64,000 bases of DNA from an uncultured Caldilineaceae bacterium (GTDB lineage Bacteria; Chloroflexota; Anaerolineae; Caldilineales; Caldilineaceae): positions 2,378,722 to 2,442,721 of the forward strand of contig OY282381.1 in the NCBI GenBank assembly GCA_958295915.1, given 5' to 3'. The stretch's first letter is position 1. Each line of letters starts with the position of its first letter. The position numbers and the translations under genes are program-made. The notes below the pieces were generated by a model, which saw only the letters and a list, made by a program, of their open reading frames with translations, did no database searches and was not told the origin of the DNA. Below are positions 1 to 64,000 of the stretch, piece after piece.

Positions 1-2
1 CG

Positions 3-776
3 TTGCAACGACATTCATATATCAACTACCCATCGTTCGTCGAGAATACGTTTCAAGACATCTATTTTACCGATGCCGAAAATCGCTGGATCGACCAGAC
101 CGTCCATAATATTGCCACAGTAACAGATTCCTATCGCCGGGCGTTGCTTTTCTTTGCTCTGGCCCAGGCCTGTATTGTCAAACGCCCCTACAACCTGTTC
201 CATCGCAAGAATCTTTATCTGCGTTTCGCCAGGGTCGAGCGGTCCTTCGGCAACAAAACCTCATGGGACAGACCTTTCGCAGAATGGTTTCGGATTTTTG
301 TTGACGAAGCAAATCAGGCGGTCTTTCAGGGCGCCGGTCGTTGCCGGGCCATGTGTGGTGATGCGGTCGATTTATCGGCGGACTACGATCTCGTCTATAT
401 CGATCCACCCTATATTTCACAAAAAGGCACTGCGGTGGATTACGCCGATTTTTATCACTTTCTCGAAGGGTTGTGCAACTACGATGGATGGGAAGATCGT
501 ATCGACTGGGGATCGAAACATCGGCGATTGGCGCGTCGCGCCAGTCCCTGGACCGACAAGTCGCGAATTCACTCGGCTTTCGATGCTTGCTTCAAACACT
601 TTGCGCAGAGCAGTCTCGTCGTCTCCTATCGCAGCGACGGCATCCCCAGCATTGATGAACTTTGCTCGCTCATGACCCGATACAAGTCCAACGTGCGGGT
701 AGCGGTCTTCGGTGACTATGCCTATGTACTCTCCACAAATACACGATCGCAAGAAGTCCTGCTGATCGGCACATAA
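3..776 (+). CDS. D12-class DNA adenine N6-methyltransferase (5' partial)
   Basis: This is the 3' part of a D12-class adenine-specific DNA methyltransferase, which transfers a methyl group from S-adenosylmethionine to N6 of adenine in DNA. The frame is open to the left edge, so the SAM-binding motif expected near the N-terminus lies outside the window. The visible part carries the catalytic DPPY motif at about residues 134-137 (VYIDPPYIS), then an aromatic segment (YADFYHFLEGL) of the kind that follows DPPY in this class, and it ends at a TAA. No restriction endonuclease is visible downstream; an unknown small ORF starts 1-4 bases after the stop. Orphan methylase versus part of a restriction-modification system cannot be decided because the upstream side is cut. 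Confidence 0.85.
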   Translation: MQRHSYINYPSFVENTFQDIYFTDAENRWIDQTVHNIATVTDSYRRALLFFALAQACIVKRPYNLFHRKNLYLRFARVERSFGNKTSWDRPFAEWFRIFVDEANQAVFQGAGRCRAMCGDAVDLSADYDLVYIDPPYISQKGTAVDYADFYHFLEGLCNYDGWEDRIDWGSKHRRLARRASPWTDKSRIHSAFDACFKHFAQSSLVVSYRSDGIPSIDELCSLMTRYKSNVRVAVFGDYAYVLSTNTRSQEVLLIGT

Positions 777-777
777 G

Positions 778-1077
778 TTGATGCGATGGGATCGTCCGAT
801 GAACGAGGATTTTCTCAATGCCCTGCACGAGGAGTTTGAACACTTTGCCGCTTTACTCTTGGCACATTCACCGGCTATTTTCGCCGGAGAGAATCGACCA
901 AAAATGTCCGCACTTGACGGTAACGATCCTTTTGTTGAGTTTGATGAAGCTATGTTTGATGATTACTGGCAAAACTACTTGACAGCGGGTATGGCACGCG
1001 CAATCGATTCAGAAGTCTGCTATCGCAATTTGGACGAATATTGGCAATGGAAAGAACGCATTCCCCGTCGCAATTGA
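778..1077 (+). CDS. Small acidic protein of unknown function
   Basis: I do not recognise this 98-99 residue ORF. It starts at TTG 778 or, more likely, ATG 781, directly behind the methyltransferase stop, and its end overlaps the start of gatB by about 30 bases, so the three genes look co-transcribed. The protein is rich in Asp, Glu and aromatic residues, has no predicted membrane segment or signal peptide, and has no cysteines apart from one near the C-terminus. The position suggests a companion of the methyltransferase, but nothing in the sequence proves it. A non-coding explanation remains possible, although the tight spacing and even amino-acid composition favour a real gene. Confidence 0.5.
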
Positions 1078-2564
1078 CACAGGAATACAACATCGTCGTG
1101 GGCATGGAAGTCCACGCGCAGCTGCTGACGAAGACCAAGATGTTCTGTCGTTGCAGCGCCGACTATCAGGGCGCTTCGCCCAATACGCACACCTGTCCGG
1201 TCTGTCTGGGGCTGCCCGGCGCGCTGCCGGTGATCAACCGAGCTGCGGTCGAGGCGACGATCCGCACAGGGCTGGCGCTCAACTGCGAGATCGCCGAGAC
1301 GGCGGTCTTCGCACGCAAGAACTATCATTACCCAGATTTGCCGAAGGGCTATCAGATCTCCCAATACGAGCTGCCCCTCTGCCGTAACGGCTGGGTGGAG
1401 ATCGATCTGCCCGACGGCGGCGCCAAACGTATTCGCATCCACCGGGCCCATTTAGAAGAAGATACAGGCAAAAATACCCATGCGGGGATGCACACGCTGG
1501 TGGATTTGAACCGGGCAGGGATGCCCCTGTTGGAGATCGTCACCGAAGCAGACATTGCCAGCACGGAGGAGGCCTACGCATTCCTGACAAAGCTGCGCAC
1601 GATTCTGCGCTATCTGGGCGTCAACAGCGGCAATATGGAGGAGGGCGCGCTGCGCTGCGAGCCGAATATCAGCATCCGCACGGCCGAGCAGGCCGCCCGC
1701 GACGAATTCGGCACGAAAGTGGAAGTGAAGAACCTCAACAGCCTGCGAGCGGTGCGCAACGCCATTGCTTACGAAGCCGAGCGCCAGGCGGACACGCTAC
1801 AGAGCGGCGGCGTCATCGAACAGGTGAATATGGGCTGGGACGAAAACCGCCAGCGCACGGTCTTGCAACGCGCGAAGGAGAGCAGTGAGGACTACCGCTA
1901 CTTCCCAGAACCGGATCTGCCGCCATTGGTGATCAACCGGGCGTGGGTGGAGGAGATCGCGCGCGCGTTGCCAGAGCTGCCGGATGCCAAAGAGCGCCGC
2001 TATCGGCATGAGTGGGCCCTGCGGCCGATAGATGCCAGGACCATTACCGGCGAGAAGCGAGTGGCCGACTATTTCGAGGCCGCTGTGGCCGCCTACGGGC
2101 TGGAGAATGGCAAACCCCAGCGTATGGCCAATTGGATCACCGATGAGCTGTTCCGCCTGCTCTATGCAGATGGAGAGGGCCAGGACTTGCGCCAGATTAC
2201 AGACACACAGGTGCAACCGGACCAGTTGGCTGCGCTGGCGCAAATGGTGGATACCAGGAGCATTACCGCCAACACGGGCAAAAAGGTGCTGGAGTCGATG
2301 TATAGGAGCGGAGACGATCCCCAAGCGATTGTCGAACGGGAGGGGCTGGCGATGGTCAGCAGTACGTCCGTCATCGACGCGGCAGTGCAGGCGGCCTTCG
2401 ACAACAACCCGGACGAGTTGACCCGTTACCGGAACGGAGAGAAGAAACTGTTCGGCTTCTTTATGGGTCAGATGATGCGGGCGACCAAAGGCAAGGTGGA
2501 TCCGCAGGCCGCTCGTCAACGGCTGCAGGAGATGCTGGATAGCGGCAATTCGATTAGGAATTAG
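1047..2564 (+). CDS. gatB: Aspartyl/glutamyl-tRNA(Asn/Gln) amidotransferase subunit B
   Basis: GatB is the tRNA-binding and kinase subunit of the GatCAB amidotransferase, which converts Glu-tRNA(Gln) and Asp-tRNA(Asn) to the amide forms in the cytoplasm. The N-terminus has the family signature [16 protein letters not shown], followed by the conserved [13 protein letters not shown] segment and [10 protein letters not shown]. The C-terminus has the helical YqeY-like tail. At about 505 residues the length is normal. ATG 1047 is the likely start (TTG 1041 is in frame). asnS is also present at 16.2-17.5 kb, so here GatCAB is probably needed mainly for Gln-tRNA. The last codons (Asn-Ser-Ile-Arg-Asn-stop) lie inside a dispersed AT-rich repeat (family D), so the repeat seems to have supplied the stop codon. 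Confidence 0.97.
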
Positions 2565-2580
2565 ATAATTCGTCATTCCT
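2549..2580. repeat. Family D AT-rich repeat (gatB 3' end)
   Basis: The segment reads TTCGATTAGGAATTAGATAA followed by TTCGTCATTCC. It belongs to the same family as the copies near 30.83, 34.75 and 57.29 kb, built on GAATTAGGAATTACGAATT-like palindromic units. This copy contributes the last sense codons and the TAG stop of gatB. Confidence 0.6.
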
Positions 2581-2679
2581 TTGCGTTTCCGCGTCATCGC
2601 GGCATGGCGTTTCTTTTTCTCTGCCAGAATCCATCTATACCAGCGGCACATCTACAACCATCCCAAAGAATCAGATATC

Positions 2680-3720
2680 ATGTCTCTCACTCTTACCCAC
2701 ATTGCGCCTTTTTCGAGCAAAGGCGCGTTAAACGCTGTCAACCAACGATCCGAGGCGCGCCTGCATCGACAATGCGGTCCTCAAACGGCAGCGGAACGGG
2801 GCATTGCCGCGCTGGAACTGCGCTGGGACGCTGTGACGCTTTTCCGCTACATCTACGAACCGGATATGCCCCAGTCTGAGTCGCCCAAACCGTATTTCCA
2901 CCCTATCCGCACCCTGGCCGGCGATCTGATCACCAACTACCGCCCGCATGACCATCTGTGGCACAAAGGCATTCAGATGACGATCGCCCATTTGGATGAT
3001 CAGAACTTTTGGGGAGGGGGCAGCTACCGTCACGGGCAGGGATATGTGCAGCTTTCGAACAACGGCAGCCAACGCCATGACAGCTGGGAATCTATCGAAG
3101 TCGATGACAACAGCTTCTCGGCCAGGCAAAAGCTTTCGTGGATCACGCAAGCCGGTGAACACTGGATCGACGAGACCCGGTGCATTGCTGTGGACGCGCT
3201 CGACCCAGACGCGGGCTATTGGGCGCTGGACTTCAGTACTGCTCTGCGCAATGTGAAAGACGTTGCGCCGCGCCTTTCTCGAGCAGAGGCGCATTCAACA
3301 CTTCACATCGGCTCGCCGACGACGGAGGGCCGTCCGCTGGCCGGCTATGGGGGGCTATTCTGGCGAGGGCCCCGCTCCTTCGATCAGGGCAAAGTCATCA
3401 CAGCCGCTGGCCATGAGGGGCCGGCAGCCATGGGCCAGCCGGCGGCCTGGCTGGCCTACACAGGCCACCACGACGGCAGCGGCAACACGTCGACCCTTGC
3501 TTTTCTGGATCACCCTTCGAATCTGCGCTATCCCAACAAATGGTTCGTGCGTCAGACACCTTACGCTTGCGCCAGCTTTGCCTTTATGTTCGATGAAGTG
3601 TACGCACTTCAGGCCGGCGACACCCTTACTCTGCGCTATCGGATCGTCATCGCCAGTGGCGGATGGAATGCGGAGCGGATCGAACCTCTGGCCGCGGCCT
3701 GGCAGGCATCGGGAGGATAA
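2680..3720 (+). CDS. DUF6807 / PmoA-like family protein
   Basis: The protein resembles the DUF6807 (PmoA-like) family, often found near sugar-catabolic genes in Chloroflexota, Actinobacteria and Planctomycetes. Its biochemical role is not settled. Supporting segments are FHPIRTLAGDLITNYRPHDHLWHKG near residues 70-95, GYGGLFWRGPRSF, and LAFLDHPSNLRYPNKWFVR in the C-terminal half. ATG 2680 was chosen because the upstream in-frame extension has no family similarity. The 346-residue product contains two in-frame copies of palindrome family A: bases 2704-2726 (residues about 9-16) and 3270-3292 (residues about 197-205, between FSTALRNVKDV and LHIGSPTTEGRP). Both interrupt the protein without breaking the frame. 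Confidence 0.8.
   Translation: MSLTLTHIAPFSSKGALNAVNQRSEARLHRQCGPQTAAERGIAALELRWDAVTLFRYIYEPDMPQSESPKPYFHPIRTLAGDLITNYRPHDHLWHKGIQMTIAHLDDQNFWGGGSYRHGQGYVQLSNNGSQRHDSWESIEVDDNSFSARQKLSWITQAGEHWIDETRCIAVDALDPDAGYWALDFSTALRNVKDVAPRLSRAEAHSTLHIGSPTTEGRPLAGYGGLFWRGPRSFDQGKVITAAGHEGPAAMGQPAAWLAYTGHHDGSGNTSTLAFLDHPSNLRYPNKWFVRQTPYACASFAFMFDEVYALQAGDTLTLRYRIVIASGGWNAERIEPLAAAWQASGG
2704..2726. repeat. Family A palindrome, in frame in DUF6807 gene (copy 1)
   Basis: A 23-base hairpin with arms GCGCCTTT and AAAGGCGC and loop TTCGAGC. It is read in frame as APFSSKGA near the N-terminus of the DUF6807-like protein. Confidence 0.85.
3270..3292. repeat. Family A palindrome, in frame in DUF6807 gene (copy 2)
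   Basis: A 23-base family A copy (GCGCCTTT, CTCGAGC, AGAGGCGC) followed by ATTCAACA. It is read in a different frame from copy 1 (RLSRAEAHS) within the same gene. Confidence 0.85.
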
Positions 3721-3721
3721 G

Positions 3722-4342
3722 TCAGATCAACAACGCTCCTTCGTGTCGCAGCAGCCACTCCTTGCGCCACAACCCACCACCGTAGCCAATCAGTTGTCCG
3801 CTGCTGCCGACGATGCGGTGGCAGGGCACGACAATCGCAACCGGATTTCGACCGTTGGCGGCGCCCACTGCCCGCACCGCTTTGGGGTTGCCAATGGAGT
3901 CGGCGATCGTCTGATAACTGGCTGTCTCGCCATACTCGACGCTGAGAAGGCGCTGCCAGACCCGACGCTGAAACACGGTACCGTCCAGAGCCAGAGGCAG
4001 ATCGAATCGGCGCAATTCGCCGGCGAAATACGCGGCCAACTGGCGCTGCACTTCCTCGAGAAGCGGATGCGCGCCCGACATTGTCGTTGTCCCCGCTGGG
4101 CGCGCACGCTCCTGGTTGGGGGGCTGTGGCACACCTGGCACACCTGACGGCAACGGTTTGTCGAACCGCTCTACGCCGGCCTCACAAGGTATGGTGGTCT
4201 GATCTGTTGGCTGCGCCTTAATGCGCCTCTTTCGAGCAAAGGCGCATTGAACGCTAAAATCGAGTCTGTTCACCGCCTCTGCAGTGGCGCAGATTTCGAT
4301 CAGGCCGATGGGCGAGTCGTAGTGGGCGATAGATAAACGCAT
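3722..4342 (-). CDS. ogt: Methylated-DNA--protein-cysteine S-methyltransferase
   Basis: This repair protein transfers alkyl groups from O6-alkylguanine to its own cysteine in a suicide reaction. The C-terminal half is typical: FQRRVWQRL, the helix-turn-helix region ETASYQTIADSIGNPKAVRAVG, AANGRNP, the active-site motif PCHR (IVVPCHRIVG) and GYGGGLWRKEWLL. At 206 residues it is longer than the roughly 160-175 usual for the family. The surplus lies between the N-terminal strand (YDSPIGLIEICATAEAVNRLDF) and the HPLLEEVQRQLAAYF helix, and includes a family A palindrome at 4223-4245 plus about 40 further unrelated residues. The gene is tail-to-tail with the DUF6807 gene, with one base between the stops. 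Confidence 0.93.
   Translation of the reverse strand: MRLSIAHYDSPIGLIEICATAEAVNRLDFSVQCAFARKRRIKAQPTDQTTIPCEAGVERFDKPLPSGVPGVPQPPNQERARPAGTTTMSGAHPLLEEVQRQLAAYFAGELRRFDLPLALDGTVFQRRVWQRLLSVEYGETASYQTIADSIGNPKAVRAVGAANGRNPVAIVVPCHRIVGSSGQLIGYGGGLWRKEWLLRHEGALLI
4223..4245. repeat. Family A palindrome, in frame in MGMT gene
   Basis: A 23-base copy with arms GCGCCTCT and AAAGGCGC and loop TTCGAGC, flanked by AAT and ATTGAACG. It is read on the minus strand as part of CAFARKRRIK in the extended N-terminal region of the alkyltransferase. Confidence 0.85.
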
Positions 4343-4370
4343 CTGTGTTGGAGTGAACCGTCTTGATCCT

Positions 4371-5585
4371 CTAGCGCCGCGCCTGTTTGCTGCGCAGCTT
4401 GCGCGTGGCGGTCAGAGTCAGACCTTGTTCTTGCAGAAACTCCTGGAAGAGTCGATAAAACCGCTGGCGGTCCTTCTGCTGGATGACAGCCGTGACGTCT
4501 GCCGCCTCCAATGCGTAGGGATAGCCACCACCGACAACCGCCTCGGCCAGGACGAGTTCGACCACTTCATCCACCCGTTCGGATTCCAGCAGCCAGCGTG
4601 GCATCTCCAGCCGGGCCGGCGCGCGCTCCATACTGAGCCGCGCCAGGCAGAAACAGACCTGCTTGTAGAAATCCGCTCGACCCTGATTGCTCAGGCGGTC
4701 CGGGCGCGCGCATACCCAAAATGGGCTGCGGTCCCCCCAATTGGGCAGGATTGTTCCCAACAGGTCCGCATCGTTGACCTGTGTCGGCGCCGGCAGACCA
4801 TGCAGAGTTGTCAGAAGTGTTACGAAGTCTCGGCTGTAGGTATTGTCCACAAAGCCGACCAGAGGCGTCTGCGTGCGCTCGGAGCAAGCCAGCAGAGCCT
4901 GCATAGCGTTGATATAGCCGTGTTCACGACCAGGGCGAAGCTGCCCGGCAAAGGAGATAATCAGCGAACCATCGAGAAAACAGACCGGCCTCTGGGCAAA
5001 TGGCCGCCCGGCATAGGCCTGCATAAATTCACACAGTTTGGCGCATTCCAGAATGAAACGCTCCTGATTCACCCGCCAGTCGGGGAAGATCCCATCGCCG
5101 TCACTCCCATCGGACCCCATCAGTTCGTCCGGGGCCAACACTTCAAAGGCGATATCCTTTTCATATGCGCGCGCGCTGGTTTCCGTGATCTCCTGATGCT
5201 CATTCAAGAACCAGCCGATCTGCACCGCGCCCACTGGGTAGGAGTAGTCTGTGGTTGGAATAATCTGGCTGCCGTCCACAGCCAGCACAGGCCGCCTGTA
5301 GAGCGTCTCCAATGCCCAGTGACGGGCCTGTTCGCGGTTTTGCCAGCGCGTCCCCAATGCGAAACGCAGATCATCTGCCCGGTCGAACTCCGCCGTGGGC
5401 AGCGCGCCGGGCCAGGGATTGTCGATGTCGTTGAGCTTATCATTCAGAGAAACGAATGATTCAGCCTTCAGTTCATTCAACAGCCGGCCAAAAAGCGTCT
5501 GCTCTTCCTGGCGGACACTTGCGTACAGGGAGAACATCTCTCGCTTGCGTTCCAACGCTTCTACGACGCGACTTCGCACAAACAT
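4371..5585 (-). CDS. nurA: NurA-domain nuclease
   Basis: NurA enzymes are 5'-3' DNA exonucleases and single-strand endonucleases. In archaea they work with the HerA helicase in double-strand-break end processing. Supporting segments are VLAVDGSQI near residue 100 and VCFLDGSLI near residue 205, which look like the family's acidic metal-binding strands, followed by QALLACSERTQTPLVGFVDNTYSRDFV. At 404 residues the length fits the bacterial members. HerA is not visible nearby, unlike many NurA loci. The gene is convergent-side neighbour to ogt (28 bases from it) and may share its transcript, giving a small DNA-repair pair. Assignment rests on motif recognition; the nuclease subclass is uncertain. 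Confidence 0.8.
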   Translation of the reverse strand: MFVRSRVVEALERKREMFSLYASVRQEEQTLFGRLLNELKAESFVSLNDKLNDIDNPWPGALPTAEFDRADDLRFALGTRWQNREQARHWALETLYRRPVLAVDGSQIIPTTDYSYPVGAVQIGWFLNEHQEITETSARAYEKDIAFEVLAPDELMGSDGSDGDGIFPDWRVNQERFILECAKLCEFMQAYAGRPFAQRPVCFLDGSLIISFAGQLRPGREHGYINAMQALLACSERTQTPLVGFVDNTYSRDFVTLLTTLHGLPAPTQVNDADLLGTILPNWGDRSPFWVCARPDRLSNQGRADFYKQVCFCLARLSMERAPARLEMPRWLLESERVDEVVELVLAEAVVGGGYPYALEAADVTAVIQQKDRQRFYRLFQEFLQEQGLTLTATRKLRSKQARR

Positions 5586-5619
5586 TCAGGCTCTCCTTAC
5601 ACTGCACAGTGGCTAGTAG

Positions 5620-5640
5620 GGGCAACCCTTATGGTTGCCC
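5620..5640. repeat. Hairpin of the GGGCAACC type (family F)
   Basis: Perfect arms GGGCAACC and GGTTGCCC with a CTTAT loop, preceded by AGTAG. Related AGTAGGGGC-type sequence occurs near 59.50 kb. It lies in the divergent intergenic space 5586-5765, which otherwise shows only AT-rich sequence. Confidence 0.5.
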
Positions 5641-5765
5641 AGAGAGGCCCGCCTCTACCAACAGTTACTGACCACTGGTTACTGATCACTCGTAAGTATT
5701 ATAGCACATCCGTACACATATACGCTCCCATGTTGCCCTGCGCATTCCAACCTATGTTATACTGA

Positions 5766-7622
5766 ATGACGTTTTCGTATCAGCTGCAGTCGTCGCTTTT
5801 CATTTCTGCAATGCTTTCTCGTTGCCCCTGGTATCTCCGGGTACCCATAAACGCAAAGGGCTCTCTGGCTTTGCCTGAAAAGAGCTGTTCAGGGATTCGA
5901 TGGCTGGGTCGCAAGAACCCTTCCGCTTACAGAGCGTCTCTTTCGAGCAGAGGCGCATTCAACACCTACAGTTGGCGCTCCACCCCGGCCCGTTTGGCCA
6001 CCGCTCTGTCCCCCAGGGACAATGCGCTCTCGCCGGTTGCGCGTCTACTCGCTGCGCCAACCAGATTTTGGCCTGGATACGGCACAGTGGGAATCAGCTT
6101 CCTGTTATTGGGGCTTCTGTTGACCGCCTGTGGTAGGCAGATCGGACGTGTGCCTGAGGAGCAGACTGCTGATGATTATTCATTATCGGCGATGAAGCAA
6201 TCTGTCTTGGAAAAGGGAGAGGCGCTGCCGGATTTCGACACGATGCCGCATTATGACATCGAGTTTACCCTCAGCGACGATTTGGCCGTTCTCGAAGGAT
6301 CCGCCCAAATCCGTGTCCCAAACACCAGCCCAGACCCCTGGACGCACCTGATCTTTCGTCTCTATCCAGTGTTAGACCACTACGGCGGCAGGATCAGCAT
6401 TCAGAGCGCAGGGGTCGAGGGCAAGGCGGCGCCTTTTTTCTATTTGGAACAGAACACAGCTGTGCGGGTGGAGCTGCCGCGGGCGCTCCTGAGCGGGCAG
6501 ACAACAACCCTCTACCTGAGCTGGCGATTGGACATCCCCCAGTGGGGCGCGGATACGGTCGCGGCCTATCGTCTATTCGGCCACAGTCAGGGGATTGTGA
6601 GCCTGCCGCTTTTTTACCCCTCGCTGGGTGTCTACCGGCCGGGGCCGACTGCGACCAGTGGTCGCTGGTGGCTGGAGCGGGGCACAAGTCGCGGGGATGC
6701 GGCGTTCAACTACGCCTCTCATTTTGTTGTCACCGGCATAATTCCCATCGATCAAATGCCTGTGACCAGCGGCACACTGATCGCGTCCACAGCTGTCAAT
6801 GAGCGACAAGCCCGCCATGTTTGGGTGACTGGGCCGTCACGCGAGTTTCTTCTCCACATGAGCAATCGTTTCCAATTCGACAGCCTGGACGCATACGGCA
6901 CTCGCGTCACCAGCTACTGGTTGCCGGGGCATGAAGAGGCCGGGCGGGCTGTTCTACAATATACAGCCGCCGCTCTGCGGGTATACAGTGATTGGTTTGG
7001 GCCCTATCCATTCACGGATCTGCGGGTAGCGGCCGCGCCGATCAGCTTCCGCGGGATGGAATATCCTCAGGCGTTTCTATTGGGCGTACAGTTGTATGAC
7101 CGTTACCGGGGTCAGCTGGAAATACGCGCCGTGCACGAAGTGGCCCACCAGTGGTGGTATCAGATCGTCCACAATGATCCAGTCAACCAACCGTGGATCG
7201 ATGAAGGGTTGGCCGAATACTCAAGCCGCATCTACAATGAAGCGATTCGCGGCATGACGTCAGCCGACAGTCTGGAGTCCGGCCGCTGGCAGACGGTCGT
7301 GGATGGATTGGTCAGCCGCAACGAGGACGCGTCGCTCAATCAGCCGGTGATGGCTTTTGCAGACGCCATCCAATATGAGGGCATCGTCTACGCAAAGGGC
7401 GCTCTCTTTTTCTCCGCGATCCGCCGCAGTCTGGGCGATCGCGCATTCAAACAGTTTCTGCGTGACTATCTGGCGAGCAATCAATACAAAATTGTAACGT
7501 CTCAAGATCTGCTGACGGAGTTGCGCCGGGTCAACCCGCAGGTAGCCGACACGTTATATGAGGAATGGATTGGGCCGCTATCGAGTAGAACGATGGTTGG
7601 CGCGACACCTCAGGCCAGATGA
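5766..7622 (+). CDS. M1-family metallopeptidase, lipoprotein
   Basis: A zinc metallopeptidase of the M1 (aminopeptidase N-like) family. The zinc motif HEVAH is at residues 457-461, with the third ligand Glu480 in WIDEG, giving the HExxH-x18-E spacing. The exopeptidase-like substrate segment GMEYPQ lies upstream. A hydrophobic stretch ends in LLTAC, a lipobox, so the mature enzyme is probably anchored outside the membrane by lipid. The 618-residue frame begins at ATG 5766, but ATG 5811 or GTG 6087, just before the hydrophobic segment, may be the true start. The roughly 100 residues before the signal look non-native and include a family A palindrome (5934-5956) read as ASLSSRGAFN. Confidence 0.88.
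   Translation: MTFSYQLQSSLFISAMLSRCPWYLRVPINAKGSLALPEKSCSGIRWLGRKNPSAYRASLSSRGAFNTYSWRSTPARLATALSPRDNALSPVARLLAAPTRFWPGYGTVGISFLLLGLLLTACGRQIGRVPEEQTADDYSLSAMKQSVLEKGEALPDFDTMPHYDIEFTLSDDLAVLEGSAQIRVPNTSPDPWTHLIFRLYPVLDHYGGRISIQSAGVEGKAAPFFYLEQNTAVRVELPRALLSGQTTTLYLSWRLDIPQWGADTVAAYRLFGHSQGIVSLPLFYPSLGVYRPGPTATSGRWWLERGTSRGDAAFNYASHFVVTGIIPIDQMPVTSGTLIASTAVNERQARHVWVTGPSREFLLHMSNRFQFDSLDAYGTRVTSYWLPGHEEAGRAVLQYTAAALRVYSDWFGPYPFTDLRVAAAPISFRGMEYPQAFLLGVQLYDRYRGQLEIRAVHEVAHQWWYQIVHNDPVNQPWIDEGLAEYSSRIYNEAIRGMTSADSLESGRWQTVVDGLVSRNEDASLNQPVMAFADAIQYEGIVYAKGALFFSAIRRSLGDRAFKQFLRDYLASNQYKIVTSQDLLTELRRVNPQVADTLYEEWIGPLSSRTMVGATPQAR
5934..5956. repeat. Family A palindrome near M1 peptidase N-terminus
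   Basis: A 23-base copy (GCGTCTCT, TTCGAGC, AGAGGCGC) followed by ATTCAACACC. One arm base is changed. It is in frame with the M1 peptidase ORF upstream of its signal sequence, so it is translated only if the upstream start codons are used. Confidence 0.8.
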
Positions 7623-7703
7623 TCAAATCTCTCCGGCCCAACCGTCGTTTCCCGTCGCCGCACACATCTACGGATGAACCAACGTCCGCGCACGAATACG
7701 AAA

Positions 7704-8081
7704 ATGACACATATTCTTTGGATCAGCATCGGCGCAGTGCTGGGCGCAAATGCTCGGTACTTCATCAGCCTGTGGCTCGGAGGAAAATTGGGGGTGGATT
7801 TTCCCTATGGCACGCTGGTCGTCAATGCCTCCGGCAGTCTGATTCTCGGATTTCTAGTTGCCGCCGGCGCCCACTATTTCATCCTGTCGCCTCAGTTACG
7901 GTTGATGATGATGGTGGGCTTCCTTGGCTCTTTCACGACATTTTCCACCTTCGCCGTCGAAAGCATCGGTTTCTGGCAGAACGAACGCGGCTGGGCCGGT
8001 CTTGCCAATATTTTTGCCAATAACGGCATCAGCCTCCTATTCGCCGCTCTCGGCATTCTGTTGGCCCGCCAGTTGCGATAG
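7704..8081 (+). CDS. crcB: Fluoride ion channel FluC/CrcB
   Basis: A 125-residue four-helix membrane protein that exports toxic fluoride as a dual-topology dimer. The family motifs are all visible: GANARYFISL near the N-terminus, FPYGTLVVNASGS in the second helix, and GFLGSFTTFSTFAVE, which holds the Phe-box and central Na+ site region. ATG 7704 gives the normal N-terminus; ATG 7674 is in frame but adds residues atypical for the family. The gene starts about 80 bases after the M1 peptidase stop and could be co-transcribed with it. I see no fluoride riboswitch upstream. Confidence 0.95.
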   Translation: MTHILWISIGAVLGANARYFISLWLGGKLGVDFPYGTLVVNASGSLILGFLVAAGAHYFILSPQLRLMMMVGFLGSFTTFSTFAVESIGFWQNERGWAGLANIFANNGISLLFAALGILLARQLR

Positions 8082-8083
8082 GA

Positions 8084-8112
8084 TTGACACGGTGCGCATC
8101 CCCCTCTATACT
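8084..8112 (+). promoter_or_regulatory. Strong sigma-70-type promoter
   Basis: A perfect TTGACA (8084-8089), a 17-base spacer and TATACT (8107-8112). It lies just behind crcB and points at the alpha-L-fucosidase remnant and the Gfo/Idh gene. It probably belonged to the lost fucosidase gene and may now drive the downstream module. Confidence 0.7.
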
Positions 8113-8147
8113 GCCACTGGGAGCGATTCGGGGAGGGTGACACGACC

Positions 8148-8443
8148 GTAGAAGTCGGGCATTTGTCCGAGCGCAAAAATCAGCCTTTCACCGCCCAAGA
8201 TGCGCGCTTCACGCAAAAGGCAACTTCCTCTATGCCGTCATTTTGGGTTGGCCCGGTGTTGAGGCGACCATCACTTCCCTGGGCAGCGATGAGCCTCTTG
8301 ACTGGAAGCAAGACGAGAACGCTCTGATCATCAGCGCGCCCAAGCAACGCCCGTGCGATCACGCCTATACGTTTACGATTGGACTGCGCGCACGGTCAGC
8401 GCTATCGCTCGCGGCCATGGCCGCGAAAATCACGCCGGCATGA
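8148..8443 (+). pseudogene. Alpha-L-fucosidase (GH29) C-terminal remnant
   Basis: Only the last part of a GH29 alpha-L-fucosidase-like gene remains. One frame reads VEVGHLSERKNQPFTAQDAR, then FTQK; the next frame continues as LYAVILGWPG, then EATITSLGSDEPLDWKQDE and PCDHAYTFTI, which is how family members end. The frame changes near 8218-8222, where one base seems lost in the AAAAGGCAAC stretch. The catalytic N-terminal domain is missing entirely. There is no start codon with a ribosome binding site. The fragment lies between a consensus promoter and the Gfo/Idh gene, which suggests an internal deletion of a once complete fucoside-degrading gene. Confidence 0.75.
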
Positions 8444-8612
8444 CGACGGCGGCGCTCGGTCCGGCGCTGGGGTTATACTGTCGAGGAGAAATCGCCCACC
8501 CCAATTGAGGAGATGGGTCATCCCGGCCAGGACTCTTTCCTTATCAGATTCGTCGCTGAAGCATCCGACGCGCTGGGCGCGAAGGGATGGCGACATTAGC
8601 GAGGCAAGACAG

Positions 8613-9716
8613 ATGGGCGCACAAGGACGAGCGAACCCTGTACGACTCGGGATCATCGGTTGTGGGAAGATCGGCACTGTTCACGCGCACGCGGCTGCGG
8701 CTTCAGATCAGATCGAACTGGTGGCCGTAGCGGACGTGCAACGGGAGTTGGCAGAGAAGACTGCTGCCGTCCATACAGTGGAAACCATCTACAGCGACGG
8801 CGCAGATCTGCTGGCTGATGCACGGGTGGAGGCTGTGGTCCTGGCTTTGCCCGCCTGTTTCCGCATCGAATTGGGGATGCAGGCGCTGCATGCGGGCAAG
8901 CACCTGCTGACGGAAAAGCCGGTGGCCCGCAATGCCGACGAAGTGCGCAGGCTGATGTCTGTCCGGGGGAATCGGGTAGTGGCCTGCTGTTCGTCCCGCT
9001 TTCAGTTTCTGGAATCGGCCAGGCTCGCCAGCGACTGGATCGGCCAGGGCAAGCTGGGTGCGCTGCGCTTGATCCGTTGCCGGGCGATTGTCCCGGCCAG
9101 ATCTGCGCCCGAGACACTGCCCCCGGCCTGGCGCCTCAGCCGCGAGCTGAATGGCGGCGGCATCCTTGTCAACTGGGGTTGCTACGATCTGGACTATCTC
9201 TTAGGCATCACCGGCTGGCGCCTGCGCCCGCAGACCGTCCTGGCCCAAAGTTGGCGCATTCCATCTGCCTTCGCCAAGACCGTTGCGCCCGAATCCGATG
9301 CGGAGACCCATATCACCGGACTGATCCGCTGTGCCGATGGGATTGCGCTCACGTATGAGCGCGGAGAGTACACCGCGGCGCAGGCGGAGGCGTCCTGGGA
9401 GGTGATCGGCGAAGCTGGCTCCCTGCGCCTGTGGATGACCCCGGCCCAAGGAAAAAAGATCCTGTATTTCGAAGGCAACAGCGAAAAGGGTACGATCCCC
9501 CAGATACTTTGGGAAGGCAATGAAGATTACAACGAAGTCAATCGCGCTATTTTGGATGACTTCGCTGTAGCTATCCGTACAGGTCGTTCCCCCAAAACAA
9601 CCTTGGAACGGTCGCTGCTGGTGCAACAGATCACTGACGCGCTGTACCGCTCTGCGCAGACCGCGCAGGCCGTGGAAATAGTTGAATGCGCCTCTTTCGA
9701 GCAGAGGCGCGTTTGA
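8613..9716 (+). CDS. Gfo/Idh/MocA-family NAD(P)-dependent oxidoreductase
   Basis: A 367-residue sugar or sugar-acid dehydrogenase. The Rossmann fold starts with RLGIIGCGKIGTVHA (residues about 12-26), followed by the family's EKPVA segment (LLTEKPVARNADEV) near residue 105 and a C-terminal substrate domain with LNGGGILVNWGCYDLDYL. ATG 8613 was chosen because the family fold begins directly after it; the longer frame from 8379 has no similarity. The last residues, ECASFEQRRV-stop, are encoded by a family A palindrome (9688-9710), which appears to have replaced or extended the native C-terminus. With the two next genes it forms a module for oxidation, epimerisation and dehydration of an unknown sugar derivative. 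Confidence 0.9.
   Translation: MGAQGRANPVRLGIIGCGKIGTVHAHAAAASDQIELVAVADVQRELAEKTAAVHTVETIYSDGADLLADARVEAVVLALPACFRIELGMQALHAGKHLLTEKPVARNADEVRRLMSVRGNRVVACCSSRFQFLESARLASDWIGQGKLGALRLIRCRAIVPARSAPETLPPAWRLSRELNGGGILVNWGCYDLDYLLGITGWRLRPQTVLAQSWRIPSAFAKTVAPESDAETHITGLIRCADGIALTYERGEYTAAQAEASWEVIGEAGSLRLWMTPAQGKKILYFEGNSEKGTIPQILWEGNEDYNEVNRAILDDFAVAIRTGRSPKTTLERSLLVQQITDALYRSAQTAQAVEIVECASFEQRRV
9688..9710. repeat. Family A palindrome forming the C-terminus of the Gfo/Idh protein
   Basis: A canonical 23-base copy (GCGCCTCT, TTCGAGC, AGAGGCGC), preceded by GTTGAAT and followed by GTTTGA. The TGA stop of the oxidoreductase lies 3 bases after the right arm. Confidence 0.9.
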
Positions 9717-9831
9717 TATCTGATGCAACGGCGCAAAGCTGACCACTGCGCTCGGCCCAGGAAGCCCAAGATATGAGGCTTGGATAGCTCACTACCAGCG
9801 AAGAACAGGCAGACAGTAGGAGATTGAAGCG

Positions 9832-10632
9832 ATGAACTATGCGTTTATGAGTTTTTCCTGCCCGGAAGCCACGTTCGATGAGATGCTGGCGATGGCGGCG
9901 CAGTACGGTTACGATGGCATCGAGCCCCGGGCCGGAGGCAACCATAATCACGCAGTGGAGTTGGAGGCGTCAGCGGATCAACGCTCATCCTTGCGGGAGA
10001 AGGCGGCTGACGCCGGCATCGCCATCTGCTGTCTGGCGGCGGGCGCCCGCTTTGCCGATCCAGTAAGCCGGGACGCTCAGGTGGCGGAAGCCCTCCGGTA
10101 CATTGACCTGGCCGCGGACATCGGCGCGCCAGCGCTGCGCGTCTTCGGTGGGCAGATCCCCGCGGGTATGAGCCGGGAAACAGCCATTGACGGCCTGGTG
10201 GACGCCTTCACGCGCCTGGCGGATCGGGCCGGCGAGCAGGGCGTCGTCGTCTGCCTGGAAACCCATGACGACTGGTGCAATCCCCAAGATGTAGCCATAG
10301 TGCTGGAACGGATGGATCACCCGGTCATGGGCGTAAACTGGGATGTGATTCATCCTCTGCGCAAAGAGGGTTGGACGCTGGCAGACTCCTATGGCATCGT
10401 GCGCCCATGGGTACGCCACGTCCATATCCACGATGTATTCCTGGCCGCGGATCGTCTGGACTACCAGGCCTTCGGCACGGGGGATGTCGATCACAAACAG
10501 GTGCTGAAACTGCTGCGCAGCGATGGCTACGCAGGGTACCTCAGCGGTGAGTGGATCGACTGGGAGCCGCCGGACGTCCATCTGCCCCGAGAAATTGCGA
10601 CGATTCGTGGCTACGAGCGAGAGATAGCGTGA
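9832..10632 (+). CDS. Sugar phosphate isomerase/epimerase (AP-endonuclease-2-like TIM barrel)
   Basis: A 266-residue xylose-isomerase-like TIM barrel. Visible segments are YDGIEPRAGGNHNH near residues 28-41, CLETHDDW near residue 143 with a likely metal-binding Glu and His, VNWDVIHPL, VRHVHIHDV and YLSGEWIDW with the C-terminal metal-binding Glu. Such enzymes use a divalent metal to isomerise or epimerise ketoses or keto-inositols. An AGGAG ribosome binding site precedes ATG 9832. It follows the Gfo/Idh gene by 115 bases and precedes an enolase-superfamily gene, a combination common in catabolic islands for unusual sugars. The substrate cannot be named from sequence. Confidence 0.88.
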   Translation: MNYAFMSFSCPEATFDEMLAMAAQYGYDGIEPRAGGNHNHAVELEASADQRSSLREKAADAGIAICCLAAGARFADPVSRDAQVAEALRYIDLAADIGAPALRVFGGQIPAGMSRETAIDGLVDAFTRLADRAGEQGVVVCLETHDDWCNPQDVAIVLERMDHPVMGVNWDVIHPLRKEGWTLADSYGIVRPWVRHVHIHDVFLAADRLDYQAFGTGDVDHKQVLKLLRSDGYAGYLSGEWIDWEPPDVHLPREIATIRGYEREIA

Positions 10633-10660
10633 GGAGATCGGCACACTGATCTGACCCAAC

Positions 10661-10683
10661 GCGCCTCTTTCGAGCAGAGGCGC
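10661..10683. repeat. Family A palindrome between epimerase and enolase-like genes
   Basis: A canonical 23-base copy with extended flanks (CAAC on the left, GTTCAAC on the right). It is intergenic, 28 bases after the epimerase stop, and could form a hairpin in the transcript between the two genes. Confidence 0.9.
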
Positions 10684-10729
10684 GTTCAACGCCTGATTAC
10701 TCTTGCATGAACAATGGATACAATGAAAC

Positions 10730-12193
10730 ATGCCCATCCGTCTACTTGACTCCGATCTCCATATTCTCAACATGCGCAACCGGATGCCTTTCCGCTATGG
10801 CATCGTCACCATGACCGCGTTGCCCCATGTTTTTCTGCAGGCGCGGGTAGAGGCAGATGGCAGGGAAGCGGATGGCATCGCCGCCGAAAGTCTGGCGCCC
10901 AAATGGTTTACCAAACTACCCGATTCATCGACAGCCCAGGATATCGCCGAAATGTTGGACGTAGTGCAGGCTGCCTGCTTCCACGCCCAGACGGTGGGGC
11001 CGGCGGGGTCGGTCTTCGACCTGTGGCAGGCCATCTATCAGGCCCAGGCAGCGTGGGCCGCGCGCACAGGCTATCCGCCGCTCTTATGGGCTTTCGGCGT
11101 TTCGCTGGTGGAGCGAGCGATCATCGACGGCTTTTGTCGGGCTACGGGAACGACTTTCGCCCATACCGTGCGCGCCAACAGCCTGGGGATGCGTCTGCGC
11201 GATCTACAACCGGAACTGGCCGGGCATACCCCGGCGGATCTGCTTCCAGTAAAGCCTCTGGAGCGGATTGTCGTTCGTCATACAATCGGTCTGATCGATC
11301 CCCTCACCGACGACGAAATCTCGCCGGCGGACCGGGTTGATGATGGGTTGCCTCAGTCCTTGAGCGCGTCGATCCAGGCCTATGGATTGACCCATTTCAA
11401 AATCAAAATTGGCGGCGACATCGACGCGGACAGGGCGCGCTTGCAGCGCATCGCCGGTCTGCTGGACGAACGAAATGTCGATTATCGTTACACCCTCGAC
11501 GGCAACGAAACCTATCACAACGCCGCGGCCTTCCGCGCCTTGTGGGACGGGTTGGCGGCGGACCCGGCACTGCGGACCTTTCTGCAGCGGTTGCTTTTCG
11601 TCGAGCAGCCCTTCCACCGGGATATGGCCTTAAGCCCAGAGGTGGGCGCGGCTTTGCGAGCCTGGCGCGAACGCCCGCCGATTATTATTGACGAATCCGA
11701 TGGAGAGCTTTCCAGCGCGCGCGCCGCCCTGGAAAGCGGGTATGTGGGCACAAGTCACAAGAACTGTAAAGGCATCTTCAAAGGCATCGCCAACACCTGC
11801 CTCATCCGCCACCGCCAGCGGCAGGAGCCTGGAAAGCTGCGCATAATCAGCGGCGAAGACCTGTGCAATTTGGGACCAGTGGCTCTGCTAGAAGACCTGG
11901 CTGTGCTGGCGACGCTCGGCATTGAACACGCCGAGCGCAACGGACATCACTACTTCGCCGGTCTATCGATGCTGCCAGACGACGTACAGACGCAGATGCT
12001 GGCCGCGCACGCCGATCTCTACCACCTGCACACAACCCCGAACGGCGGGAGCTTTCCAACGCTGGCCATAGAAAACGGCAGCATTGCCGTGGGCAGTGTC
12101 ACCGCTGCGCCCTTTGGCTCGTCGGTCGATCTGGATTCGTCTCGGTTTACGCCGCTGGCTGAATGGGAATACGCATCGCTAGGGTTGGAATGA
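10730..12193 (+). CDS. Enolase-superfamily (mandelate racemase-like) enzyme
   Basis: A 487-residue member of the enolase superfamily, whose enzymes abstract a proton alpha to a carboxylate with help from Mg2+ (dehydratases, racemases). Barrel motifs appear in order: HFKIKIGGD near residue 223 (KxK-type base), the metal-ligand strand TLDGNE near 256, FVEQPF near 290, IDESDGEL near 319 and SHKNCKGIFKG near 343. The length exceeds the roughly 380-400 of typical members, as in some DUF-type subgroups of the family. With the adjacent epimerase and oxidoreductase it probably handles a sugar acid. The exact reaction is not predictable. Confidence 0.85.
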   Translation: MPIRLLDSDLHILNMRNRMPFRYGIVTMTALPHVFLQARVEADGREADGIAAESLAPKWFTKLPDSSTAQDIAEMLDVVQAACFHAQTVGPAGSVFDLWQAIYQAQAAWAARTGYPPLLWAFGVSLVERAIIDGFCRATGTTFAHTVRANSLGMRLRDLQPELAGHTPADLLPVKPLERIVVRHTIGLIDPLTDDEISPADRVDDGLPQSLSASIQAYGLTHFKIKIGGDIDADRARLQRIAGLLDERNVDYRYTLDGNETYHNAAAFRALWDGLAADPALRTFLQRLLFVEQPFHRDMALSPEVGAALRAWRERPPIIIDESDGELSSARAALESGYVGTSHKNCKGIFKGIANTCLIRHRQRQEPGKLRIISGEDLCNLGPVALLEDLAVLATLGIEHAERNGHHYFAGLSMLPDDVQTQMLAAHADLYHLHTTPNGGSFPTLAIENGSIAVGSVTAAPFGSSVDLDSSRFTPLAEWEYASLGLE

Positions 12194-12398
12194 AGCCTGT
12201 TGCCTACTGGTGGCGCGCCCGGCGGATTCTGTCCTCTGGCGGCTACACATTGACTCCAGAGTTTTCAGTACCGGTTCCAGCGCAGTTGCTAAAAACTAAG
12301 AGAGCGCAACTATACGGGAGCGGCCGTGTTTCCTATTATAGGCCGGTTCCATTGCAGGAAGGAATGACGGCAGGACGGAGGGAAAAACGACAGATTCT

Positions 12399-13889
12399 AT
12401 GACACCGCCAACCGCATCGGAAGGATCGAATATTTCCTCAGAGTGGCGCGCGGATCCTTCCGACACCCCACATGAAGCGGCACAGCTGACACCGGTAGAT
12501 CGAATGCCCGATAGCGTATCCGGCCAGTTGCCATCGGCAGACGTGTCGGCCTCTTCCCAATATTCGAGTGCGGTTTTGACACCGAACACCATGTGGGATA
12601 CCGCGACGAAAAGAACAGTTCTGATCGTTTTGCTTGTCGTCAGTACGTTCATTTTCTGGATCAGCCGCCCAGTTCTACCGATTCTGATTCTGGCGGGGAT
12701 CGTTTCTTACCTCCTGATCCCAATTGTCGATGCCTGTGAACGGCTGCGCATTCCCCGCAGCGTGAGCACGATTGTTTTATACCTGCTATTCCTGGTTCTG
12801 TTGATTCTGGCGCCCGTTCTTCTTGCTCCTATCCTGCTGAACCAGCTTACGGCTCTCTATTTCGATGTTCCAACAGCAGCTGTCAATTTTCTGCACTTTC
12901 TGCAAGAATCCGTCGCCGACCTTCCGACCAGTGTGGAGATCCTCGGGATCGATGTCACCTTTGAGGGATTCGTTGGGCAGATTCAGCAGGCCTTTGCCGA
13001 TGAGTTGGCGTTGGACCCCTTCCTCTCCAGCACCCAGCAGATTCTGGATTACGTAAATCAGCTTCTGAGCACGGCCACGAATGTCGTTAGCAGTACCGCC
13101 ACAATCGGTTTGACTCTTGTCAGTCGCATCCTTAACACCCTTCTTTTCCTGTTGCTTCTGCTCTTTCTCAGTTTATATATAACCAAAGACGCGCCCCTCA
13201 TCCGCCAATATGTGGAAGGACTGTTCCCCGTCGAGTATTATTCAGAGGGTGTGGAGCTGATGCAGCGGCTGCGTCGCATCTGGAACGCCTTCTTTCGGGG
13301 GCAGTTCATCCTCTCTGCGACCATCGGAGTGGCAACCTACTTTTCCCTGAGCCTGGTAGGCATGCGGGGCGCGCTGATTCTGGCGATTCTGGCCGGCGCT
13401 CTGGAAATTTTGCCGAATATCGGTCCGATTCTGGCAATGATCCCGGCGGTGATCATTGCTCTGGCTCAGGGAAGTTCCACCCTCGACCTGAGCAATCTGA
13501 ACTTCGCTCTCCTTATCATCGGCATCTACTTCATGATTCAGCAGTTGGAACATCAGCTACTCGTCCCCCGCGTTATCGGCACGAGCGTTCATCTGCATCC
13601 GGTTGTCGTGGTGTGTGGAGTCGTGGTGGGCGCGAGTGTAGGCGGGATATTGGGCGCGTTTCTCGCCGCGCCGGTCATCGCCAGTTTGCGGCTGATCGGC
13701 AGCTATACGCACGCCAAACTGCTCAACTACCCACCCTTCAGCGAACGCCGAGCGGCCGAACAGCCACAGCCTAGCGCCATCTATCGACGGGTGGTCGTTT
13801 CGGAGCCACTGCCGGAAGAGGTCGAATTGGAAGAAGAGGCTCACGCGCGCCCCTCTTCCCAAACTGTCAATTCGACCGTAAGCGGCTAG
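12399..13889 (+). CDS. AI-2E family transporter (PerM/UPF0118)
   Basis: A 496-residue polytopic membrane protein of the AI-2E/PerM family. Family members include proposed autoinducer-2 exporters and Na+/H+ antiporters, so the substrate is open. After about 75 hydrophilic residues come membrane segments (ISRPVLPILILAGIVSYLLIP), a long periplasmic-type helical region, and the conserved C-terminal block with GALEILPNIGPILAMIPAVI and QQLEHQLLVPRVIG. The hydrophilic tail is acidic. It begins 205 bases after the enolase-like gene and is convergent with tsaD, so it is probably transcribed alone. The intergenic 12194-12398 shows no clear repeat or RNA. Confidence 0.9.
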   Translation: MTPPTASEGSNISSEWRADPSDTPHEAAQLTPVDRMPDSVSGQLPSADVSASSQYSSAVLTPNTMWDTATKRTVLIVLLVVSTFIFWISRPVLPILILAGIVSYLLIPIVDACERLRIPRSVSTIVLYLLFLVLLILAPVLLAPILLNQLTALYFDVPTAAVNFLHFLQESVADLPTSVEILGIDVTFEGFVGQIQQAFADELALDPFLSSTQQILDYVNQLLSTATNVVSSTATIGLTLVSRILNTLLFLLLLLFLSLYITKDAPLIRQYVEGLFPVEYYSEGVELMQRLRRIWNAFFRGQFILSATIGVATYFSLSLVGMRGALILAILAGALEILPNIGPILAMIPAVIIALAQGSSTLDLSNLNFALLIIGIYFMIQQLEHQLLVPRVIGTSVHLHPVVVVCGVVVGASVGGILGAFLAAPVIASLRLIGSYTHAKLLNYPPFSERRAAEQPQPSAIYRRVVVSEPLPEEVELEEEAHARPSSQTVNSTVSG

Positions 13890-13967
13890 ACACGCGCCAA
13901 AGCGACAGATACAGCGCTTCGACGGCTGACGGCCCTATCGTCAGAAAAGGCGCTATCCACGTCAAAA

Positions 13968-15101
13968 TCAGTTGGGTCGCAGAGAGCCTGCCAGAGGCAA
14001 ATTCGCATATACGTTCAGGGCGAGGGCTTCGTGCGCGCGCAGTGCGGTGAACTGGCTTTGAAAATATGCCGCGGCGCCAATCATTGCGGCGTTGTCCGTG
14101 CAGAGAAAAAGGGGTGGACAGTGGAGCGGTAGAGCCACCTTTCCGAAATGTTGTTCAGCTCTCTGGCGCAAGGCTCTGTTGGCGCTGACTCCACCGCAGA
14201 TGCACACCTGCTTCACAGCGAACGCGGCGGCGGCGGCGGCTGTTTTGCCCACCAGCACATCCACCACGGCCATCTGAAAACCGGCTGCGATATCGGCCAC
14301 GGTCTGCGTCTGTCGCGAGTCCGTCCCTTCCCGTTCGAGTTGCCGCATCAGGTTAAGAACCGCTGTCTTCAGGCCGGAGAAGCTGAAATTGAAGCGGTGT
14401 TCGCCATGACCAGGCAAGAAGGTCGGCGTCGAGAGAGCCGAGCCATCTTTTTTGTGTGTTCGCCCCACCCTCCTGGATAGGGGGCGGGGAAGCTGGAAGC
14501 GGTGCGCATCCCCTATTTTCGCCGCCGCCTGAATGGCTGGGCCGCCCGGATATCCCAGCGCCAGCAGCCGCGCCACTTTGTCGAACGCTTCTCCAGCGGC
14601 ATCATCCAAGGTCGCGCCCAGCAAGTGATAACGGCAATGTCCTTCCATCAACACGAGTTCCGTATGTCCGCCGGAGACGATCAAAATCAGCGTCGGAAAG
14701 ATATCCAGCGCGCCGGCATGTCCCTCTGTGCGCATCCAATTGCTGTAGACGTGCCCTTCCAAATGGTTCACGGCAATCAGCGGCAGTCCACTGGCGAAGG
14801 CCAGCCCTTTCGCCAGATTGACTCCGACCAGCAGGCTGCCGGCCAGCCCGGGGCCGTGGGTGACGGCGATGGCGTCCAACTCGCGCACGTGGGCGACAGA
14901 GGCTTCTGCCAAAGCGTCCTCTATGACAGGCTGGATTGTGAGCACATGCTGGCGGCTGGCGACTTCCGGGTAGACGCCGCCGAAGCGACGGTGGAGTTCA
15001 ATCTGACTGGCGACCCGGTTGCTGAGAATATGGCGACCCTCTGCCACAACCGCGGCCGCTGTCTCGTCACAACTGGTTTCGATAGCGAGGATTCGGGTCA
15101 T
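13968..15101 (-). CDS. tsaD: tRNA N6-adenosine threonylcarbamoyltransferase
   Basis: TsaD attaches the threonylcarbamoyl group to A37 of ANN-decoding tRNAs, together with TsaB, TsaE and TsaC. The start [19 protein letters not shown], the metal site HLEGH, and [11 protein letters not shown] are all typical. ATG 15101 overlaps the stop of the upstream wecA-like gene by 4 bases, which fixes the start (an upstream in-frame ATG at 15134 lies inside that gene). The 377 residues include an unusual insert of roughly 25 residues between FQLPRPL and [12 protein letters not shown], where family members usually have a short linker. It is the last gene of the leftward set unknown-asnS-wecA-tsaD. Confidence 0.95.
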
Positions 15102-16180
15102 GCATCGCTCCAGTTGGATGCGCGGGCTGCCCACACCAGTACAATCAGGCCAACGATTGCCAACCCAATCAGAGCCACCAGCTTGTAGATGCGATCATCC
15201 AGCAGCAGCGTCAGACCGCCGAACAGCGCGCAGAAGGCCCAATAGCCAACCACGATCGTGCGCTCGTCCAGGCCGCTGTCCCGCAGGCGCAAATGCAGAT
15301 GATCTCGGCCACCCTGGCCCACGGAGACGCCCCGCCGCAAGCGGCTATAGACAAGCCAAGCCACATCCAGAATCGGCAGGCCGAGGATCAGCAGAACTGT
15401 CGCCAGCTTGGCCCCACCGATAATCCCCAACGCGGCCAGAACAAAGCCCAAAAAATAGCTGCCGCTGCTGCCCATGAAGACCCGTGCAGGGGCAAAATTG
15501 AAGACCAGAAATCCCAATGCCGCTCCGAGCAGCGCCACCGGCAGCACTGCCACACTCAATTGCGGCGGCTGGATGACGAAAATCATATGAATGGCGAGGA
15601 TTGCGCAGAAGATGACAGCCACACCGGCAACCAACCCGTTCAGGCCGTCAAGAAAATTGACGGTATTCATCATTCCCATAAACCAAAATACTGTCAACGG
15701 AGCGACCACCCACCAGGGGAAACCATCGGGGCCGAAAAGAAAACCGCTTGCAAATGGGTTATTCACATGCTTGATGAAAATCAGCCCGGCGACAGCGACC
15801 AACCCGGCAACAGCTTGAATCGCGTATTGGGGCAGGGCGGAGAACTCGTAGCGGTCATCGAGAGAACCGGCAAGCGCGCAGAAGGCGCCGCCTATCAGCA
15901 AAGCCAGAAAGCGGCGGCTCTCTTTGGGATCATTCTGAGGAGGCAACCAGGATGCATCGAGGTTTGGCAGCACTCCTGCCATCAATAGAAGAACGGCGAG
16001 AACTGTCAGAGTAAAGGCGCCGAAAAGCGCAAGTCCACCTGTGCGTGGAATCACACCCGTGTGTTTGCGGCGTTCGTCCGGGTGATCCACCAAGCCGAGC
16101 CGATGGCCGATCTGTGCGGCGATTGGCGTAAAGATAAGGGTGAGGATTAAAGCGACCAGCAGAGTGGATAGGTAGAACAC
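15098..16180 (-). CDS. WecA/TagO-type undecaprenyl-phosphate sugar-1-phosphate transferase
   Basis: A polytopic membrane enzyme of the MraY/WecA family. It transfers a sugar-1-phosphate (usually GlcNAc-1-P) to undecaprenyl phosphate to start cell-wall or surface polymer synthesis. Motifs are [20 protein letters not shown], the metal-binding [26 protein letters not shown] and the cytoplasmic [10 protein letters not shown] histidine motif, in the usual order. I chose GTG 16180 as start because it lies directly behind the asnS stop and gives the normal N-terminus. The longer frame to 16249 would overlap asnS with residues lacking family similarity. There is no clear Shine-Dalgarno, so translation is probably coupled to asnS. 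Confidence 0.92.
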
Positions 16181-16182
16181 TG

Positions 16183-17526
16183 TTATGGACGCATAGAACC
16201 AAGGATGCGGGGGAAGGCGATGACCTCCCGCAGGTGAGCGGCGCCGCAAATCCAGGCAACGGTACGCTCCAAGCCCAGACCAAAACCACTGTGCGCAACT
16301 GTGCCATACCTGCGCAGGTCGATATACCAGTCATAGGAAGCCATCGGCAGGCCGTGGGCCTTGATGCCGGCGGTCAGTTTGTCGACTTCGGCCATGCGCT
16401 CACTACCGCCGCTGATCTCTCCATAGCCTTCCGGCGCCAGCAGATCGACGCTACGGCAGACTTGCGGACGATCTGGTTCAGGTTCCATGTAAAACGCTTT
16501 CACCTGTGTCGGGTAGTGATGAACGAAGACTGGTTTGTCGAACTGGGCGGCAATGTACGTTTCATGGGGGCTACCGAAATCATCGCCCCACTCGATATGC
16601 GGCACTTTGTCCTCGTAGCCGGGTACCGATTCACCGGCGGCGGCCGCCCGATTGAGCAATGCCACCGCTTCGTCGTAATGGATGCGCGGAAAGCTGGGCG
16701 CTACCCGTTCCAGAGAGGATATGTTCCGTTCCAGCACCTTCAACTCCTCAGCGTTTTCCGCCAGACAGCGCTGAACGATATAACTGACGAACTGCTCTTC
16801 GATCTCCATCAGCCCGTTCAGATCGCAGAAAGCGATCTCCGGTTCCACCATCCAGAACTCTTGCAGATGGCGGCGGGTTTTGCTTTTCTCGGCGCGAAAA
16901 GTTGGCCCGAAGCAATAGACTTTGCCAAAGGCAAAGATATTGGCCTCGTTATACAGCTGACCGGTTTGGGCCAGATAGGCCGGCTCACCATGGAAATCGA
17001 TCTCGAAGAGTGTTGTTGTGCCTTCAGCGGCGTTCGGGGTGAGAATCGGGGTGTCTACGTTCAGAAACCCGTTGTCATCCAGCCAATCGCGAATAGCGCG
17101 AATGACCGTCGCCCGCACCCGCAATACAGCCCACTGGCGGGCGGAGCGAATCCACAGATGGCGATTCCTGATAAGAAACTCGACGCCATGCTCTTTCGGC
17201 TGAATCGGGTATTCATCGGCGATCTGAACCACTTCCATGTCGGTCACGTCCAGTTCATAGCCGCCGGGCGTTCCCGGCGCGCGCGCGTCCGCTTTGACGG
17301 TGCCTGTAACCCGCAGACTGCTTTCCTGGGTCAGTTTGCGGGCGTGATCGAAGGCTTCCGAACTGACATTTTTTTTGAACACGACGGCCTGGCAGATACC
17401 GGTGCCATCACGCACCTGCAAAAACTGGAGCCGACCTTTGTCTGTTTTGGTGTAGAGCCAGCCCTCCAGGGTCACCTCCTGCTCCACATGTGCGGACATC
17501 TGCCGAATGGCGATTCTTTTGTTCAC
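16183..17526 (-). CDS. asnS: Asparaginyl-tRNA synthetase
   Basis: A class IIb aminoacyl-tRNA synthetase that charges tRNA(Asn). The N-terminal OB-fold anticodon-binding domain ([24 protein letters not shown]) is followed by the class II core with motif 2 ([21 protein letters not shown]) and motif 3 ([15 protein letters not shown]). The 447-residue length is normal. It is the second gene of a tight leftward operon: the unknown 17530-18078 gene ends 3 bases before it and the wecA-like gene begins 2 bases after its stop. Confidence 0.97.
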
Positions 17527-17529
17527 AGA

Positions 17530-18078
17530 TCAGTCCTTTTCGCCTTCATTCAGAGGATAGGGAGCGTTCTCGTCGTGGTCGTCATCCGCGCCGCTATCAT
17601 CCGTCATGCCTTCATCTGCCCAGTTCGACAACGGTTCCGGCTGAAACCATTCATCTAACTGGCGGCCGATACTCTCCAATAGATGATCCATGCCCGCCTG
17701 CGGCGTATCGGTAACGCCAGAGAGGTTCAGAGAATGATCCGTATGGAAGTCTCCGCCAATGCCATCTTTATATGCCGGTCGGGTAACATGGGTATAGATA
17801 TATACATCTCTTGGTGGTTGGTGGTTTTCTTCCTCCAGCGGCGCCGCTCTTGCAGGCGCGCGCTCGCCGCGGCTGTTGCGTCGCCGGGAAGACCTGCGCC
17901 GGTTATCGTTACGCTTGCGATTCTGACCTTTCGGACGCGTACGCTGTACTGACTGGGCCTCCGCGCCGCCATCGCTCTGTTCGGCATCGAGCGCTCCTTT
18001 CCGTCGGCGCCGACGGAAGTAGCGTCGCTTGTTGGACTTGCCTCTCTCCTGCTTGTTGGGTTGATCGGTCGTTGCCAT
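17530..18078 (-). CDS. Unknown protein with Arg-rich N-terminus and acidic C-terminus
   Basis: I do not recognise this 182-residue protein. The first 75 residues are very rich in Arg and Lys (clusters such as KRRYFRRRRRK and RRRSSRRRNSRGER) and would bind nucleic acid. The C-terminal 80 residues are acidic (MTDDSGADDDHDENAPY). No enzyme motif, cysteine pair or membrane segment is visible. An AAGGAAG ribosome binding site precedes the ATG. Its stop is 3 bases from asnS, so it is the first gene of the asnS-wecA-tsaD set. An RNA-binding role linked to translation is a guess from charge and position only. Confidence 0.75.
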   Translation of the reverse strand: MATTDQPNKQERGKSNKRRYFRRRRRKGALDAEQSDGGAEAQSVQRTRPKGQNRKRNDNRRRSSRRRNSRGERAPARAAPLEEENHQPPRDVYIYTHVTRPAYKDGIGGDFHTDHSLNLSGVTDTPQAGMDHLLESIGRQLDEWFQPEPLSNWADEGMTDDSGADDDHDENAPYPLNEGEKD

Positions 18079-18151
18079 CGAACGTGACTTCCTTTCTTAT
18101 TGAATCGCTCTGCTATACTCGGCAGCTAGGAGGCAGGGCCATCCAATCCGT

Positions 18152-18925
18152 TCACTGGACGTCTATCTTTGCAATCAGTTCTCCGCCAGGGTTGCGCAAG
18201 ACAGCAGTCGAGCCGGCTATCCAGGCCGACGAACTCCGCCCCCAGTAGCGATTGAGGCTGTTATCTTGTCCGGCGCCTGTATACAGACGGATACCGCTGC
18301 CGGGGAAGAGAGGGGCGCTGCCGAAGGTATAGCTCGGCCCGTCGTCTCGGCTGAGGGTCCATCCTTGCAGATTAACGGCTGCATCGCTGTCGTTCACCAC
18401 CTGCACCGATTCTGTGGCCAACTCCCCGGCATTTTCTATGCGCAGTTGTAAACCCTGCTGCGCGAGGCCGGCCGCGCTGTCTGCGGGCGCGCCTACGACG
18501 TTTTGAGAGGCAGGAATGACCAAGTGCTGGCCAACATAAACAAAGTCTGGATCGGTCAGATCATTGGCCTGCATCAGCGTGTCCAGGGTCAGGCTGAAAC
18601 GCGCGGCGATGGCTAACAGACTATCCCCGGACTCTACCACATAGATTTCCGTCTCGTCTGTGTCTGTCGGCGCGGCGATGGCGGTGGGAAGTGTCTGGGT
18701 CACCGTTGCCTGTTGCGCTGTCTCTACATCAGCCGCTGGCGGCGTTGCGATGGCGGCAGACCGCCCGTTGCCGGACAGAACCACCGCTGGTGGCGGTGTC
18801 AACTGCACGGCCAGATCCTCCGGACTGGGTCGGCGCTGCTCGGCTACCCAGACAACAGTCGCAGCGATCGTCAGGCTGACGAAGGCGTTGACGAGAACGA
18901 TAAAAATAAGAAGACGGCGATTCAT
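18152..18925 (-). CDS. LysM plus lamin-tail-domain (LTD) exported protein
   Basis: A 257-residue secreted or membrane-anchored protein. ATG 18925 is followed by a signal-anchor (RRLLIFIVLVNAFVSLTIAATVVWV), a Thr/Pro/Ala-rich linker, then a LysM domain (YVVESGDSLLAIAARFSLTLDTLMQANDL with FVYVGQHLVIP) for peptidoglycan or chitin-type glycan binding. The C-terminus has a lamin-tail-like beta-sandwich (VNDSDAAVNLQGWTLSRDDG, SSAWIAGSTAVLRNPGGELI). The upstream in-frame extension to 19069 has no signal and is disregarded. It sits 73 bases upstream of the asnS set on the same strand and diverges from secA. Confidence 0.88.
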   Translation of the reverse strand: MNRRLLIFIVLVNAFVSLTIAATVVWVAEQRRPSPEDLAVQLTPPPAVVLSGNGRSAAIATPPAADVETAQQATVTQTLPTAIAAPTDTDETEIYVVESGDSLLAIAARFSLTLDTLMQANDLTDPDFVYVGQHLVIPASQNVVGAPADSAAGLAQQGLQLRIENAGELATESVQVVNDSDAAVNLQGWTLSRDDGPSYTFGSAPLFPGSGIRLYTGAGQDNSLNRYWGRSSSAWIAGSTAVLRNPGGELIAKIDVQ

Positions 18926-19239
18926 TCTCACATGAGTAACTGCTCCCAAGCCTGAAGGCGTTGAGCTTCTATGCCGAAGCAAGAGACGCCAGGCCGCGTC
19001 GTTGCCGATCGTAGCTGCATTGTAGCATAGATCGCTGAATGTATATACTGCTATACTATTCTTTATCATAGGATACCGCTACATTGATAGAAAGCGGACC
19101 TGGAGCATGTACTGGCCTCGCCACATTGGCGGTTTTCCTACGCATGGTAGAATAAACACACTACGCAAATGTGTTTGCAGCGTGAATGGTTTGCGACGGA
19201 TGGCTGACCGCCTCCGTTTATCTGCCAGAGGGATACGAA
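18926..19239. other. Divergent intergenic region between the LysM protein and secA
   Basis: These 314 bases hold no convincing gene. An AT-rich stretch near 19020-19075 (GTATATACTGCTATACTATTC) could hold the leftward promoter for the LysM gene, and a rightward promoter candidate lies at 19126-19153. No repeat family member is seen. Confidence 0.5.
19126..19153 (+). promoter_or_regulatory. Candidate secA promoter
   Basis: TTGGCG (19126-19131), a 16-base spacer and TAGAAT (19148-19153), about 85 bases before the secA ATG. The -10 is good and the -35 is only partly conserved. Confidence 0.4.
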
Positions 19240-22176
19240 ATGCTTAAAAAATTTCTAACCAAAATCGTCGGTGATCCCAACGAGAAGGAGCTGAAGCGGC
19301 TGCAGCCATTGGTTGAGGAGATCGACGGGCTGGAAGAACACTTCGCACGGATGGACAACGACAAATTCAAAGAGATGACGCAGCAGTTCCGCCAGCGGAT
19401 CAGTGACGAAACCACCGACCTGCGGGATGCTCTGGCTGCCACCGAAAGCGAGTACGCGGCGGTCGCGGGTACGGATGAGCAACGTTTTGCCCGCATCGAA
19501 GTGGAACGAATTCGCAAAGAACTGCTGGACAAGGAGCAGGAGATTCTCGATGGGATGATGCCGGAGGCCTTCGCCGTGGTGCGCGAAGTGGCCAAACGCG
19601 CCATTGGTCTACGGCACTATGACGTGCAGTTGATCGGTGGAGGCGTGCTCCATTCAGGCAAGATCGCCGAGATGAAAACCGGTGAAGGCAAGACACTCGT
19701 GGCAACACTACCGCTATATCTGAACGCATTGGCCGGGCGGGGCGCCCATCTTGTCACGCCGAATGATTACCTGTCCAAAGTCGGTTTGCAGTTGATGGGG
19801 CCGGTGTATCATCTGCTGGGGCTTTCGGCGGCAGTCATTCAGAACAGTGCGGGCAATCCGGATAGAGGCAGCTTCTTGTACGATCCCGAGTTCCCCGCGG
19901 AGGATGATCGCTTTCAGAACCTGCAGCCCATCACCCGGCAGCAGGCGTATCAGGCGGATATTACATACGGCACCAACAATGAGTTCGGTTTCGATTATCT
20001 GCGCGACAACATGGTGCTGAACAAAGAACGACAGGCCCAACGGGAGCTCCACTATGCGATCGTCGATGAGGTGGATAACATTCTGATCGACGAAGCCCGC
20101 ACGCCGCTGATCATCTCCGGCGAGGCGCAAGAGAGCAGCAGTTATTACGGCCAGTTCGCCCAACTGATACGCGGCCTGCGGGAAGGGACAGACTACGAGG
20201 TCAATGAAAAGGAAAAGGTAGCCACCCTCACAGAAGGGGGCATCGCCGCCGTGGAGAAGAAACTGGGGCTGGAAAACCTGTACGATCCGGCCAATTTCGA
20301 GATGCTCCCTTATCTGGACAATGCCCTGCGGGGCCATGCCCTCTATCACCGCGACAAAGACTACATCATCCGTAACCACGAAGTGATCATAGTGGACGAA
20401 TTCACCGGGCGGCTGATGGAGGGCCGCCGCTACGGTGAGGGCCTGCATCAGGCGATCGAGGCAAAGGAGGGCGTGCGGGTCAAAAAGGAATCCATGACCC
20501 TGGCAACCATTACCTTCCAGAACTTCTTCCGCATGTACAATAAACTGGCCGGCATGACCGGTACGGCCAAGACAGAAGAAGAAGAGTTCCAGAGTATCTA
20601 CAATCTCGATGTCGTGGCGATCCCGACCCACTTACCCACGATCCGGCAAGATCATGCGGATGTGATATATAAGAGTCAATCAGCCAAATTTGAGGCGGTG
20701 ATCGATGAGATCATCACCGCTCATGAAAAGGGCCAGCCGGTGCTGGTGGGTACGGTTGCTATCGAGACCAGTGAACTGGTCAGCCGCATACTCAGACGTC
20801 GCGGCATTCCCCATGAAGTTCTCAACGCCAAGAACCACGAACGCGAGGCGACGATCATTGCGCAGGCGGGGCGGCCCGGCGCAGTCACGATCGCTACAAA
20901 TATGGCTGGCCGCGGGGTCGATATCTTGCTGGGAGGGAACTATGAAGGCCTCGCCAGGGATCAGCTACGCAAAGATGGCGCCGATCTGACGACCATTCCA
21001 CAGTTAGCGTGGAACCACTGCTTGGAACTGCTGAAAAGCGGCCAAGACCCCAGCGCGACCTATAACACCCGCTGGGCTGCTGTCTTAAAGGAAAAGTGGG
21101 ACGAAACCAGAAAAAACCAGGGAAGGGTGAAGGCTATTGGAGGCCTGCATGTGATTGGCACAGAACGCCACGAGGCACGGCGAATCGATAACCAATTACG
21201 CGGCCGCTCCGGACGTTTGGGAGATCCGGGCGTCAGTCGCTTCTTCCTGAGTCTGGAGGACGATCTGGTACGGCGTTTCGGCGGCGACCGGGTGACAGGC
21301 ATTATGGACCGGCTGGGCCTGGAAGACGAGCAGCCAATCGAACACAACATGATCAGCAAGGCGATCGAAAACGCGCAGACCCGGGTGGAAGGCCACAACT
21401 TCGACATTCGCAAGCACGTCCTGAAATATGATGAAGTGGTCAATGAACAGAGGGAGACGATCTACATGCAGAGACGGCGGCTGCTGTACGAACCGTCATT
21501 GAAATCTGCGATTCAGGATATGATCGCCGGCGAGATCGAAGCGGTTGTGCAACAGCACACGGCCAATACCTTTGAAGAAGAATGGAATTTGGAAGAATTG
21601 CTCTTGGCCCTGCGCACGGTTTTCCCATTCCCACAGAACTTTGATCCGACACAGTGGCAAGATCTAAGCGCTGCAGAGATCACAGACCAGGCGATCGATA
21701 TCGCGCATCGGATCTATGATCAGAAAGAGCGGGAGATCGACGTCGATATGCTGCGGGATGCCGAACATCAGATTATGCTGCACGCGGTGGATCACCGCTG
21801 GGTACGCCATTTGACAGATCTGGACAGACTGCGGGAAGGCATTGGCCTGCAGGCGATAGCACAGGTAGACCCACTCGTCGCCTACAAACGGGAGGCCTTT
21901 GCCATGTATCAAGAGCTGATGAACGACATCCGCTCCGATATTGTGAGCTCAATTATGTCCCTGCAAGTGCAGAAGGCGCCGACGCTGCCGACACCAATCG
22001 CCCGTAACATTCAAACAAATCGTCAGGACATATCCCAACCGAAAACGGTTCGCAATACCAACAACCGCCCCAAACGCAATGATCCCTGCTGGTGCGGAAG
22101 CGGAAGGAAGTATAAACACTGCCACATGAAAGCCGATTCGCAACAGGACAGCGTATCGCTGCGCGAGGTCGCTTGA
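19240..22176 (+). CDS. secA: Preprotein translocase ATPase SecA
   Basis: SecA drives export of unfolded preproteins through SecYEG at the inner face of the membrane. The 978-residue product has the Walker A motif MKTGEGKT at residues 145-152, the DEAD-box-like VDEVDNILIDEARTPL, the preprotein cross-linking domain, TNMAGRGVDILLGG of the second motor domain, HVIGTERHEARRIDNQLRGR, and the C-terminal zinc-binding tail NDPCWCGSGRKYKHCH. ATG 19240 gives the normal MLKKFLTKIVGDPNEKEL start. It is longer than E. coli SecA because of an insert after the nucleotide-binding fold (the GNPDRGSFLYDPEFPAEDDRF region), as seen in some phyla. Confidence 0.98.
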   Translation: MLKKFLTKIVGDPNEKELKRLQPLVEEIDGLEEHFARMDNDKFKEMTQQFRQRISDETTDLRDALAATESEYAAVAGTDEQRFARIEVERIRKELLDKEQEILDGMMPEAFAVVREVAKRAIGLRHYDVQLIGGGVLHSGKIAEMKTGEGKTLVATLPLYLNALAGRGAHLVTPNDYLSKVGLQLMGPVYHLLGLSAAVIQNSAGNPDRGSFLYDPEFPAEDDRFQNLQPITRQQAYQADITYGTNNEFGFDYLRDNMVLNKERQAQRELHYAIVDEVDNILIDEARTPLIISGEAQESSSYYGQFAQLIRGLREGTDYEVNEKEKVATLTEGGIAAVEKKLGLENLYDPANFEMLPYLDNALRGHALYHRDKDYIIRNHEVIIVDEFTGRLMEGRRYGEGLHQAIEAKEGVRVKKESMTLATITFQNFFRMYNKLAGMTGTAKTEEEEFQSIYNLDVVAIPTHLPTIRQDHADVIYKSQSAKFEAVIDEIITAHEKGQPVLVGTVAIETSELVSRILRRRGIPHEVLNAKNHEREATIIAQAGRPGAVTIATNMAGRGVDILLGGNYEGLARDQLRKDGADLTTIPQLAWNHCLELLKSGQDPSATYNTRWAAVLKEKWDETRKNQGRVKAIGGLHVIGTERHEARRIDNQLRGRSGRLGDPGVSRFFLSLEDDLVRRFGGDRVTGIMDRLGLEDEQPIEHNMISKAIENAQTRVEGHNFDIRKHVLKYDEVVNEQRETIYMQRRRLLYEPSLKSAIQDMIAGEIEAVVQQHTANTFEEEWNLEELLLALRTVFPFPQNFDPTQWQDLSAAEITDQAIDIAHRIYDQKEREIDVDMLRDAEHQIMLHAVDHRWVRHLTDLDRLREGIGLQAIAQVDPLVAYKREAFAMYQELMNDIRSDIVSSIMSLQVQKAPTLPTPIARNIQTNRQDISQPKTVRNTNNRPKRNDPCWCGSGRKYKHCHMKADSQQDSVSLREVA

Positions 22177-22268
22177 ACTGGAGGCGCTACGCTACTCTGC
22201 TCGGCACTGTCATCAAGTACAGCCATGCGCGGGGAAAATCCGTGCGCGGGTTCGGCGCCGCGGCGGAG

Positions 22269-24533
22269 CTACGGACTTGCCACCTGTATCAGCGCCGCGC
22301 GGCGTCGCCAGACAACGGTCTGGTTCAAGAGCTGCTCTCTGATCCAGCTTTCGATATGTCTGATCTCAGCGGGTCGCATCCGCTCCGCCAATCGCTCTCC
22401 ATAGGATTTGCGTTTTCCAAGTGACGGGCCAAACCAGCGCCGGATCACGGCCTCGGTAATACGCACATCCATATCTGTATCGATTCGTTCCATGGAAACC
22501 CGACCGGCTCGTGTTTCCTCTGGAAAGGCAGCAAAAAGGGCCGTTTCCAACGTGTCGTCGTCCCAGTTGACCAGAGGATCTGTAGTGTCGGTATAGATCG
22601 CCTCTTCAGCCGCAATCAGTCTCTCGGTTAGTTGCGGTTGGAGCAAAGAAAGATCGCCCAAGGCGTAGATTCTCTGGGTATATTGGGGCGCCGTCTCCGC
22701 CAGGGCAAGCCAACCGTCTCGGGCCAGGTAGTCGCGCAAATACGCCAGAGCAGCCTGTTTCTCCACAGAGCCAAGCAACGCATTGCGTCCGACAATTGCA
22801 TCAAAGCGAAGGGCTTCGGCATCAACCAGTCGCGCCAGATCCGCAATCGATCCATGCAGCACAACGGGGCGCTCAACTTCATTCAGGTTTTGCGCCTGCT
22901 CCTGCAAGGCACGGTGATCAGCCTCGTTGAACGCCAACGCGTGGACACCTCCTTCGGGCGTCCGCCGCAACGCTTCCCAGGTCAGCAGCCCGGCCCCGGC
23001 GTTGACATCCAGCAGAACACTGTGCCGCTCGAGTGGGCCGCCGGCCAATAAACGGTTCCGCAACGCGCCGATCGCGTCACCGGATTGGGCAATCGTCCGT
23101 TGGAGCCAGCGCTCCCTGGCGGACTCTTCCGGTGAAAAGGTCAGGATTTCTGGCGGCGCGCCAACGCCTTCCAGCATGGCAGCCAACTGAGCCTCGCGAC
23201 GCCGTGTGACGGCCGTGCGGATCTTGGCTTCATATCCCTGATCCGTCGGCTCGTAGAACATCTTGCCCTGGAGCGCACTGGGCAGATACTGTTGCGCCAC
23301 CCAATGGTCCCGATAGGCGTGGGGATAAAGATAGCCGGCGCCGTGCCCGAATCCTTCACTGTCCCGGTTGGCGTCTCGCAGATGACTGGGCACGTCGGAG
23401 GCCGGTTCATCCTGAACGGCTTGGAGCGCGTCGAAAAATGCCATGACCGAATTTGATTTTTCTGCCGTCGCCAAATAGATCGCCGCCTGGGCCAGTGGAA
23501 AGTTGCCTTCCGGCAGACCGATGCGATCAAAGGCATCTGCGCAGGCATTGACCACCTGAAGAGCCTGCGGGTCGGCCATACCCACATCTTCGCTGGCCAG
23601 GATCAGCATGCGACGAAAGATAAAACGCGGGTCTTCGCCAGCGTAGATCATTTTCGCCAGCCAATACAACGCCGCGTCCGGGTCGCTGCCGCGCAAGCTC
23701 TTAATGAACGCGCTGATCGTATCGAAGTGATAGTCGCCCTCTTTGTCATACAGCACGGCACGGCGTTGAATCGACTCTTCGGCGATGGCGAGTGTGATGC
23801 GCAGGTTACCAGATCGATCGGCTGCGGTGGTCTCCACGGCCAGTTCCAGCGCGTTGAGCACGGCGCGCGCGTCGCCATTGGCGATTGCGATCAGATGATC
23901 TGCGGCATCGGCTTCGATTTCTACGTTCCGATCGCCGTAGCCACGCACGGGGGCGCTGATGGCAGCCTGCATGATCTGGCGCAGATGCGTCTCTGTCAGG
24001 GGCTTTAACTGAAAGAGACGGCTGCGGCTCACGAGGGCCTTGTTGACTTCAAAATAGGGGTTTTCGGTCGTGGCTCCTATGAAAGTGACCGTGCCGTTTT
24101 CCACCCAAGGCAAGAGCGCGTCCTGCTGGGCTTTATTGAAGCGATGCACCTCATCAACAAAAAGAATCGTACTTTGGTCGTGAAGCGCCCACCGTTCCTG
24201 GGCGTCGGCCACTGTTTCGCGAATGTTTTTGACGCCGGCCAATACAGCGTTCAGCGCGGTGAAATGGGCGGCAGTCGTGTTGGCAATCACTTGGGCCAGG
24301 GTTGTCTTACCGGTCCCGGGCGGCCCATAAAAGATCAGGCTGCTCAGCTGGTCCGCCTGAATGGCCCGTCGCAGGAGTCGGCCCGGGCCGACAATCTCTT
24401 CCTGACCGACAAAGTCGTCAAGGGCGCGAGGGCGCATGCGCGCGGCCAGCGGCGCGTTGGCATCGATCCGTTCATTGCGGGCCAGCTCGAACAGATCCGC
24501 CGTTGGTTTGCGGCCTCTTGTATAGCTTACCAC
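22269..24533 (-). CDS. rarA: RarA/MgsA-type AAA+ ATPase fused to a methyltransferase-like domain
   Basis: The N-terminal 440 residues are a replication-associated recombination ATPase of the RarA/MgsA/WRNIP1 type, which acts at stalled forks. It has Walker [10 protein letters not shown] at 70-78, Walker B with DEVH at 127-130, the sensor [18 protein letters not shown], and the MgsA C-terminal region ([43 protein letters not shown]). From about residue 505 to 620 a second domain has Rossmann/methyltransferase-like segments ([44 protein letters not shown]). The start is GTG 24533. I recall similar long RarA fusions from cyanobacteria. The function of the extra domain is unknown. The gene borders the origin-like region. 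Confidence 0.88.
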
Positions 24534-25027
24534 GACAAAATCCTATCTATTTGGATCACTCGTGCGCGCTCCCTTTTTCTGTTTGAAATCGTTTTCAAAA
24601 CGGAAATAGGAAGCCTTTATTGAACAATACATGGGGATAACTCGCCAAATAACTGGGGATAACTCGTATAATTGGGGATAAAAATGGGGATAACTCGTGA
24701 AAAAAGTGGATAATAAGTTATCCCCATTCTCCCCGAGTTATCCCCAGCTGGGGATAAGTTAGGGAGAATTACTATATCTTGTGTCGAACATATATTCGAC
24801 ACAATTAGTTATCCCAGGTTATCCCTTTTTATCCCCATTTTTATCCCCATACCAACATGCTGCTTTTGAGCTCTTTACCACTACATACACGCATAAAATT
24901 TTATCACACTGCCACATATAGTACCCCTTTTTTACTTATCCCCTTATCCCCAGCCCCTACTAAGACATACTACAATAGAAAATAAAATATGAACGAGAAA
25001 GATCTCTATAAGGACAAAGAGAGAAGC
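24534..25027. other. AT-rich intergenic region with origin-like box cluster
   Basis: No gene is visible in these 494 bases. Apart from the box cluster (24632-24952) it contains a 7-bp-arm inverted repeat (TTTGAAA, TCGT, TTTCAAA at 24582-24599), an 8-bp-arm inverted repeat (GTGTCGAA, CATATA, TTCGACAC at 24781-24802) and a strongly AT-rich right part with runs such as TAAAATTTTATCACA (24895-24909). Confidence 0.7.
24632..24952. other. Cluster of TTATCCCCA boxes, candidate oriC
   Basis: Ten exact copies of TTATCCCCA occur in 321 bases. Five are on the minus strand as TGGGGATAA (starts at 24632, 24654, 24673, 24685, 24749) and five on the plus strand (24718, 24738, 24829, 24841, 24944). At least four near copies (24706, 24809, 24819, 24936) add to these. 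Copies at 24632, 24654 and 24685 share the longer TGGGGATAACTCG, and CGAGTTATCCCCA appears inverted at 24734-24746. Two copies form a perfect 20-bp palindrome at 24738-24757. The box differs by one base from the DnaA consensus TTATCCACA; the copy at 24706 (TTATCCACT on the minus strand) is closer. Left-side boxes point one way and right-side boxes the other, next to AT-rich DNA, as in replication origins. dnaA and dnaN are not in the window, so this remains a candidate. Confidence 0.55.
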
Positions 25028-25564
25028 TCAACCGGAATCAAGAATCATGGCGTTCGGTGGGAGATGGGGCAATGGATTTGAATAACCGCCCCATCCGTCT
25101 GCCATTACATAGGGCGCAATACGCATGCCAAAATGAAAATGCAGATCCGCTTCTTCTCTGCGGCTGAAATAACCAAGCAGTTCACCTCGTTCCACACACT
25201 GACCCGCGTCCACGACAAATCCCTGAAAGCGAGTGTACAGGGATTCACCCCAAGAGTGGGAGACGCGAATAAAATGACCATACCGTTCTAGGTCATTGCC
25301 GATCGTCGTGACGATGCCGCGATCCGCGGCGATAATTTTTCCGTTGGGGTTCATTTCAAAGTCGAGTCCATCGTGACCAAGCAGTACCTTCATACCGAAG
25401 GCAAACCGACGATAATATTCTGGGCGGTCGCCCCAATACTGCACTACACGCCGACGGCCTTCAAATGGCGCTGTCAGATAGATTCCTTCCGGTTCGTAGA
25501 ATCCGTTTGCGATCGATTTACTTACAAAATCAAAAGACATCTGCAGAGAGTCGGTGCGATTCAC
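25028..25564 (-). CDS. M23 (LytM)-like peptidase-fold protein
   Basis: A 178-residue protein resembling the M23 zinc peptidase fold. The segment GHDGLDFEMNPNGKIIAADRGIVTTIGNDL corresponds to the H-x3-D part, and ADLHFHFGMRIAPY to the HxH part. The fit of metal ligands (His and Asp in GHDGLDF, His in HFHFG) is good enough to suggest a possible active site. No signal peptide or membrane segment is visible, so export is unclear and a non-enzymatic carbohydrate-binding role cannot be excluded. It reads leftward from the divergent space shared with the FmdB-like gene; its stop lies beside the origin-like region. Confidence 0.75.
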   Translation of the reverse strand: MNRTDSLQMSFDFVSKSIANGFYEPEGIYLTAPFEGRRRVVQYWGDRPEYYRRFAFGMKVLLGHDGLDFEMNPNGKIIAADRGIVTTIGNDLERYGHFIRVSHSWGESLYTRFQGFVVDAGQCVERGELLGYFSRREEADLHFHFGMRIAPYVMADGWGGYSNPLPHLPPNAMILDSG

Positions 25565-25721
25565 TGTTCAGATTCGACAACAGTTTCGCAAAAAGGTATA
25601 CTTAACTTTGTGCATTTTTTGAGAGTGCCGGACACATTGCAGCCGATCAAGAGGGATTTTTCAGTAGTATAGTGGTGTCCGCAAATTTGGCAAAGAGAAT
25701 TCACAAGGATGAGCGTGTTTT

Positions 25722-26057
25722 ATGCCTATTTATGAACTCGCCTGTAAAGATTGCGGTAGTCGATACGAACGCATCGTATCATTTTCCAGTGCAAATTTCC
25801 CCGCCTGCCCGATCTGCGGCTCGGTAGAGGTCACCCGGCTTCTGAGTAAACCGGCGATTCACTTCAAAGGCAGTGGTTGGTATATCACCGACAGCAAAGA
25901 TGACGATGCAAAAAAGAAGGCCGCTGCGCAGAAAACCGACAGCAATGGCTCTGTATCGGACACATCCACAGAGAGTGAAGCCAAGAGTGAAGCCAAGAGT
26001 GAAACAAAGAGTGAAACCAAAGCGGAAGCGAAGAGCGAAGCAAAAGAACAAGAGTAG
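25722..26057 (+). CDS. FmdB-family zinc-ribbon protein
   Basis: A 111-residue protein with the FmdB-type regulatory-protein zinc ribbon: MPIYELACKDCGSRYERIVSF with the first CxxC, and PACPICGSVEVTRLLSKPAIHFKGSGWYITD with the second. FmdB-like proteins are proposed regulators of amidase or formamidase genes, but the role of most is unknown. The last third is a low-complexity tail of KSEAKSET-type repeats, rich in Lys, Ser and Glu, likely disordered. An AAGGA sequence lies 12 bases before the ATG. Confidence 0.9.
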   Translation: MPIYELACKDCGSRYERIVSFSSANFPACPICGSVEVTRLLSKPAIHFKGSGWYITDSKDDDAKKKAAAQKTDSNGSVSDTSTESEAKSEAKSETKSETKAEAKSEAKEQE

Positions 26058-26180
26058 CTGTAGGCGTCGCTGTGAATCCGGAATGATCTCTCATTCGCCA
26101 ACACCCTTGCTGAAAATGTAAGATTTTTTGCATTGTAGGAGAAGTTGCAAACGTACTACGGGGCAGTGATGGGCTGAATT

Positions 26181-26942
26181 TCAGGGAACCGCTTCCAGCT
26201 TATCCGCCAAAAGGGAAGCGAGAAACGTGCGTTCTTTGTCCGCATCGAAACGTATTCTGATCCGCTTTTCCGATCCCTCTCCGGTCACTTCTGTAATCAT
26301 ACCGTTACCGAAATGCGTGTGGATAACTCGCTGTCCGCGGGCCAGTTGCGCTAATTCGCGTTGTTGCGCTGCGGTCGGTTTCTGCGTTTGGGCTGTGGCC
26401 GCCTGTTGCGACTCCGTTGCGATATTGGCTTCTCGATCCCGCCAGGCTTCCGCCAGGGTTGCGATCATCTGATTCGGATTTCTGGAAAGGGAGATGCGCA
26501 GTTGATTGGCGCTTTGCATTGCCGCGGCCAGAGCGTCCATGGACGCGCTTTTCTCTGGAGTCGTGCGGCCATCTTGGGCTGTCAGGCGGCTGATTCTGCT
26601 CAATACTCGCAACAGACGACCCATCTGCTTGGTTGGCTCATCAGACGGGTCGATTACAATCAGTTGAATACCATTGAGCCGGCACAATTCATCTCGTATC
26701 TGGTCACGCCGCTCTTCCTCCAGCAGTTCCCAATCGCTACGTCGGCGCTGCCCTTTGGCCGTCAAACCCGTGAAACGCACGGCTATGCCGATGGACAGGG
26801 ACAGGTAGTCCAACTTCAAACGTCGACGGGTAGCCGGGTTGATCAACCATTCCGGACTGATATTGGACTGCGCGGCGGGGTCATTGAATACCCGAGCGAA
26901 GATTTCTCGCCAGGCGTTCATAGATAGATACGCGGAGGACAT
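26181..26942 (-). CDS. Conserved-looking protein of unknown function, helicase-tail-like C-terminus
   Basis: I do not recognise the 253-residue protein as a whole. Its C-terminal 50 residues (RVIHTHFGNGMITEVTGEGSEKRIRIRFD) resemble the Tudor-like tail of UvrD/PcrA helicases, which binds RNA polymerase. The middle is Gln/Ala-rich and helical. No helicase motif is present. ATG 26942 or ATG 26921 is the likely start. The longer frame to 27041 adds residues encoded by a dispersed GGCGCCCACAAGG-type repeat. A link to transcription is only inferred from the tail. Confidence 0.65.
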   Translation of the reverse strand: MSSAYLSMNAWREIFARVFNDPAAQSNISPEWLINPATRRRLKLDYLSLSIGIAVRFTGLTAKGQRRRSDWELLEEERRDQIRDELCRLNGIQLIVIDPSDEPTKQMGRLLRVLSRISRLTAQDGRTTPEKSASMDALAAAMQSANQLRISLSRNPNQMIATLAEAWRDREANIATESQQAATAQTQKPTAAQQRELAQLARGQRVIHTHFGNGMITEVTGEGSEKRIRIRFDADKERTFLASLLADKLEAVP

Positions 26943-26965
26943 AAAATGTCTGCCTTTTCCTTTAA

Positions 26966-27002
26966 GGGCGCCCACAAGGTGAGGGTGAACGCCCCACAGG
27001 TA
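26966..27002. repeat. Family G repeat (GGCGCCCACAAGG type)
   Basis: The segment GGGCGCCCACAAGGTGAG and the following AACGCCCCACAGG resemble the repeat inside murJ at 28.55 kb and the GGCGCCCACCTG near 28.85 kb. It lies in the 5' region of the leftward unknown gene. Confidence 0.4.
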
Positions 27003-27097
27003 TTCGCACATGGCGTAAAGCCGAATAGCCCCTACAGGCAAAGAGAAGCTAGCATATTGTACAGATTCCGTTTCGGCAGGGCAAAAAACGCGCCGCT

Positions 27098-28714
27098 ATG
27101 ACGAAACCGGACACATCTAAAACACCTGGGCACAATCAGGGCAACAGCGGCGGCGTGCGTGCGCTGGATAGCAAAGGTATGGCCGGCGCAACTGCTTTGG
27201 TCATGTTGCTGTTCATCCTTAGCCGGGGCACAGGTCTGCTGCGGGAGATGATCATCGGCGCCCGTTTTGGGACCAGCGCCGACCTGGATGCCTATCTGGC
27301 CGCGTTCCGCATTCCTGATCTGCTCTTTCAGGTCGTGGCGGGCGGCGCTCTGGGCAGCGCCTTCATTCCCACCTTTGCCGCCGCCTGGACAGAGAATAGC
27401 CAACAACAGGCCTGGTTGCTTTTCAGCCGGGTTCTGAATCTGCTCACGCTGTTCCTCGTCATTCTGTGCGGTCTGGCGATGCTTTTTGCCGAATCCCTGG
27501 TCGCCGGAGCAGTTGCGCCAGGCTTTTCTGCAGAGCAGCAGCGGCTTACCGCCTCGTTAATGCGCTGGATGTTGGCGAGTACCGTAGTCTTCGGCGCCAG
27601 CGGCCTGATCATGGGCGCTCTCAATGCCGTGCAGCATTTTTTGTTTCCGGCTGTAGCGCCTGTTCTCTACAACTGCGCCATTATCGCCAGCGCCTGGCTG
27701 TTGGTCCCGATCCTGGGCATCCACGGCCTTGCGATCGGTGTAGCCGTCGGCGCGATATTGCATCTGGTTGCGCAACTGCCGGCTCTTCTGCGGCAGGGCG
27801 TGCGCTACGAGTTCACCTTTCAGCGGCAAGACGCACGGGTGTGGAACGTGGCGCGCCTGATGGGGCCGCGTGTGATTGGGCTGCTGTTTGTCCAGCTCAA
27901 CTTTCTGGTCAACACGAGTCTAGCCAGCGGTTTGCCGGATGGCAGTCTCAGTGCCCTCAGCTACGCCTGGATGCTGATGTTGCTCCCGCAGGGCATCTTT
28001 GCTCAGTCAGTGGCGACGGTTGCCTTCCCTACCTTTTCAGCGCAGATGGCTGTCGGCAACCGCGCGCAGTTGCTGGAGATGCTTACCAGTTTATTGCGGT
28101 TGATTCTTTTCCTGTCGATACCGGCTGCATTCTTGCTCTTTCTGTTAGATGAGCCCCTCATCGAGATTCTGTTTCAGCGGGGCCGCTTCGATGTTGCCAG
28201 CACGCAAGCTGTCGCCTACGCGCTCCGTTTTTATGCTCTCGGCCTCGTGGCTCATGCTGTGGTCGAGATCGTGGTGCGGGCCTTTTACGCGCTCCATGAC
28301 ACAGCCACGCCGGTGGTCGTCGGGGTCGCCGCCGTGATATTGAACATTCTCCTAAGTCTTGCCCTGATAGGCCGGCTGAGTTATGGTGGTCTGGCTCTGG
28401 CCAACAGCATCGCTACCGCGTTGGAGATGATCATTCTGCTCATTTTGCTGGGGCGCGCATTGCAGGGCCTGCCTGTTGGGGAACTGTTGACGAGTGGTGG
28501 GCGTTCTCTTCTGGCAGCCTGTTTGATGGCCGGCGGGGTCATCTGGTTAGGGTACCCACAAGGGTGGGCGCCCACAAGGGACGACCCTACGTGGATAGCG
28601 GCAATCGTTGGTGTTGGACTTGGTATCCTTATATACGCGATCGCCAGCCTTCTTTTGGGCAGCCCGGAAATCCGTCAGCTGTGGGAGTTGGCGCGCAGAC
28701 GGATGCAAACGTAA
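27098..28714 (+). CDS. murJ: Lipid II flippase MurJ
   Basis: MurJ moves lipid II across the cytoplasmic membrane for peptidoglycan synthesis. The 538-residue protein has the MviN/MurJ pattern: LFILSRGTGLLREMIIGARFGTSADLDAYLAAFRIPDLL near residues 35-75, GGALGSAFIPTF, then ATVAFPTFSAQMA and FQRGRFDVASTQAVAYALRFYALGL, with about 14 membrane helices. In the loop between the last helices, YPQGWAPTRDDPTWIAA is encoded by a dispersed GGGTACCCACAAGGG-type repeat, so the loop tolerates repeat-derived residues. It is transcribed away from the unknown 26181-26942 gene. Confidence 0.95.
   Translation: MTKPDTSKTPGHNQGNSGGVRALDSKGMAGATALVMLLFILSRGTGLLREMIIGARFGTSADLDAYLAAFRIPDLLFQVVAGGALGSAFIPTFAAAWTENSQQQAWLLFSRVLNLLTLFLVILCGLAMLFAESLVAGAVAPGFSAEQQRLTASLMRWMLASTVVFGASGLIMGALNAVQHFLFPAVAPVLYNCAIIASAWLLVPILGIHGLAIGVAVGAILHLVAQLPALLRQGVRYEFTFQRQDARVWNVARLMGPRVIGLLFVQLNFLVNTSLASGLPDGSLSALSYAWMLMLLPQGIFAQSVATVAFPTFSAQMAVGNRAQLLEMLTSLLRLILFLSIPAAFLLFLLDEPLIEILFQRGRFDVASTQAVAYALRFYALGLVAHAVVEIVVRAFYALHDTATPVVVGVAAVILNILLSLALIGRLSYGGLALANSIATALEMIILLILLGRALQGLPVGELLTSGGRSLLAACLMAGGVIWLGYPQGWAPTRDDPTWIAAIVGVGLGILIYAIASLLLGSPEIRQLWELARRRMQT
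28553..28597. repeat. Family G repeat inside murJ
   Basis: GGTACCCACAAGGGTGGGCG followed by CCCACAAGGGACGACCCTACG. Related GGGCGCCCACAAGG sequence lies at 26.97 kb. It is read in frame as part of a periplasmic or cytoplasmic loop near the MurJ C-terminus. Confidence 0.5.
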
Positions 28715-29093
28715 TACGCGCCTCTTCCAAGCAGAGGCGCAAACGTAAAACTAACCGAACGCAAATGCTAAAGATAAGCAACCGCGGCTATACTGTTTCG
28801 TAATGGTATAATAGAAGTTCATTTGAACACAGGGTTTGCGAGAGCGGGCGGGCGCCCACCTGAAAAAACCGCAATGTCGCCAGGATGCGATGCCGCAAAG
28901 AAAACCGGGAATGTCATTGCGCCTCTGCGTCTTTGCGTTGAATTCAGTAAAGGGCGCCCCTACGGGGAACGGCTGCTCTGCAATAGGTGTGTCATTCTGA
29001 TGGGGGCAACCACAAGGTTCGGCTGAAGCACACCGCAGTTTTGCGCATTGTGCGAAGCTGAATTGCCCCTAACATTTAGGGGTGAGGTGAGTC
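28715..29093. other. Repeat-rich intergenic region behind murJ
   Basis: This 379-base stretch has no convincing gene. It starts with a family A copy (28718-28740). A TATAAT occurs at 28807-28812 without a clear -35. From 28823 it consists of repeat-like pieces (GGCGGGCGCCCACCTG, GCGCCTCTGCGTCTTTGCG, AAAGGGCGCCCCTACGGGG, GGGGGCAACCACAAGG) that resemble sequences elsewhere in the window. A 67-codon ORF at 28823-29026 is made of these and is not called. Confidence 0.6.
28718..28740. repeat. Family A palindrome behind murJ
   Basis: A 23-base copy with arms GCGCCTCT and AGAGGCGC; the loop is TCCAAGC instead of TTCGAGC. It starts 4 bases after the murJ stop. Confidence 0.85.
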
Positions 29094-29786
29094 ATGTTCT
29101 TTGATCCATTGTATCTGATTTTGAGTCTGCCTGCGCTGGCGCTGGGTCTTTGGGCCCAGAGCAAAGTCCGTTCTGCGTTTAACAAATATTCAAGAGTGCA
29201 GGCAGGGCGTGGCGTGGCCGGCGCGCAGGTCGCGCGCTATATCCTCGATTTGAACGGATTGAATCACGTGGATGTCGAAGAGTCGAAGGGCTTCCTGTCC
29301 GACCACTATGATCCGTCCAAAAAAACCCTGCGCCTGAGTCCGCAGGTCTATCAGAGCAACAGCCTGGCCGCTGTTGGCGTGGCCGCTCACGAAGCCGGCC
29401 ACGCGCTGCAAGACAGTACAAACTACGGTCCCCTGTCCCTGCGCAGCGCGATGGTTCCCAGCGTTCAACTGGGCAGTTGGCTGGGGCCGATAGTTTTTTT
29501 CATCGGCTATTTCCTCGGCCCCGGTTTGGGGCAATCTCTAGCGTGGATTGGCCTGATTCTTTTCGGCGCGATTGCTGTATTTGCGTTGGTAACCCTGCCG
29601 GTGGAATTTGACGCCAGCAAGCGGGCCAAGCAGATCCTCGTCAGCCAGGGGGTCGTCAGCCAGCAGGAGTTAAAGGGCGTCAACGCGGTGCTGGATGCAG
29701 CGGCCCTGACGTATGTGGCCGGCGCGATTCAGGCGCTCACGACACTGTTGTACTATGCCTTTTTATTGCTGGGCCGTAGGGATTGA
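29094..29786 (+). CDS. Membrane zinc metallopeptidase (YugP-like)
   Basis: A 230-residue protein of the neutral zinc metallopeptidase family that includes Bacillus YugP. The zinc motif HEAGH is at residues 99-103 (VGVAAHEAGHALQD). A first hydrophobic segment (LYLILSLPALALGLWAQ) and two later ones (LGPIVFFIGYFLGPGLG, AWIGLILFGAIAVFALVTLPVEFDASKRA) anchor it in the membrane. A strong GGTGAGGTGAG ribosome binding site precedes the ATG. Substrates are unknown. A hairpin at 29794-29815 follows the stop. Confidence 0.9.
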   Translation: MFFDPLYLILSLPALALGLWAQSKVRSAFNKYSRVQAGRGVAGAQVARYILDLNGLNHVDVEESKGFLSDHYDPSKKTLRLSPQVYQSNSLAAVGVAAHEAGHALQDSTNYGPLSLRSAMVPSVQLGSWLGPIVFFIGYFLGPGLGQSLAWIGLILFGAIAVFALVTLPVEFDASKRAKQILVSQGVVSQQELKGVNAVLDAAALTYVAGAIQALTTLLYYAFLLLGRRD

Positions 29787-29793
29787 GTATGAT

Positions 29794-29815
29794 ATGGAAC
29801 GTCTCTGCGTTCCAT
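29794..29815 (+). terminator. Hairpin behind the metallopeptidase gene
   Basis: Perfect 8-bp arms ATGGAACG and CGTTCCAT with loop TCTCTG, 7 bases after the stop. It is not followed by a T-run, so termination is uncertain; it could also protect the mRNA end. Confidence 0.35.
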
Positions 29816-29865
29816 CTTCTGCGTAGATCCAGGTACCCTTCTGATATTGAGAACGGAGTATGAAA

Positions 29866-30135
29866 ATGTTTACAGGACAGCAAACATCTGTGCGTTTCTA
29901 TCGCACAGGGCAGCGAATCTCCCAGTATGCCGATAGTTTCGGGCGCTGGTTGTTGATAGCCCCAGGCCTGATACTGATTCTTTTTGGTATTGGGATTCTG
30001 ATCTGGCCAGAACTGTTGGCTTATATGGTAGCCGGCCTGTTCATTGCAGTTGGCTTCAGCATCACCGCCTGGGGGTGGCGACTGTCCAAGAGACAGCGCA
30101 AAGAGACGGCCCGCTGGCAATTTGTGGATGAATAA
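29866..30135 (+). CDS. Small two-helix membrane protein of unknown function
   Basis: An 89-residue protein with two hydrophobic helices (WLLIAPGLILILFGIGILIW and LLAYMVAGLFIAVGFSITAWGW), a basic stretch after the second helix and a short tail. No family is recognised. ATG 29866 has a GGAG seven bases upstream and is preferred over the in-frame ATG 29860. It may be co-transcribed with the zinc metallopeptidase gene 80 bases upstream, unless the intervening hairpin terminates. Confidence 0.7.
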   Translation: MFTGQQTSVRFYRTGQRISQYADSFGRWLLIAPGLILILFGIGILIWPELLAYMVAGLFIAVGFSITAWGWRLSKRQRKETARWQFVDE

Positions 30136-30273
30136 TTTGTGGATGAAATTGAGCGGAGACCACACACTCCGCTCTCAGGGATGCTGAATCGCTGCTGGCG
30201 AACCAAGTGGCAGCCACAAAATCGGACGGTGGACCCCCCAGCAGTCAGGCGCCGTTCGATAGCGCCAGAAAAA

Positions 30274-30310
30274 TAAAAACGGGCTGGAACGACTCTCTCA
30301 GCCCGTTTTT
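30274..30310. terminator. Bidirectional intrinsic terminator
   Basis: Perfect 12-bp arms AAAAACGGGCTG (30275-30286) and CAGCCCGTTTTT (30299-30310) around a 12-base loop. It has A-runs and T-runs on both sides, so it can end the rightward small-membrane-protein transcript and the leftward zinc-ribbon transcript. Confidence 0.85.
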
Positions 30311-30344
30311 CGATCCCTTGGACATACTGTCTGATGCCCGCGAA

Positions 30345-30767
30345 CTACTTGTCGACTTCGATGATGCGCTCTTCCTCGCCGGACTTCCACACACCGTTTC
30401 CATCCCCGATAGCCCATTTCGAGCGTATCCGAATGACCGGCCCCGTTCTCCCTGTTCGCTGCTGTGCCGGGCGTGTTGATTGCGGTGCAGATTTCTGTGT
30501 TGGGGGCGCGGCCGCGGTTTTCCTGAGCGCATTGGCAGCCAGCGTCGGCAACTGTTGACGCAATAGCGCCACTGCCGCCCGTAAAGCCAGACCGGTCAGA
30601 CCAACCACGACAGGCATCGCAGCTTTTGCAACCACCGTCGGCAAATTGCGGCGTTCAAGTGGATAGCCATCCTGCGTATTATAGCCACATGCTCCGCAGT
30701 GACGCGCAGCCATCGCCACATCCTGCCCACAGTTAGGACAAATCCGAAACACCTCACTCATGTCCAA
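30345..30767 (-). CDS. Zinc-ribbon protein with hydrophobic central segment
   Basis: A 140-residue protein. The N-terminus has a double CxxC zinc ribbon (CPNCGQDV and CGACGYNTQDG, residues 10-33), followed by a moderately hydrophobic segment (AKAAMPVVVGLTGLALRAAVALL), an Ala/Pro/Gln/Arg-rich linker and a short C-terminal region. The type is common among Chloroflexota small proteins, but no function is known. It ends just before the strong bidirectional terminator and is transcribed leftward from a region that diverges from the first sugar ABC operon. Confidence 0.7.
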   Translation of the reverse strand: MDMSEVFRICPNCGQDVAMAARHCGACGYNTQDGYPLERRNLPTVVAKAAMPVVVGLTGLALRAAVALLRQQLPTLAANALRKTAAAPPTQKSAPQSTRPAQQRTGRTGPVIRIRSKWAIGDGNGVWKSGEEERIIEVDK

Positions 30768-30830
30768 TTCCTTTCCTTTGTCAAGTCGATTGGTGCAAGT
30801 ATAGCACTCTTTCGACCATCCCTCAAGAAG

Positions 30831-30863
30831 AATTACGAATCAGGAATTGGATAATTCGTAATT
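30831..30863. repeat. Family D AT-rich inverted repeat
   Basis: Arms AATTACGAAT (30831-30840) and ATTCGTAATT (30854-30863) enclose CAGGAATTGGATA. It is the same family as the copies at 2.55, 34.75 and 57.29 kb. Confidence 0.65.
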
Positions 30864-30875
30864 GATTTGAACGGG

Positions 30876-30904
30876 TTGGCAAGACAAAGAGCCAATGATA
30901 GAAT
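30876..30904 (+). promoter_or_regulatory. Candidate promoter of the first sugar ABC operon
   Basis: TTGGCA (30876-30881), a 17-base spacer and TAGAAT (30899-30904), about 70 bases before the first permease gene. Behind it lies TTCGCGGATTCAT, which shares CGCGGATT with the promoter of the second ABC operon at 36.1 kb. Confidence 0.5.
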
Positions 30905-30975
30905 GGTATCGTTCGCGGATTCATGACTATCTCCCTTAAAGCTATAGTCACAATTTGGCTGAAAGATGTGCCCGC

Positions 30976-31935
30976 ATGCGTGATATCGTGCATACCCCAC
31001 ACGCTGGCGCGAGTAATTATCAAACGCATAGCGCAAGTCAGAATACATTGTTGCAGAGGATGTGGCGGGCGAAGCGGTATTATTTGTACCTCGTGCCCAT
31101 CTTCGCGCTGCTGGGGGTTTTCTCCTATTATCCCCCCATCATGGCGCTATACTATTCCTTTACCAATTTTAATGGTGTCAGCGGCAAATTTATCGGGCTA
31201 GAAAATTTTAGCGATCTCGCCACCGATCGAATCTTTCGGGCCTCAATCGGCAACGCCATCAAGTTGCTGCTTGCAAATATGGTTACCGGTCTGATCCCTC
31301 CGCTTTTGGTCGCTGAGCTACTTTTCTCACTACGCAGCCGGCGCATGGGGGATTTCTATCGCACGGCGTTTCTCATTCCAACGCTCGTGCCAGCCATCGT
31401 GATCATTATGACCTGGCGCTATATTTATCATGCCCGGTACGGCTTGATCAACAGCCTTCTCTCTGCTGTTGGCTTGGACTTTCTGGCGCACGACTGGTTG
31501 GGCAGCTTCGATACGGCGTTGCCAGCGCTGATCTTTTTCGGCTTCCCGTGGATCAACGCAACCATCATGTTGATCTTGTTGGCAGCGCTCATCGATATTC
31601 CCAGAGAGCTAATCGATGCCTTCCGCCTAGATTCGACTTCGACGATGCAACGGATCATGCATGTCGATCTACCCTATATTGTTGGCGCCATACGCTTGGT
31701 TATCGTGTTGAATATCATCGCCACTTTGCAAGGGTTCAACCTGCAGTTTGCCATGACAGGCGGAGGCCCGGGCACCGCCACAACGGTGCCGGCATTTCAC
31801 ATGTTCAGCCAGGCATTCTTTTCCTCGCGCTTCGGTTACGGCTCGGCGATCGGCACGCTCTTGTTCTTAGTTATCGCTGGACTAACAGTCCTGACCCGAC
31901 GCTATTTGCGATCAGGCATTGAGTACGAAGCCTAA
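30976..31935 (+). CDS. Sugar ABC transporter permease (MalF/UgpA type)
   Basis: An inner-membrane component of a carbohydrate importer of the CUT1 class. It has about six membrane helices, beginning with RYYLYLVPIFALLGVFSYYPPI, and the cytoplasmic coupling loop (LIDIPRELIDAFRLDSTSTMQRIMHVDLPYI) that contacts the ATPase, then the TGGGPGTATTVP segment typical of MalF-like permeases. ATG 30976 is one of several possible starts (TTG 30955, ATG 31060). The next two genes encode the partner permease and the binding protein. No ATPase gene is in the window, so a shared MsmX/UgpC-like ATPase encoded elsewhere is probably used. Confidence 0.9.
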   Translation: MRDIVHTPHAGASNYQTHSASQNTLLQRMWRAKRYYLYLVPIFALLGVFSYYPPIMALYYSFTNFNGVSGKFIGLENFSDLATDRIFRASIGNAIKLLLANMVTGLIPPLLVAELLFSLRSRRMGDFYRTAFLIPTLVPAIVIIMTWRYIYHARYGLINSLLSAVGLDFLAHDWLGSFDTALPALIFFGFPWINATIMLILLAALIDIPRELIDAFRLDSTSTMQRIMHVDLPYIVGAIRLVIVLNIIATLQGFNLQFAMTGGGPGTATTVPAFHMFSQAFFSSRFGYGSAIGTLLFLVIAGLTVLTRRYLRSGIEYEA

Positions 31936-32043
31936 TGGGGCCATTACCAAATCGATTGCCTCTTGTGTCAATTTGATCGCAAAGCGAATGGATTCATCAT
32001 CGACTTTTGTTTCCCTACTGTCGATTCATAGGAAAGGAACAGA

Positions 32044-32946
32044 ATGTTCGTCACCGTGACGACGGGCGCGAGCAATATACGACCATCTCAGCCAAGCTCT
32101 ATACGCGCAGGGTTGCAGCGTCTTCAGGGAGTGCTGCATTTGATCTTGATCCCCACACTGTTGTTGTCTCTCGCTCCACTCGCGTTGTTGCTGATCGATG
32201 CCGGCAAGACGACCGAACAGTTCGAAGCGCATCCTTGGGCACTGACGCTGCCCTATCACTTTGAAAACTATTGGGTTATGGCTGGGGGTATGAGCCGCTA
32301 CATCATCAACAGTAGCATTGTCAGTGGAATTGCGATTCCACTTGCCCTGGCGCTGGCGAGCTATACCTCTTACGTCTTTGCCCGTTTTAAGTTTCCCGGT
32401 AAAGAGATGCTCTACTACGCAATCATCATGTTGATGATGATCCCATTCGTCCTTTATCTCGTGCCACAGTACTTGCTGGTTTTAAGCCTGGGTCTGATGA
32501 ACACCCGCTGGGCGCTGATCTTTCCCTATGCGGCTGGGGGCGCTGTCTTCGGCGTCTTTCTCATCCGCCCTTTCATGGCCGGCCTAGCTGAAGAGCTGTT
32601 CGAAGCCGCGCGCATTGATGGCGCCGGCGATTGGCAGGTGTTCTACAGGATTGCCCTGCCCTTGTGCCGCCCAATTCTGGCAACGTTGATGATTATCCTG
32701 CTGCTGGGACAGTGGAATGATATTATCTGGCCTTCAGTGACCATGACCCAAGATAAGCTATACACGGTGACACTCGGCATCTTCAGCATTGCTAAGTCTG
32801 TTTTTCATGGTTCGAGCCTTGGCCAGACCCAGTGGGGATTTATGTTTGCAGCCTTTGTCATCTCTTCATTGCCGCTCGTATTCGTGTTCATTTTGGCGCG
32901 CAAGGCGTTCATTCAAGGTTTATCGAGCGGAGCGCTCAAATTCTGA
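32044..32946 (+). CDS. Sugar ABC transporter permease (MalG/UgpE type)
   Basis: The 300-residue partner permease with six helices. The EAA coupling loop reads EELFEAARIDGAGDWQVFYRIALPLCRP, as in MalG-like proteins. After it come LLLGQWNDIIWP and the C-terminal FIQGLSSGALKF. An AGGAAAGGA ribosome binding site precedes ATG 32044. It follows the first permease by 108 bases and precedes the binding-protein gene by 143. Confidence 0.93.
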   Translation: MFVTVTTGASNIRPSQPSSIRAGLQRLQGVLHLILIPTLLLSLAPLALLLIDAGKTTEQFEAHPWALTLPYHFENYWVMAGGMSRYIINSSIVSGIAIPLALALASYTSYVFARFKFPGKEMLYYAIIMLMMIPFVLYLVPQYLLVLSLGLMNTRWALIFPYAAGGAVFGVFLIRPFMAGLAEELFEAARIDGAGDWQVFYRIALPLCRPILATLMIILLLGQWNDIIWPSVTMTQDKLYTVTLGIFSIAKSVFHGSSLGQTQWGFMFAAFVISSLPLVFVFILARKAFIQGLSSGALKF

Positions 32947-33089
32947 GCACTGTACACAATGTTGAGGGAGTAAAGGAGAAGCCAATGTATCGACTCGTGG
33001 GAAACTGACAGGCCGGGATGCAAAACAGCGCCACCGCGATTGTGGCCCGGTTTCAAATGGGACTGAAATCAAAGAGGGAGAGACTCCAA

Positions 33090-34730
33090 ATGGAAAGTAA
33101 GGGTAGGTACATGAAGACGCTCCGTTCAAGGTCAACGAGCCGGCGACGCCTACTTGTCACCGTGCTCGCAGTCGTTCTTGTCGCCCTCCTGAACGCGTGC
33201 GCGCCGCAGGTAGTCGAAGTCGAGAAGGAAGTGCCGGTTGAGGTGGTGGTGGAGGTACCGGTTTCCGGCCCACCGCAGCTTGACTACCAGGGTGAGCTGA
33301 GTGTTATGTTTGATGGTGGCTACATGCCGCCAGAGGGGCTTACAGATGCGCAAAGGGCAGCCGGCGAGACCGGCAACGAGTACATGGCGGAGCTGATCGC
33401 CCAGTGGGAAGGCATGCACCCGGGCATCGACATCGTGCCCTTCGGCGTACCCGAAGCGCCGCCCGGCGCCCAGACCGCGTTGATCTGGTACATGAAGACC
33501 GCTATTGCCGCCGGCCAGGGACCCGACCTGATGCGGTACTACGGTGGAACCGGGTATGACGGCGCAGAAGGGGACAGGGGCTTGTTGGTCCCGCTGGATA
33601 CCTATTTCCGCCAGCCTAATCCGTATATCGCCGAGGGTGAGGCCGGCAGTAAACGCTGGGTCGACCAATGGGAGAACGGGTTCGACGGCATACTGGCCCA
33701 GAGCAAGAGCCTGGCCGGACGCTATTATTCCATTCCCCTTGAGACAGCGGCGCCCTCGCTCATCTACTATAACAAAACCGTCCTTGATGAGCTGGGCTTG
33801 ACCTTCCCCAGCCCGCGCACGAATATCACCGCGCTGGTTGATCTCTTGAAAGAGCTGAAAGCGGCCGGCTATGAAACACCCATGCATCTCATGTGCTGTT
33901 CTCCAGCCGGCAACTGGGACAGCTTGATCTTCGATCATTCGATCATTGAGCCAAAAGGCCTGGCTGAATGGCGTCTGGACTACAAGATTGGACTGAGCGA
34001 CAATGTCATTGAGGTCGAAGAGTTCGTGCGAGCCATCAAGAAGGGCTTGTTCAGTGCAACCGATCCCGAATACAAGGAGACGTTGCGGCTCGGCAAGCTG
34101 TGGGTGCCCTATGTGACTGAGGAGTGGAAGATTAGCGCACCGGTCCAATTGAGCGATTTTCTCACCGGAAATGTGCTGGTGCGCATGAGCGGCTCCTGGG
34201 AGGCCGAGAGCATATTGGGCAATCCCGAGGTGGATTTTGAAGTGGGCGTAGCTTCCGGTCCAGTGGTCGGACCGGAAGACTCCGAGTACTCTCAGGAGGA
34301 GGAGCCGGGGCCGTTTGTGGGCGGGCCGGCGGGGGCCTGGGTGGTCAATGCCGCTGTTGTCAAACGGGGTACGCTCGATGCCGCGGTCGACTTCATGCAG
34401 TTCGTCTCCGCCAACTGGAGCCATGCGGTCAAAGGCCGTCCGGGCCTGGTACCCGTGATCAAGAATGTGGAGCCCAATGTTCGGCCGGAGGTGGCTGAGC
34501 CCGCCAAGGCCCATATACCGACCGGGATGATGCGCTGGTCCTATGCTGACACCATTGACTCGGGCGCCAGGGAGGAGGCTTTCATCATCTTGCAGGAGTA
34601 CTACCTGGATCAGGTCGATCTGGATGAGGCCGCCGAGCGCATGCAAAAGGTCTGGGAGGAATGGGCCGACCGCGCCATCGAGACGAACAGCACAGAATCC
34701 GGCGGGAGCTGGGATCTGAGCAAGTGGTAG
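33090..34730 (+). CDS. Sugar ABC transporter substrate-binding lipoprotein
   Basis: A 546-residue extracellular solute-binding protein of the family 1 type. A basic N-terminus (SRRRLLVTVLAVVLVALL) ends in the lipobox LNAC, so the protein is lipid-anchored outside the membrane. Then follows the VEVEKEVPVEVVVEVPV linker common in Chloroflexota binding proteins. ATG 33090 has GAGGGAG nine bases upstream and is preferred (ATG 33111 also possible). It is the third gene of the importer. The ligand is unknown; the neighbourhood suggests an oligosaccharide or glycoside. Confidence 0.92.
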   Translation: MESKGRYMKTLRSRSTSRRRLLVTVLAVVLVALLNACAPQVVEVEKEVPVEVVVEVPVSGPPQLDYQGELSVMFDGGYMPPEGLTDAQRAAGETGNEYMAELIAQWEGMHPGIDIVPFGVPEAPPGAQTALIWYMKTAIAAGQGPDLMRYYGGTGYDGAEGDRGLLVPLDTYFRQPNPYIAEGEAGSKRWVDQWENGFDGILAQSKSLAGRYYSIPLETAAPSLIYYNKTVLDELGLTFPSPRTNITALVDLLKELKAAGYETPMHLMCCSPAGNWDSLIFDHSIIEPKGLAEWRLDYKIGLSDNVIEVEEFVRAIKKGLFSATDPEYKETLRLGKLWVPYVTEEWKISAPVQLSDFLTGNVLVRMSGSWEAESILGNPEVDFEVGVASGPVVGPEDSEYSQEEEPGPFVGGPAGAWVVNAAVVKRGTLDAAVDFMQFVSANWSHAVKGRPGLVPVIKNVEPNVRPEVAEPAKAHIPTGMMRWSYADTIDSGAREEAFIILQEYYLDQVDLDEAAERMQKVWEEWADRAIETNSTESGGSWDLSKW

Positions 34731-34749
34731 GGCTGAGGATTGTCATTCC

Positions 34750-34793
34750 AATTAGGAATTACGAATTAAGCAGTTCATTCGTAATTCCTAATT
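34750..34793. repeat. Family D AT-rich inverted repeat with 17-bp arms
   Basis: Perfect arms AATTAGGAATTACGAAT (34750-34766) and ATTCGTAATTCCTAATT (34777-34793) with a 10-base loop TAAGCAGTTC. It lies between the binding-protein gene and the small unknown gene. It can form a long AT-rich hairpin and may act on the transcript end. Confidence 0.85.
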
Positions 34794-34824
34794 CGTAGAC
34801 CGGCTCAGTGTTCAGGAGAAAAAT

Positions 34825-35184
34825 ATGGCGCAGACAGCGATTCGACAGCTTGAGGCCTGTATTGAGAAGCTGCAACAGGGAGTGTTGACAGAAGGATGTC
34901 TGCAGCAGGTCATTGAGACCCTCCGCGCCGGCCATAGCGGTCAGCAGGAGTTGCTCTACCTACAGTGCAGTCAGACATCGGTGGCTTCCCAAGTGATCGG
35001 CATGTCTCTGGTGCAGGACAGGCAGATCGTCGAACAGCATCCCGAAGATCCATGGCCCTACGAAACAGTTCTGGACGCCATGCGAGATGGGTGGCGGGTG
35101 GTCCAATTCCCCAATCTGGCGCTGATGCCGGATGAGGACCGACCCACCGGCCTGGGGTGCGAGTTCATTCTGGAAAAGTGTTAA
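34825..35184 (+). CDS. Unknown 119-residue protein between importer and PhyH genes
   Basis: I do not recognise this protein. The N-terminal half is helical (IRQLEACIEKLQQGVLTEGCLQQVIETL), and the C-terminal part ends in GLGCEFILEK. There is no signal peptide or membrane segment and no obvious catalytic motif. An AGGAG ribosome binding site lies six bases before ATG 34825. Its position between a sugar importer and a phytanoyl-CoA-dioxygenase-like gene suggests a role in the same pathway, but this is inference. Confidence 0.7.
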   Translation: MAQTAIRQLEACIEKLQQGVLTEGCLQQVIETLRAGHSGQQELLYLQCSQTSVASQVIGMSLVQDRQIVEQHPEDPWPYETVLDAMRDGWRVVQFPNLALMPDEDRPTGLGCEFILEKC

Positions 35185-35186
35185 AT

Positions 35187-35209
35187 GCGCCTCTTTCGAG
35201 CAGAGGCGC
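35187..35209. repeat. Family A palindrome before first PhyH gene
   Basis: A canonical 23-base copy. The AATGCGCCTC at its left edge provides an ATG (35185) in frame with the PhyH gene, reading MRLFRAEA, though the real start is probably 35227. Confidence 0.9.
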
Positions 35210-35226
35210 AGAGCGGAGGGAAAGCG

Positions 35227-36069
35227 ATGAAGACCTACTACGATTGTGAACCGACTCTGAATGATTTTGCGGTCCTGGAAGCCTGTCAGCGGGGGTACCA
35301 TCGGCTGGAAGCGGTCGTGCCCGAGGAGATCAACGCGCGTGCGCGTGCCTTTCTGGAGACGAACACATCCGGTGAACCCTCCGAAATTCTGTTTGAAGAT
35401 TGGTTTGTGGAGGGCGTGATCAAAAATCCACAGGCCGCGGGCGCGATACGTTCGCTATTGGGCATGAATTTCGGTCTGCCCATTCTGATGAGTAACCACC
35501 GGATTGAATATCCCACCAGCGCGCAGGAGTGGCATCGCGACGGCAACTCAAAATTCACCCATGAGTTGCGCAATCTGCAAGTCTTTTATCTGCCGCAGGA
35601 CTGCACGATGGAGATGGGACCAACGGAGGTGTTGCCTGGCTCGCATCTTCTGTACTCTGCCAATGACCACATAAAACATTTGGACCGGGTGCGGGGAAGC
35701 GAGTTTATGAGTGGGCCGGCAGGCTCGATCTTCATCACAGTGTACTCGCTCTGGCACCGACGCTCCAGTTCCAGGCGGACAACAACGAAGGGGGTCAGGA
35801 ACCTGCTGAAGTACAATTATTTCCGCACGGCCCCACCACAGCGAGATTGGATCATCGATCCAGAATTTGATTTCGCCACAGCGCCCTACCTGCCGTCAAG
35901 AGACTTAGGGTACTACCGCGATGTATGGCTGGCTGCGAGCCACGTCGCAGAGATGTTCCTGTGGCTGTGTGGCAAACATCAACAGTTCAAGACCGAAGGC
36001 GGTCAGACCTGGCCTCTCAATACGGCGCGCTTCCTCGACAAGCCATACGGCGTTCCCCCCGGGTTGTAA
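35227..36069 (+). CDS. Phytanoyl-CoA dioxygenase-like (PhyH) oxygenase 1
   Basis: A 280-residue Fe(II)/2-oxoglutarate-dependent oxygenase of the PhyH type. The likely iron ligands are His103 and Asp105 (EWHRDGN) and the distal His177 (SLWHRRS); an Arg downstream (GVRNLLKYNY) may bind 2-oxoglutarate. GGAGGG precedes ATG 35227. The in-frame extension to 35185 begins in a family A palindrome. It is a clear paralogue of the 40342-41256 protein: both share the EPTL start, FEDWFVE/LEDWFVE, SLLG, LPQD/FPQD and LKYNYxRT-x-x-P. Such enzymes hydroxylate or halogenate small molecules; the substrate is unknown and need not be phytanoyl-CoA. Confidence 0.88.
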   Translation: MKTYYDCEPTLNDFAVLEACQRGYHRLEAVVPEEINARARAFLETNTSGEPSEILFEDWFVEGVIKNPQAAGAIRSLLGMNFGLPILMSNHRIEYPTSAQEWHRDGNSKFTHELRNLQVFYLPQDCTMEMGPTEVLPGSHLLYSANDHIKHLDRVRGSEFMSGPAGSIFITVYSLWHRRSSSRRTTTKGVRNLLKYNYFRTAPPQRDWIIDPEFDFATAPYLPSRDLGYYRDVWLAASHVAEMFLWLCGKHQQFKTEGGQTWPLNTARFLDKPYGVPPGL

Positions 36070-36102
36070 GCGTTGAACATTTCAAGGCCGGTAAAATTGC
36101 GA

Positions 36103-36131
36103 TTGACAGTCAGAAAAGAGAATGTTATGAT
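36103..36131 (+). promoter_or_regulatory. Promoter of the second sugar ABC operon
   Basis: A consensus TTGACA (36103-36108), a 17-base spacer and TATGAT (36126-36131), about 35 bases before the binding-protein start. The -10 overlaps a 10-bp palindrome, ATCCGCGGAT (36130-36139). Confidence 0.75.
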
Positions 36132-36139
36132 CCGCGGAT
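36130..36139. promoter_or_regulatory. Candidate operator palindrome
   Basis: ATCCGCGGAT is a perfect palindrome at the -10/start-site region of the second ABC operon. A repressor bound here would block initiation. TTCGCGGATTC behind the first ABC promoter (about 30911) is similar on one side. No regulator gene is visible in the window. Confidence 0.4.
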
Positions 36140-36167
36140 TTTTCAAAATCGAGGAGGGTACTCCACA

Positions 36168-37586
36168 ATGAGATCTGAGCGAAATAATGCAGTTAGAGTA
36201 GTCACAGACGATCTGAGGCAAGGTCGTATCACGCGGCGCCAGTTTATGGGCCGCATGGTAGCGGCCGGCGTCGGTCTGAGCGCCATCAATGCCATATTGG
36301 CTGCATGTGCTGCAGTTGAGGCGCCGGCAGATCCGTCGGCCGTCTCAACTGGCTCGCAAGATGCTGCTGCGGAAGCCCCCAGTCTGGCCGGATCTGAAAT
36401 CACAGCCACATACATGCAGTCCGGCACCTATGATGTGGCGGCAGAGACGCTGAAACCAACTTTCGAGTCGGACACCGGCATCACGGTTAACCTGGTCGCC
36501 GCCCCTTTCACCGTCCTCGTCCAGCGAAACATCACGGACCTCACAACACAGACAGGCGAGTTTGATGTCATGTCGCTCAGTTTGTGGGAAGCCTCAGCCT
36601 TCCAACATTTACAGCCGCTAGATGACTTGGTGGCACGCGACGGCTTTGGCGAGGACTACATCCCAGCCTTGTGGGCGCCCGGAGGGTCCGTTTTCTATGG
36701 TGGTCAGCGTGTGGGCGTGCCCTACAGCGCTGACGCATACGGTGTTCTCTATCGCAGCGACCTGTTTGAGGAGGCCGGCGTCACCGCCGACTGGGAGACG
36801 TGGGACGATCTGTTAGCTGTCGCCGAAACGCTGAAAGGCAAGCTGCCGGACAACGTGGCCCCCATCGTCTTCTCCTTCGGCGCGCCTGAGCAGTCGACGG
36901 CCATCTTCTACGGCGCCTACCCCGGGACGTATGTGACGGCCGAAAACACCTGGGCGGTTGAGCGCGACCTTGGCGCCAAAGCCTTGGAGGTCGTGCAGCG
37001 AGTTGCCGACTACGGTCCCAGCGATGCGCTGGCATTGAGCATCGACGAGGCGAACGCCGTCTTCCTGCAGGGCAAGGCCGCCATGATTATCTGCTGGCCT
37101 AGCTTCATCCGCGCCGCAGCCGATAATCCGGAGCAATCCGCGGTGGTGGGCAAATGGCAGATGGGCAGCTTTCCAGGGCCTGGGTTCATCTTCCTGAGCG
37201 CCTGGAATCTGGCGATTTCCAAGTACAGCAAGAATATCGAGGCTGCTTGGGAGTGGATTAAAGCGTACACCAATCCCCAGAACGGCAAAGATTTTATGAC
37301 TACCTACGGGATTGGATCTCCTTTTGCCAGCACGTATGAGGACGCGGAACTTCTGCAGATGCACAGTCACGATTTTCCGCAGCAGAAGGCCAATCTCAAC
37401 CGCACGAAGGGAGTAGCCCTCACGTTCGCAGCGTTTGAAATACAGTTCCGCAACATGGGTGAGATGATGACTGGCGCCCTGACCCCCACTGAGGTAATCG
37501 AGCGTTGGCACGAGGGCTGGGCCGAGCTGACTGTCCCGCAGGCTCTGATCGAATTGGCGGAGGCCCAAGGCCAAAAGGCTTCGTAG
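36168..37586 (+). CDS. Sugar ABC transporter substrate-binding protein with Tat-like lipoprotein signal
   Basis: A 472-residue family 1 solute-binding protein. The signal contains the twin-arginine motif TRRQFMGRMVAAG, followed by a hydrophobic stretch ending in LAAC, so it looks like a Tat-exported lipoprotein. The GAGGAGGG ribosome binding site fixes ATG 36168; the longer frame from 35925 overlaps the PhyH gene. The rest has binding-protein features such as WDDLLAVAETLKGK and a C-terminal TPTEVIERWHEGW helix. It is the first gene of the second importer, with two permeases 21 and 24 bases apart. Confidence 0.92.
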   Translation: MRSERNNAVRVVTDDLRQGRITRRQFMGRMVAAGVGLSAINAILAACAAVEAPADPSAVSTGSQDAAAEAPSLAGSEITATYMQSGTYDVAAETLKPTFESDTGITVNLVAAPFTVLVQRNITDLTTQTGEFDVMSLSLWEASAFQHLQPLDDLVARDGFGEDYIPALWAPGGSVFYGGQRVGVPYSADAYGVLYRSDLFEEAGVTADWETWDDLLAVAETLKGKLPDNVAPIVFSFGAPEQSTAIFYGAYPGTYVTAENTWAVERDLGAKALEVVQRVADYGPSDALALSIDEANAVFLQGKAAMIICWPSFIRAAADNPEQSAVVGKWQMGSFPGPGFIFLSAWNLAISKYSKNIEAAWEWIKAYTNPQNGKDFMTTYGIGSPFASTYEDAELLQMHSHDFPQQKANLNRTKGVALTFAAFEIQFRNMGEMMTGALTPTEVIERWHEGWAELTVPQALIELAEAQGQKAS

Positions 37587-37607
37587 AATTACAGCGAGTA
37601 TCAGAGG

Positions 37608-38534
37608 ATGGAAAGGACAGCCTCGATTGCGAGTCAACGCCACAGCCGGCGGCGGCTTCGCCTGAGCCACGATTGGGCGTGGCTCTTGGCCTTTGTCATC
37701 CCGGCGTTCCTCGTGGTCGTGGTCGTGCAGTTCTATCCTCTCGCCTACTCCCTTTTCCTTTCAGTTCAAGATTGGACACTCACCAAATCCCAGCAACCCG
37801 AAGGCTTTGTCGGCCTAACGAATTTCACGAAAGTGCTGGGCGACTCCGTGTTTCGGCGGGCGGTGCGGAACAGTTTATACATCAGCGGCGGGGCTGTGGG
37901 GGTAGAACTGTTTCTGGGCATCAGCCTTGCATACCTGACGCTGGGCAGCCGCTGGAGTATGCGCGTCGTGCGCACGATTCTCATCCTGCCGATGGTCATT
38001 GCGCCAGTGGCCGCCGGCACAATGTGGCGCATGTTGCTGAACTCGCGCGCGGGTCTCTTCAACTACCTGCTGAACTTTGTCGGTATCCAGGGTCCCAAAT
38101 GGCTGGCTTCGCCGGACTGGGCGCTGGTGGCCGTCATTTTGTTGGACATCTGGCAGTGGACGCCGTTCGTGTTGGTGGTGGTCGCGGCTGGCGCGGCCGG
38201 CATCCCCGACGAATTGCTGGAGTCGGCCGCTATTGACGGCGCGTCCCGTTGGCAGGCCTTCCAGAAAGTGGAGCTACCCCTGCTCACACCGGTATTATTG
38301 CTGACGGCGATGTTCCGGCTGCTAGAATCACTGCTCTCGCTAGATTCGGTCTATTCGCTCACGTTTGGCGGTCCGGGTTACGCCACCTACACGCTCACGT
38401 TCTTCATCTATACCTTGGGGCTGCAGAACTTCAATTTCGGTCGCGCGGCGGCGGCGTCATGGCTGTTTATGGCCGTCGCCGCCGGCGTGATCGCTCTGGT
38501 GTTCTGGCTTCACCGTCGTTCGGATATCTCTTAA
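37608..38534 (+). CDS. Sugar ABC transporter permease (MalF type), second importer
   Basis: A 308-residue CUT1-type permease with six helices, beginning DWAWLLAFVIPAFLVVVVVQFYPLAYSLFLS. The coupling loop reads DELLESAAIDGASRWQAFQKVELPLL, close to the EAA consensus. The C-terminal part contains YSLTFGGPGYATYTLTFFIY. It starts 21 bases behind the binding-protein gene. The protein is more like the classical MalF/UgpA pattern than the first importer's permease. Confidence 0.93.
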   Translation: MERTASIASQRHSRRRLRLSHDWAWLLAFVIPAFLVVVVVQFYPLAYSLFLSVQDWTLTKSQQPEGFVGLTNFTKVLGDSVFRRAVRNSLYISGGAVGVELFLGISLAYLTLGSRWSMRVVRTILILPMVIAPVAAGTMWRMLLNSRAGLFNYLLNFVGIQGPKWLASPDWALVAVILLDIWQWTPFVLVVVAAGAAGIPDELLESAAIDGASRWQAFQKVELPLLTPVLLLTAMFRLLESLLSLDSVYSLTFGGPGYATYTLTFFIYTLGLQNFNFGRAAAASWLFMAVAAGVIALVFWLHRRSDIS

Positions 38535-38558
38535 AACGCTGCGCAGGGGACTTTTCCC

Positions 38559-39407
38559 ATGAATCTCCGCCTTCCTCTTCGGCGCTATGCGCTGCATGGC
38601 CTGCATGCCTTTGCGCTGATCGTGGCTTGTCTCGTGGTGATCATCCCGTTGGGCTTTCTGGCGCTCAATAGTGTCAAACTCGAGCGGGAATTCCTGACGA
38701 TCCCGCCCACGATCTTCCCTAGCCAGATCACATTCGAGCACTATCAGCGGGCCTTTGGCGATCCGAAGACGGTGCGTTTCTTCACCAACAGCCTGATTGT
38801 GGCAGGCACGACCACGGCCGTTTCAATCGTCTGCGGCATGTTGGCGGCCTATGGCCTGGCCCGGCTAGGGTTGCCTGCGTGGGGTCTGAGTTTCGTGGTA
38901 TTTATCTTCCTGTTCATCCGATTCTATCCCCGCATCACCACAGTGATACCCTACTTTCTCCTCATGCGCCAGTTCGATCTATTGGACACAGTGTGGGCGA
39001 TTATCCTGGGACATCTCGGCATCACCATCCCATTCGTGACCTGGCTCATGCTCGTTTTGTTCAACGACCTGCCGCCGGAGCTGGAAGAAGCCGGTATGCT
39101 GGACGGCTGCAATCCCTGGCAGAGGCTATGGCATATCGTGCTGCCGGTCACAGCGCCGGGTGTGGCATCAGCGGCTATCCTCATAGCCTTCCTATCCTGG
39201 AATGAATTCCTCATCGCCGCCAGCATAGCGAGACGGCAAGCCGTAGTGCTTTCCATCGTGGTGGCCGGCTTCGTGACCGACAAGGGCATCTACTGGGGGC
39301 CTATGTCAGCGATGAGCGTGGTCATGATTGCGCCGATGCTCATCTTTGCTTTGTTCGTGCAACGGTACCTGATCCGCGGTCTTATGCTGGGGGCCGTGAA
39401 AGGGTAG
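38559..39407 (+). CDS. Sugar ABC transporter permease (MalG type), second importer
   Basis: A 282-residue partner permease with six helices. The coupling loop is ELEEAGMLDGCNPWQRLWHIVLPVTAPG and the C-terminus reads RYLIRGLMLGAVKG, both typical of MalG-like proteins. It begins 24 bases after the MalF-type gene. No ATPase gene follows; an MBL-fold hydrolase gene comes 33 bases later and probably belongs to the same transcript. Confidence 0.94.
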   Translation: MNLRLPLRRYALHGLHAFALIVACLVVIIPLGFLALNSVKLEREFLTIPPTIFPSQITFEHYQRAFGDPKTVRFFTNSLIVAGTTTAVSIVCGMLAAYGLARLGLPAWGLSFVVFIFLFIRFYPRITTVIPYFLLMRQFDLLDTVWAIILGHLGITIPFVTWLMLVLFNDLPPELEEAGMLDGCNPWQRLWHIVLPVTAPGVASAAILIAFLSWNEFLIAASIARRQAVVLSIVVAGFVTDKGIYWGPMSAMSVVMIAPMLIFALFVQRYLIRGLMLGAVKG

Positions 39408-39440
39408 GCGCGCGCATGCCAATTTCGGAGGTAAAAAGAT

Positions 39441-40181
39441 ATGCAGATCGATCCCGATGTTTATCTGATCGGCAGTGGCCGGTTTGGCTTCGATATGACC
39501 GACCTGTATGACTGTAATATTTTCCTGTTCGATGCCGGCGGCAGCTATGTCATCTTTGATATTGGCGCCGGCCTGGGCGTCGACCAGATTCTGCAGATCT
39601 GCGCGCGCGACGGTCTGGATTTGGACAGGCTTGATCACCTGTTCCTGACCCACGCGCATGCAGACCATGCGGGTGGCGCAGCCCATTTCCGTGATCGAAT
39701 TGATTGCGCACTCTATGCGCCGGCGAGGACGGCTGAAATCGTGACAGCCTGCGATGAGGAGGCGGTCAGTTTGCCTGGAGCCAGGGCGGCCGGCATCTAT
39801 CCCGATGACTACGTTTACCGCGCTTGCTCCGTGGAGTACGTTCTGGAGGCGGGGCGCGTCGTGGAAATCGGCAAAATCAAAGTTGAAACCATCGCAACGC
39901 CAGGGCACAGCCACGACCATCATTCTTATCTGGTTACAGGGCTGGACAAGCGCTATCTGGTGGCCGGCGATGCCATTCTCTTCGGCGGGAAAGTCGTTCT
40001 ACAGAACACCTACGATTGTAGCGTGCCCCAAACTATCGCTTCCATCCAGCATCTGGCAACCTACGATTTCGATGCATTGCTGCCAGGACATTTGACGTTC
40101 AGCTTGCGCAGAGGCACGCGGCACGTTGAGGCCGCGTGCGCCATCATCGATCAATTTGGCTGCCCGCCGCCCATTGGGTGA
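39441..40181 (+). CDS. Metallo-beta-lactamase-fold hydrolase
   Basis: A 246-residue cytoplasmic hydrolase of the MBL fold. The metal motif THAHADHAGG gives His71, His73, Asp75 and His76; GHSHDHHSY supplies another His, VAGDAILFGG the bridging Asp, and LPGHL the last His, so both metal sites look complete. A GGAGG lies before ATG 39441. MBL enzymes hydrolyse esters, thioesters, lactones or phosphodiesters. A lactonase or ester-cleaving step in the glycoside pathway is plausible but not proven. Confidence 0.9.
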   Translation: MQIDPDVYLIGSGRFGFDMTDLYDCNIFLFDAGGSYVIFDIGAGLGVDQILQICARDGLDLDRLDHLFLTHAHADHAGGAAHFRDRIDCALYAPARTAEIVTACDEEAVSLPGARAAGIYPDDYVYRACSVEYVLEAGRVVEIGKIKVETIATPGHSHDHHSYLVTGLDKRYLVAGDAILFGGKVVLQNTYDCSVPQTIASIQHLATYDFDALLPGHLTFSLRRGTRHVEAACAIIDQFGCPPPIG

Positions 40182-40244
40182 CGCAACACTGCAACCTTGT
40201 CTTAGAAGGTATTTTCAAAAGCATGAATTTGTGATAGGTTGAAT

Positions 40245-40267
40245 GCGCCTCTTTCGAGCAGAGGCGC
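40245..40267. repeat. Family A palindrome before second PhyH gene
   Basis: A canonical 23-base copy with GGTTGAAT on the left. As at 35187, its ATG (40243) is in frame with the downstream PhyH gene and reads MRLFRAEA, but a strong ribosome binding site favours ATG 40342. Confidence 0.9.
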
Positions 40268-40341
40268 ATATTGAGGGATATGCTAAGGCGGCCATACCCC
40301 CAGCGATAATCATTGAATCTGAGGCTATTGAGGAGGCCGAG

Positions 40342-41256
40342 ATGATATACGATAAGGACAATCACACTTGCGATAGCGAGCCAACTCTGACCGACTCACA
40401 GGTGCTGGAATTCTGCCGGGAGGGGTACTTGCTGCTGCGGGGCGTTGTGCCGGAGGAAATCAACCAGCGCGCCTGTGATTATCTGGCAGGAAAAATTCCG
40501 GCCAACCCCAGTTACATTCCTGACGGGATGACCCAGGCGGACCTGGAGCGTATTCGCGCCTCCCACGAACCGAGCACGATTTTCCTGGAAGATTGGTTTG
40601 TTGAATGCGTGCTGCTCAATCCGCGTGTGGTTGGTGTTATGCGTTCTCTGTTGGGCCGCAACGTGGGTTTGCCCGTTCTGGCCAGCCATCACCATGTGAA
40701 GTGTCCCATGCCCGCCCAACGCTGGCATCATGACGCCGACCATGTCTTCGGCCCTGAACTCAATTTTGTCGAAGTTTTCTATTTCCCCCAGGATACGCCG
40801 GTTGAGTTGGGGCCGACAGAGATCGTGCCTAGCTCTCATATCATGCCCACGCAGCGCCAGGATGAGGAGAAGGGCGTATGTGCTGACGGGCCAGCCGGCA
40901 CCATAGGCATCCACCATCAGAGCATTCTCCATCGCCGCGGTCTCTCCACGGCGACCGGCGTTCGCCACATGCTTAAGTATAACTATTGGCGTACTGTTCA
41001 GCCGGAAAGAGATTGGATCACTGAACCGGATTTTGATTTCCAATCGGCCTATTATGGAGGACACAATCAGGCGCGCTATGTAGCGCACATGTTCTACTGG
41101 CTCTGCGGCCAAGGCGATGCCTATCGCATCATCGGCGGCCAGGCGTGGCCGTGGTCCAGCCCGAACCAGATCGGCCCTTCGTATGGATTTGGCAGTGCGC
41201 GTGGGTATCGGCCTGACTGGCGCAAACATAACCAGGACGGGTATGCCACATTCTGA
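40342..41256 (+). CDS. Phytanoyl-CoA dioxygenase-like (PhyH) oxygenase 2
   Basis: A 304-residue paralogue of the 35227-36069 protein. Likely iron ligands are His129 and Asp131 (RWHHDAD) and His197 (ILHRRGL). It has an extra segment of about 20 residues (IPDGMTQADLERIRASHEP) before LEDWFVE. AGGAGG five bases before ATG 40342 fixes the start. It ends about 50 bases from the stop of the convergent GH116-like gene. The duplication of this oxygenase around a sugar importer suggests two related hydroxylation or demethylation steps on the imported compound or its aglycone. Confidence 0.88.
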   Translation: MIYDKDNHTCDSEPTLTDSQVLEFCREGYLLLRGVVPEEINQRACDYLAGKIPANPSYIPDGMTQADLERIRASHEPSTIFLEDWFVECVLLNPRVVGVMRSLLGRNVGLPVLASHHHVKCPMPAQRWHHDADHVFGPELNFVEVFYFPQDTPVELGPTEIVPSSHIMPTQRQDEEKGVCADGPAGTIGIHHQSILHRRGLSTATGVRHMLKYNYWRTVQPERDWITEPDFDFQSAYYGGHNQARYVAHMFYWLCGQGDAYRIIGGQAWPWSSPNQIGPSYGFGSARGYRPDWRKHNQDGYATF

Positions 41257-41307
41257 GGAGAGAGGGAAGAGAAGTGAGAGATGGCGCTGCGCTCTCTCTA
41301 CTCATTC

Positions 41308-43728
41308 CTATCTTTTTACTTCTCGAACCGCCTGAATGATTCTATCCACCAATCCATTCGCTTGCATCGGACCGGTCAGATCCTGATTTAACAGCGCTGC
41401 CGGTACGGCCCACAGCATCATATTCTGATAATAATCGGCGCCGAAGGCCCGTTGGCCCGTATCGGCGTCGCCGCGCACCGTATTGGGAGCGTCCCACGTA
41501 TACCCCCAGCGGCAACTGATATTGTACAGACAACGCTGGAGCAGATCGCGGCCAAACATCTGCTGCCCGTTATACATAAAGGTCATCGCCAACATGAACA
41601 GCTCCGGAGGGAAGTAGCTAAACGTCCCGTAGCCACCCACTTTGGCTGGAGCGCCATCAGGCGTAGCATAGTTGACGGCGCCTGACTGACTGAGCGTGCA
41701 GTTGACCGCTGCCACTGTTTGCAGCGTCTTCTCCACACGTTTCTGGGGAAAAACACCTGCGACCCCATGCCAATCCGTCACCCATTGTCCATCCAGTTGG
41801 TAGCCAAAGATCAGGTCAGACTTCTGCCCCGTCTCCGGTTCGTTGAAGTTCAAATAGTAGTCGCCTGCCCATAGATGCTCTTCCAGGGCTTGGGCGCTAG
41901 CTGCTAACCAGTCGTCACATTGGGCGCGATAGGCCTCGTCGCCTATGGCTGCGGCCATACGCCGCATGATCTGGATCTGGGCCATGCGCACCCCACCGGC
42001 ATGGGTCACATATCCCTTCCAGCCGGGTTCGGGCGCCTCGAACCACTCGGTGTCGCCCAATCCATGCGAGTCTGTCCCCGGCGTTGGCATCGCCATCACT
42101 TGGGACAGACCATAGGCCGGTCGCAAATTCATTGCAAAGTCGTTGCAGCGTTTGAGCGAATCCCAAAATTCGGCCAGCACGGCGTCATCCCCCGAAACCT
42201 GCCAGTAGCGGTCGACCATAATGATGTAGCAGGCCCCATTGAGAACGGTCTGGTAGCCCATATCGGGCGCGTTCAAGCCATAGGGCGGTCGGTTGGTTTC
42301 GACTGTGGCTGTGCAACCGCCAAAGATCCATGGTGGCCGCCCGTCGGCGAACTGGTACGCTTTATAGCCGCGCAGGGTGGATAGGGCGGCCTCGGGAAAG
42401 AAATAAACAAGGGGGATATTGCCATAGAAGCTACAGGGTAGGCACTCAATCTGTGGGCAGCCGCGGGGACACTCGTTCAGGCCGAAAAGGCCGTCCTCCG
42501 GCGCGCACCAGTCACCAATCGGCGCCTGTGCCTGGCCCCAAACGCTGCACTCGGGGATCAGATGCAGATTGTTGATCAGCGCGTCAGCCAGCCACCCGGG
42601 CAGTTCCGGGGCGTTGTAGAGGACCTCCTGCCAGGCAATGATGCGTTGCAGCAATTTTTCATGGTTATTGGCTAAGAAGCTGGCCGTAGTCAGGGCATCG
42701 GGGTACTGGAGCGCATACATGTGCGTGAAGAGATCTGTCTCCTCGTGGGACGGGCTGCCGCCCGCGCGCCAATATGGCGCATGCCAGGCCAGTACCACAT
42801 GCACGGTTTGGCTGGCGCCTGGGGCCAGATCAAAGGGGAAGGTCAGGGCCGCGCCGCTATCTTCTGATGAAGGCGACAGCAATTGACTGGCGATTCCGCT
42901 CCAGGCCTCTTTGTCCGCGTTGAGGGCGCGCCCATGTTGCGCAGCCACGCCATCATCCAGCACGGCCAACACATAGGCCATCTCCCAAGCATCGCCCTGG
43001 CACTGACTCTGCACCAGTACGCCGTTCAACGGGCCAGACAATGAGCGACGCTTCACCCCGCCAGCAGGCGTCAGGTTCTGTGGCCCAAAGCCGGGAAAAT
43101 TGAAGGCAACTGTGCCGCTGTGGGGGACGTGGTCAGGGTTGCGTACCCGAATTTCGAAGACTGCGCCGGGCGTCATCGAGACAATCGTATCACCGGGAAT
43201 AAAGGGCGACCAAGCGCGCACGCCGACTGTGACTGGGGCTTCGGTATTGAACTCCATGTCGACAATTGGATAATGTCCCCAATAGTCGATCGAGTCGGCA
43301 ATGGCGACGCCGGCAAGGCCAATCTCGTAAAAATGGGGTGAGTAATCAGTGGGTGGAAAGGCAACAGCGCTTTGGCTTGGTTGGGGGGTGTCGGTTTTTC
43401 CTTGGGTGTCAGCAATCAACACCCAGGTGCGATGTGAGCCATCGTCGTTCTGGCAGGCTAAGCCCAACATGGGCAGGTTGAGCAAGGAACGTGGCTCTAC
43501 CAGGTGGTTAAAGATAGTGCTATAGCCAAACATGCCGTTGGCTTCCAGATCGATGCAGCCGGTACCGAGGCCGCCCAGGGGCATGCCACAGGTGGGGCGC
43601 GGCGCACCCCGGTAGATAATGCCTGTAACCGGCTGCCTATAGCCAGCGGCGTAAAACGTTCGCCAGCGGGCATGGAGTATGTGGGGAGGAAAGAGTCGGT
43701 CGAACGGCTGGCGGGAAGCGTCGCTCAT
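41308..43728 (-). CDS. GH116/DUF608 beta-glucosidase-like protein
   Basis: An 806-residue protein of the GBA2/GH116 type, with an N-terminal beta-sandwich and a C-terminal (alpha/alpha)6 barrel. The N-terminal signature GMPLGGLGTGCIDLEANGMFGYSTIFNH near residue 47 matches the DUF608/GBA2-N pattern. In the barrel, IECLPCSFYGNIPLVYFFPEAAL may hold the nucleophile Glu, while the segment where I expect the acid/base (DTEWFEAPEPGWKGYVTHAGG) differs from GBA2-like enzymes as I recall them. There is no signal peptide, so it should act in the cytoplasm on imported beta-glucosides. It is divergent from the glycosidase-like gene at 43.9 kb. Confidence 0.82.
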   Translation of the reverse strand: MSDASRQPFDRLFPPHILHARWRTFYAAGYRQPVTGIIYRGAPRPTCGMPLGGLGTGCIDLEANGMFGYSTIFNHLVEPRSLLNLPMLGLACQNDDGSHRTWVLIADTQGKTDTPQPSQSAVAFPPTDYSPHFYEIGLAGVAIADSIDYWGHYPIVDMEFNTEAPVTVGVRAWSPFIPGDTIVSMTPGAVFEIRVRNPDHVPHSGTVAFNFPGFGPQNLTPAGGVKRRSLSGPLNGVLVQSQCQGDAWEMAYVLAVLDDGVAAQHGRALNADKEAWSGIASQLLSPSSEDSGAALTFPFDLAPGASQTVHVVLAWHAPYWRAGGSPSHEETDLFTHMYALQYPDALTTASFLANNHEKLLQRIIAWQEVLYNAPELPGWLADALINNLHLIPECSVWGQAQAPIGDWCAPEDGLFGLNECPRGCPQIECLPCSFYGNIPLVYFFPEAALSTLRGYKAYQFADGRPPWIFGGCTATVETNRPPYGLNAPDMGYQTVLNGACYIIMVDRYWQVSGDDAVLAEFWDSLKRCNDFAMNLRPAYGLSQVMAMPTPGTDSHGLGDTEWFEAPEPGWKGYVTHAGGVRMAQIQIMRRMAAAIGDEAYRAQCDDWLAASAQALEEHLWAGDYYLNFNEPETGQKSDLIFGYQLDGQWVTDWHGVAGVFPQKRVEKTLQTVAAVNCTLSQSGAVNYATPDGAPAKVGGYGTFSYFPPELFMLAMTFMYNGQQMFGRDLLQRCLYNISCRWGYTWDAPNTVRGDADTGQRAFGADYYQNMMLWAVPAALLNQDLTGPMQANGLVDRIIQAVREVKR

Positions 43729-43824
43729 CGGTGTTACCTCAGCTATTCAATCTGCGCGGTTGCCTTGTCGGTTCACAGATAGCCTTTCGCCATCACGGTA
43801 TAGAGCCTTCTGTATTGCGTAATT

Positions 43825-43852
43825 CGCACATAGTGCGTATTTTGTATAATAT
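43825..43852 (+). promoter_or_regulatory. Promoter with embedded operator-like palindrome
   Basis: TTCGCA (43825-43830), a 16-base spacer and TATAAT (43847-43852). The palindrome CGCAC-ATA-GTGCG (43827-43839) sits on the -35 and spacer, where a repressor would block polymerase. It faces the glycosidase-like gene and may also affect the divergent GH116-like gene. Confidence 0.55.
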
Positions 43853-43893
43853 ACACGCTGTACTGTCAAATGAAGCTAGAAAGGACTGATATC

Positions 43894-45273
43894 GTGCCAT
43901 TGCGTTCCCTGTTCTTTTTCGACGATTGGTGTCTGGCCCGCCGCGACAATATCGCGCGCCGGCTGGGGCAGCCCGAATGGCTACCTGAGGGTACGTATGC
44001 CGACTCCACCGAAAACCCGTTCAGTTATCCGACGGTAGTGTACGACGACGAGCGGAAATTGTGGCGTTTGTTTTATCTGGGGCGAGAGACGCTGCCGGGG
44101 GCGACCTATCGCAAGGACGAATGGTTTCTGACCGCTGAGAGCAAGGACGGCATCCATTGGGAGCGCCCAGACCTGACGGCAGTGGTTTCACTGCCGTCGC
44201 GTATGCGCCCACACGAGATCTTTGACCGGCAGCGCTTAGCCACCGGCGGCTCGGTTTTGTTGGATGACAGCTCGCAAGAACGCCGTTTCAAGTGGCCTAT
44301 CCTGGCTATCGAAGACAACGGCCAACGGGCGTCGCGCCTGGCCTATTCCGCTGACGGCTATCACTGGCGCATCGATCCCGAAGCGCGCTGGCATCCTGGT
44401 ACGCCGGACCCTGGCTTTTTCACCTATCATCATGTCGAACGCGACAGTTATATCACCTTGGCCCGCCCCAGCCATGGCGATCGACGCATCGCCCTGATGG
44501 AAACACGCGACTGGCGCGCCTGGAGCGAACCGCAAGTCGTTCTCCATCCGGACCCCCTCGACCCACCCATGTCTGAGTTCTATGGGATCGCTGTGTTGCC
44601 CTATCGGGGCATGTATGTGGGCATCGTATGGATGTTCGAGACCGACCCCCATGACCTAAGGTGGCAGAAGCTGGAAGGGAAAATCTATGGGCAGCTGGTC
44701 TACAGCTACGACGGCCTACGCTTCCAGCGCTCTGTACGCCAACCGTTCATCGGCCTGAACGACCTCGGCGAATATGGCGGTGGCAACATCTATCCCTGTT
44801 CGATGATGCTCGACCACGAGGGGCAAATCCGCATCTATTCCGGTGGTACCAAGGGAGAACATTTCCAGGCGCGTACGCTGAGCCGGGACGAACCGGATTA
44901 CGCTGCCATCTTGCTGCACCGACTGCGTCAGGATGGCTTTGTCTATCTGGAGTCGATGGCCGGGGCGGGCTATCTGACGACGCGTTGGGTTCGTCTCCAC
45001 GACGACCAGTTGCTGCTCAATGCGCAGGCGCCTTACGGTGAAGTGCGCGTCCAGATTGCAGACATAGAGGGGCAACCGTTGCCGGGGTACACCTTCGATC
45101 GATGCGAGCCATTTCGCGGTGACTCGCTGGCCTGGCAACCCAGTTGGCAGGGTCGGGCTGGCCTGGCCGAGCTGAGCGGCAGGCCGATTCGTATCGACGT
45201 CCGTCTCTACCACGCTCGTCTGTATGCCATCCACGGCAACATCGAACTCGTGTACGCCAGCAACCTCAGATGA
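43894..45273 (+). CDS. Beta-propeller glycosidase-like protein 1
   Basis: A 459-residue protein resembling the GH32/GH43-like five-bladed propeller families common in Planctomycetes and Chloroflexota catabolic clusters. Repeated blade motifs are visible: FFFDDWCL, YPTVVYDDERKLWRLFYL, ESKDGIHWERPDL, YSADGYHWRIDP and YSYDGLRFQRS. A C-terminal beta-sandwich (LLLNAQAPYGEVRVQIADIEG) follows. GTG 43894 has AAAGGA seven to eight bases upstream and suits the promoter at 43825-43852; ATG 43870 is in frame but lacks a ribosome binding site. It shares layout with the 45607-47262 protein. Catalytic residues cannot be assigned safely. Confidence 0.75.
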   Translation: MPLRSLFFFDDWCLARRDNIARRLGQPEWLPEGTYADSTENPFSYPTVVYDDERKLWRLFYLGRETLPGATYRKDEWFLTAESKDGIHWERPDLTAVVSLPSRMRPHEIFDRQRLATGGSVLLDDSSQERRFKWPILAIEDNGQRASRLAYSADGYHWRIDPEARWHPGTPDPGFFTYHHVERDSYITLARPSHGDRRIALMETRDWRAWSEPQVVLHPDPLDPPMSEFYGIAVLPYRGMYVGIVWMFETDPHDLRWQKLEGKIYGQLVYSYDGLRFQRSVRQPFIGLNDLGEYGGGNIYPCSMMLDHEGQIRIYSGGTKGEHFQARTLSRDEPDYAAILLHRLRQDGFVYLESMAGAGYLTTRWVRLHDDQLLLNAQAPYGEVRVQIADIEGQPLPGYTFDRCEPFRGDSLAWQPSWQGRAGLAELSGRPIRIDVRLYHARLYAIHGNIELVYASNLR

Positions 45274-45372
45274 CCTCACTCGGCGTTGGCAGGATGTGAA
45301 AAACATCGAAGCCGACGGTAAGCGGGCCGCCCCGGCTTGGCTGAACGAGCAAGGCAGTATGGAGGTTCGCTC

Positions 45373-45570
45373 ATGATGACACATGATCAGATCACAGAAT
45401 TGGTCGCAGCCGGTGAATCCGAGACACTGGAATTCAAGCGCACCACTGGCGAACTCCGCCAGGCTATCCAAACCGTGTGTGCCATGCTCAACCACTATAC
45501 ACCCGCAGCCGCATCAGCAGCCAATCTCTGGACGATGTCTTGCCCTCTCAAAACGAGAGCAACGGCCTAG
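45373..45570 (+). pseudogene. Remnant of an AlbA_2 (Schlafen-type) domain gene
   Basis: The first 40 codons (MMTHDQITELVAAGESETLEFKR, then TTGELRQAIQTVCAMLNH) match the start of the AlbA_2/putative DNA-binding domain, where ESETLEFK is typical and the sequence should go on with a GG-x-LLIG-type segment. Instead it runs into unrelated residues and stops after 66 codons. It is therefore a truncated remnant. The space 45274-45606 holds nothing else that I can recognise. Confidence 0.6.
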
Positions 45571-45606
45571 TAGTTCAGGTAACTTACCCCAATTGGAGGT
45601 CAGGAA

Positions 45607-47262
45607 ATGACAAATGAGACACTGTATAACGGTATCGTCCTGCCAGAGATCTGGCCGCCGGGGCATGTGGACGAAGGCGCCCGGGATCCAATTCCTGTGC
45701 CCTATCTCGCTACTCCCCCGGATGTCATCCCCATTGACTTGGGGCGGCAACTTTTCGTGGACGATTTCCTGATCGAAGCGACCTCCCTGACTCGCGTCTT
45801 TGGCAAACCCGAGATCCACGCGCAAAGTCCGGTGTTGAAGCCTGAAACCGAGGAGGAGATGGATTTCGGCAATTGTCCGATGGCCGCGCCGTTCAACGAC
45901 GGGGTCTGGTATGACCCACAGGATCAACTGTTCAAGATGTGGTATATGCCCGGCTGGTTCCACAGCACCGCCTTGGCCACCAGTCCCGACGGCATCCACT
46001 GGGAACGACCAGCATTCGATGTCGTTCCTGAAACCAATCTGGTGTGGCCTAACCGCGACGGATATGACCGCGATGGGTGTCTCGTCTGGCTCGATACTTT
46101 CCATAACGACGGCGCGCAGCGATTCAAAATGTTCCAGTACTATCGACGCTACCATGAGGGTAGGAGTGATGCTATCGGCGAAGGCTGGTTGCACGTTTCA
46201 GCGGACGGCATCCACTGGAGCGATCCGGTCATCACGACGCCACTCGGCGACAATTCGTCGTTCTTCTACAACCCCTTCCGCCAAAAGTGGTGCATGAGTA
46301 TCCGCCGAGGCTCCAAGGTGACCGGACTCCGAGCCCGTTATTACCATGAGTCGGATGATTTTCTGCGCGGGGCGCAATGGGATATGGACACAGAGGAGGT
46401 CTTTTGGCAACGCGTCGATCGGCTGGATCTACCCGACCCCGCCCGTCCGGATCATCGCGTTGCCCTATACGATGTGAATGTAACCCCCTACGAAAGCCTG
46501 ATGCTGGGTATGTTCGCTATCTTCCGCGGCCCTGAGAATGATATTTGCGCCAGAGAAGGGGTACCCAAAACCATGGACCTGGAGCTGGCATACAGCCGCG
46601 ACGGTTTTCATTTCAGTCGCCCGGATCGCTCCCCTTTCCTGGCTTCGAGCCGCCGGCGGGGAGACTGGAATCGGGCCTACCTTCATGCCGCTGGCGGCAT
46701 CTGCCTGGTGGTGCACGACCAGGTCTACATCTACTTCACGGCCTTCTCGGGTCTGTCGCCGCAGCTTGGCCCAACCGACGTTGGCAGTCCGGGCCTGTCT
46801 CGGCGAGTCATGTATGCGGGAGCCAGCACCGGACTGGCGACCCTCCGCCGAGACGGATTCGCACGGATGGAAGCGGGTTTGGGTGGCGGCGAATTGACCA
46901 CGCGCGCCATCACTTTCAAAGGTGATCGGTTGTTCGTCAACGTCAGCGCGCTGGAGGGGGCACTTCGGGTGTCCGTGCTGCGCGACAATGGGGAACCAGT
47001 GGCAGGTCTGACCGCCGATGACTGTGTTCCGCTCAGTTTGGACAGCACCTGCGCCGAGGTGAAATGGTTGTCCGGCGCTGATCTCTCCTCGGTGGCGGCG
47101 TCACCGCTCAGACTTCGTTTCCATTTGCAATCGGGGAAGCTGTTTTCTTTCTGGGTCACCGACGACCCCAACGGCGCGAGTTACGGTTATATGGGCGCGG
47201 GAGGTCCTGGTTTTACAGATGGCCGCGACCTGGGCTCCTCTCTCCTTGTTACAGAAAATTAA
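45607..47262 (+). CDS. Beta-propeller glycosidase-like protein 2
   Basis: A 551-residue relative of the 43894-45273 protein. It has the start LFVDDFLIEATSLTRVFGKPEI, blades with WYDPQDQLFKMWYMPG, SPDGIHWERPAFD, SADGIHWSDPVIT, YSRDGFHFSRPDR, and a C-terminal beta-sandwich (LFVNVSALEGALRVSVLRDNG) that aligns with the end of protein 1. GGAGG eight bases before ATG 45607 fixes the start. No signal peptide is seen. The last 4 bases overlap the sulfatase gene tail-to-tail. A glycoside hydrolase or glycan-binding function is likely, without a known substrate. Confidence 0.78.
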   Translation: MTNETLYNGIVLPEIWPPGHVDEGARDPIPVPYLATPPDVIPIDLGRQLFVDDFLIEATSLTRVFGKPEIHAQSPVLKPETEEEMDFGNCPMAAPFNDGVWYDPQDQLFKMWYMPGWFHSTALATSPDGIHWERPAFDVVPETNLVWPNRDGYDRDGCLVWLDTFHNDGAQRFKMFQYYRRYHEGRSDAIGEGWLHVSADGIHWSDPVITTPLGDNSSFFYNPFRQKWCMSIRRGSKVTGLRARYYHESDDFLRGAQWDMDTEEVFWQRVDRLDLPDPARPDHRVALYDVNVTPYESLMLGMFAIFRGPENDICAREGVPKTMDLELAYSRDGFHFSRPDRSPFLASSRRRGDWNRAYLHAAGGICLVVHDQVYIYFTAFSGLSPQLGPTDVGSPGLSRRVMYAGASTGLATLRRDGFARMEAGLGGGELTTRAITFKGDRLFVNVSALEGALRVSVLRDNGEPVAGLTADDCVPLSLDSTCAEVKWLSGADLSSVAASPLRLRFHLQSGKLFSFWVTDDPNGASYGYMGAGGPGFTDGRDLGSSLLVTEN

Positions 47263-48992
47263 TCCCGCACTCGCTCTATAGTTAAGTAGTATGCTCCGGC
47301 CAGTGGATTTTTCTGTTCATCATACCACCAACTCTTCACGGTGGTCGGGCCCTGGTCCAATGCCATCTGAAAGGTCTGCGCCGTCGCGTCCGGCGGCACG
47401 GGCAAGGTCTGCTCATGGCCACTCGCTTGTAGCCAGGCTGATGCAACGGGCAGGGCCTTGCCTGCAGGCCAGCTTCCATCGACGCCTTGCATAACCGGCG
47501 CTGGATCGGAGATGCCCAAACCGGACTCCTCCGGCCAACGCCGCAGCGTAAAGTTGTAGAGACCAGCGACAGCCGCATCGACGTGCCAGACGCCGCTATC
47601 CATGACGCAGCCTCGAATGCCGCGTTGGTTATCCGCATAAACCCAGGCCCAGTCGGCGCTGCATAGGCGTACAGGGTTCTCTGCATTGGAGCCAATCGTC
47701 AGGGGTTGATAGCTTGTGAGCGTCTCGCTTACGCCATCCCACCAAGCCTCATAGTATCCTTGCAGCCGTTTGACCAGCTCCGGATGCGCCTCGGCCACGT
47801 CTTTCTTCTGGCCTGGGTCGGCCTGAATGTTATACAGTTCCCGGCCATGCACCAGCCGCCACTGCCGCCACATAACGGCGGCATGATCTTTGGTCGTGTG
47901 TCCCCAAATGCCTTCGTTCGGGTGCCCATATTGCACGATAGACATACGATCCACGACTGACTTCTCGGGCTGCCGGAGGTGGGATGCCAGCGATAGACCA
48001 TCACACCTCCAACCATCTGGTTCCCGCAGACCACACAGGTCGATGAGTGTTGGCAAGATATCGGCGCCTCGCGTTACGCCACTGACATCTTGGCCGCCGG
48101 AGATGCCCGCTTCTGGCCAACGAATAAAGCAGGGCACGCGATGCCCGCCTTCGTACAGCGATGTCTTTTTTCCGCGCATGCCTGCATTATAAACACCTTC
48201 ACCTGTGGCCGTGCCATTATCGGTCATGAAAATGAGAATCGTGTTGTCGCGGATTTCGTTATCTTGCAGGAATCGCTCTAACTGAGCCATATTCTCGTCG
48301 ATGTTCGCGATCATACCGAAAAAACTGGCCTCATCGCGCTGGACATCATGGAGATACGGTTGCCGATATTGATCGGGAACCCACAGCGGGCCGTGCGGCG
48401 CGTTCGTCGCAATATAAGCAAAGAAAGGTTCATTCCGTTTGTGACAGCCCTGCATCCAACGGATGGCCTCCTCAAACCAGACATCAGTACAATAGCCTTG
48501 ATACTGCTTGATCTCATCCTTATGGCGATAGTGGTCATCAAAATAGTCGTTCCCAAAGTAGTCGGCGGCGGAGGTAATGCCAAAGGCGGGATGATGTATC
48601 GTTTCGTGAAAACCGCGATCCTGAGGCCGATAGGGATAATTGTCACCCAGATGCCACTTGCCAAAGTGGCCAGTGTGATAGCCGTTGTCGGCGAGGATAT
48701 CGGCCATCGTGGGCAGATGCGCGCGTAAGAGGGAGCGGCCCATACAAACAAACGTTGCGCCGTTGCGCAGGGCATCCTGGCCCGTCATCAGTTCGCCGCG
48801 GGTGGGGGTGCACATCGGCGCCACATGAAAATCGGTCAGGCGCACACTGTCAGCATGCAGACGATCAAGCGTAGGTGTCTTCAACACTGGATTGCCCAGG
48901 CACGACAAGTCACCGTAGCCCTGGTCATCCGTCAGGACAAATATGATATTGGGACGCAGTTCGTTGTTCGTCATGGTTCGACTTTCGGTCAT
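47259..48992 (-). CDS. Type I (Cys-type) sulfatase
   Basis: A 577-residue arylsulfatase-like enzyme that hydrolyses sulfate esters. The start IIFVLTDDQGYGDL provides metal-binding Asp residues, and the sulfatase signature C-T-P-T-R at residues 61-65, followed by GELMTG, shows that Cys61 would be converted to formylglycine. The segment VYNAGMRGKKTSLYEGGHRVPCFIRWP is typical of the family. There is no signal peptide, which is unusual because most bacterial carbohydrate sulfatases are exported, so it may act on imported sulfated sugars. A formylglycine-generating enzyme is not visible in the window. AGGAG precedes the ATG. Confidence 0.93.
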   Translation of the reverse strand: MTESRTMTNNELRPNIIFVLTDDQGYGDLSCLGNPVLKTPTLDRLHADSVRLTDFHVAPMCTPTRGELMTGQDALRNGATFVCMGRSLLRAHLPTMADILADNGYHTGHFGKWHLGDNYPYRPQDRGFHETIHHPAFGITSAADYFGNDYFDDHYRHKDEIKQYQGYCTDVWFEEAIRWMQGCHKRNEPFFAYIATNAPHGPLWVPDQYRQPYLHDVQRDEASFFGMIANIDENMAQLERFLQDNEIRDNTILIFMTDNGTATGEGVYNAGMRGKKTSLYEGGHRVPCFIRWPEAGISGGQDVSGVTRGADILPTLIDLCGLREPDGWRCDGLSLASHLRQPEKSVVDRMSIVQYGHPNEGIWGHTTKDHAAVMWRQWRLVHGRELYNIQADPGQKKDVAEAHPELVKRLQGYYEAWWDGVSETLTSYQPLTIGSNAENPVRLCSADWAWVYADNQRGIRGCVMDSGVWHVDAAVAGLYNFTLRRWPEESGLGISDPAPVMQGVDGSWPAGKALPVASAWLQASGHEQTLPVPPDATAQTFQMALDQGPTTVKSWWYDEQKNPLAGAYYLTIERVRD

Positions 48993-49145
48993 GGAGAAAT
49001 CTCCTGCATCGCAGCGGATAGTCTGACCGAATCATACATTCAGCGCAGCCAGTACTGCAAGCGCGAACATTTCGCGCCGTTGACAGAGTCTTCCGTCCCG
49101 GCGAAAATAAACCCATTGTGCAGTGATGCAGCCGAAAGGAGACGC

Positions 49146-49169
49146 GTGGCGCCCAACAGAGGCGCGCAA
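49146..49169. repeat. Family B palindrome before the amidohydrolase gene
   Basis: GTGGCGCCCAACAGAGGCGC followed by GCAA is a slightly degenerate family B copy in the minus orientation. It occupies the 5' region 11 bases before the start of the nitrilase-superfamily gene. Confidence 0.7.
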
Positions 49170-49180
49170 ACGCAACCTGT

Positions 49181-50140
49181 ATGAGCCGATTCGCCACCAT
49201 CAGCCTGGTTAATTTCCCCACACTGCCCCGAGACGAGCCGGGACGCTTGCAGAAAACCCTGGATCGCATGCGCGCATACATCGCCGAAGCCAGCCAGGAA
49301 CAGAGCGATCTGGTGGCCTTCCCGGAGATATGCAACCATCTGGACGCCTCCGACCCCTGGGCTGCAGCGGAGCCTCTGGATGGGCTGACAGTGACCGCGC
49401 TATCTCAGGCCGCCCGACAGCATGATCTGTATGTCGTCTGCCCGCTGCTGATCAGCGAAAATGGGCGGCGTTACAACAGCGCCGCGCTCATCGGGCGCAA
49501 GGGCGAAATCGTCGGTATCTACCGCAAGAACTTCCCTACCCACACTGAGTTGGAGAGAGGCATCACCCCCGGCGCCGAGACGCCGGTATTCGAGACCGAT
49601 TTTGGCCGCGTGGGGCTGTGCATCTGCTTTGATCTCAACTACTGGGAGGTCGGCTCCGGGCTGAGCGCCAAGCGCGCGGAACTGGTGATCTGGCCCAGTA
49701 TGTGGGCCGGGGGGCGCATGTTGAGCAAATGGGCGATGGAGTTCGGCTTTCATCTGGCCGCTGTCTATACAGATCAGGCCACATTTGTGGATGTGGCCGG
49801 CCGCCAGATCCTCAGTGTAAAACGAGATGTGAGCGATCGCAGCGGTCGCTCGCCGGTGGTGACCACCCGCCTGGATCTGGATCGTCGCCTGCTCCATCAT
49901 GATTACAACCTGGACCGCCTGCCGTCTCTCTTTGCACGCTATGGAACGACCGCGGCCTTCACCGAATGGTTGCGCCACGAATGTCTGGTGGTGTTCGGAT
50001 CGCAACTGCCGGGGGTGTCCAGCGATCAGCTGATCGAAGAGTTTGGCCTGGAGACGATGCGCGCCTACCTGGCGCGTGTGCGCCGGGACCGCAAAGCGGC
50101 ATTGGCAGCGGCTGCAGAACCGATGTATGTCCACGAATAA
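49181..50140 (+). CDS. Carbon-nitrogen hydrolase (nitrilase superfamily)
   Basis: A 319-residue enzyme of the nitrilase superfamily that cleaves non-peptide C-N bonds, as in amides, carbamoyl compounds or nitriles. The catalytic triad appears as Glu49 (AFPEICNH), Lys116 (IYRKNFPTH) and Cys149 (LCICFDLNYW). The C-terminal extension of 40 residues is long for the family. No Shine-Dalgarno is seen because a family B palindrome lies directly upstream. It diverges from the sulfatase gene and is followed by a short-chain dehydrogenase remnant 38 bases later. Confidence 0.9.
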   Translation: MSRFATISLVNFPTLPRDEPGRLQKTLDRMRAYIAEASQEQSDLVAFPEICNHLDASDPWAAAEPLDGLTVTALSQAARQHDLYVVCPLLISENGRRYNSAALIGRKGEIVGIYRKNFPTHTELERGITPGAETPVFETDFGRVGLCICFDLNYWEVGSGLSAKRAELVIWPSMWAGGRMLSKWAMEFGFHLAAVYTDQATFVDVAGRQILSVKRDVSDRSGRSPVVTTRLDLDRRLLHHDYNLDRLPSLFARYGTTAAFTEWLRHECLVVFGSQLPGVSSDQLIEEFGLETMRAYLARVRRDRKAALAAAAEPMYVHE

Positions 50141-50178
50141 GAATGCGCCGAGAATTGTCGCCAGATGGAGTCTTGATC

Positions 50179-50465
50179 ATGCTACTGACAGAGAAAGTCG
50201 TAATCGTGACCGGCGTCGGCGGGGGCCTGGGCGCAGGCATCGCAGCGGTCTGCAGCCGGGAAGGCGCGCAGGTCGTGGTGGCGGACATCCGGGAGGAGGC
50301 TGCCCGAACCGTTGCCGAGAGCCTGCCGGGCGATGCCCTGGCTGTTCACTGCGATGTGGGCAGCGCAGCGCCTCCATCACTGGCGCCAATATCTTCGCCG
50401 ACAGCGGGATGACCGCCCAGCTGATCAGCCAAGAGCCATACACATCCAGATCGATTGAAGGATGA
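50179..50465 (+). pseudogene. Short-chain dehydrogenase with internal deletion
   Basis: The N-terminal part (LTEKVVIVTGVGGGLGAGIAA, then CSREGAQVVVADIREEAAR) is a clear SDR Rossmann start with the TGxxxGxG cofactor motif, ending at about VHCDVGSA. Directly afterwards another frame reads SITGANIFADSGMTAQLISQ and ends at 50465, which is how SDR proteins end. About 150 residues, including the catalytic Tyr-x3-Lys, are missing and the frame is shifted at the junction near 50360-50368. It is a recently deleted gene that presumably followed the amidohydrolase in an operon. Confidence 0.8.
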
Positions 50466-50565
50466 GAGAATTTTTGGGTTTTTAACCAACGCATTCTTAG
50501 TGTAAGATTGTAGCTTAAAGCAGTTTTCTAAACCGATTCAGTTTTACAGCCGAAACAGCGCCCAC

Positions 50566-51831
50566 ATGACAAAATTCCTGCCCTCCTGGGCATCACTTCC
50601 CCGCTTTCGTCGCGATGTCAACATGCTATTGCTTGCTGTTGGTCTGCTGGCAGTCAGTTTTTTCGGCATCCAGACATTCTTGAAGATCTTTTACATTCTG
50701 CGTCTGGGCTACGGTCCGGTATTTCTGGGGCTGTTCAACGCCGCCAGCGCGGTGAGCTACATGGCGATGAGCCTGCCCGGCGGCGCGCTGGGGGGTCGGC
50801 TGGGTGTGACGCGCACAATGCGCATCGGCGTCGTGGTGACGACTGTGGGCATGGCAATGCTGCCGCTGACAGAATCGGTTCCACCCTTCGCCCGTTACTA
50901 CTGGCCGATCTTCTCCCAGATGGTGGTGTCCGGTGGCTACGCGCTGTTCAGCATCAACCTGGTGCCGGCGCTCATGGGCCTGACATCCGACGAAAACCGC
51001 AACAGCGCCTATGCCATGAGCAGCACTCTGCGCGGCTTAGGAACCTTTCTCGGCACGCCCTTTGCCGGGCTGCTGCCGGGCCTTGTCGCCGCTCTGATCG
51101 GTGACAGTCTGAATAGCCCTGCCCCGTACCGCCTGGCTCTGTGGTTAAGTCCTGTCATTGCGCTGTTGACGTTGATTCCACTACTGCGCATCGCCGAAGC
51201 GGAATCGATCGATCAGCAGAAAGAGGAAACTACTTTGCAGGGCGCGTTTCCTGTCGCCCCTGTTGGCCTGCTGATCCTTTTCGTCTGCTTTAGCCAGGCC
51301 GCGGGCGCTGCCTGCCATTCCTTTTGCAACGCCTATATGGACACGGAGTTGCATCTGTCAACCTATATGATCGGGCTGATCGCCGGTGTCGGGCAGTTTG
51401 CCTCCATATTTGCCCCTATGTTGTTGCCGATGCTGGCCCGTCGCCGAGGAAACGGCTGGACACTGATGGCAACTACTGTAGGCGGCGCCGCCAGTATGGT
51501 GCCGCTCATTCTCATTCCCCAGTGGATCGCGGCAGCGGTAGGACAGTTCGGCACCATGGCCCTGTCAGCAGTGCGCATGCCTGCCCTGCAGGTCTATCAG
51601 ATGGAGATGATCGAACGGCGTTGGCGGGCGTTGGCCTATGGCGCTGTTTCCACGGCAATGGGCCTCAGTTTCGCTCTCGTCAGCTTCAGCGGCGGCCAGA
51701 TTATCGCCAGGTGGGGATACACCAATCTATTTGTGATGGGCGTGAGCCTTTCCCTCGTCGGCGCCACGATCATGTGGGTGCTGCTGAAGCGCCCGGCGTT
51801 GATGGTCGCGCCTCGGGGCGCGGTGCAGTGA
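50566..51831 (+). CDS. MFS transporter
   Basis: A 421-residue major facilitator superfamily protein with about 12 hydrophobic helices. The pattern includes FLKIFYILRLGYGPVFLGLFNAASAVSYMAMSLPGGALGGRLG in the first half, the motif-A-like GALGGRLGVTRTM loop, and LAYGAVSTAMGLSFALVSFSGGQII in the second half. A family such as sugar or organic-acid porters is likely, but the substrate cannot be given. It follows the SDR remnant by 100 bases. It differs from the MFS protein at 60.8 kb and carries no repeat insertion. Confidence 0.88.
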   Translation: MTKFLPSWASLPRFRRDVNMLLLAVGLLAVSFFGIQTFLKIFYILRLGYGPVFLGLFNAASAVSYMAMSLPGGALGGRLGVTRTMRIGVVVTTVGMAMLPLTESVPPFARYYWPIFSQMVVSGGYALFSINLVPALMGLTSDENRNSAYAMSSTLRGLGTFLGTPFAGLLPGLVAALIGDSLNSPAPYRLALWLSPVIALLTLIPLLRIAEAESIDQQKEETTLQGAFPVAPVGLLILFVCFSQAAGAACHSFCNAYMDTELHLSTYMIGLIAGVGQFASIFAPMLLPMLARRRGNGWTLMATTVGGAASMVPLILIPQWIAAAVGQFGTMALSAVRMPALQVYQMEMIERRWRALAYGAVSTAMGLSFALVSFSGGQIIARWGYTNLFVMGVSLSLVGATIMWVLLKRPALMVAPRGAVQ

Positions 51832-51957
51832 TCCTCCTGGGCAGAACGGGGCTCTTAGCGGGGATTCGTTTGGGCTGGCACTGGCTGGCGTTGGCGTTGC
51901 CAAAGATGATGTCACGGTGGTAGCGGGGTAAGTTGGCATTGGAGATTGGCACTGCGG

Positions 51958-53013
51958 TTACAGAATCAGTTCTGCCATCATGCGCACGATATCGAGGCTG
52001 TCGGTCATGACGGTCAAGGTTGTGATCGGCGCCGCCTGCCAGAGCTGCAAACGATCGGTGATGCGTGCGCGGCTGCCGCACAGGGCGACGGCATCCACCA
52101 GCGCATCCGGCACAGCCAGGGCCGCGCCGACCCGATCGCCGGCCAGATAGTTTTCCTGGATCGTAGCAGCCGCCTCTTCAAAACCATAGCGGCATGCCAG
52201 ATTGTAGTAGAAATTATTGAACTGCGCGCCCCTGTTGGGCGCGACTTTGCCTCTGGGCCCCATCCCGCCCACGTACAAAGCCAACATCGGCTTTACCCGC
52301 ATCCAACAGTTCTTCAGATCATCCCCTAGCACGACCGCCACCGACGGCGCAATGTCGAACCCCTCCAGGCTCTTGCCGGCCCGCGCGCGTCCGACAGCAA
52401 CCGCCTCCGCAAAGGTCTCGCGGTAAAACTCCGGCGCGAAGAAGATCGGCAGCCAACCATCGGTCAGTTCTGCGGCCAACTGCACATTCTGCGGGCCAAT
52501 GGCAGCCAGGTAGACCGGCAGATCCGCCCGCCCGTGGAGGATACTTTTCAGAGGTTTGCCTAGCCCCCATGAGCCGGGGCCGCTGTAGGGCAACTGGTAG
52601 AACCGGCCATCGAAAGTCAGCGGCTCCTGGCGCGCGAAAATCCGGCGCACAATTTCGATATACTCGCGGGTGCGGGTAAGGGGTTTGTCATAACCGACGC
52701 CGTGCCAGCCCTCCACCACCTGCGGGCCGGAGACACCCAGCCCCAGCAGCATGCGTCCGCCGGAGAGTTGGTCCAGGGTCATGGCTGTCATTGCCGTCAT
52801 CGCCGGGGAGCGGGCCGCCATCTGCAGGATCGCTGTGCCCAGATGAATCTGTTTGGTCTGCGCGCCGATCCATGCCAAGGGCGATACCGCGTCGGATCCG
52901 TAGGCCTCTGCTGTCCACACTGCGTAGTAGCCTAGCTGGTCCGCCTCGCGGATCAGAGCCATCGGCAGTTCAATCGTGGCGCCGGCGTAACCTGTGTTGA
53001 GTCCCAGTCGCAA
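51958..53013 (-). CDS. LLM-class (F420-type) oxidoreductase
   Basis: A 351-residue luciferase-like TIM-barrel oxidoreductase of the F420-dependent type. Segments are [40 protein letters not shown] at the start, [38 protein letters not shown] and [22 protein letters not shown]. In the C-terminal region, residues 257-266 ([10 protein letters not shown]) split the otherwise typical YVGGMG-x-RGK...[11 protein letters not shown] block. They are encoded by a family B palindrome (52223-52245) inserted in frame. The start is TTG 53013, with a weak ribosome binding site. Substrate unknown; no F420 biosynthesis gene is in the window. Confidence 0.9.
52223..52245. repeat. Family B palindrome, in frame in LLM oxidoreductase gene
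   Basis: TGCGCGCCCCTGTTGGGCGC followed by GAC. On the minus strand it is read as VAPNRGAQ. The flanking family block is otherwise continuous, so the insertion is visible at residue resolution. Confidence 0.85.
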
Positions 53014-53152
53014 TTCGGTATTCCCGCCAGTTTACCGTTTGATTACGGATTCGTATGATTGCGCTCATACCTCTGCAAGCCTTCGGAGACTTGGCAAGGC
53101 CCACGGCCAACGCTCGCTAAAGCGGCGGCCTCACTGCCTGTTGCGAGTTCCC

Positions 53153-53755
53153 TTACTGGCCGTCCTCGATCAGTTTTTGCACGGTATCCACCAGCAGTTG
53201 ATGCTCTATCGCGTGGATGCGGTCGGCAAGGGTTTCGTGCGTGTCGCCAGGGTGAATGGGAACGGTCTGCGTGGCCAGCACCGGCCCCTCGTCCACGCGC
53301 TCATCTGGCACCAGATGGATCATCACGCCGGTGTGATCGATTTCACCGCGCGCGCGGGCTGCCAGCGCGTCGTCAATAGCATGGGCGCCGGGGAACTGCC
53401 CGGGTAGGGCCGGGTGCAAGTTCACCACCCGATTGGGAAAGTGGCGCAGAAATGTGTCGCTGAGAATGTGCATCCAGCCGGCCAACACCACCCAATCCGG
53501 CGCGTACTCATTCACCAGATCGGCAAGAGCGGCATCGTATTCGGCCCGGCTGCGGTTCGCGTCGCGGTAGGGCTTCAGCGGATGATAGCGGACGGGGATG
53601 CCCGCTCGCCGCGCCCGCTCCAGCCCGAAGGCGGCCTTGCGGTTGGAGACGACGACCGTGATCCATGCGTGCAAACGGCCATCGGCCACCGCGTCGATGA
53701 GTGCCTGCAAATTCGATCCGTTACCGGAGATGAGAACAGCGATTGTTGCGGTCAT
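53153..53755 (-). CDS. purN: Phosphoribosylglycinamide formyltransferase
   Basis: PurN transfers the formyl group of 10-formyltetrahydrofolate to GAR in purine synthesis. The 200-residue length is normal. Visible motifs are the start IAVLISGNGSNLQALIDA, VVLAGWMHILSDTFL, NLHPALPGQFPGAHAIDDAL with the catalytic Asn and His, and HLVPDERVDEGPVLATQTVPI with the catalytic Asp region. It stands alone, with no other pur genes nearby. The spaces on both sides (53014-53152 and 53756-53861) show no other feature. Confidence 0.96.
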   Translation of the reverse strand: MTATIAVLISGNGSNLQALIDAVADGRLHAWITVVVSNRKAAFGLERARRAGIPVRYHPLKPYRDANRSRAEYDAALADLVNEYAPDWVVLAGWMHILSDTFLRHFPNRVVNLHPALPGQFPGAHAIDDALAARARGEIDHTGVMIHLVPDERVDEGPVLATQTVPIHPGDTHETLADRIHAIEHQLLVDTVQKLIEDGQ

Positions 53756-53861
53756 CGTATAAATCTAGCCCGATTCTGTAAGCGGTACCCGGCTCATCTG
53801 TCCAATTCAATTGGCGATCAACCGGTAACCGGCTACCATTACGAAGCGCAAGTCATGATAG

Positions 53862-54146
53862 TTATGGTTTGCGCCAGATTGGTATGCTTTTCCTGAGAGC
53901 AGCCCGTCCGAACTTTCCCATCTGTTGGCTGCTGTTCCCCTTGCGTTGGGGCAGCACGTAGATTTTCAACGGCTCAAATCCGAACTGTTCAGCAAGATTC
54001 GCGCTTAGCGGATCAACCGGAATAATCTCGCCGGCGTAACGCACATTGTCATTGACAAAGGCATCATTGACAAAGTCCACGTGCGCGCCAGAACGACACA
54101 CTCGGAATAGCTCGGCAAAAACAAATGTTAATTGCCTGGCATGTCT
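53862..54146 (-). pseudogene. DNA methylase C-terminal remnant
   Basis: The frame reads RQLTFVFAELFRVCRSGAHV, then NDNVRYAGEIIPVDPLSANL, and ends KIYVLPQRKGNSSQQMGKFG. This is how the C-terminal end of a class of DNA methyltransferases looks (the GNSSQQM-F/Y-GR segment). The SAM-binding and catalytic parts are absent, and a short tandem duplication (FVNDAFVNDN) is present. The open frame runs to 54215 but overlaps the CoA-transferase gene. It is a remnant, unrelated to the D12 methylase at the window start. Confidence 0.6.
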
Positions 54147-54171
54147 GTCAGAAACGACAACTGCTCCATTA

Positions 54172-55761
54172 TTAGTCACTTCCTTGTAAGCGCAATCGCA
54201 TGGGTTCCGGCACAAATAGCCGCCGCTCCATCTCCCGCAGATCGGGGGCTACGGCCAGGGGGAATTCGCATTGGGCCAGCACGTCCTGTTCCAGATTGGC
54301 GCCCGGCGCAATTTCGGTGACGGTCCAGCCGTTCGCATCCAGACGCAGGACACAGCGCTCGGTAACGGCGATGACGTTCTGACCGGTCTGACGGGCGCGT
54401 CGTCCGCTGAATGTGACATGCTCCACTTCGTTCACGAACTTGCGCACTTTGCCTTCACGTTCGATGCGCAGCCGTCCAGCGCGAACTTCCAAACGGGCGC
54501 CCGCCGCGGTGAATGTGCCGCTGATGACGATATTTCTGGCGTTGGCAGTGATGTCGACAAAGCCGCCAACGCCGGCTGTCACGTGGGGGCGGGCCGCCAG
54601 TTTGGAGACGTTGATGTTTCCCGCGCGGTCGATCTGCATAAACGAAAGAAGGCTGCGATCGAAGCCGCCGCCCTGAAAATAACTGAACTGATCCGGTGAA
54701 GCAATGATCGCCTGGGTGTTGGCCGCGCAGCCGAACTGGAAGCCCAGCAGAGGCATTCCCCCTACTGCTCCCTGCTCGATCACCCACGTGACCGCGCCGT
54801 CCAACCCCTCTTCTAACAGAATGCGTGGCACCAACGCGGAGATGCCGAAGCCCAGATTGACCGCTTCACCGACCTGTAGCTCCATCGCCGCCCGCCGGGC
54901 GATGACCTTTTGCAGGCTCCATTCGGCCAGTTCAAAACTGTTGGACGGCGCCCGCACCTCCCCACTGATGGTCGGGTCGTAGTCGGTCTGTGTCGTCTGC
55001 TTGGCGTCCGGCACGACGACGACCGCGTCCACCAGCACGCTCGGCACGCGCACGGACTGGGCCGGCAGGCTTCCGGCGGCTACCCGTCGCTCCACCTGGG
55101 CGATGACGATGCCGTTGCTGTTGTGCGCGGCCAGGGCCACATCGTACGCGCCGAGGAACGCCCCCTCCCGCTCGAAAGAGAGATTGCCCCATTCATCGGC
55201 GGTCGTCGCCCGAATCAGCGCTACGTCCGGGTGCAGAGAGCGCAGGTAGAGCCACTCCTGCCCATCGAATTCCACCACCTGCACGATCTCTGCGCTGGTG
55301 CGCTCGTTCATCCGTCCGCCCTGCCGCCGCGGATCCAGGAAAGTGTCGATCCCTACCTGCGTCAAGACGCCGGGGCGCCTGGCCGCAGCCTCCCGCAGCT
55401 GGTGGAAGATCAGCCCGCTGGGAATGTTGTAGGCTTCGACTTCATTCTCGTGGATCATGCGCCAAATCTCAGGCGATTCCATCGACGACGGTCCAGAGGG
55501 GAAGGAGCCGGCGATCACCCGCGCCAGCAGACCGGGCCGGGCGATGTGGTCGATGCCGTCGATACCGTACATATCCCCGGCGGCGATGGGGTGAACTGTC
55601 GTCAGGTTCTGCGGATGTCCGCTCTGCGCAAAGCGCTCGCCAACGGCCCGCAGTAGCGTGTCCGGGCAGAGCAGCCCACTGGACGCGTTGACGGCAACCG
55701 TTGCCCTGTCGGGAATGAGCGCCGCGGCTTCGGAGAGGGAGACAAAATGGGTGTGTGGCAT
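54172..55761 (-). CDS. Acyl-CoA:carboxylate CoA-transferase (YdiF type)
   Basis: A 529-residue fused alpha-beta family I CoA-transferase, moving CoA between acyl-CoA and a short carboxylate or ketoacid. The N-terminal half holds ATVAVNASSGLLCPDTLLRAVGERF and the LNERTSAEIVQV region; the C-terminal half holds VNLGFGISALVPRIL and VTWVIEQGAVGGMPLLG, where the Glu of EQGAVGG is the likely catalytic residue, then FQGGGFDRSLLSFMQIDRAGNINVSKL. The segment VGGFVDITANARNIVISGTFTAAG is typical of the family. It lies between the methylase remnant and a repeat-filled gap. Confidence 0.93.
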   Translation of the reverse strand: MPHTHFVSLSEAAALIPDRATVAVNASSGLLCPDTLLRAVGERFAQSGHPQNLTTVHPIAAGDMYGIDGIDHIARPGLLARVIAGSFPSGPSSMESPEIWRMIHENEVEAYNIPSGLIFHQLREAAARRPGVLTQVGIDTFLDPRRQGGRMNERTSAEIVQVVEFDGQEWLYLRSLHPDVALIRATTADEWGNLSFEREGAFLGAYDVALAAHNSNGIVIAQVERRVAAGSLPAQSVRVPSVLVDAVVVVPDAKQTTQTDYDPTISGEVRAPSNSFELAEWSLQKVIARRAAMELQVGEAVNLGFGISALVPRILLEEGLDGAVTWVIEQGAVGGMPLLGFQFGCAANTQAIIASPDQFSYFQGGGFDRSLLSFMQIDRAGNINVSKLAARPHVTAGVGGFVDITANARNIVISGTFTAAGARLEVRAGRLRIEREGKVRKFVNEVEHVTFSGRRARQTGQNVIAVTERCVLRLDANGWTVTEIAPGANLEQDVLAQCEFPLAVAPDLREMERRLFVPEPMRLRLQGSD

Positions 55762-55807
55762 CGACTTATTTCACCTTATTGGGAGACGCGGATGCGCATA
55801 GACAAGG

Positions 55808-55836
55808 TTGCATTGCGCGCCACTGTTGGGCGCGAC
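55808..55836. repeat. Family B palindrome (29-base form)
   Basis: TTGCATTGCGCGCCACTGTT then GGGCGCGAC. The same 29 bases recur without change at 63729-63757. The core is an imperfect hairpin with arms GCGCGCC and GGGCGCG. Confidence 0.9.
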
Positions 55837-55915
55837 GGGGACGAGACCACGCATCTGCAGCGTAGCGATGGATTTATTATAACGGGATGGGAACTGTGCG
55901 CAAGGATTGCTGAAT

Positions 55916-56028
55916 GCGCCTCTGATCACAGATTTGACCACTGATTTATGTGATTTGTATGATTGCCGTGATAACGGCAGTTCATCATCCCATCACACAA
56001 ATCAAGCGAATCAAAGGTCAAAGAGGCG
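55916..56028. repeat. Family C element flanked by family A arms
   Basis: Starts with GCGCCTCT and ends with AGAGGCG, the arms of family A. In place of the 7-base loop are about 97 bases of family C (GATCACAGATTTGACCACTG ... GAATCAAAGGTCA). Inside are the inverted segments GCCGTGATAACGGC and GATTTGTATGAT/ATCAAGCGAATC. Confidence 0.85.
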
Positions 56029-56060
56029 TGATGCGAGCGCCGCCAACAGGCATGGATGGG

Positions 56061-57272
56061 TCAATCCCCACGCAAGCGCCGATAGGCCCGGTCGCCGACG
56101 GCAGCGGTGGCCGCGCGTCCGATTTCGTCGGCCTGCAACAGCGCGGCCCACATAGTCTCCGGCGTCACGTCGAAAGGCTCGTTTTCCATCAACGGCGCGG
56201 CCGCAGTGGAAGCCATCGCTGCCTGCAGAGCCGGGCCGTCGTCGGTGATATCCAGGGAGAGTTGGGCCAGGTGGGTAGGCAGGCCGATTTCTGCGCAGAA
56301 GCGGGCCACCTGCGCGCACTCTTCCACAGTCTGCTCCAGAGCCAGATGGGTGAGCAAGCCCATCGCCACCATTTCCCCATGAAGGTACTGCTCGCGCACG
56401 ACGGGCAGTTGGGTGAGACCGCTGGCTACCGCATGGGCCGCGGCCACGCCGCCGCTCTCGAAGCCGATGCCGCTCAGGAGCGTATTGGCTTCAATCACCC
56501 GTTCCAGCGCGCTGCTTACCTCGCCGCAATAGGCGGCTTCTGCGGCGGCAATCCCCTCGTCGAAGATCGTCTGCGCGCACAGTTCGGCAATGGCCTGGGC
56601 GGCAATCGTTGGACGACCGCCGATGACCGAGCGGCCGGCCGGGTTGCGGAAGCAGGTGCGTGCCTCGTAGCGGGTCGCCAGCGCGTCCCCCATGCCCGCC
56701 ACCAGATAGCGTACCGGCGCGGCAGCGATCACCTGGGAATCGACCAGCGCCAACGCCGGGCTATGCGGGAAGAATTCGCCGCCTTGGGCGACCCCTTCGA
56801 CTGAGTAGATCACCGACACGGCAGAGCAGGGCGCGTCGGTGGAGGCGATAGTGGGGCAGATAACCACCGGCGTCGCCAGCCGGTAGGCGACGCATTTGCC
56901 CGCGTCCAGGCATTTGCCGCCGCCAACCGCGATCAGGCTGTCGAAGGGGCGTTTGTGTGCCTGCAAACTGGCGACAGCCCGGTCGATCTCCGCGTAGGAA
57001 CACTCGCCCTGAAAGATCTCGACGGTCGCCTCGATATGCGCGTCACGCAGAGCATCCAGAAGCTGCTCGCCATGGCGGCGCAGACCGCCAGCGCTGATGA
57101 AAATGGCTGGCCGCGTACTGGGGATCAGCGCCAAAAAACGGCTCAGATGGTTGAGCAGGCCCGGACCTTGCACATAGCGACCCGGCCCAATCAGCCCGAT
57201 GGGGGGCATCTCCCGTCCTGTGTCGGCGAGGGAAAAGATCGGTTTTGGGGAATACTCGACGCTGCTTGTCAT
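56061..57272 (-). CDS. gldA: Glycerol dehydrogenase-like metal-dependent alcohol dehydrogenase
   Basis: A 403-residue member of the iron/zinc-dependent dehydrogenase family, closest in pattern to GldA (NAD+-dependent oxidation of glycerol or similar polyols). Segments are the NAD-binding AVGGGKCLDAGKCVAY, PTIASTDAPCSAVSVIY, and the metal-binding set GMGDALATRYEA, GGVAAAHAVASGLTQL and YLHGEMVAMGLLTHL with Asp and two His. The length is about 35 residues longer than typical. A glycerol-1-phosphate dehydrogenase-like function is possible but the Cys-containing TDAPCSA favours GldA. Family D repeat lies upstream. Confidence 0.9.
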   Translation of the reverse strand: MTSSVEYSPKPIFSLADTGREMPPIGLIGPGRYVQGPGLLNHLSRFLALIPSTRPAIFISAGGLRRHGEQLLDALRDAHIEATVEIFQGECSYAEIDRAVASLQAHKRPFDSLIAVGGGKCLDAGKCVAYRLATPVVICPTIASTDAPCSAVSVIYSVEGVAQGGEFFPHSPALALVDSQVIAAAPVRYLVAGMGDALATRYEARTCFRNPAGRSVIGGRPTIAAQAIAELCAQTIFDEGIAAAEAAYCGEVSSALERVIEANTLLSGIGFESGGVAAAHAVASGLTQLPVVREQYLHGEMVAMGLLTHLALEQTVEECAQVARFCAEIGLPTHLAQLSLDITDDGPALQAAMASTAAAPLMENEPFDVTPETMWAALLQADEIGRAATAAVGDRAYRRLRGD

Positions 57273-57288
57273 GGCGCTGGCTCCTTCA

Positions 57289-57337
57289 CTTAGGAATTGA
57301 TCAAGTACGAATTATCCAATTCCTAATTCCTGATCCT
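57289..57337. repeat. Family D AT-rich repeat
   Basis: TTAGGAATTGATCAAGTACG, then AATTATCCAATTCCTAATTC. Related to copies at 2.55, 30.83 and 34.75 kb. It fills most of the 93-base gap upstream of gldA. Confidence 0.65.
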
Positions 57338-57365
57338 GTTCCCAATGCCACGCGCTCTGTATGGC

Positions 57366-58208
57366 TCAAATGGGGAGCTTGCTTGTGGATGATCCGAATG
57401 GTTGTTCCATCAGGCGTTCGGCGATAACATCGGCCAGGCGCAGGTCGTAGTCGATGTGAGGCGCTTCCAGGAGTGTGATGGCCGGGTATCGTTGACGGGC
57501 AGCGGCCAGAAGGGCCGGCGCATCTTGGCGCAGGTGACGACCGCGATGCAGAAAATAGGGCAAGGCGACGATCTTCTGCGCGCCTTGGGCGGCGAGGGAT
57601 TCGATGGCATCAGTGATGCGGGGCGTGTTGCAATCCAGATACGCTGTGGCGGCGAGGGGATAGCCAGCCGTCTTGTGGACCCATGCTGTGAGCCGTCTGA
57701 CCGGCTCGTTGGCATCCTCCAGAGGCGTGCCGTGGGCCATCACCAGTAGGGCTGCGCGCCGTCTGTCCGCCGTGTTCGCCCCTATAGTTTCTGGTTTTGC
57801 GTTTTCAGTTTCGAGTAACGGCGCAGTTTCTGGATCGACCGTCCGCACCCTGTCCAGGGCGATGGCGGCCAGCTTCTCGTGGAAGCCAAGACAGGGCGCT
57901 ACCCGGATCGCCAAGCTGGGGAACTGCTGCGCCACCTTTCTCACATCCTCCGGCAGATCCTCCCGCACATACACCCCATCGATCAGAAAATAGGGCTGTA
58001 CCGCGATGGAGGTTGCGCCTGACCCCACGCATTTTGCGACTGCTTCGGCGAGGGTCGGACGGCTATAGTTGAGAAAGCCGGCCTCGGCTATGGGCGCAAC
58101 GCCCCGTTCCCGTAGGCGAGCAGCCAGCCGAATCATTGATGCGCCACTGTCACTGCGCAGGCTGCCATGGCCGATGAGGACGATGCCGTTCAAACAACCT
58201 ACTTCCAT
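57366..58208 (-). CDS. cbiX: CbiX-type sirohydrochlorin chelatase (two-domain)
   Basis: A 280-residue chelatase with two CbiX domains that inserts Fe or Co into sirohydrochlorin, probably iron here, for siroheme. The first domain reads GIVLIGHGSLRSDSGASM and AVQPYFLIDGVYVREDLP, the second LLVMAHGTPLEDANEPV and VALPYFLHRGRHLRQDAP; His of GHG and AHG are likely metal ligands. ATG 58208 was chosen over the TTG at 58223. The linker LLETENAKPETIGANTADR is encoded by a dispersed repeat (family E, 57784-57819), and the start region overlaps a second copy. cysH lies 71 bases upstream, so the pair serves sulfate reduction. Confidence 0.9.
   Translation of the reverse strand: MEVGCLNGIVLIGHGSLRSDSGASMIRLAARLRERGVAPIAEAGFLNYSRPTLAEAVAKCVGSGATSIAVQPYFLIDGVYVREDLPEDVRKVAQQFPSLAIRVAPCLGFHEKLAAIALDRVRTVDPETAPLLETENAKPETIGANTADRRRAALLVMAHGTPLEDANEPVRRLTAWVHKTAGYPLAATAYLDCNTPRITDAIESLAAQGAQKIVALPYFLHRGRHLRQDAPALLAAARQRYPAITLLEAPHIDYDLRLADVIAERLMEQPFGSSTSKLPI
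57784..57819. repeat. Family E repeat, in frame in cbiX linker
   Basis: TATAGTTTCTGGTTTTGCG and GTTTTCAGTTTCGAGTAACG. On the minus strand it is read as LLETENAKPETIG, between the two CbiX domains. A second copy is at 58207-58243. Confidence 0.75.
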
Positions 58209-58243
58209 AGTTTCTGGTTTCAAGTTTTTCGTTTCGAGTAACT
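58207..58243. repeat. Family E repeat at the cbiX start
   Basis: TAGTTTCTGGTTTCAAG then TTTTTCGTTTCGAGTAACTG. It holds the region directly upstream of cbiX ATG 58208, so the repeat supplies the 5' untranslated region and touches the start codon. Confidence 0.75.
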
Positions 58244-58278
58244 GCAGTTCACTGACTACTGGAAACTGACAACTGCAG

Positions 58279-59004
58279 TTACGCCTGATGGAGACCGCAC
58301 TCGATCTTAGTCAGCCCGGCCCAGCGCCCGGCCCGCAAGTCGTCGCCGGGCTGGATGGCCTGGGTGCAGGGCCAGCAACCGATACTGGGATAGTTCTGCT
58401 CGTGCAGTTCGTTGTAGGGAACATTGTGCTGATGGATGTACGTCCAGACGTCCTCTTCGCTCCAGTGCACCAGGGGCGATATCTTCACGACTTCGTACTT
58501 TTCATTCCAGCGCAGCACCGGCGTACCGGCCCGCGTGGGTGACTGATCCCGCCGTAGCGCGGATACCCAAGCAGCGCTCTCTTGCAGCGCCTTTCCCATG
58601 GGCACGACTTTGCGTATGTGACAGCACTCGTCCGCGTCTTTTCGATAGAGGGTCAGCCCGTACGTTTGCTCCTGCTCGGCGACGCTCAGATCTGATGTCA
58701 CCCGACGGAAGGGCCGGTTATAGTGGCGCTGTGCCCGATCGATCAGGGCCAGGGTCTCTGGGAAAAAGTAGCCGGTGTCCACATAGAAGATGTCTACCTC
58801 CGGGTTGATACGCACAGCCATGTCGGTCAGAGCCATACCGCTGGCGCCGAAGGCTGTGCCGATCGAAAACCCCTCGCCGAAGTTTTCTATCGACCATTGC
58901 AAAATTTCTTCCGCAGACTTCTGTTCCAAACAGCGGTTCAGCTGGCTGAGAGAAGCCAGCCGCCAAGTATCCAATGAAAATGTTTCCTGCGCAAGTGCAA
59001 TCAC
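58279..59004 (-). CDS. cysH: Adenylyl-sulfate/phosphoadenylyl-sulfate reductase
   Basis: A 241-residue reductase that makes sulfite from APS (or PAPS) with thioredoxin. The paired cysteines Cys127-Cys128 and Cys210-x2-Cys213 are the ligands of the [4Fe-4S] cluster, which marks the APS-reductase type, and the C-terminal ECGLH motif (235-239) carries the catalytic Cys236. SIGTAFGASGMAL and FYVDTGYFFPET form the nucleotide site. GTG 59004 follows GAGGAA by a normal distance. A 5' leader of about 550 bases, with a polycysteine ORF and a consensus promoter, precedes it. cbiX follows on the same strand. Confidence 0.96.
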   Translation of the reverse strand: MIALAQETFSLDTWRLASLSQLNRCLEQKSAEEILQWSIENFGEGFSIGTAFGASGMALTDMAVRINPEVDIFYVDTGYFFPETLALIDRAQRHYNRPFRRVTSDLSVAEQEQTYGLTLYRKDADECCHIRKVVPMGKALQESAAWVSALRRDQSPTRAGTPVLRWNEKYEVVKISPLVHWSEEDVWTYIHQHNVPYNELHEQNYPSIGCWPCTQAIQPGDDLRAGRWAGLTKIECGLHQA

Positions 59005-59260
59005 AGTTCAGTTCCTCTGTCTATACAGGCGATGATGAGTACATCCACTTCGTGATCAGCAGCTGTCTGCGCTGATGTCACGCCTCTGCGGCGGGCTGAT
59101 CTGGGATGATTTCAGTTGTGCAAAAGGAAAGTTGAATGCGCCTTGGCTCGAAAGAGGCGCGATCCGGGACGCCCATCGACCGATGCGCGCAGACAGTGAC
59201 TGTCTCCCTGTGAACGCAGGGCCAACGCACAGATGTGGTTGATGAGCCTATATCAGAGAT
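59005..59260 (-). promoter_or_regulatory. cysH leader region with competing RNA pairings
   Basis: This is the 256-base untranslated part between the polycysteine ORF stop and cysH. In the leftward RNA, segment R1 AGACAG (59205-59200) can pair with R2 CTGTCT (59196-59191) in a local hairpin. R2 extended to CTGTCTGCGC (59196-59187) can instead pair over 10 bp with R3 GCGCAGACAG (59072-59063), about 50 bases before the cysH ribosome binding site. A family A hairpin (59138-59160) lies between them. No clear intrinsic terminator with a T-run is seen, so control may act on Rho or translation. Confidence 0.45.
59138..59160. repeat. Family A palindrome (inverse orientation) in cysH leader
   Basis: Arms GCGCCTTG and AAGAGGCGC with the loop in reverse-complement orientation (GCTCGAA). 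It lies in the transcribed cysH leader. Confidence 0.8.
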
Positions 59261-59449
59261 TTAACAACAACAACAGGGGCAACAACAGGAGGAGGTACAG
59301 CCGGTACAGAAGCAGCGCAGGGAGGAAGGAGCAACGATCTTGCTGGTTCGGATGATACGGGATTGTCTGCTGAATGATGCGCGCCCGATAGTGGCGCGCC
59401 GGACAAGCAATTCAAGCGGACGCGTTAAGTGATACGTTTGAATACGCAT
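59261..59449 (-). CDS. Polycysteine leader peptide upstream of cysH
   Basis: A 62-codon ORF with AGGAG nine bases before its ATG. Its last 17 codons encode CFCTGCTSSCCCPCCCC: ten Cys (46, 48, 51, 55-57, 59-62), ending directly at the TAA. It lies downstream of a consensus promoter (59560-59588) and 256 bases upstream of cysH on the same strand. Translation of the tail would depend on Cys-tRNA supply, as in the polycysteine attenuators described for mycobacterial sulfur operons. Part of its N-terminal half is encoded by a degenerate family B palindrome (59379-59400), so the peptide itself is probably not conserved. Alternatives are a metallothionein-like peptide or a RiPP precursor; no modifying enzyme is nearby. 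Confidence 0.65.
   Translation of the reverse strand: MRIQTYHLTRPLELLVRRATIGRASFSRQSRIIRTSKIVAPSSLRCFCTGCTSSCCCPCCCC
59379..59400. repeat. Degenerate family B palindrome in the polycysteine ORF
   Basis: GCGCGCCCGATAGTGGCGCG followed by CC. It differs from family B in the centre. It is read in frame as part of RRATIGRAS in the leader ORF. Confidence 0.6.
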
Positions 59450-59559
59450 TTCCTTGTGCTCCTGCAGATACCTGCGAATGAAAACTACAGTTGCCAGTAG
59501 GGGCAGGCTTGACGCCCACCCTAGGCAACCACAAGAGTTGTTCCTACCGCTGCAATTAT

Positions 59560-59588
59560 AGTATACACGAAGATGTGGGATATGTCAA
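59560..59588 (-). promoter_or_regulatory. Consensus promoter for the leader ORF and cysH
   Basis: On the minus strand TTGACA (59588-59583), a 17-base spacer and TATACT (59565-59560). The transcript would start near 59553, about 100 bases before the polycysteine ORF. The match is the best leftward promoter seen in this part of the window. Confidence 0.75.
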
Positions 59589-59666
59589 ACTCGAAAAAAG
59601 GCTTTGTCTGTCTTTTCACTCTATGCTATCGTTGGTTCCCAAATTCAATACAGAAAGGAACAGATA

Positions 59667-60752
59667 ATGACAACCCTATTCGGACGCAAATATGATCGGC
59701 GCACACTGCTGGACCGGGTTGGGGATATGTCCCAACTGGCCGGCGCGCGCAAAGCCGAGCTGGTAGAAGGCAACGAACGGGGTGCGGATCTGATCGAGGT
59801 TTTCAACGCCTCCGGTCTCTGCTTTTCTGTGCTGCCGGGGCGCGCGCTGGATATCGCCTCCGCTCACTACAAAGGTATGTCCCTCTGCTTTCGCAGCAGC
59901 ACCGGCGATGTCGGTCCCGCTTTCTATGAACCGCAGGGCAACGGCTGGCTACGGGGCTTCTTCGGTGGCCTGGTTACCAGCTGTGGCCTGACATTCACCG
60001 GTCATCCAGAGGTGGATCCTGAGGAAGAAAATGAGGAGTTGGGACTCCACGGCCGCCTGGCCTTCCTGCCGGCCAAAAATGTGGTGGCCAACGCCGACTG
60101 GGAGGATGACCAGTACGTCGTGCGCATCCACGGCAAGATGCGCGAGGCCGTGGTCTTCGGCACAAACCTGGAATTGACCCGGGAGATTTCCACCGTGCTC
60201 GGGGAGAAGTCGATCCATATCTTCGACCGTATCGAAAATCTCGCGGTGGATCCCTCGCCGCTGATGTTCGTCTACCACACAAATCCCGGCTTCCCGCTGT
60301 TGGACAGCGGCGCCCGTCTGTTGATCAACAGTGAAAAGACCACCGAATGGCTGGAGGATCGGGAAGTTGGCCCGGATATATACGCGGTCGCCTCGCCGCC
60401 CCAGCCGCAGGCCCGCGACGATGTCTTCGTCCACCGGCCCATCGCCGACGCCGACGGGAATGTGCATGTAGGCTTGGTCAACGATGGCCTCGGGCTGGGC
60501 CTGTACTGGCAATTCCCCATCGCCGAAATTCCCCTGGTCAACCATTGGCAGCACTTCCACCGGGGCGCATACGTTACCGGTGTCGAGCCGGGAAACGTCA
60601 GCATGTTGGGGCGGGCTTGGAACCGCAAGGCCGGTTATCTGACCTACATTCAGCCCGGCGAAGTGCGGACATTCCATCTGGAAATCGGGGTCCTCGACGG
60701 GGCCGAAGAGATCAGCGCCTTCGAGCGCAAGCTGCGAGGAGAGAGAGAATAG
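59667..60752 (+). CDS. DUF4432 aldose-1-epimerase-like protein
   Basis: A 361-residue protein of the DUF4432 family, related to aldose 1-epimerases (galactose-mutarotase fold), whose members are found in sugar-catabolic clusters. Segments are LPGRALDIASAHYKGMSLCFRSSTGDVGP, GWLRGFFGGLVTSCGLTFTGHPEVDPEEE, LGLHGRLAFLPAKNV, YHTNPGFPLLDSGARL and VTGVEPGNVSMLGRAWNR. AAAGGA before ATG 59667 fixes the start; the longer frame from 59604 lacks similarity. It diverges from the cysH leader promoter and is convergent with the MFS gene at 60.8 kb. Confidence 0.9.
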   Translation: MTTLFGRKYDRRTLLDRVGDMSQLAGARKAELVEGNERGADLIEVFNASGLCFSVLPGRALDIASAHYKGMSLCFRSSTGDVGPAFYEPQGNGWLRGFFGGLVTSCGLTFTGHPEVDPEEENEELGLHGRLAFLPAKNVVANADWEDDQYVVRIHGKMREAVVFGTNLELTREISTVLGEKSIHIFDRIENLAVDPSPLMFVYHTNPGFPLLDSGARLLINSEKTTEWLEDREVGPDIYAVASPPQPQARDDVFVHRPIADADGNVHVGLVNDGLGLGLYWQFPIAEIPLVNHWQHFHRGAYVTGVEPGNVSMLGRAWNRKAGYLTYIQPGEVRTFHLEIGVLDGAEEISAFERKLRGERE

Positions 60753-60803
60753 GAGTGAGGAGAGAGAAACACCAACTCTCACTTCTCTCCACTCTTTTCT
60801 CGT

Positions 60804-62162
60804 TCACTGCGGTTGCCGGGCGCGCAATTCCGCCCGGCCCAGAAACAGACAGATGGCGAGCAGAAACAAAACCATCGAATAGTTAATACCCAGCGCGCTC
60901 TGAAAACTCCAGATATCGGCGAAGATCCCAGTCCACAGCGGCGGAAGCATTGCGCCTGCAATCATCGCCACATTGAGAGTGCCGGTAACGGCGCCGCTAT
61001 GGGCCGGATAGAGCCGCGATCCGTAGGCCAGGGCCGTGGGAAAGAGGCCGGACAGACTCAGCCCTGTGAGGAACACACCGACCCCCAACAGTATTGGCTC
61101 CGCGCTGAACACCACCAGCGGATAGGTGAGGGCAAGGCCCAGAGCCAGTATCAGCAATGTTGTGGCATAGCCCAGTCGCTCGGCGAATGCGGCGCAGACG
61201 AAACGGCCGGCAGTCAGGGCCACGTAAAAGACGGAGATCATCGAGACTGAGAAAAATGTGGAAAGGCCGGCGGAGTTCTGCATAAAGACAGCGACCCAAG
61301 CTAGCAGACTATAGGCAACGCCGTTGTAGATGAATGCGATCAGGAATAGCGCCAGAAAGCTGTTGCAATGCTCCTCTGCTCGAAAGAGGCGCGAAATGCG
61401 GTTCCACAACATGCCCCAAGCCAGCCTCTGTTCCTTTTCGACCACAGATTTGTGTGATTTGTATGATTGCCGTGATAACGGCAGTTCATCATCCCCGTCA
61501 CATACATCAGGCGAATCAGAGGTCAAAGAGGCGCGATACAGGAATGTGCCCCCTCCATAGACCAGCCAGATGAGACCCGTTGCGGCCAATGCCCAGCGCC
61601 AGGGCAATCCCCGCTCGAGGGTAAAGCCGATGACCAAAGGTGAAATGGTCGCGCCCACGCCGTACACCCCATGCAGCACATTCAGCGCACGGGCGCGGGT
61701 GGCCCGATTGGCATCGGCGATCAGCGCATTGATAGCGGTCGTGAGGGAGGCTTGAGCTGTGCTGATCAGCACAAAACCGACGACGAACAGCAGCCACAAC
61801 CGGGCAGAGGCCGCCAGGGTCAAGGAAGCCGCCAGCACCAGGGCCGAGAGCCAAACCAGGCTGCTGCGCCCGTAGCGATCGGAGCCGACACCGGCCAGCA
61901 GATTGCCCAGGATCCCGCCCGCAGCTCGGGCCGGGAAGATCAGCCCGATAGCCGCCAGGGTCAGGCCTGTGGCCATATATTCCTCAGTGATAAACGGCAT
62001 CACCGACGGGATGAGGACAGCGGCTGTGCCGGTGAACAGGTAGCCGGTCAGGCCGAGAGCGGTCAGCGGCGGATCTTGCGCGGCGCCGCGCGGCGCGGTT
62101 CCTTCGGCGGAAGGCCGAGGCTCCCCTTCCGCATGGTGGTTCACTTTTTGCATGTGGATCAC
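60804..62162 (-). CDS. MFS transporter with two repeat insertions in the central loop
   Basis: A 452-residue major facilitator protein with 12 helices. The first half has GLIFPARAAGGILGNLLAGVGSDRYGRSSLVWLSAL (motif A) and RARALNVLHGVYGVGATISPLV; the second half has GLSLSGLFPTALAYGSRLYPAHSGAVTG. Between helices 6 and 7, residues about 211-242 (SLTSDSPDVCDGDDELPLSR onward) are encoded by a family C element, and about 258-267 (RLFRAEEHCN) by family A, both in frame. The start is GTG 62162, overlapping the metal permease stop by 4 bases; ATG 62153 is an alternative. It may be co-transcribed with the metal permease genes; the substrate is unknown. Confidence 0.88.
   Translation of the reverse strand: MIHMQKVNHHAEGEPRPSAEGTAPRGAAQDPPLTALGLTGYLFTGTAAVLIPSVMPFITEEYMATGLTLAAIGLIFPARAAGGILGNLLAGVGSDRYGRSSLVWLSALVLAASLTLAASARLWLLFVVGFVLISTAQASLTTAINALIADANRATRARALNVLHGVYGVGATISPLVIGFTLERGLPWRWALAATGLIWLVYGGGTFLYRASLTSDSPDVCDGDDELPLSRQSYKSHKSVVEKEQRLAWGMLWNRISRLFRAEEHCNSFLALFLIAFIYNGVAYSLLAWVAVFMQNSAGLSTFFSVSMISVFYVALTAGRFVCAAFAERLGYATTLLILALGLALTYPLVVFSAEPILLGVGVFLTGLSLSGLFPTALAYGSRLYPAHSGAVTGTLNVAMIAGAMLPPLWTGIFADIWSFQSALGINYSMVLFLLAICLFLGRAELRARQPQ
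61370..61392. repeat. Family A palindrome, in frame in MFS gene
   Basis: GCTCCTCT, GCTCGAA, AGAGGCGC: the inverse orientation with one changed arm base. On the minus strand it is read as RLFRAEEH within the central loop of the transporter. Confidence 0.85.
61440..61534. repeat. Family C element, in frame in MFS gene
   Basis: Starts GACCACAGATTTGTGTG and ends GGTCAAAGAGGCGC. It is a shorter relative of the 55.92-56.03 kb element and keeps GCCGTGATAACGGC at its centre. It encodes about 32 residues of the transporter's central loop without a stop. Confidence 0.85.
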
Positions 62163-63706
62163 TCCCCACCCGTCTCGGTGGTCAGCTGAGTTTGCCGAAA
62201 CATACGCGCGTGCGTCTCCCCGCGCGCGGTGAGGGAAACGAGATCGGCCTCTGTCTGCACCAGATTGCGCGCGCGTAGCTGGCGCAGGACGCGCTGCATT
62301 TTCGTTGGTGACCAGCGAAAATGGCGGTGTAGTGTCGAGGCGGTTACTTCATCACTTTCGGCAACGCGGCCCTGGTGGCGATGAATGTGGCCGAGGACGA
62401 CCTGATGGTCGAAGCTGCGTCGTTGGTTGCTGCGCCGGATCATCGTTGAGACCAGACCATATTTGGGTGAGAAAATCCAAGCGGCCAGGAAGAAGAAAAA
62501 GATCATCAGCACCATCGAAGCGGAGATAGACGAATCCCATTTCTCTATCAGATCCAGGCCAAAGAGATCGTTCAACCCGGCGAGGATATCGCTGATCTGC
62601 GCCAGACCCAGAAGATTGCCGCGAGCCAGGTCGTACCCTAAGTACGCCCCTGCGGCGCCGATCAGCGAACTGTACACGAGCATCCGGGGCAGGCGGTCGG
62701 TCAGCAGGTAGGCTGCGGCCGGCGGAATGATAAAAAAGGCGACGACCAAAATCGATCCAACCGCGTCAAATGCGCCAACCGCCACCAAACTGACCATGAC
62801 CATCAACCCATAGTGCAGCAGCGTAGGGTGAAACCCCAGCGCCGCAGCCAGCGTTGGGTCAAAGGTCGAAAGTTTTAGCTCCTTATAGAACAGAACGACA
62901 ACAATGGTGGTGAGCAGCGTCATCACGGCCATGACCGTGATCGACTTAGGCCAAAAAACCAGAAGCGGCTCCTTCTGCGTGAAGCCCGCCTGCCAGGCCT
63001 GCGCTGGGCTGTAGTCACCGCAGTTGGCGCAGATTTCGGTGAACTCGGCCTCTTTATCGCGGGGGCTGATGCCCAACCTACGACAATTGACGCATTGGCG
63101 CGTGAATTCGGCGCGCGGGTCGTTTGGAGTAATTGTCACCGAGTCACAGCTATATTCGGGCTTCGCACGATGCGCGCCATCCGCGGTGCGCTCAGCCTGA
63201 ACCAGACAGTGGCTGTTGGTATTGGCCCAAGCCACGCCGATCTCGCCAACCATCACAGCATCTTCGTCCAGGTGAACATCATCGACAAAGCGCGACACGA
63301 TAATCACGGCCAAGGCAAACAGCAGCGGAAAAGCCAGCCCCAGAGCTGCATCCTGCTTGACCAGCCCTGAACGGTAGATCAGTTCGGTCAGGATCACCGT
63401 TGCCACCCCGGCGGCCGCAGCCCCGATGATCAGCCAGACTGAAGAGAGATCAGGCTTTTGCCCAAGTATAGAGCTCATCAGCATAAAGGCTACCACAATG
63501 CCTAAAAGCACGGTGTGGCTGATGGCGTCACTGGTGAGTGACATCCCCCGCAGGAGCAAAAATGTGCCCAGCAGCGCGCCAGATACGGCAATCAGACTGC
63601 CGACAAGTGTGGCGGTATACTGGGGATTGCGCAGGAAGGCGTTCAGATCTTCTCTGGCCACGAAATTTAATAGGAATTGGACGATAAGTCGCTCAAGCTG
63701 AAACAT
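62159..63706 (-). CDS. Metal ABC transporter permease fused to a DtxR-like domain
   Basis: A 515-residue membrane protein of the ZnuB/MntB family (Mn, Zn or Fe import). Helices and the family loop GMSLTSDAISHTVLLG (residues 54-69), then ELKLSTFDPTLAAALGF and AVGSILVVAFFIIPPAAAYLLTDRL are normal. Two additions are unusual. Residues about 160-250 form an insert with two CxxC pairs (CVNC 205-208, CANC 226-229). The C-terminal 80 residues (ASTLHRHFRWSPTKMQRVLRQLRARNLVQTEAD) are winged-helix DtxR/MntR-like. Metal-dependent gating or sensing is possible. An upstream related gene continues beyond the right edge. Confidence 0.9.
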   Translation of the reverse strand: MFQLERLIVQFLLNFVAREDLNAFLRNPQYTATLVGSLIAVSGALLGTFLLLRGMSLTSDAISHTVLLGIVVAFMLMSSILGQKPDLSSVWLIIGAAAAGVATVILTELIYRSGLVKQDAALGLAFPLLFALAVIIVSRFVDDVHLDEDAVMVGEIGVAWANTNSHCLVQAERTADGAHRAKPEYSCDSVTITPNDPRAEFTRQCVNCRRLGISPRDKEAEFTEICANCGDYSPAQAWQAGFTQKEPLLVFWPKSITVMAVMTLLTTIVVVLFYKELKLSTFDPTLAAALGFHPTLLHYGLMVMVSLVAVGAFDAVGSILVVAFFIIPPAAAYLLTDRLPRMLVYSSLIGAAGAYLGYDLARGNLLGLAQISDILAGLNDLFGLDLIEKWDSSISASMVLMIFFFFLAAWIFSPKYGLVSTMIRRSNQRRSFDHQVVLGHIHRHQGRVAESDEVTASTLHRHFRWSPTKMQRVLRQLRARNLVQTEADLVSLTARGETHARMFRQTQLTTETGGE

Positions 63707-63728
63707 GAAGATGCATCTCTTTTAGTTG

Positions 63729-63757
63729 TTGCATTGCGCGCCACTGTTGGGCGCGAC
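63729..63757. repeat. Family B palindrome (29-base form), second copy
   Basis: Identical to 55808-55836. It lies 22 bases before the metal permease start and is directly followed by a family C fragment. Confidence 0.9.
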
Positions 63758-63806
63758 TAACCACAGATTTAGCGGTTTATCATCCCCATCGCATAAATCA
63801 AGCAAA
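63758..63806. repeat. Family C fragment
   Basis: TAACCACAGATTTAGCGG, then TTTATCATCCCCATCGC and ATAAATCAAGCAAATCA. It keeps both ends but lacks the central part of family C. It ends at the stop codon of the partial gene to the right. Confidence 0.75.
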
Positions 63807-64000
63807 TCAAAGTTGGCGCTCCAGTTTTTCCACAGCCTCGCCGGGCAGGAAGTTGCGAATATCCTGCTGGCGATCCTCGGCGACCATGGGCAAGGCCAGT
63901 TCATCACTGTACTGCCGGTATACTGCCCATAGCTGATGGTTGTGGTCGTCTTTGGTGGCCGCTTCGATGCCGGCCGGTGTCAGCAGCCAGGCGTCGCCCC
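63807..64000 (-). CDS. C-terminus of a second DtxR-fused metal transporter permease (partial)
   Basis: Only the last 64 codons are inside the window; the frame is open to the right edge. They read WLLTPAGIEAATKDDHNHQL, then WAVYRQYSDELALPMVAEDR and NFLPGEAVEKLERQL-stop, which resembles the end of a DtxR/MntR-type domain (LTPxG, LWxxY, P-x-x-V-x-x-LE). The whole protein is probably a permease with the same fusion as its neighbour, or a separate metal-dependent repressor. The stop TGA is at 63807-63809, and a family B plus C repeat separates it from the 62159-63706 gene. Confidence 0.6.
   Translation of the reverse strand, partial: GDAWLLTPAGIEAATKDDHNHQLWAVYRQYSDELALPMVAEDRQQDIRNFLPGEAVEKLERQL

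Follow-up and report, generated by a model that had tools for sequence, protein, structure and literature searches.

The cysH gene of an uncultured Caldilineaceae bacterium lies behind a short open reading frame (ORF) that ends in a run of cysteine codons. This conserved tail is by far best read as the mark of a leader ORF that likely senses cysteine and, judging from the sequence, the leader as a whole is probably a cysteine-responsive translational attenuator, in which a stalled ribosome would expose the ribosome-binding site of cysH.

Organisation of the cysH leader

The elements of the locus, given below in window coordinates, all lie on the minus strand; the window is the whole 64,000-nucleotide stretch of DNA analysed here, and the source genome comprises 5.06 Mb in one contig.

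59560..59588, minus: promoter TTGACA-N17-TATACT (TTGACA 59588-59583, spacer of 17, TATACT 59565-59560; 11 of 12 consensus positions matched)
59459..59463, minus: Shine-Dalgarno-like AGGAG of the leader ORF; a GGAG(C/T) stretch is kept in the genus alignment
59261..59449, minus: leader ORF of 62 codons with a poly-Cys tail; the same ORF is present in 17/17 genus genomes
59264..59314, minus: proposed sensor, the pyrimidine-rich final 17 codons with ten Cys (ACCTCCTCCTGTTGTTGCCCCTGTTGT)
59254..59259, minus: 5' strand of helix P0, UCUCUG, complement of the cysH Shine-Dalgarno region (RNAalifold consensus), starting one base past the stop codon
59171..59247, minus: hairpin domain P1-P3, kept in 17/17 genus genomes (P1, 59247-59241 with 59177-59171; P2, 59230-59224 with 59191-59185; P3, 59221-59217 with 59210-59206)
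59011..59018, minus: cysH Shine-Dalgarno region (AGAGGAAC), its AGAGG invariant in 17/17 genomes
58279..59004, minus: cysH, (phospho)adenylyl-sulfate reductase, 241 aa, GTG start (PF01507)
57366..58223, minus: CbiX-family sirohydrochlorin chelatase, the next gene 3' of cysH (PF01903)

An earlier note on this DNA had described the promoter, the AGGAG nine bases ahead of the leader ATG (AGGAG 59463-59459, ATG 59449-59447), the 62-codon ORF, whose last 17 codons include ten Cys, and the 256 bases that separate its stop (TAA, 59263-59261) from the GTG of cysH (59004-59002); all of these proved exact to the base. Within the genus alignment of 17 genomes, the TTGACA of the promoter is invariant and the -10 element is either TATACT or TATAAT. 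CysH was identified by PF01507 and by NCBIfam NF002537 and TIGR00434, both above their cut-offs, and the CbiX-family chelatase encoded next to it presumably has a role in siroheme for sulfite reductase. ATP-sulfurylase (PF01747) was not found in genome G000, though cysH is present there; sulfate activation in that genome may be of the CysDN type, as a second PAPS_reduct-like match (L002) could suggest. Elsewhere in the window, an identical 20-mer (ATGATTGCCGTGATAACGGC) occurs at 55959-55978 and at 61463-61482, both intergenic (0.02 expected), and represents an interspersed repeat, and a metal ABC permease (ABC-3) ORF at 62159-63706 contains an odd mid-protein Cys-containing stretch and a long C-terminal tail beyond the permease domain.

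The cysteine tail is specific to the leader ORF and conserved in the genus

We then applied a strict Cys-tail test, which accepts ORFs of 15-150 codons with at least five Cys in the last ten codons. Just one of the 1,041 window ORFs of 15-150 codons on both strands passes this test, namely the leader ORF. The pattern TGYTGYTGYNNNTGYTGYTGY occurs a single time in the 5.06-Mb genome, again at the leader ORF, while in relatives it also matches unrelated TGC-type repeats. In a poly-Cys pattern search of 61 genomes, the 30 loci viewed besides the cysH leaders were mostly TGC-type repeats or ORFs whose Cys run does not lie close to the stop codon, and a reversed-pattern control of this search gave similar counts in many genomes.

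In agreement with the earlier note, the host is non-actinobacterial: it belongs to the Chloroflexota, and its genus is assigned to the Caldilineaceae. The genus set comprises 17 genomes, the source genome and 16 others, and in the latter the ORF reads MRIQTY...SSCLC-TSSCCC..., with its stop codon 241-259 nt upstream of the cysH match. The leader ORF passes the strict test in 13 of the 17 genomes, and in all 17 it carries 4-10 Cys within the last 17 codons, the last Cys falling at codon -1 or -2, with a stop codon that varies between TAA, TAG and TGA. Alignment gaps are divisible by three in nine of ten distinct cases inside the ORF as against 5 of 23 past the stop codon. In addition, pN/pS is 0.62 in the frame of the ORF, compared with 0.67 in frame +1 and 1.04 in the remaining frame (15 of the 17 ORFs); since the first value is scarcely below that of frame +1, substitution patterns by themselves argue only weakly for translation. 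Codon choice in the tract is skewed towards TGT (91 of 122 Cys codons) and TCC (116 of 151 Ser codons) relative to nine window genes (13 of 40 and 40 of 184, respectively), the sequences being related and not independent. Finally, no Cys-tailed leader was found at the sulfite reductase genes of the genus, either in 30 loci with 1.5-kb flanks or in ten longer stretches.

A conserved RNA domain separates the leader ORF from cysH

RNAalifold analysis of the 17 leaders predicted P0, P1-P3 and a further helix, H2, which is partly kept in the source genome. In P0, the post-stop hexamer UCYCUG pairs with the Shine-Dalgarno region of cysH, leaving one A bulged; all six pairs are present in 16 of the 17 genomes, and L007 keeps four of the six. 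When the post-stop columns were permuted, as many Shine-Dalgarno bases were paired in 6 of 300 permutations, and an equal energy was gained in 76 of 300, marking the energy gain of P0 as ordinary. The P1-P3 domain is paired in 98.6% of cells (15 distinct rows), and one of its pairs shows a compensating change, so that covariation is slight. In column shuffling, P1-P3 had a z-score of -5.1, the H2 domain one of -3.3 and the whole leader one of -4.1, with 0 of 100 shuffles as low in each case. Furthermore, a covariance model of P1-P3 detected exactly one copy per genome in all 17 genomes of the genus and, under stricter filters, one weak match in the other 29 Caldilineaceae genomes (G029:C16:104861-104962, E 3.6e-4). 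A search against Rfam returned no family over its gathering score and three sub-threshold, chance-like matches. We note that the stretch after P1 is about 33 bases longer in the source genome than in the other 16 genus genomes (window 59117-59162), and that the added bases include a GCGCC/GGCGC inverted repeat.

The cysH Shine-Dalgarno site is predicted to be mostly paired in the full leaders (mean unpaired 0.13). Its best complement on average is the Ser/Cys tract, and its main partner lies within the Cys tract in 11 of 18 leader folds. This complementarity is no better than that of synonymous recodings of the tract (mean -9.45 vs -9.07, sd 0.46), and when the RNA was removed in a simulation as far as 6 nt beyond the stop codon, the mean accessibility of the site rose from 0.13 to only 0.29, other segments still masking it. 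When post-stop duplexes were ranked in 25 leaders, they were convincing in few (L006, L152, L168), and few other genera show marked P0-like complementarity. A scan of positions 58900-59700 for intrinsic terminators found none; past the P1-P3 hairpin, the sequence is of the GCGCCCGC type and not a run of T.

Cysteine-rich leader ORFs head cysH operons across the Caldilineaceae

The regions upstream of cysH in relatives, where the earlier note had expected ORFs with Cys-rich tails, bore out this expectation in most cases. We found cysH in 36 of the 46 Caldilineaceae genomes searched, and 29 of these 36 have such an ORF at the operon head, Cys-tailed in 25 and Cys-rich in four (genus g16). Besides the source genus, seven Caldilineaceae genera thereby have a Cys-tailed or Cys-rich ORF heading the cysH operon. 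Where cysH is the first gene of the operon, the leader precedes cysH (g1; g5, G020; g7, G034 and G063), and where another gene comes first, it precedes that gene (g15, G030; g11, G026; g3, G018 and G069; g2, G017). Among the six Caldilineaceae first-gene proteins tested, all are members of the NIR_SIR family, and four exceed the NCBIfam NF010029 cut-off for sulfite reductase (one each in g15 and g11 and two in g3), those of g2 and g16 being NirA-like. The ORFs of different genera have unrelated N-termini and differ in length and Cys spacing, with the Cys tail persisting; at the DNA level, the tail keeps codons resembling ACC-TCC/CCC-TGT-TGT even where residues change (Thr-Ser, Thr-Pro, Ile-Pro, Ser-Ser). 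Since the N-termini vary and the tail stays, it is the Cys codons, and not the peptide product, that seem to be selected.

The earlier note had taken relatives whose cysH lacks a Cys-rich ORF to speak against a leader of this kind. Every one of the 17 genomes of the genus has the ORF, but four Caldilineaceae genomes showed no clear leader although enough sequence was available upstream: G021, G025, G068 and, ambiguously, G028. The last of these has an ORF (L162) that passes the strict test, but is located about 830 nt upstream of cysH, where a longer ORF overlaps it, and was left uncounted. The second cysH copy of G018 is likewise without a leader, and three further genomes (G029, G066 and G067), whose contigs end 254-317 nt before cysH, fall outside the tally.

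The four g16 genomes (L282-L285, corresponding to G036, G062, G031 and G061) have a Cys-rich ORF before the operon, ahead of the gene for the NirA-like reductase. In all four, a strong intrinsic terminator lies 3' of this ORF in the form of the same 25-base hairpin (10-11 bp) followed by seven T (terminator scan on L285), with a competing hairpin upstream of it. The g16 leader is thus apparently a classical, textbook-looking transcription attenuator, in which the sensor would have been kept and the output exchanged.

Outside the Caldilineaceae, we examined 102 cysH loci, of which 60 were named loci in other bacteria, 40 were upstream stretches from other Chloroflexota (picked from 96 genomes with cysH among 301 searched) and two came from other families of the class; none of their 7,179 ORFs passed the strict test. 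A looser test matched in five of the 40 Chloroflexota stretches, of which only L215 looked real, pointing to family f41. In genus g76 of this family, a 53-codon ORF lies between a gene of the NIR_SIR family and cysH in 9 of 12 genomes. This ORF ends in C(T/S)CC(C/S)C.CTCACIRGVVV or near it, the IRGVVV end being invariant, and its start overlaps the 3' end of the upstream gene (L239-L241, L243-L246, L248, L249). A tenth g76 genome, L242, shares the tail DNA and was kept out of this count as the ORF was missing from its ORF list. We are evenly divided on a wider reading of these data, in which cysteine attenuation would be a family-wide module of Caldilineaceae sulfur assimilation that keeps a pyrimidine-rich Cys-codon sensor (ACC-TCC/CCC-TGT-TGT) and swaps the output RNA, from site masking with a genus-specific hairpin domain in the source genus to an intrinsic terminator in g16, with a second, possibly independent Cys leader in f41.

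Proposed mechanism and alternative explanations

In the mechanism that we propose, a ribosome supplied with ample cysteine would reach the stop codon of the leader ORF and depart, after which the post-stop hexamer, perhaps together with the pyrimidine-rich tract, would pair with the cysH Shine-Dalgarno site, leaving cysH little translated. The P1-P3 domain would serve to draw the hexamer and Shine-Dalgarno ends together. When cysteine is short, scarce Cys-tRNA would hold the ribosome at the final Cys codons. Its leading edge, which would extend about 10 nt beyond the codon that follows the A site, would then shield the hexamer and so free the site. The same sensor would head sulfite reductase-cysH operons elsewhere in the Caldilineaceae, with other output RNAs. 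Counting against this scheme, P0 would stay out of reach of a ribosome that stalls as early as the first Cys codons, which lie 12-17 codons upstream.

The cysteine-responsive attenuator put forward in the earlier note therefore stands in one half. A sensing leader ORF is the best reading of a tail found in 17/17 genus genomes and in other genera, whereas a transcriptional output of the trp type is not supported in the source genus, as the leader has no intrinsic terminator. Together with a site that is predicted to be paired, mainly with the tract, this absence makes masking of the Shine-Dalgarno site the likeliest output, despite the null recoding test and an opening to only 0.29, and leaves Rho-dependent transcription attenuation as its main rival. 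Here, once the ORF is finished, Rho would bind C-rich, G-poor RNA and stop transcription before cysH, and a ribosome held on the Cys tract would cover this RNA. The genome encodes Rho, an intrinsic terminator was not found in the leader, the linker after P1 is rich in C (0.31-0.38) and poor in G (0.05-0.17) in 17/17 genomes, the Cys tract is 67-80% pyrimidine in 12 Caldilineaceae leaders, and the same idea appears in the treatment of Mycobacterium cys leaders in PMC1262725. However, the C-minus-G excess of tract and linker reaches merely the 83rd-93rd percentile of 60-nt windows in the window DNA, the linker is only about 40 nt long in relatives, and the conserved hairpin domain would be left unexplained; on balance, we consider termination by Rho rather unlikely. 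Attenuation through an intrinsic terminator and antiterminator is improbable at this locus. It has a precedent in the same family, in g16, where a Cys-rich ORF, an upstream hairpin and a 10-11 bp hairpin with seven T occur in 4/4 genomes, but a consensus scan of the cysH leader gave 0 terminators, and it is not T that follows the strong P1-P3 hairpin.

The remaining alternatives place the function in the peptide or in the RNA alone. The Cys-rich peptide might itself be active, perhaps as a small protein that binds metals or thiols, its place before cysH being secondary, as its ten Cys in 17 residues and the g16 and f41 peptides, which are Cys-rich internally and not strictly at the end, could suggest. 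Against this, peptide lengths, N-termini and Cys spacing vary between genera, one record only among 5.77 billion proteins shares words with the ORF of L016, and the signal of purifying selection is weak (pN/pS 0.62), and we give an active peptide little credence. Least probable of all is a P1-P3 domain acting as a riboswitch-like aptamer to which the ORF is incidental: strong conservation at one copy per genome would fit such an element, but no Rfam family does, and, bar the weak G029 match, P1-P3 is limited to the source genus, while the Cys tail occurs without it in seven other genera.

Comparison with known systems

In translational attenuators of the erm and cat type, a ribosome stalled on a leader ORF unmasks a downstream Shine-Dalgarno site, the signal being a drug. 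The cysH leader as we interpret it would differ in that its signal would be the supply of Cys-tRNA and in that the masking strand would lie just past the stop codon. Transcription attenuators of the trp and his type rely on successive control codons that specify the end product; in comparison with these, the leader of the source genus is without a terminator, whereas that of g16 has one. To our knowledge, poly-Cys attenuators were previously known from Actinobacteria only. In line with the earlier note, which knew of no such leader for Chloroflexota cysH, the literature that we searched, mainly open-access papers with few from subscription journals, describes no Cys leader in this phylum, and none is described in the relevant sections of PMC4833913 and PMC2965389.

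In the present data, eight genera of another phylum have a sensor of this kind heading the operon, and their output RNAs differ. The Caldilineaceae leaders could thus provide a natural series on how a codon-run sensor is rewired between translational and transcriptional control, and the leader would add a control element, so far unannotated, to sulfate assimilation in uncultured bacteria.

The mycobacterial polycysteine short ORFs of Canestrari et al. 2020 are presented, where cited in PMC13236596, PMC9094748 and PMC9031893, as cysteine-responsive, leaderless and attenuating, and the passage in PMC13236596 terms their output translation attenuation. The likeness that the earlier note saw to these elements holds for the run of Cys codons, placed close to the stop of a short ORF that precedes a sulfur or cysteine gene, but not for the way in which translation would begin: those ORFs are described as leaderless, whereas the cysH leader ORF lies about 110 nt behind the predicted start site/-10 and has a Shine-Dalgarno site (AGGAG). 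It also ends 256 nt before its gene and is then followed by a conserved hairpin domain. Seliverstov et al. 2005 predicted Cys leader peptides in Mycobacterium, Propionibacterium acnes and Bifidobacterium longum and, in the part of PMC1262725 that deals with them, proposed Rho as the effector. Like the cysH leader, these are described there as having their Cys runs close to the stop codon and no intrinsic terminator; they precede cys operons or cbs. They belong to Actinobacteria, and that part of the paper reports no conserved hairpins for them, in contrast to the conserved domain of the source genus and the terminator of g16.
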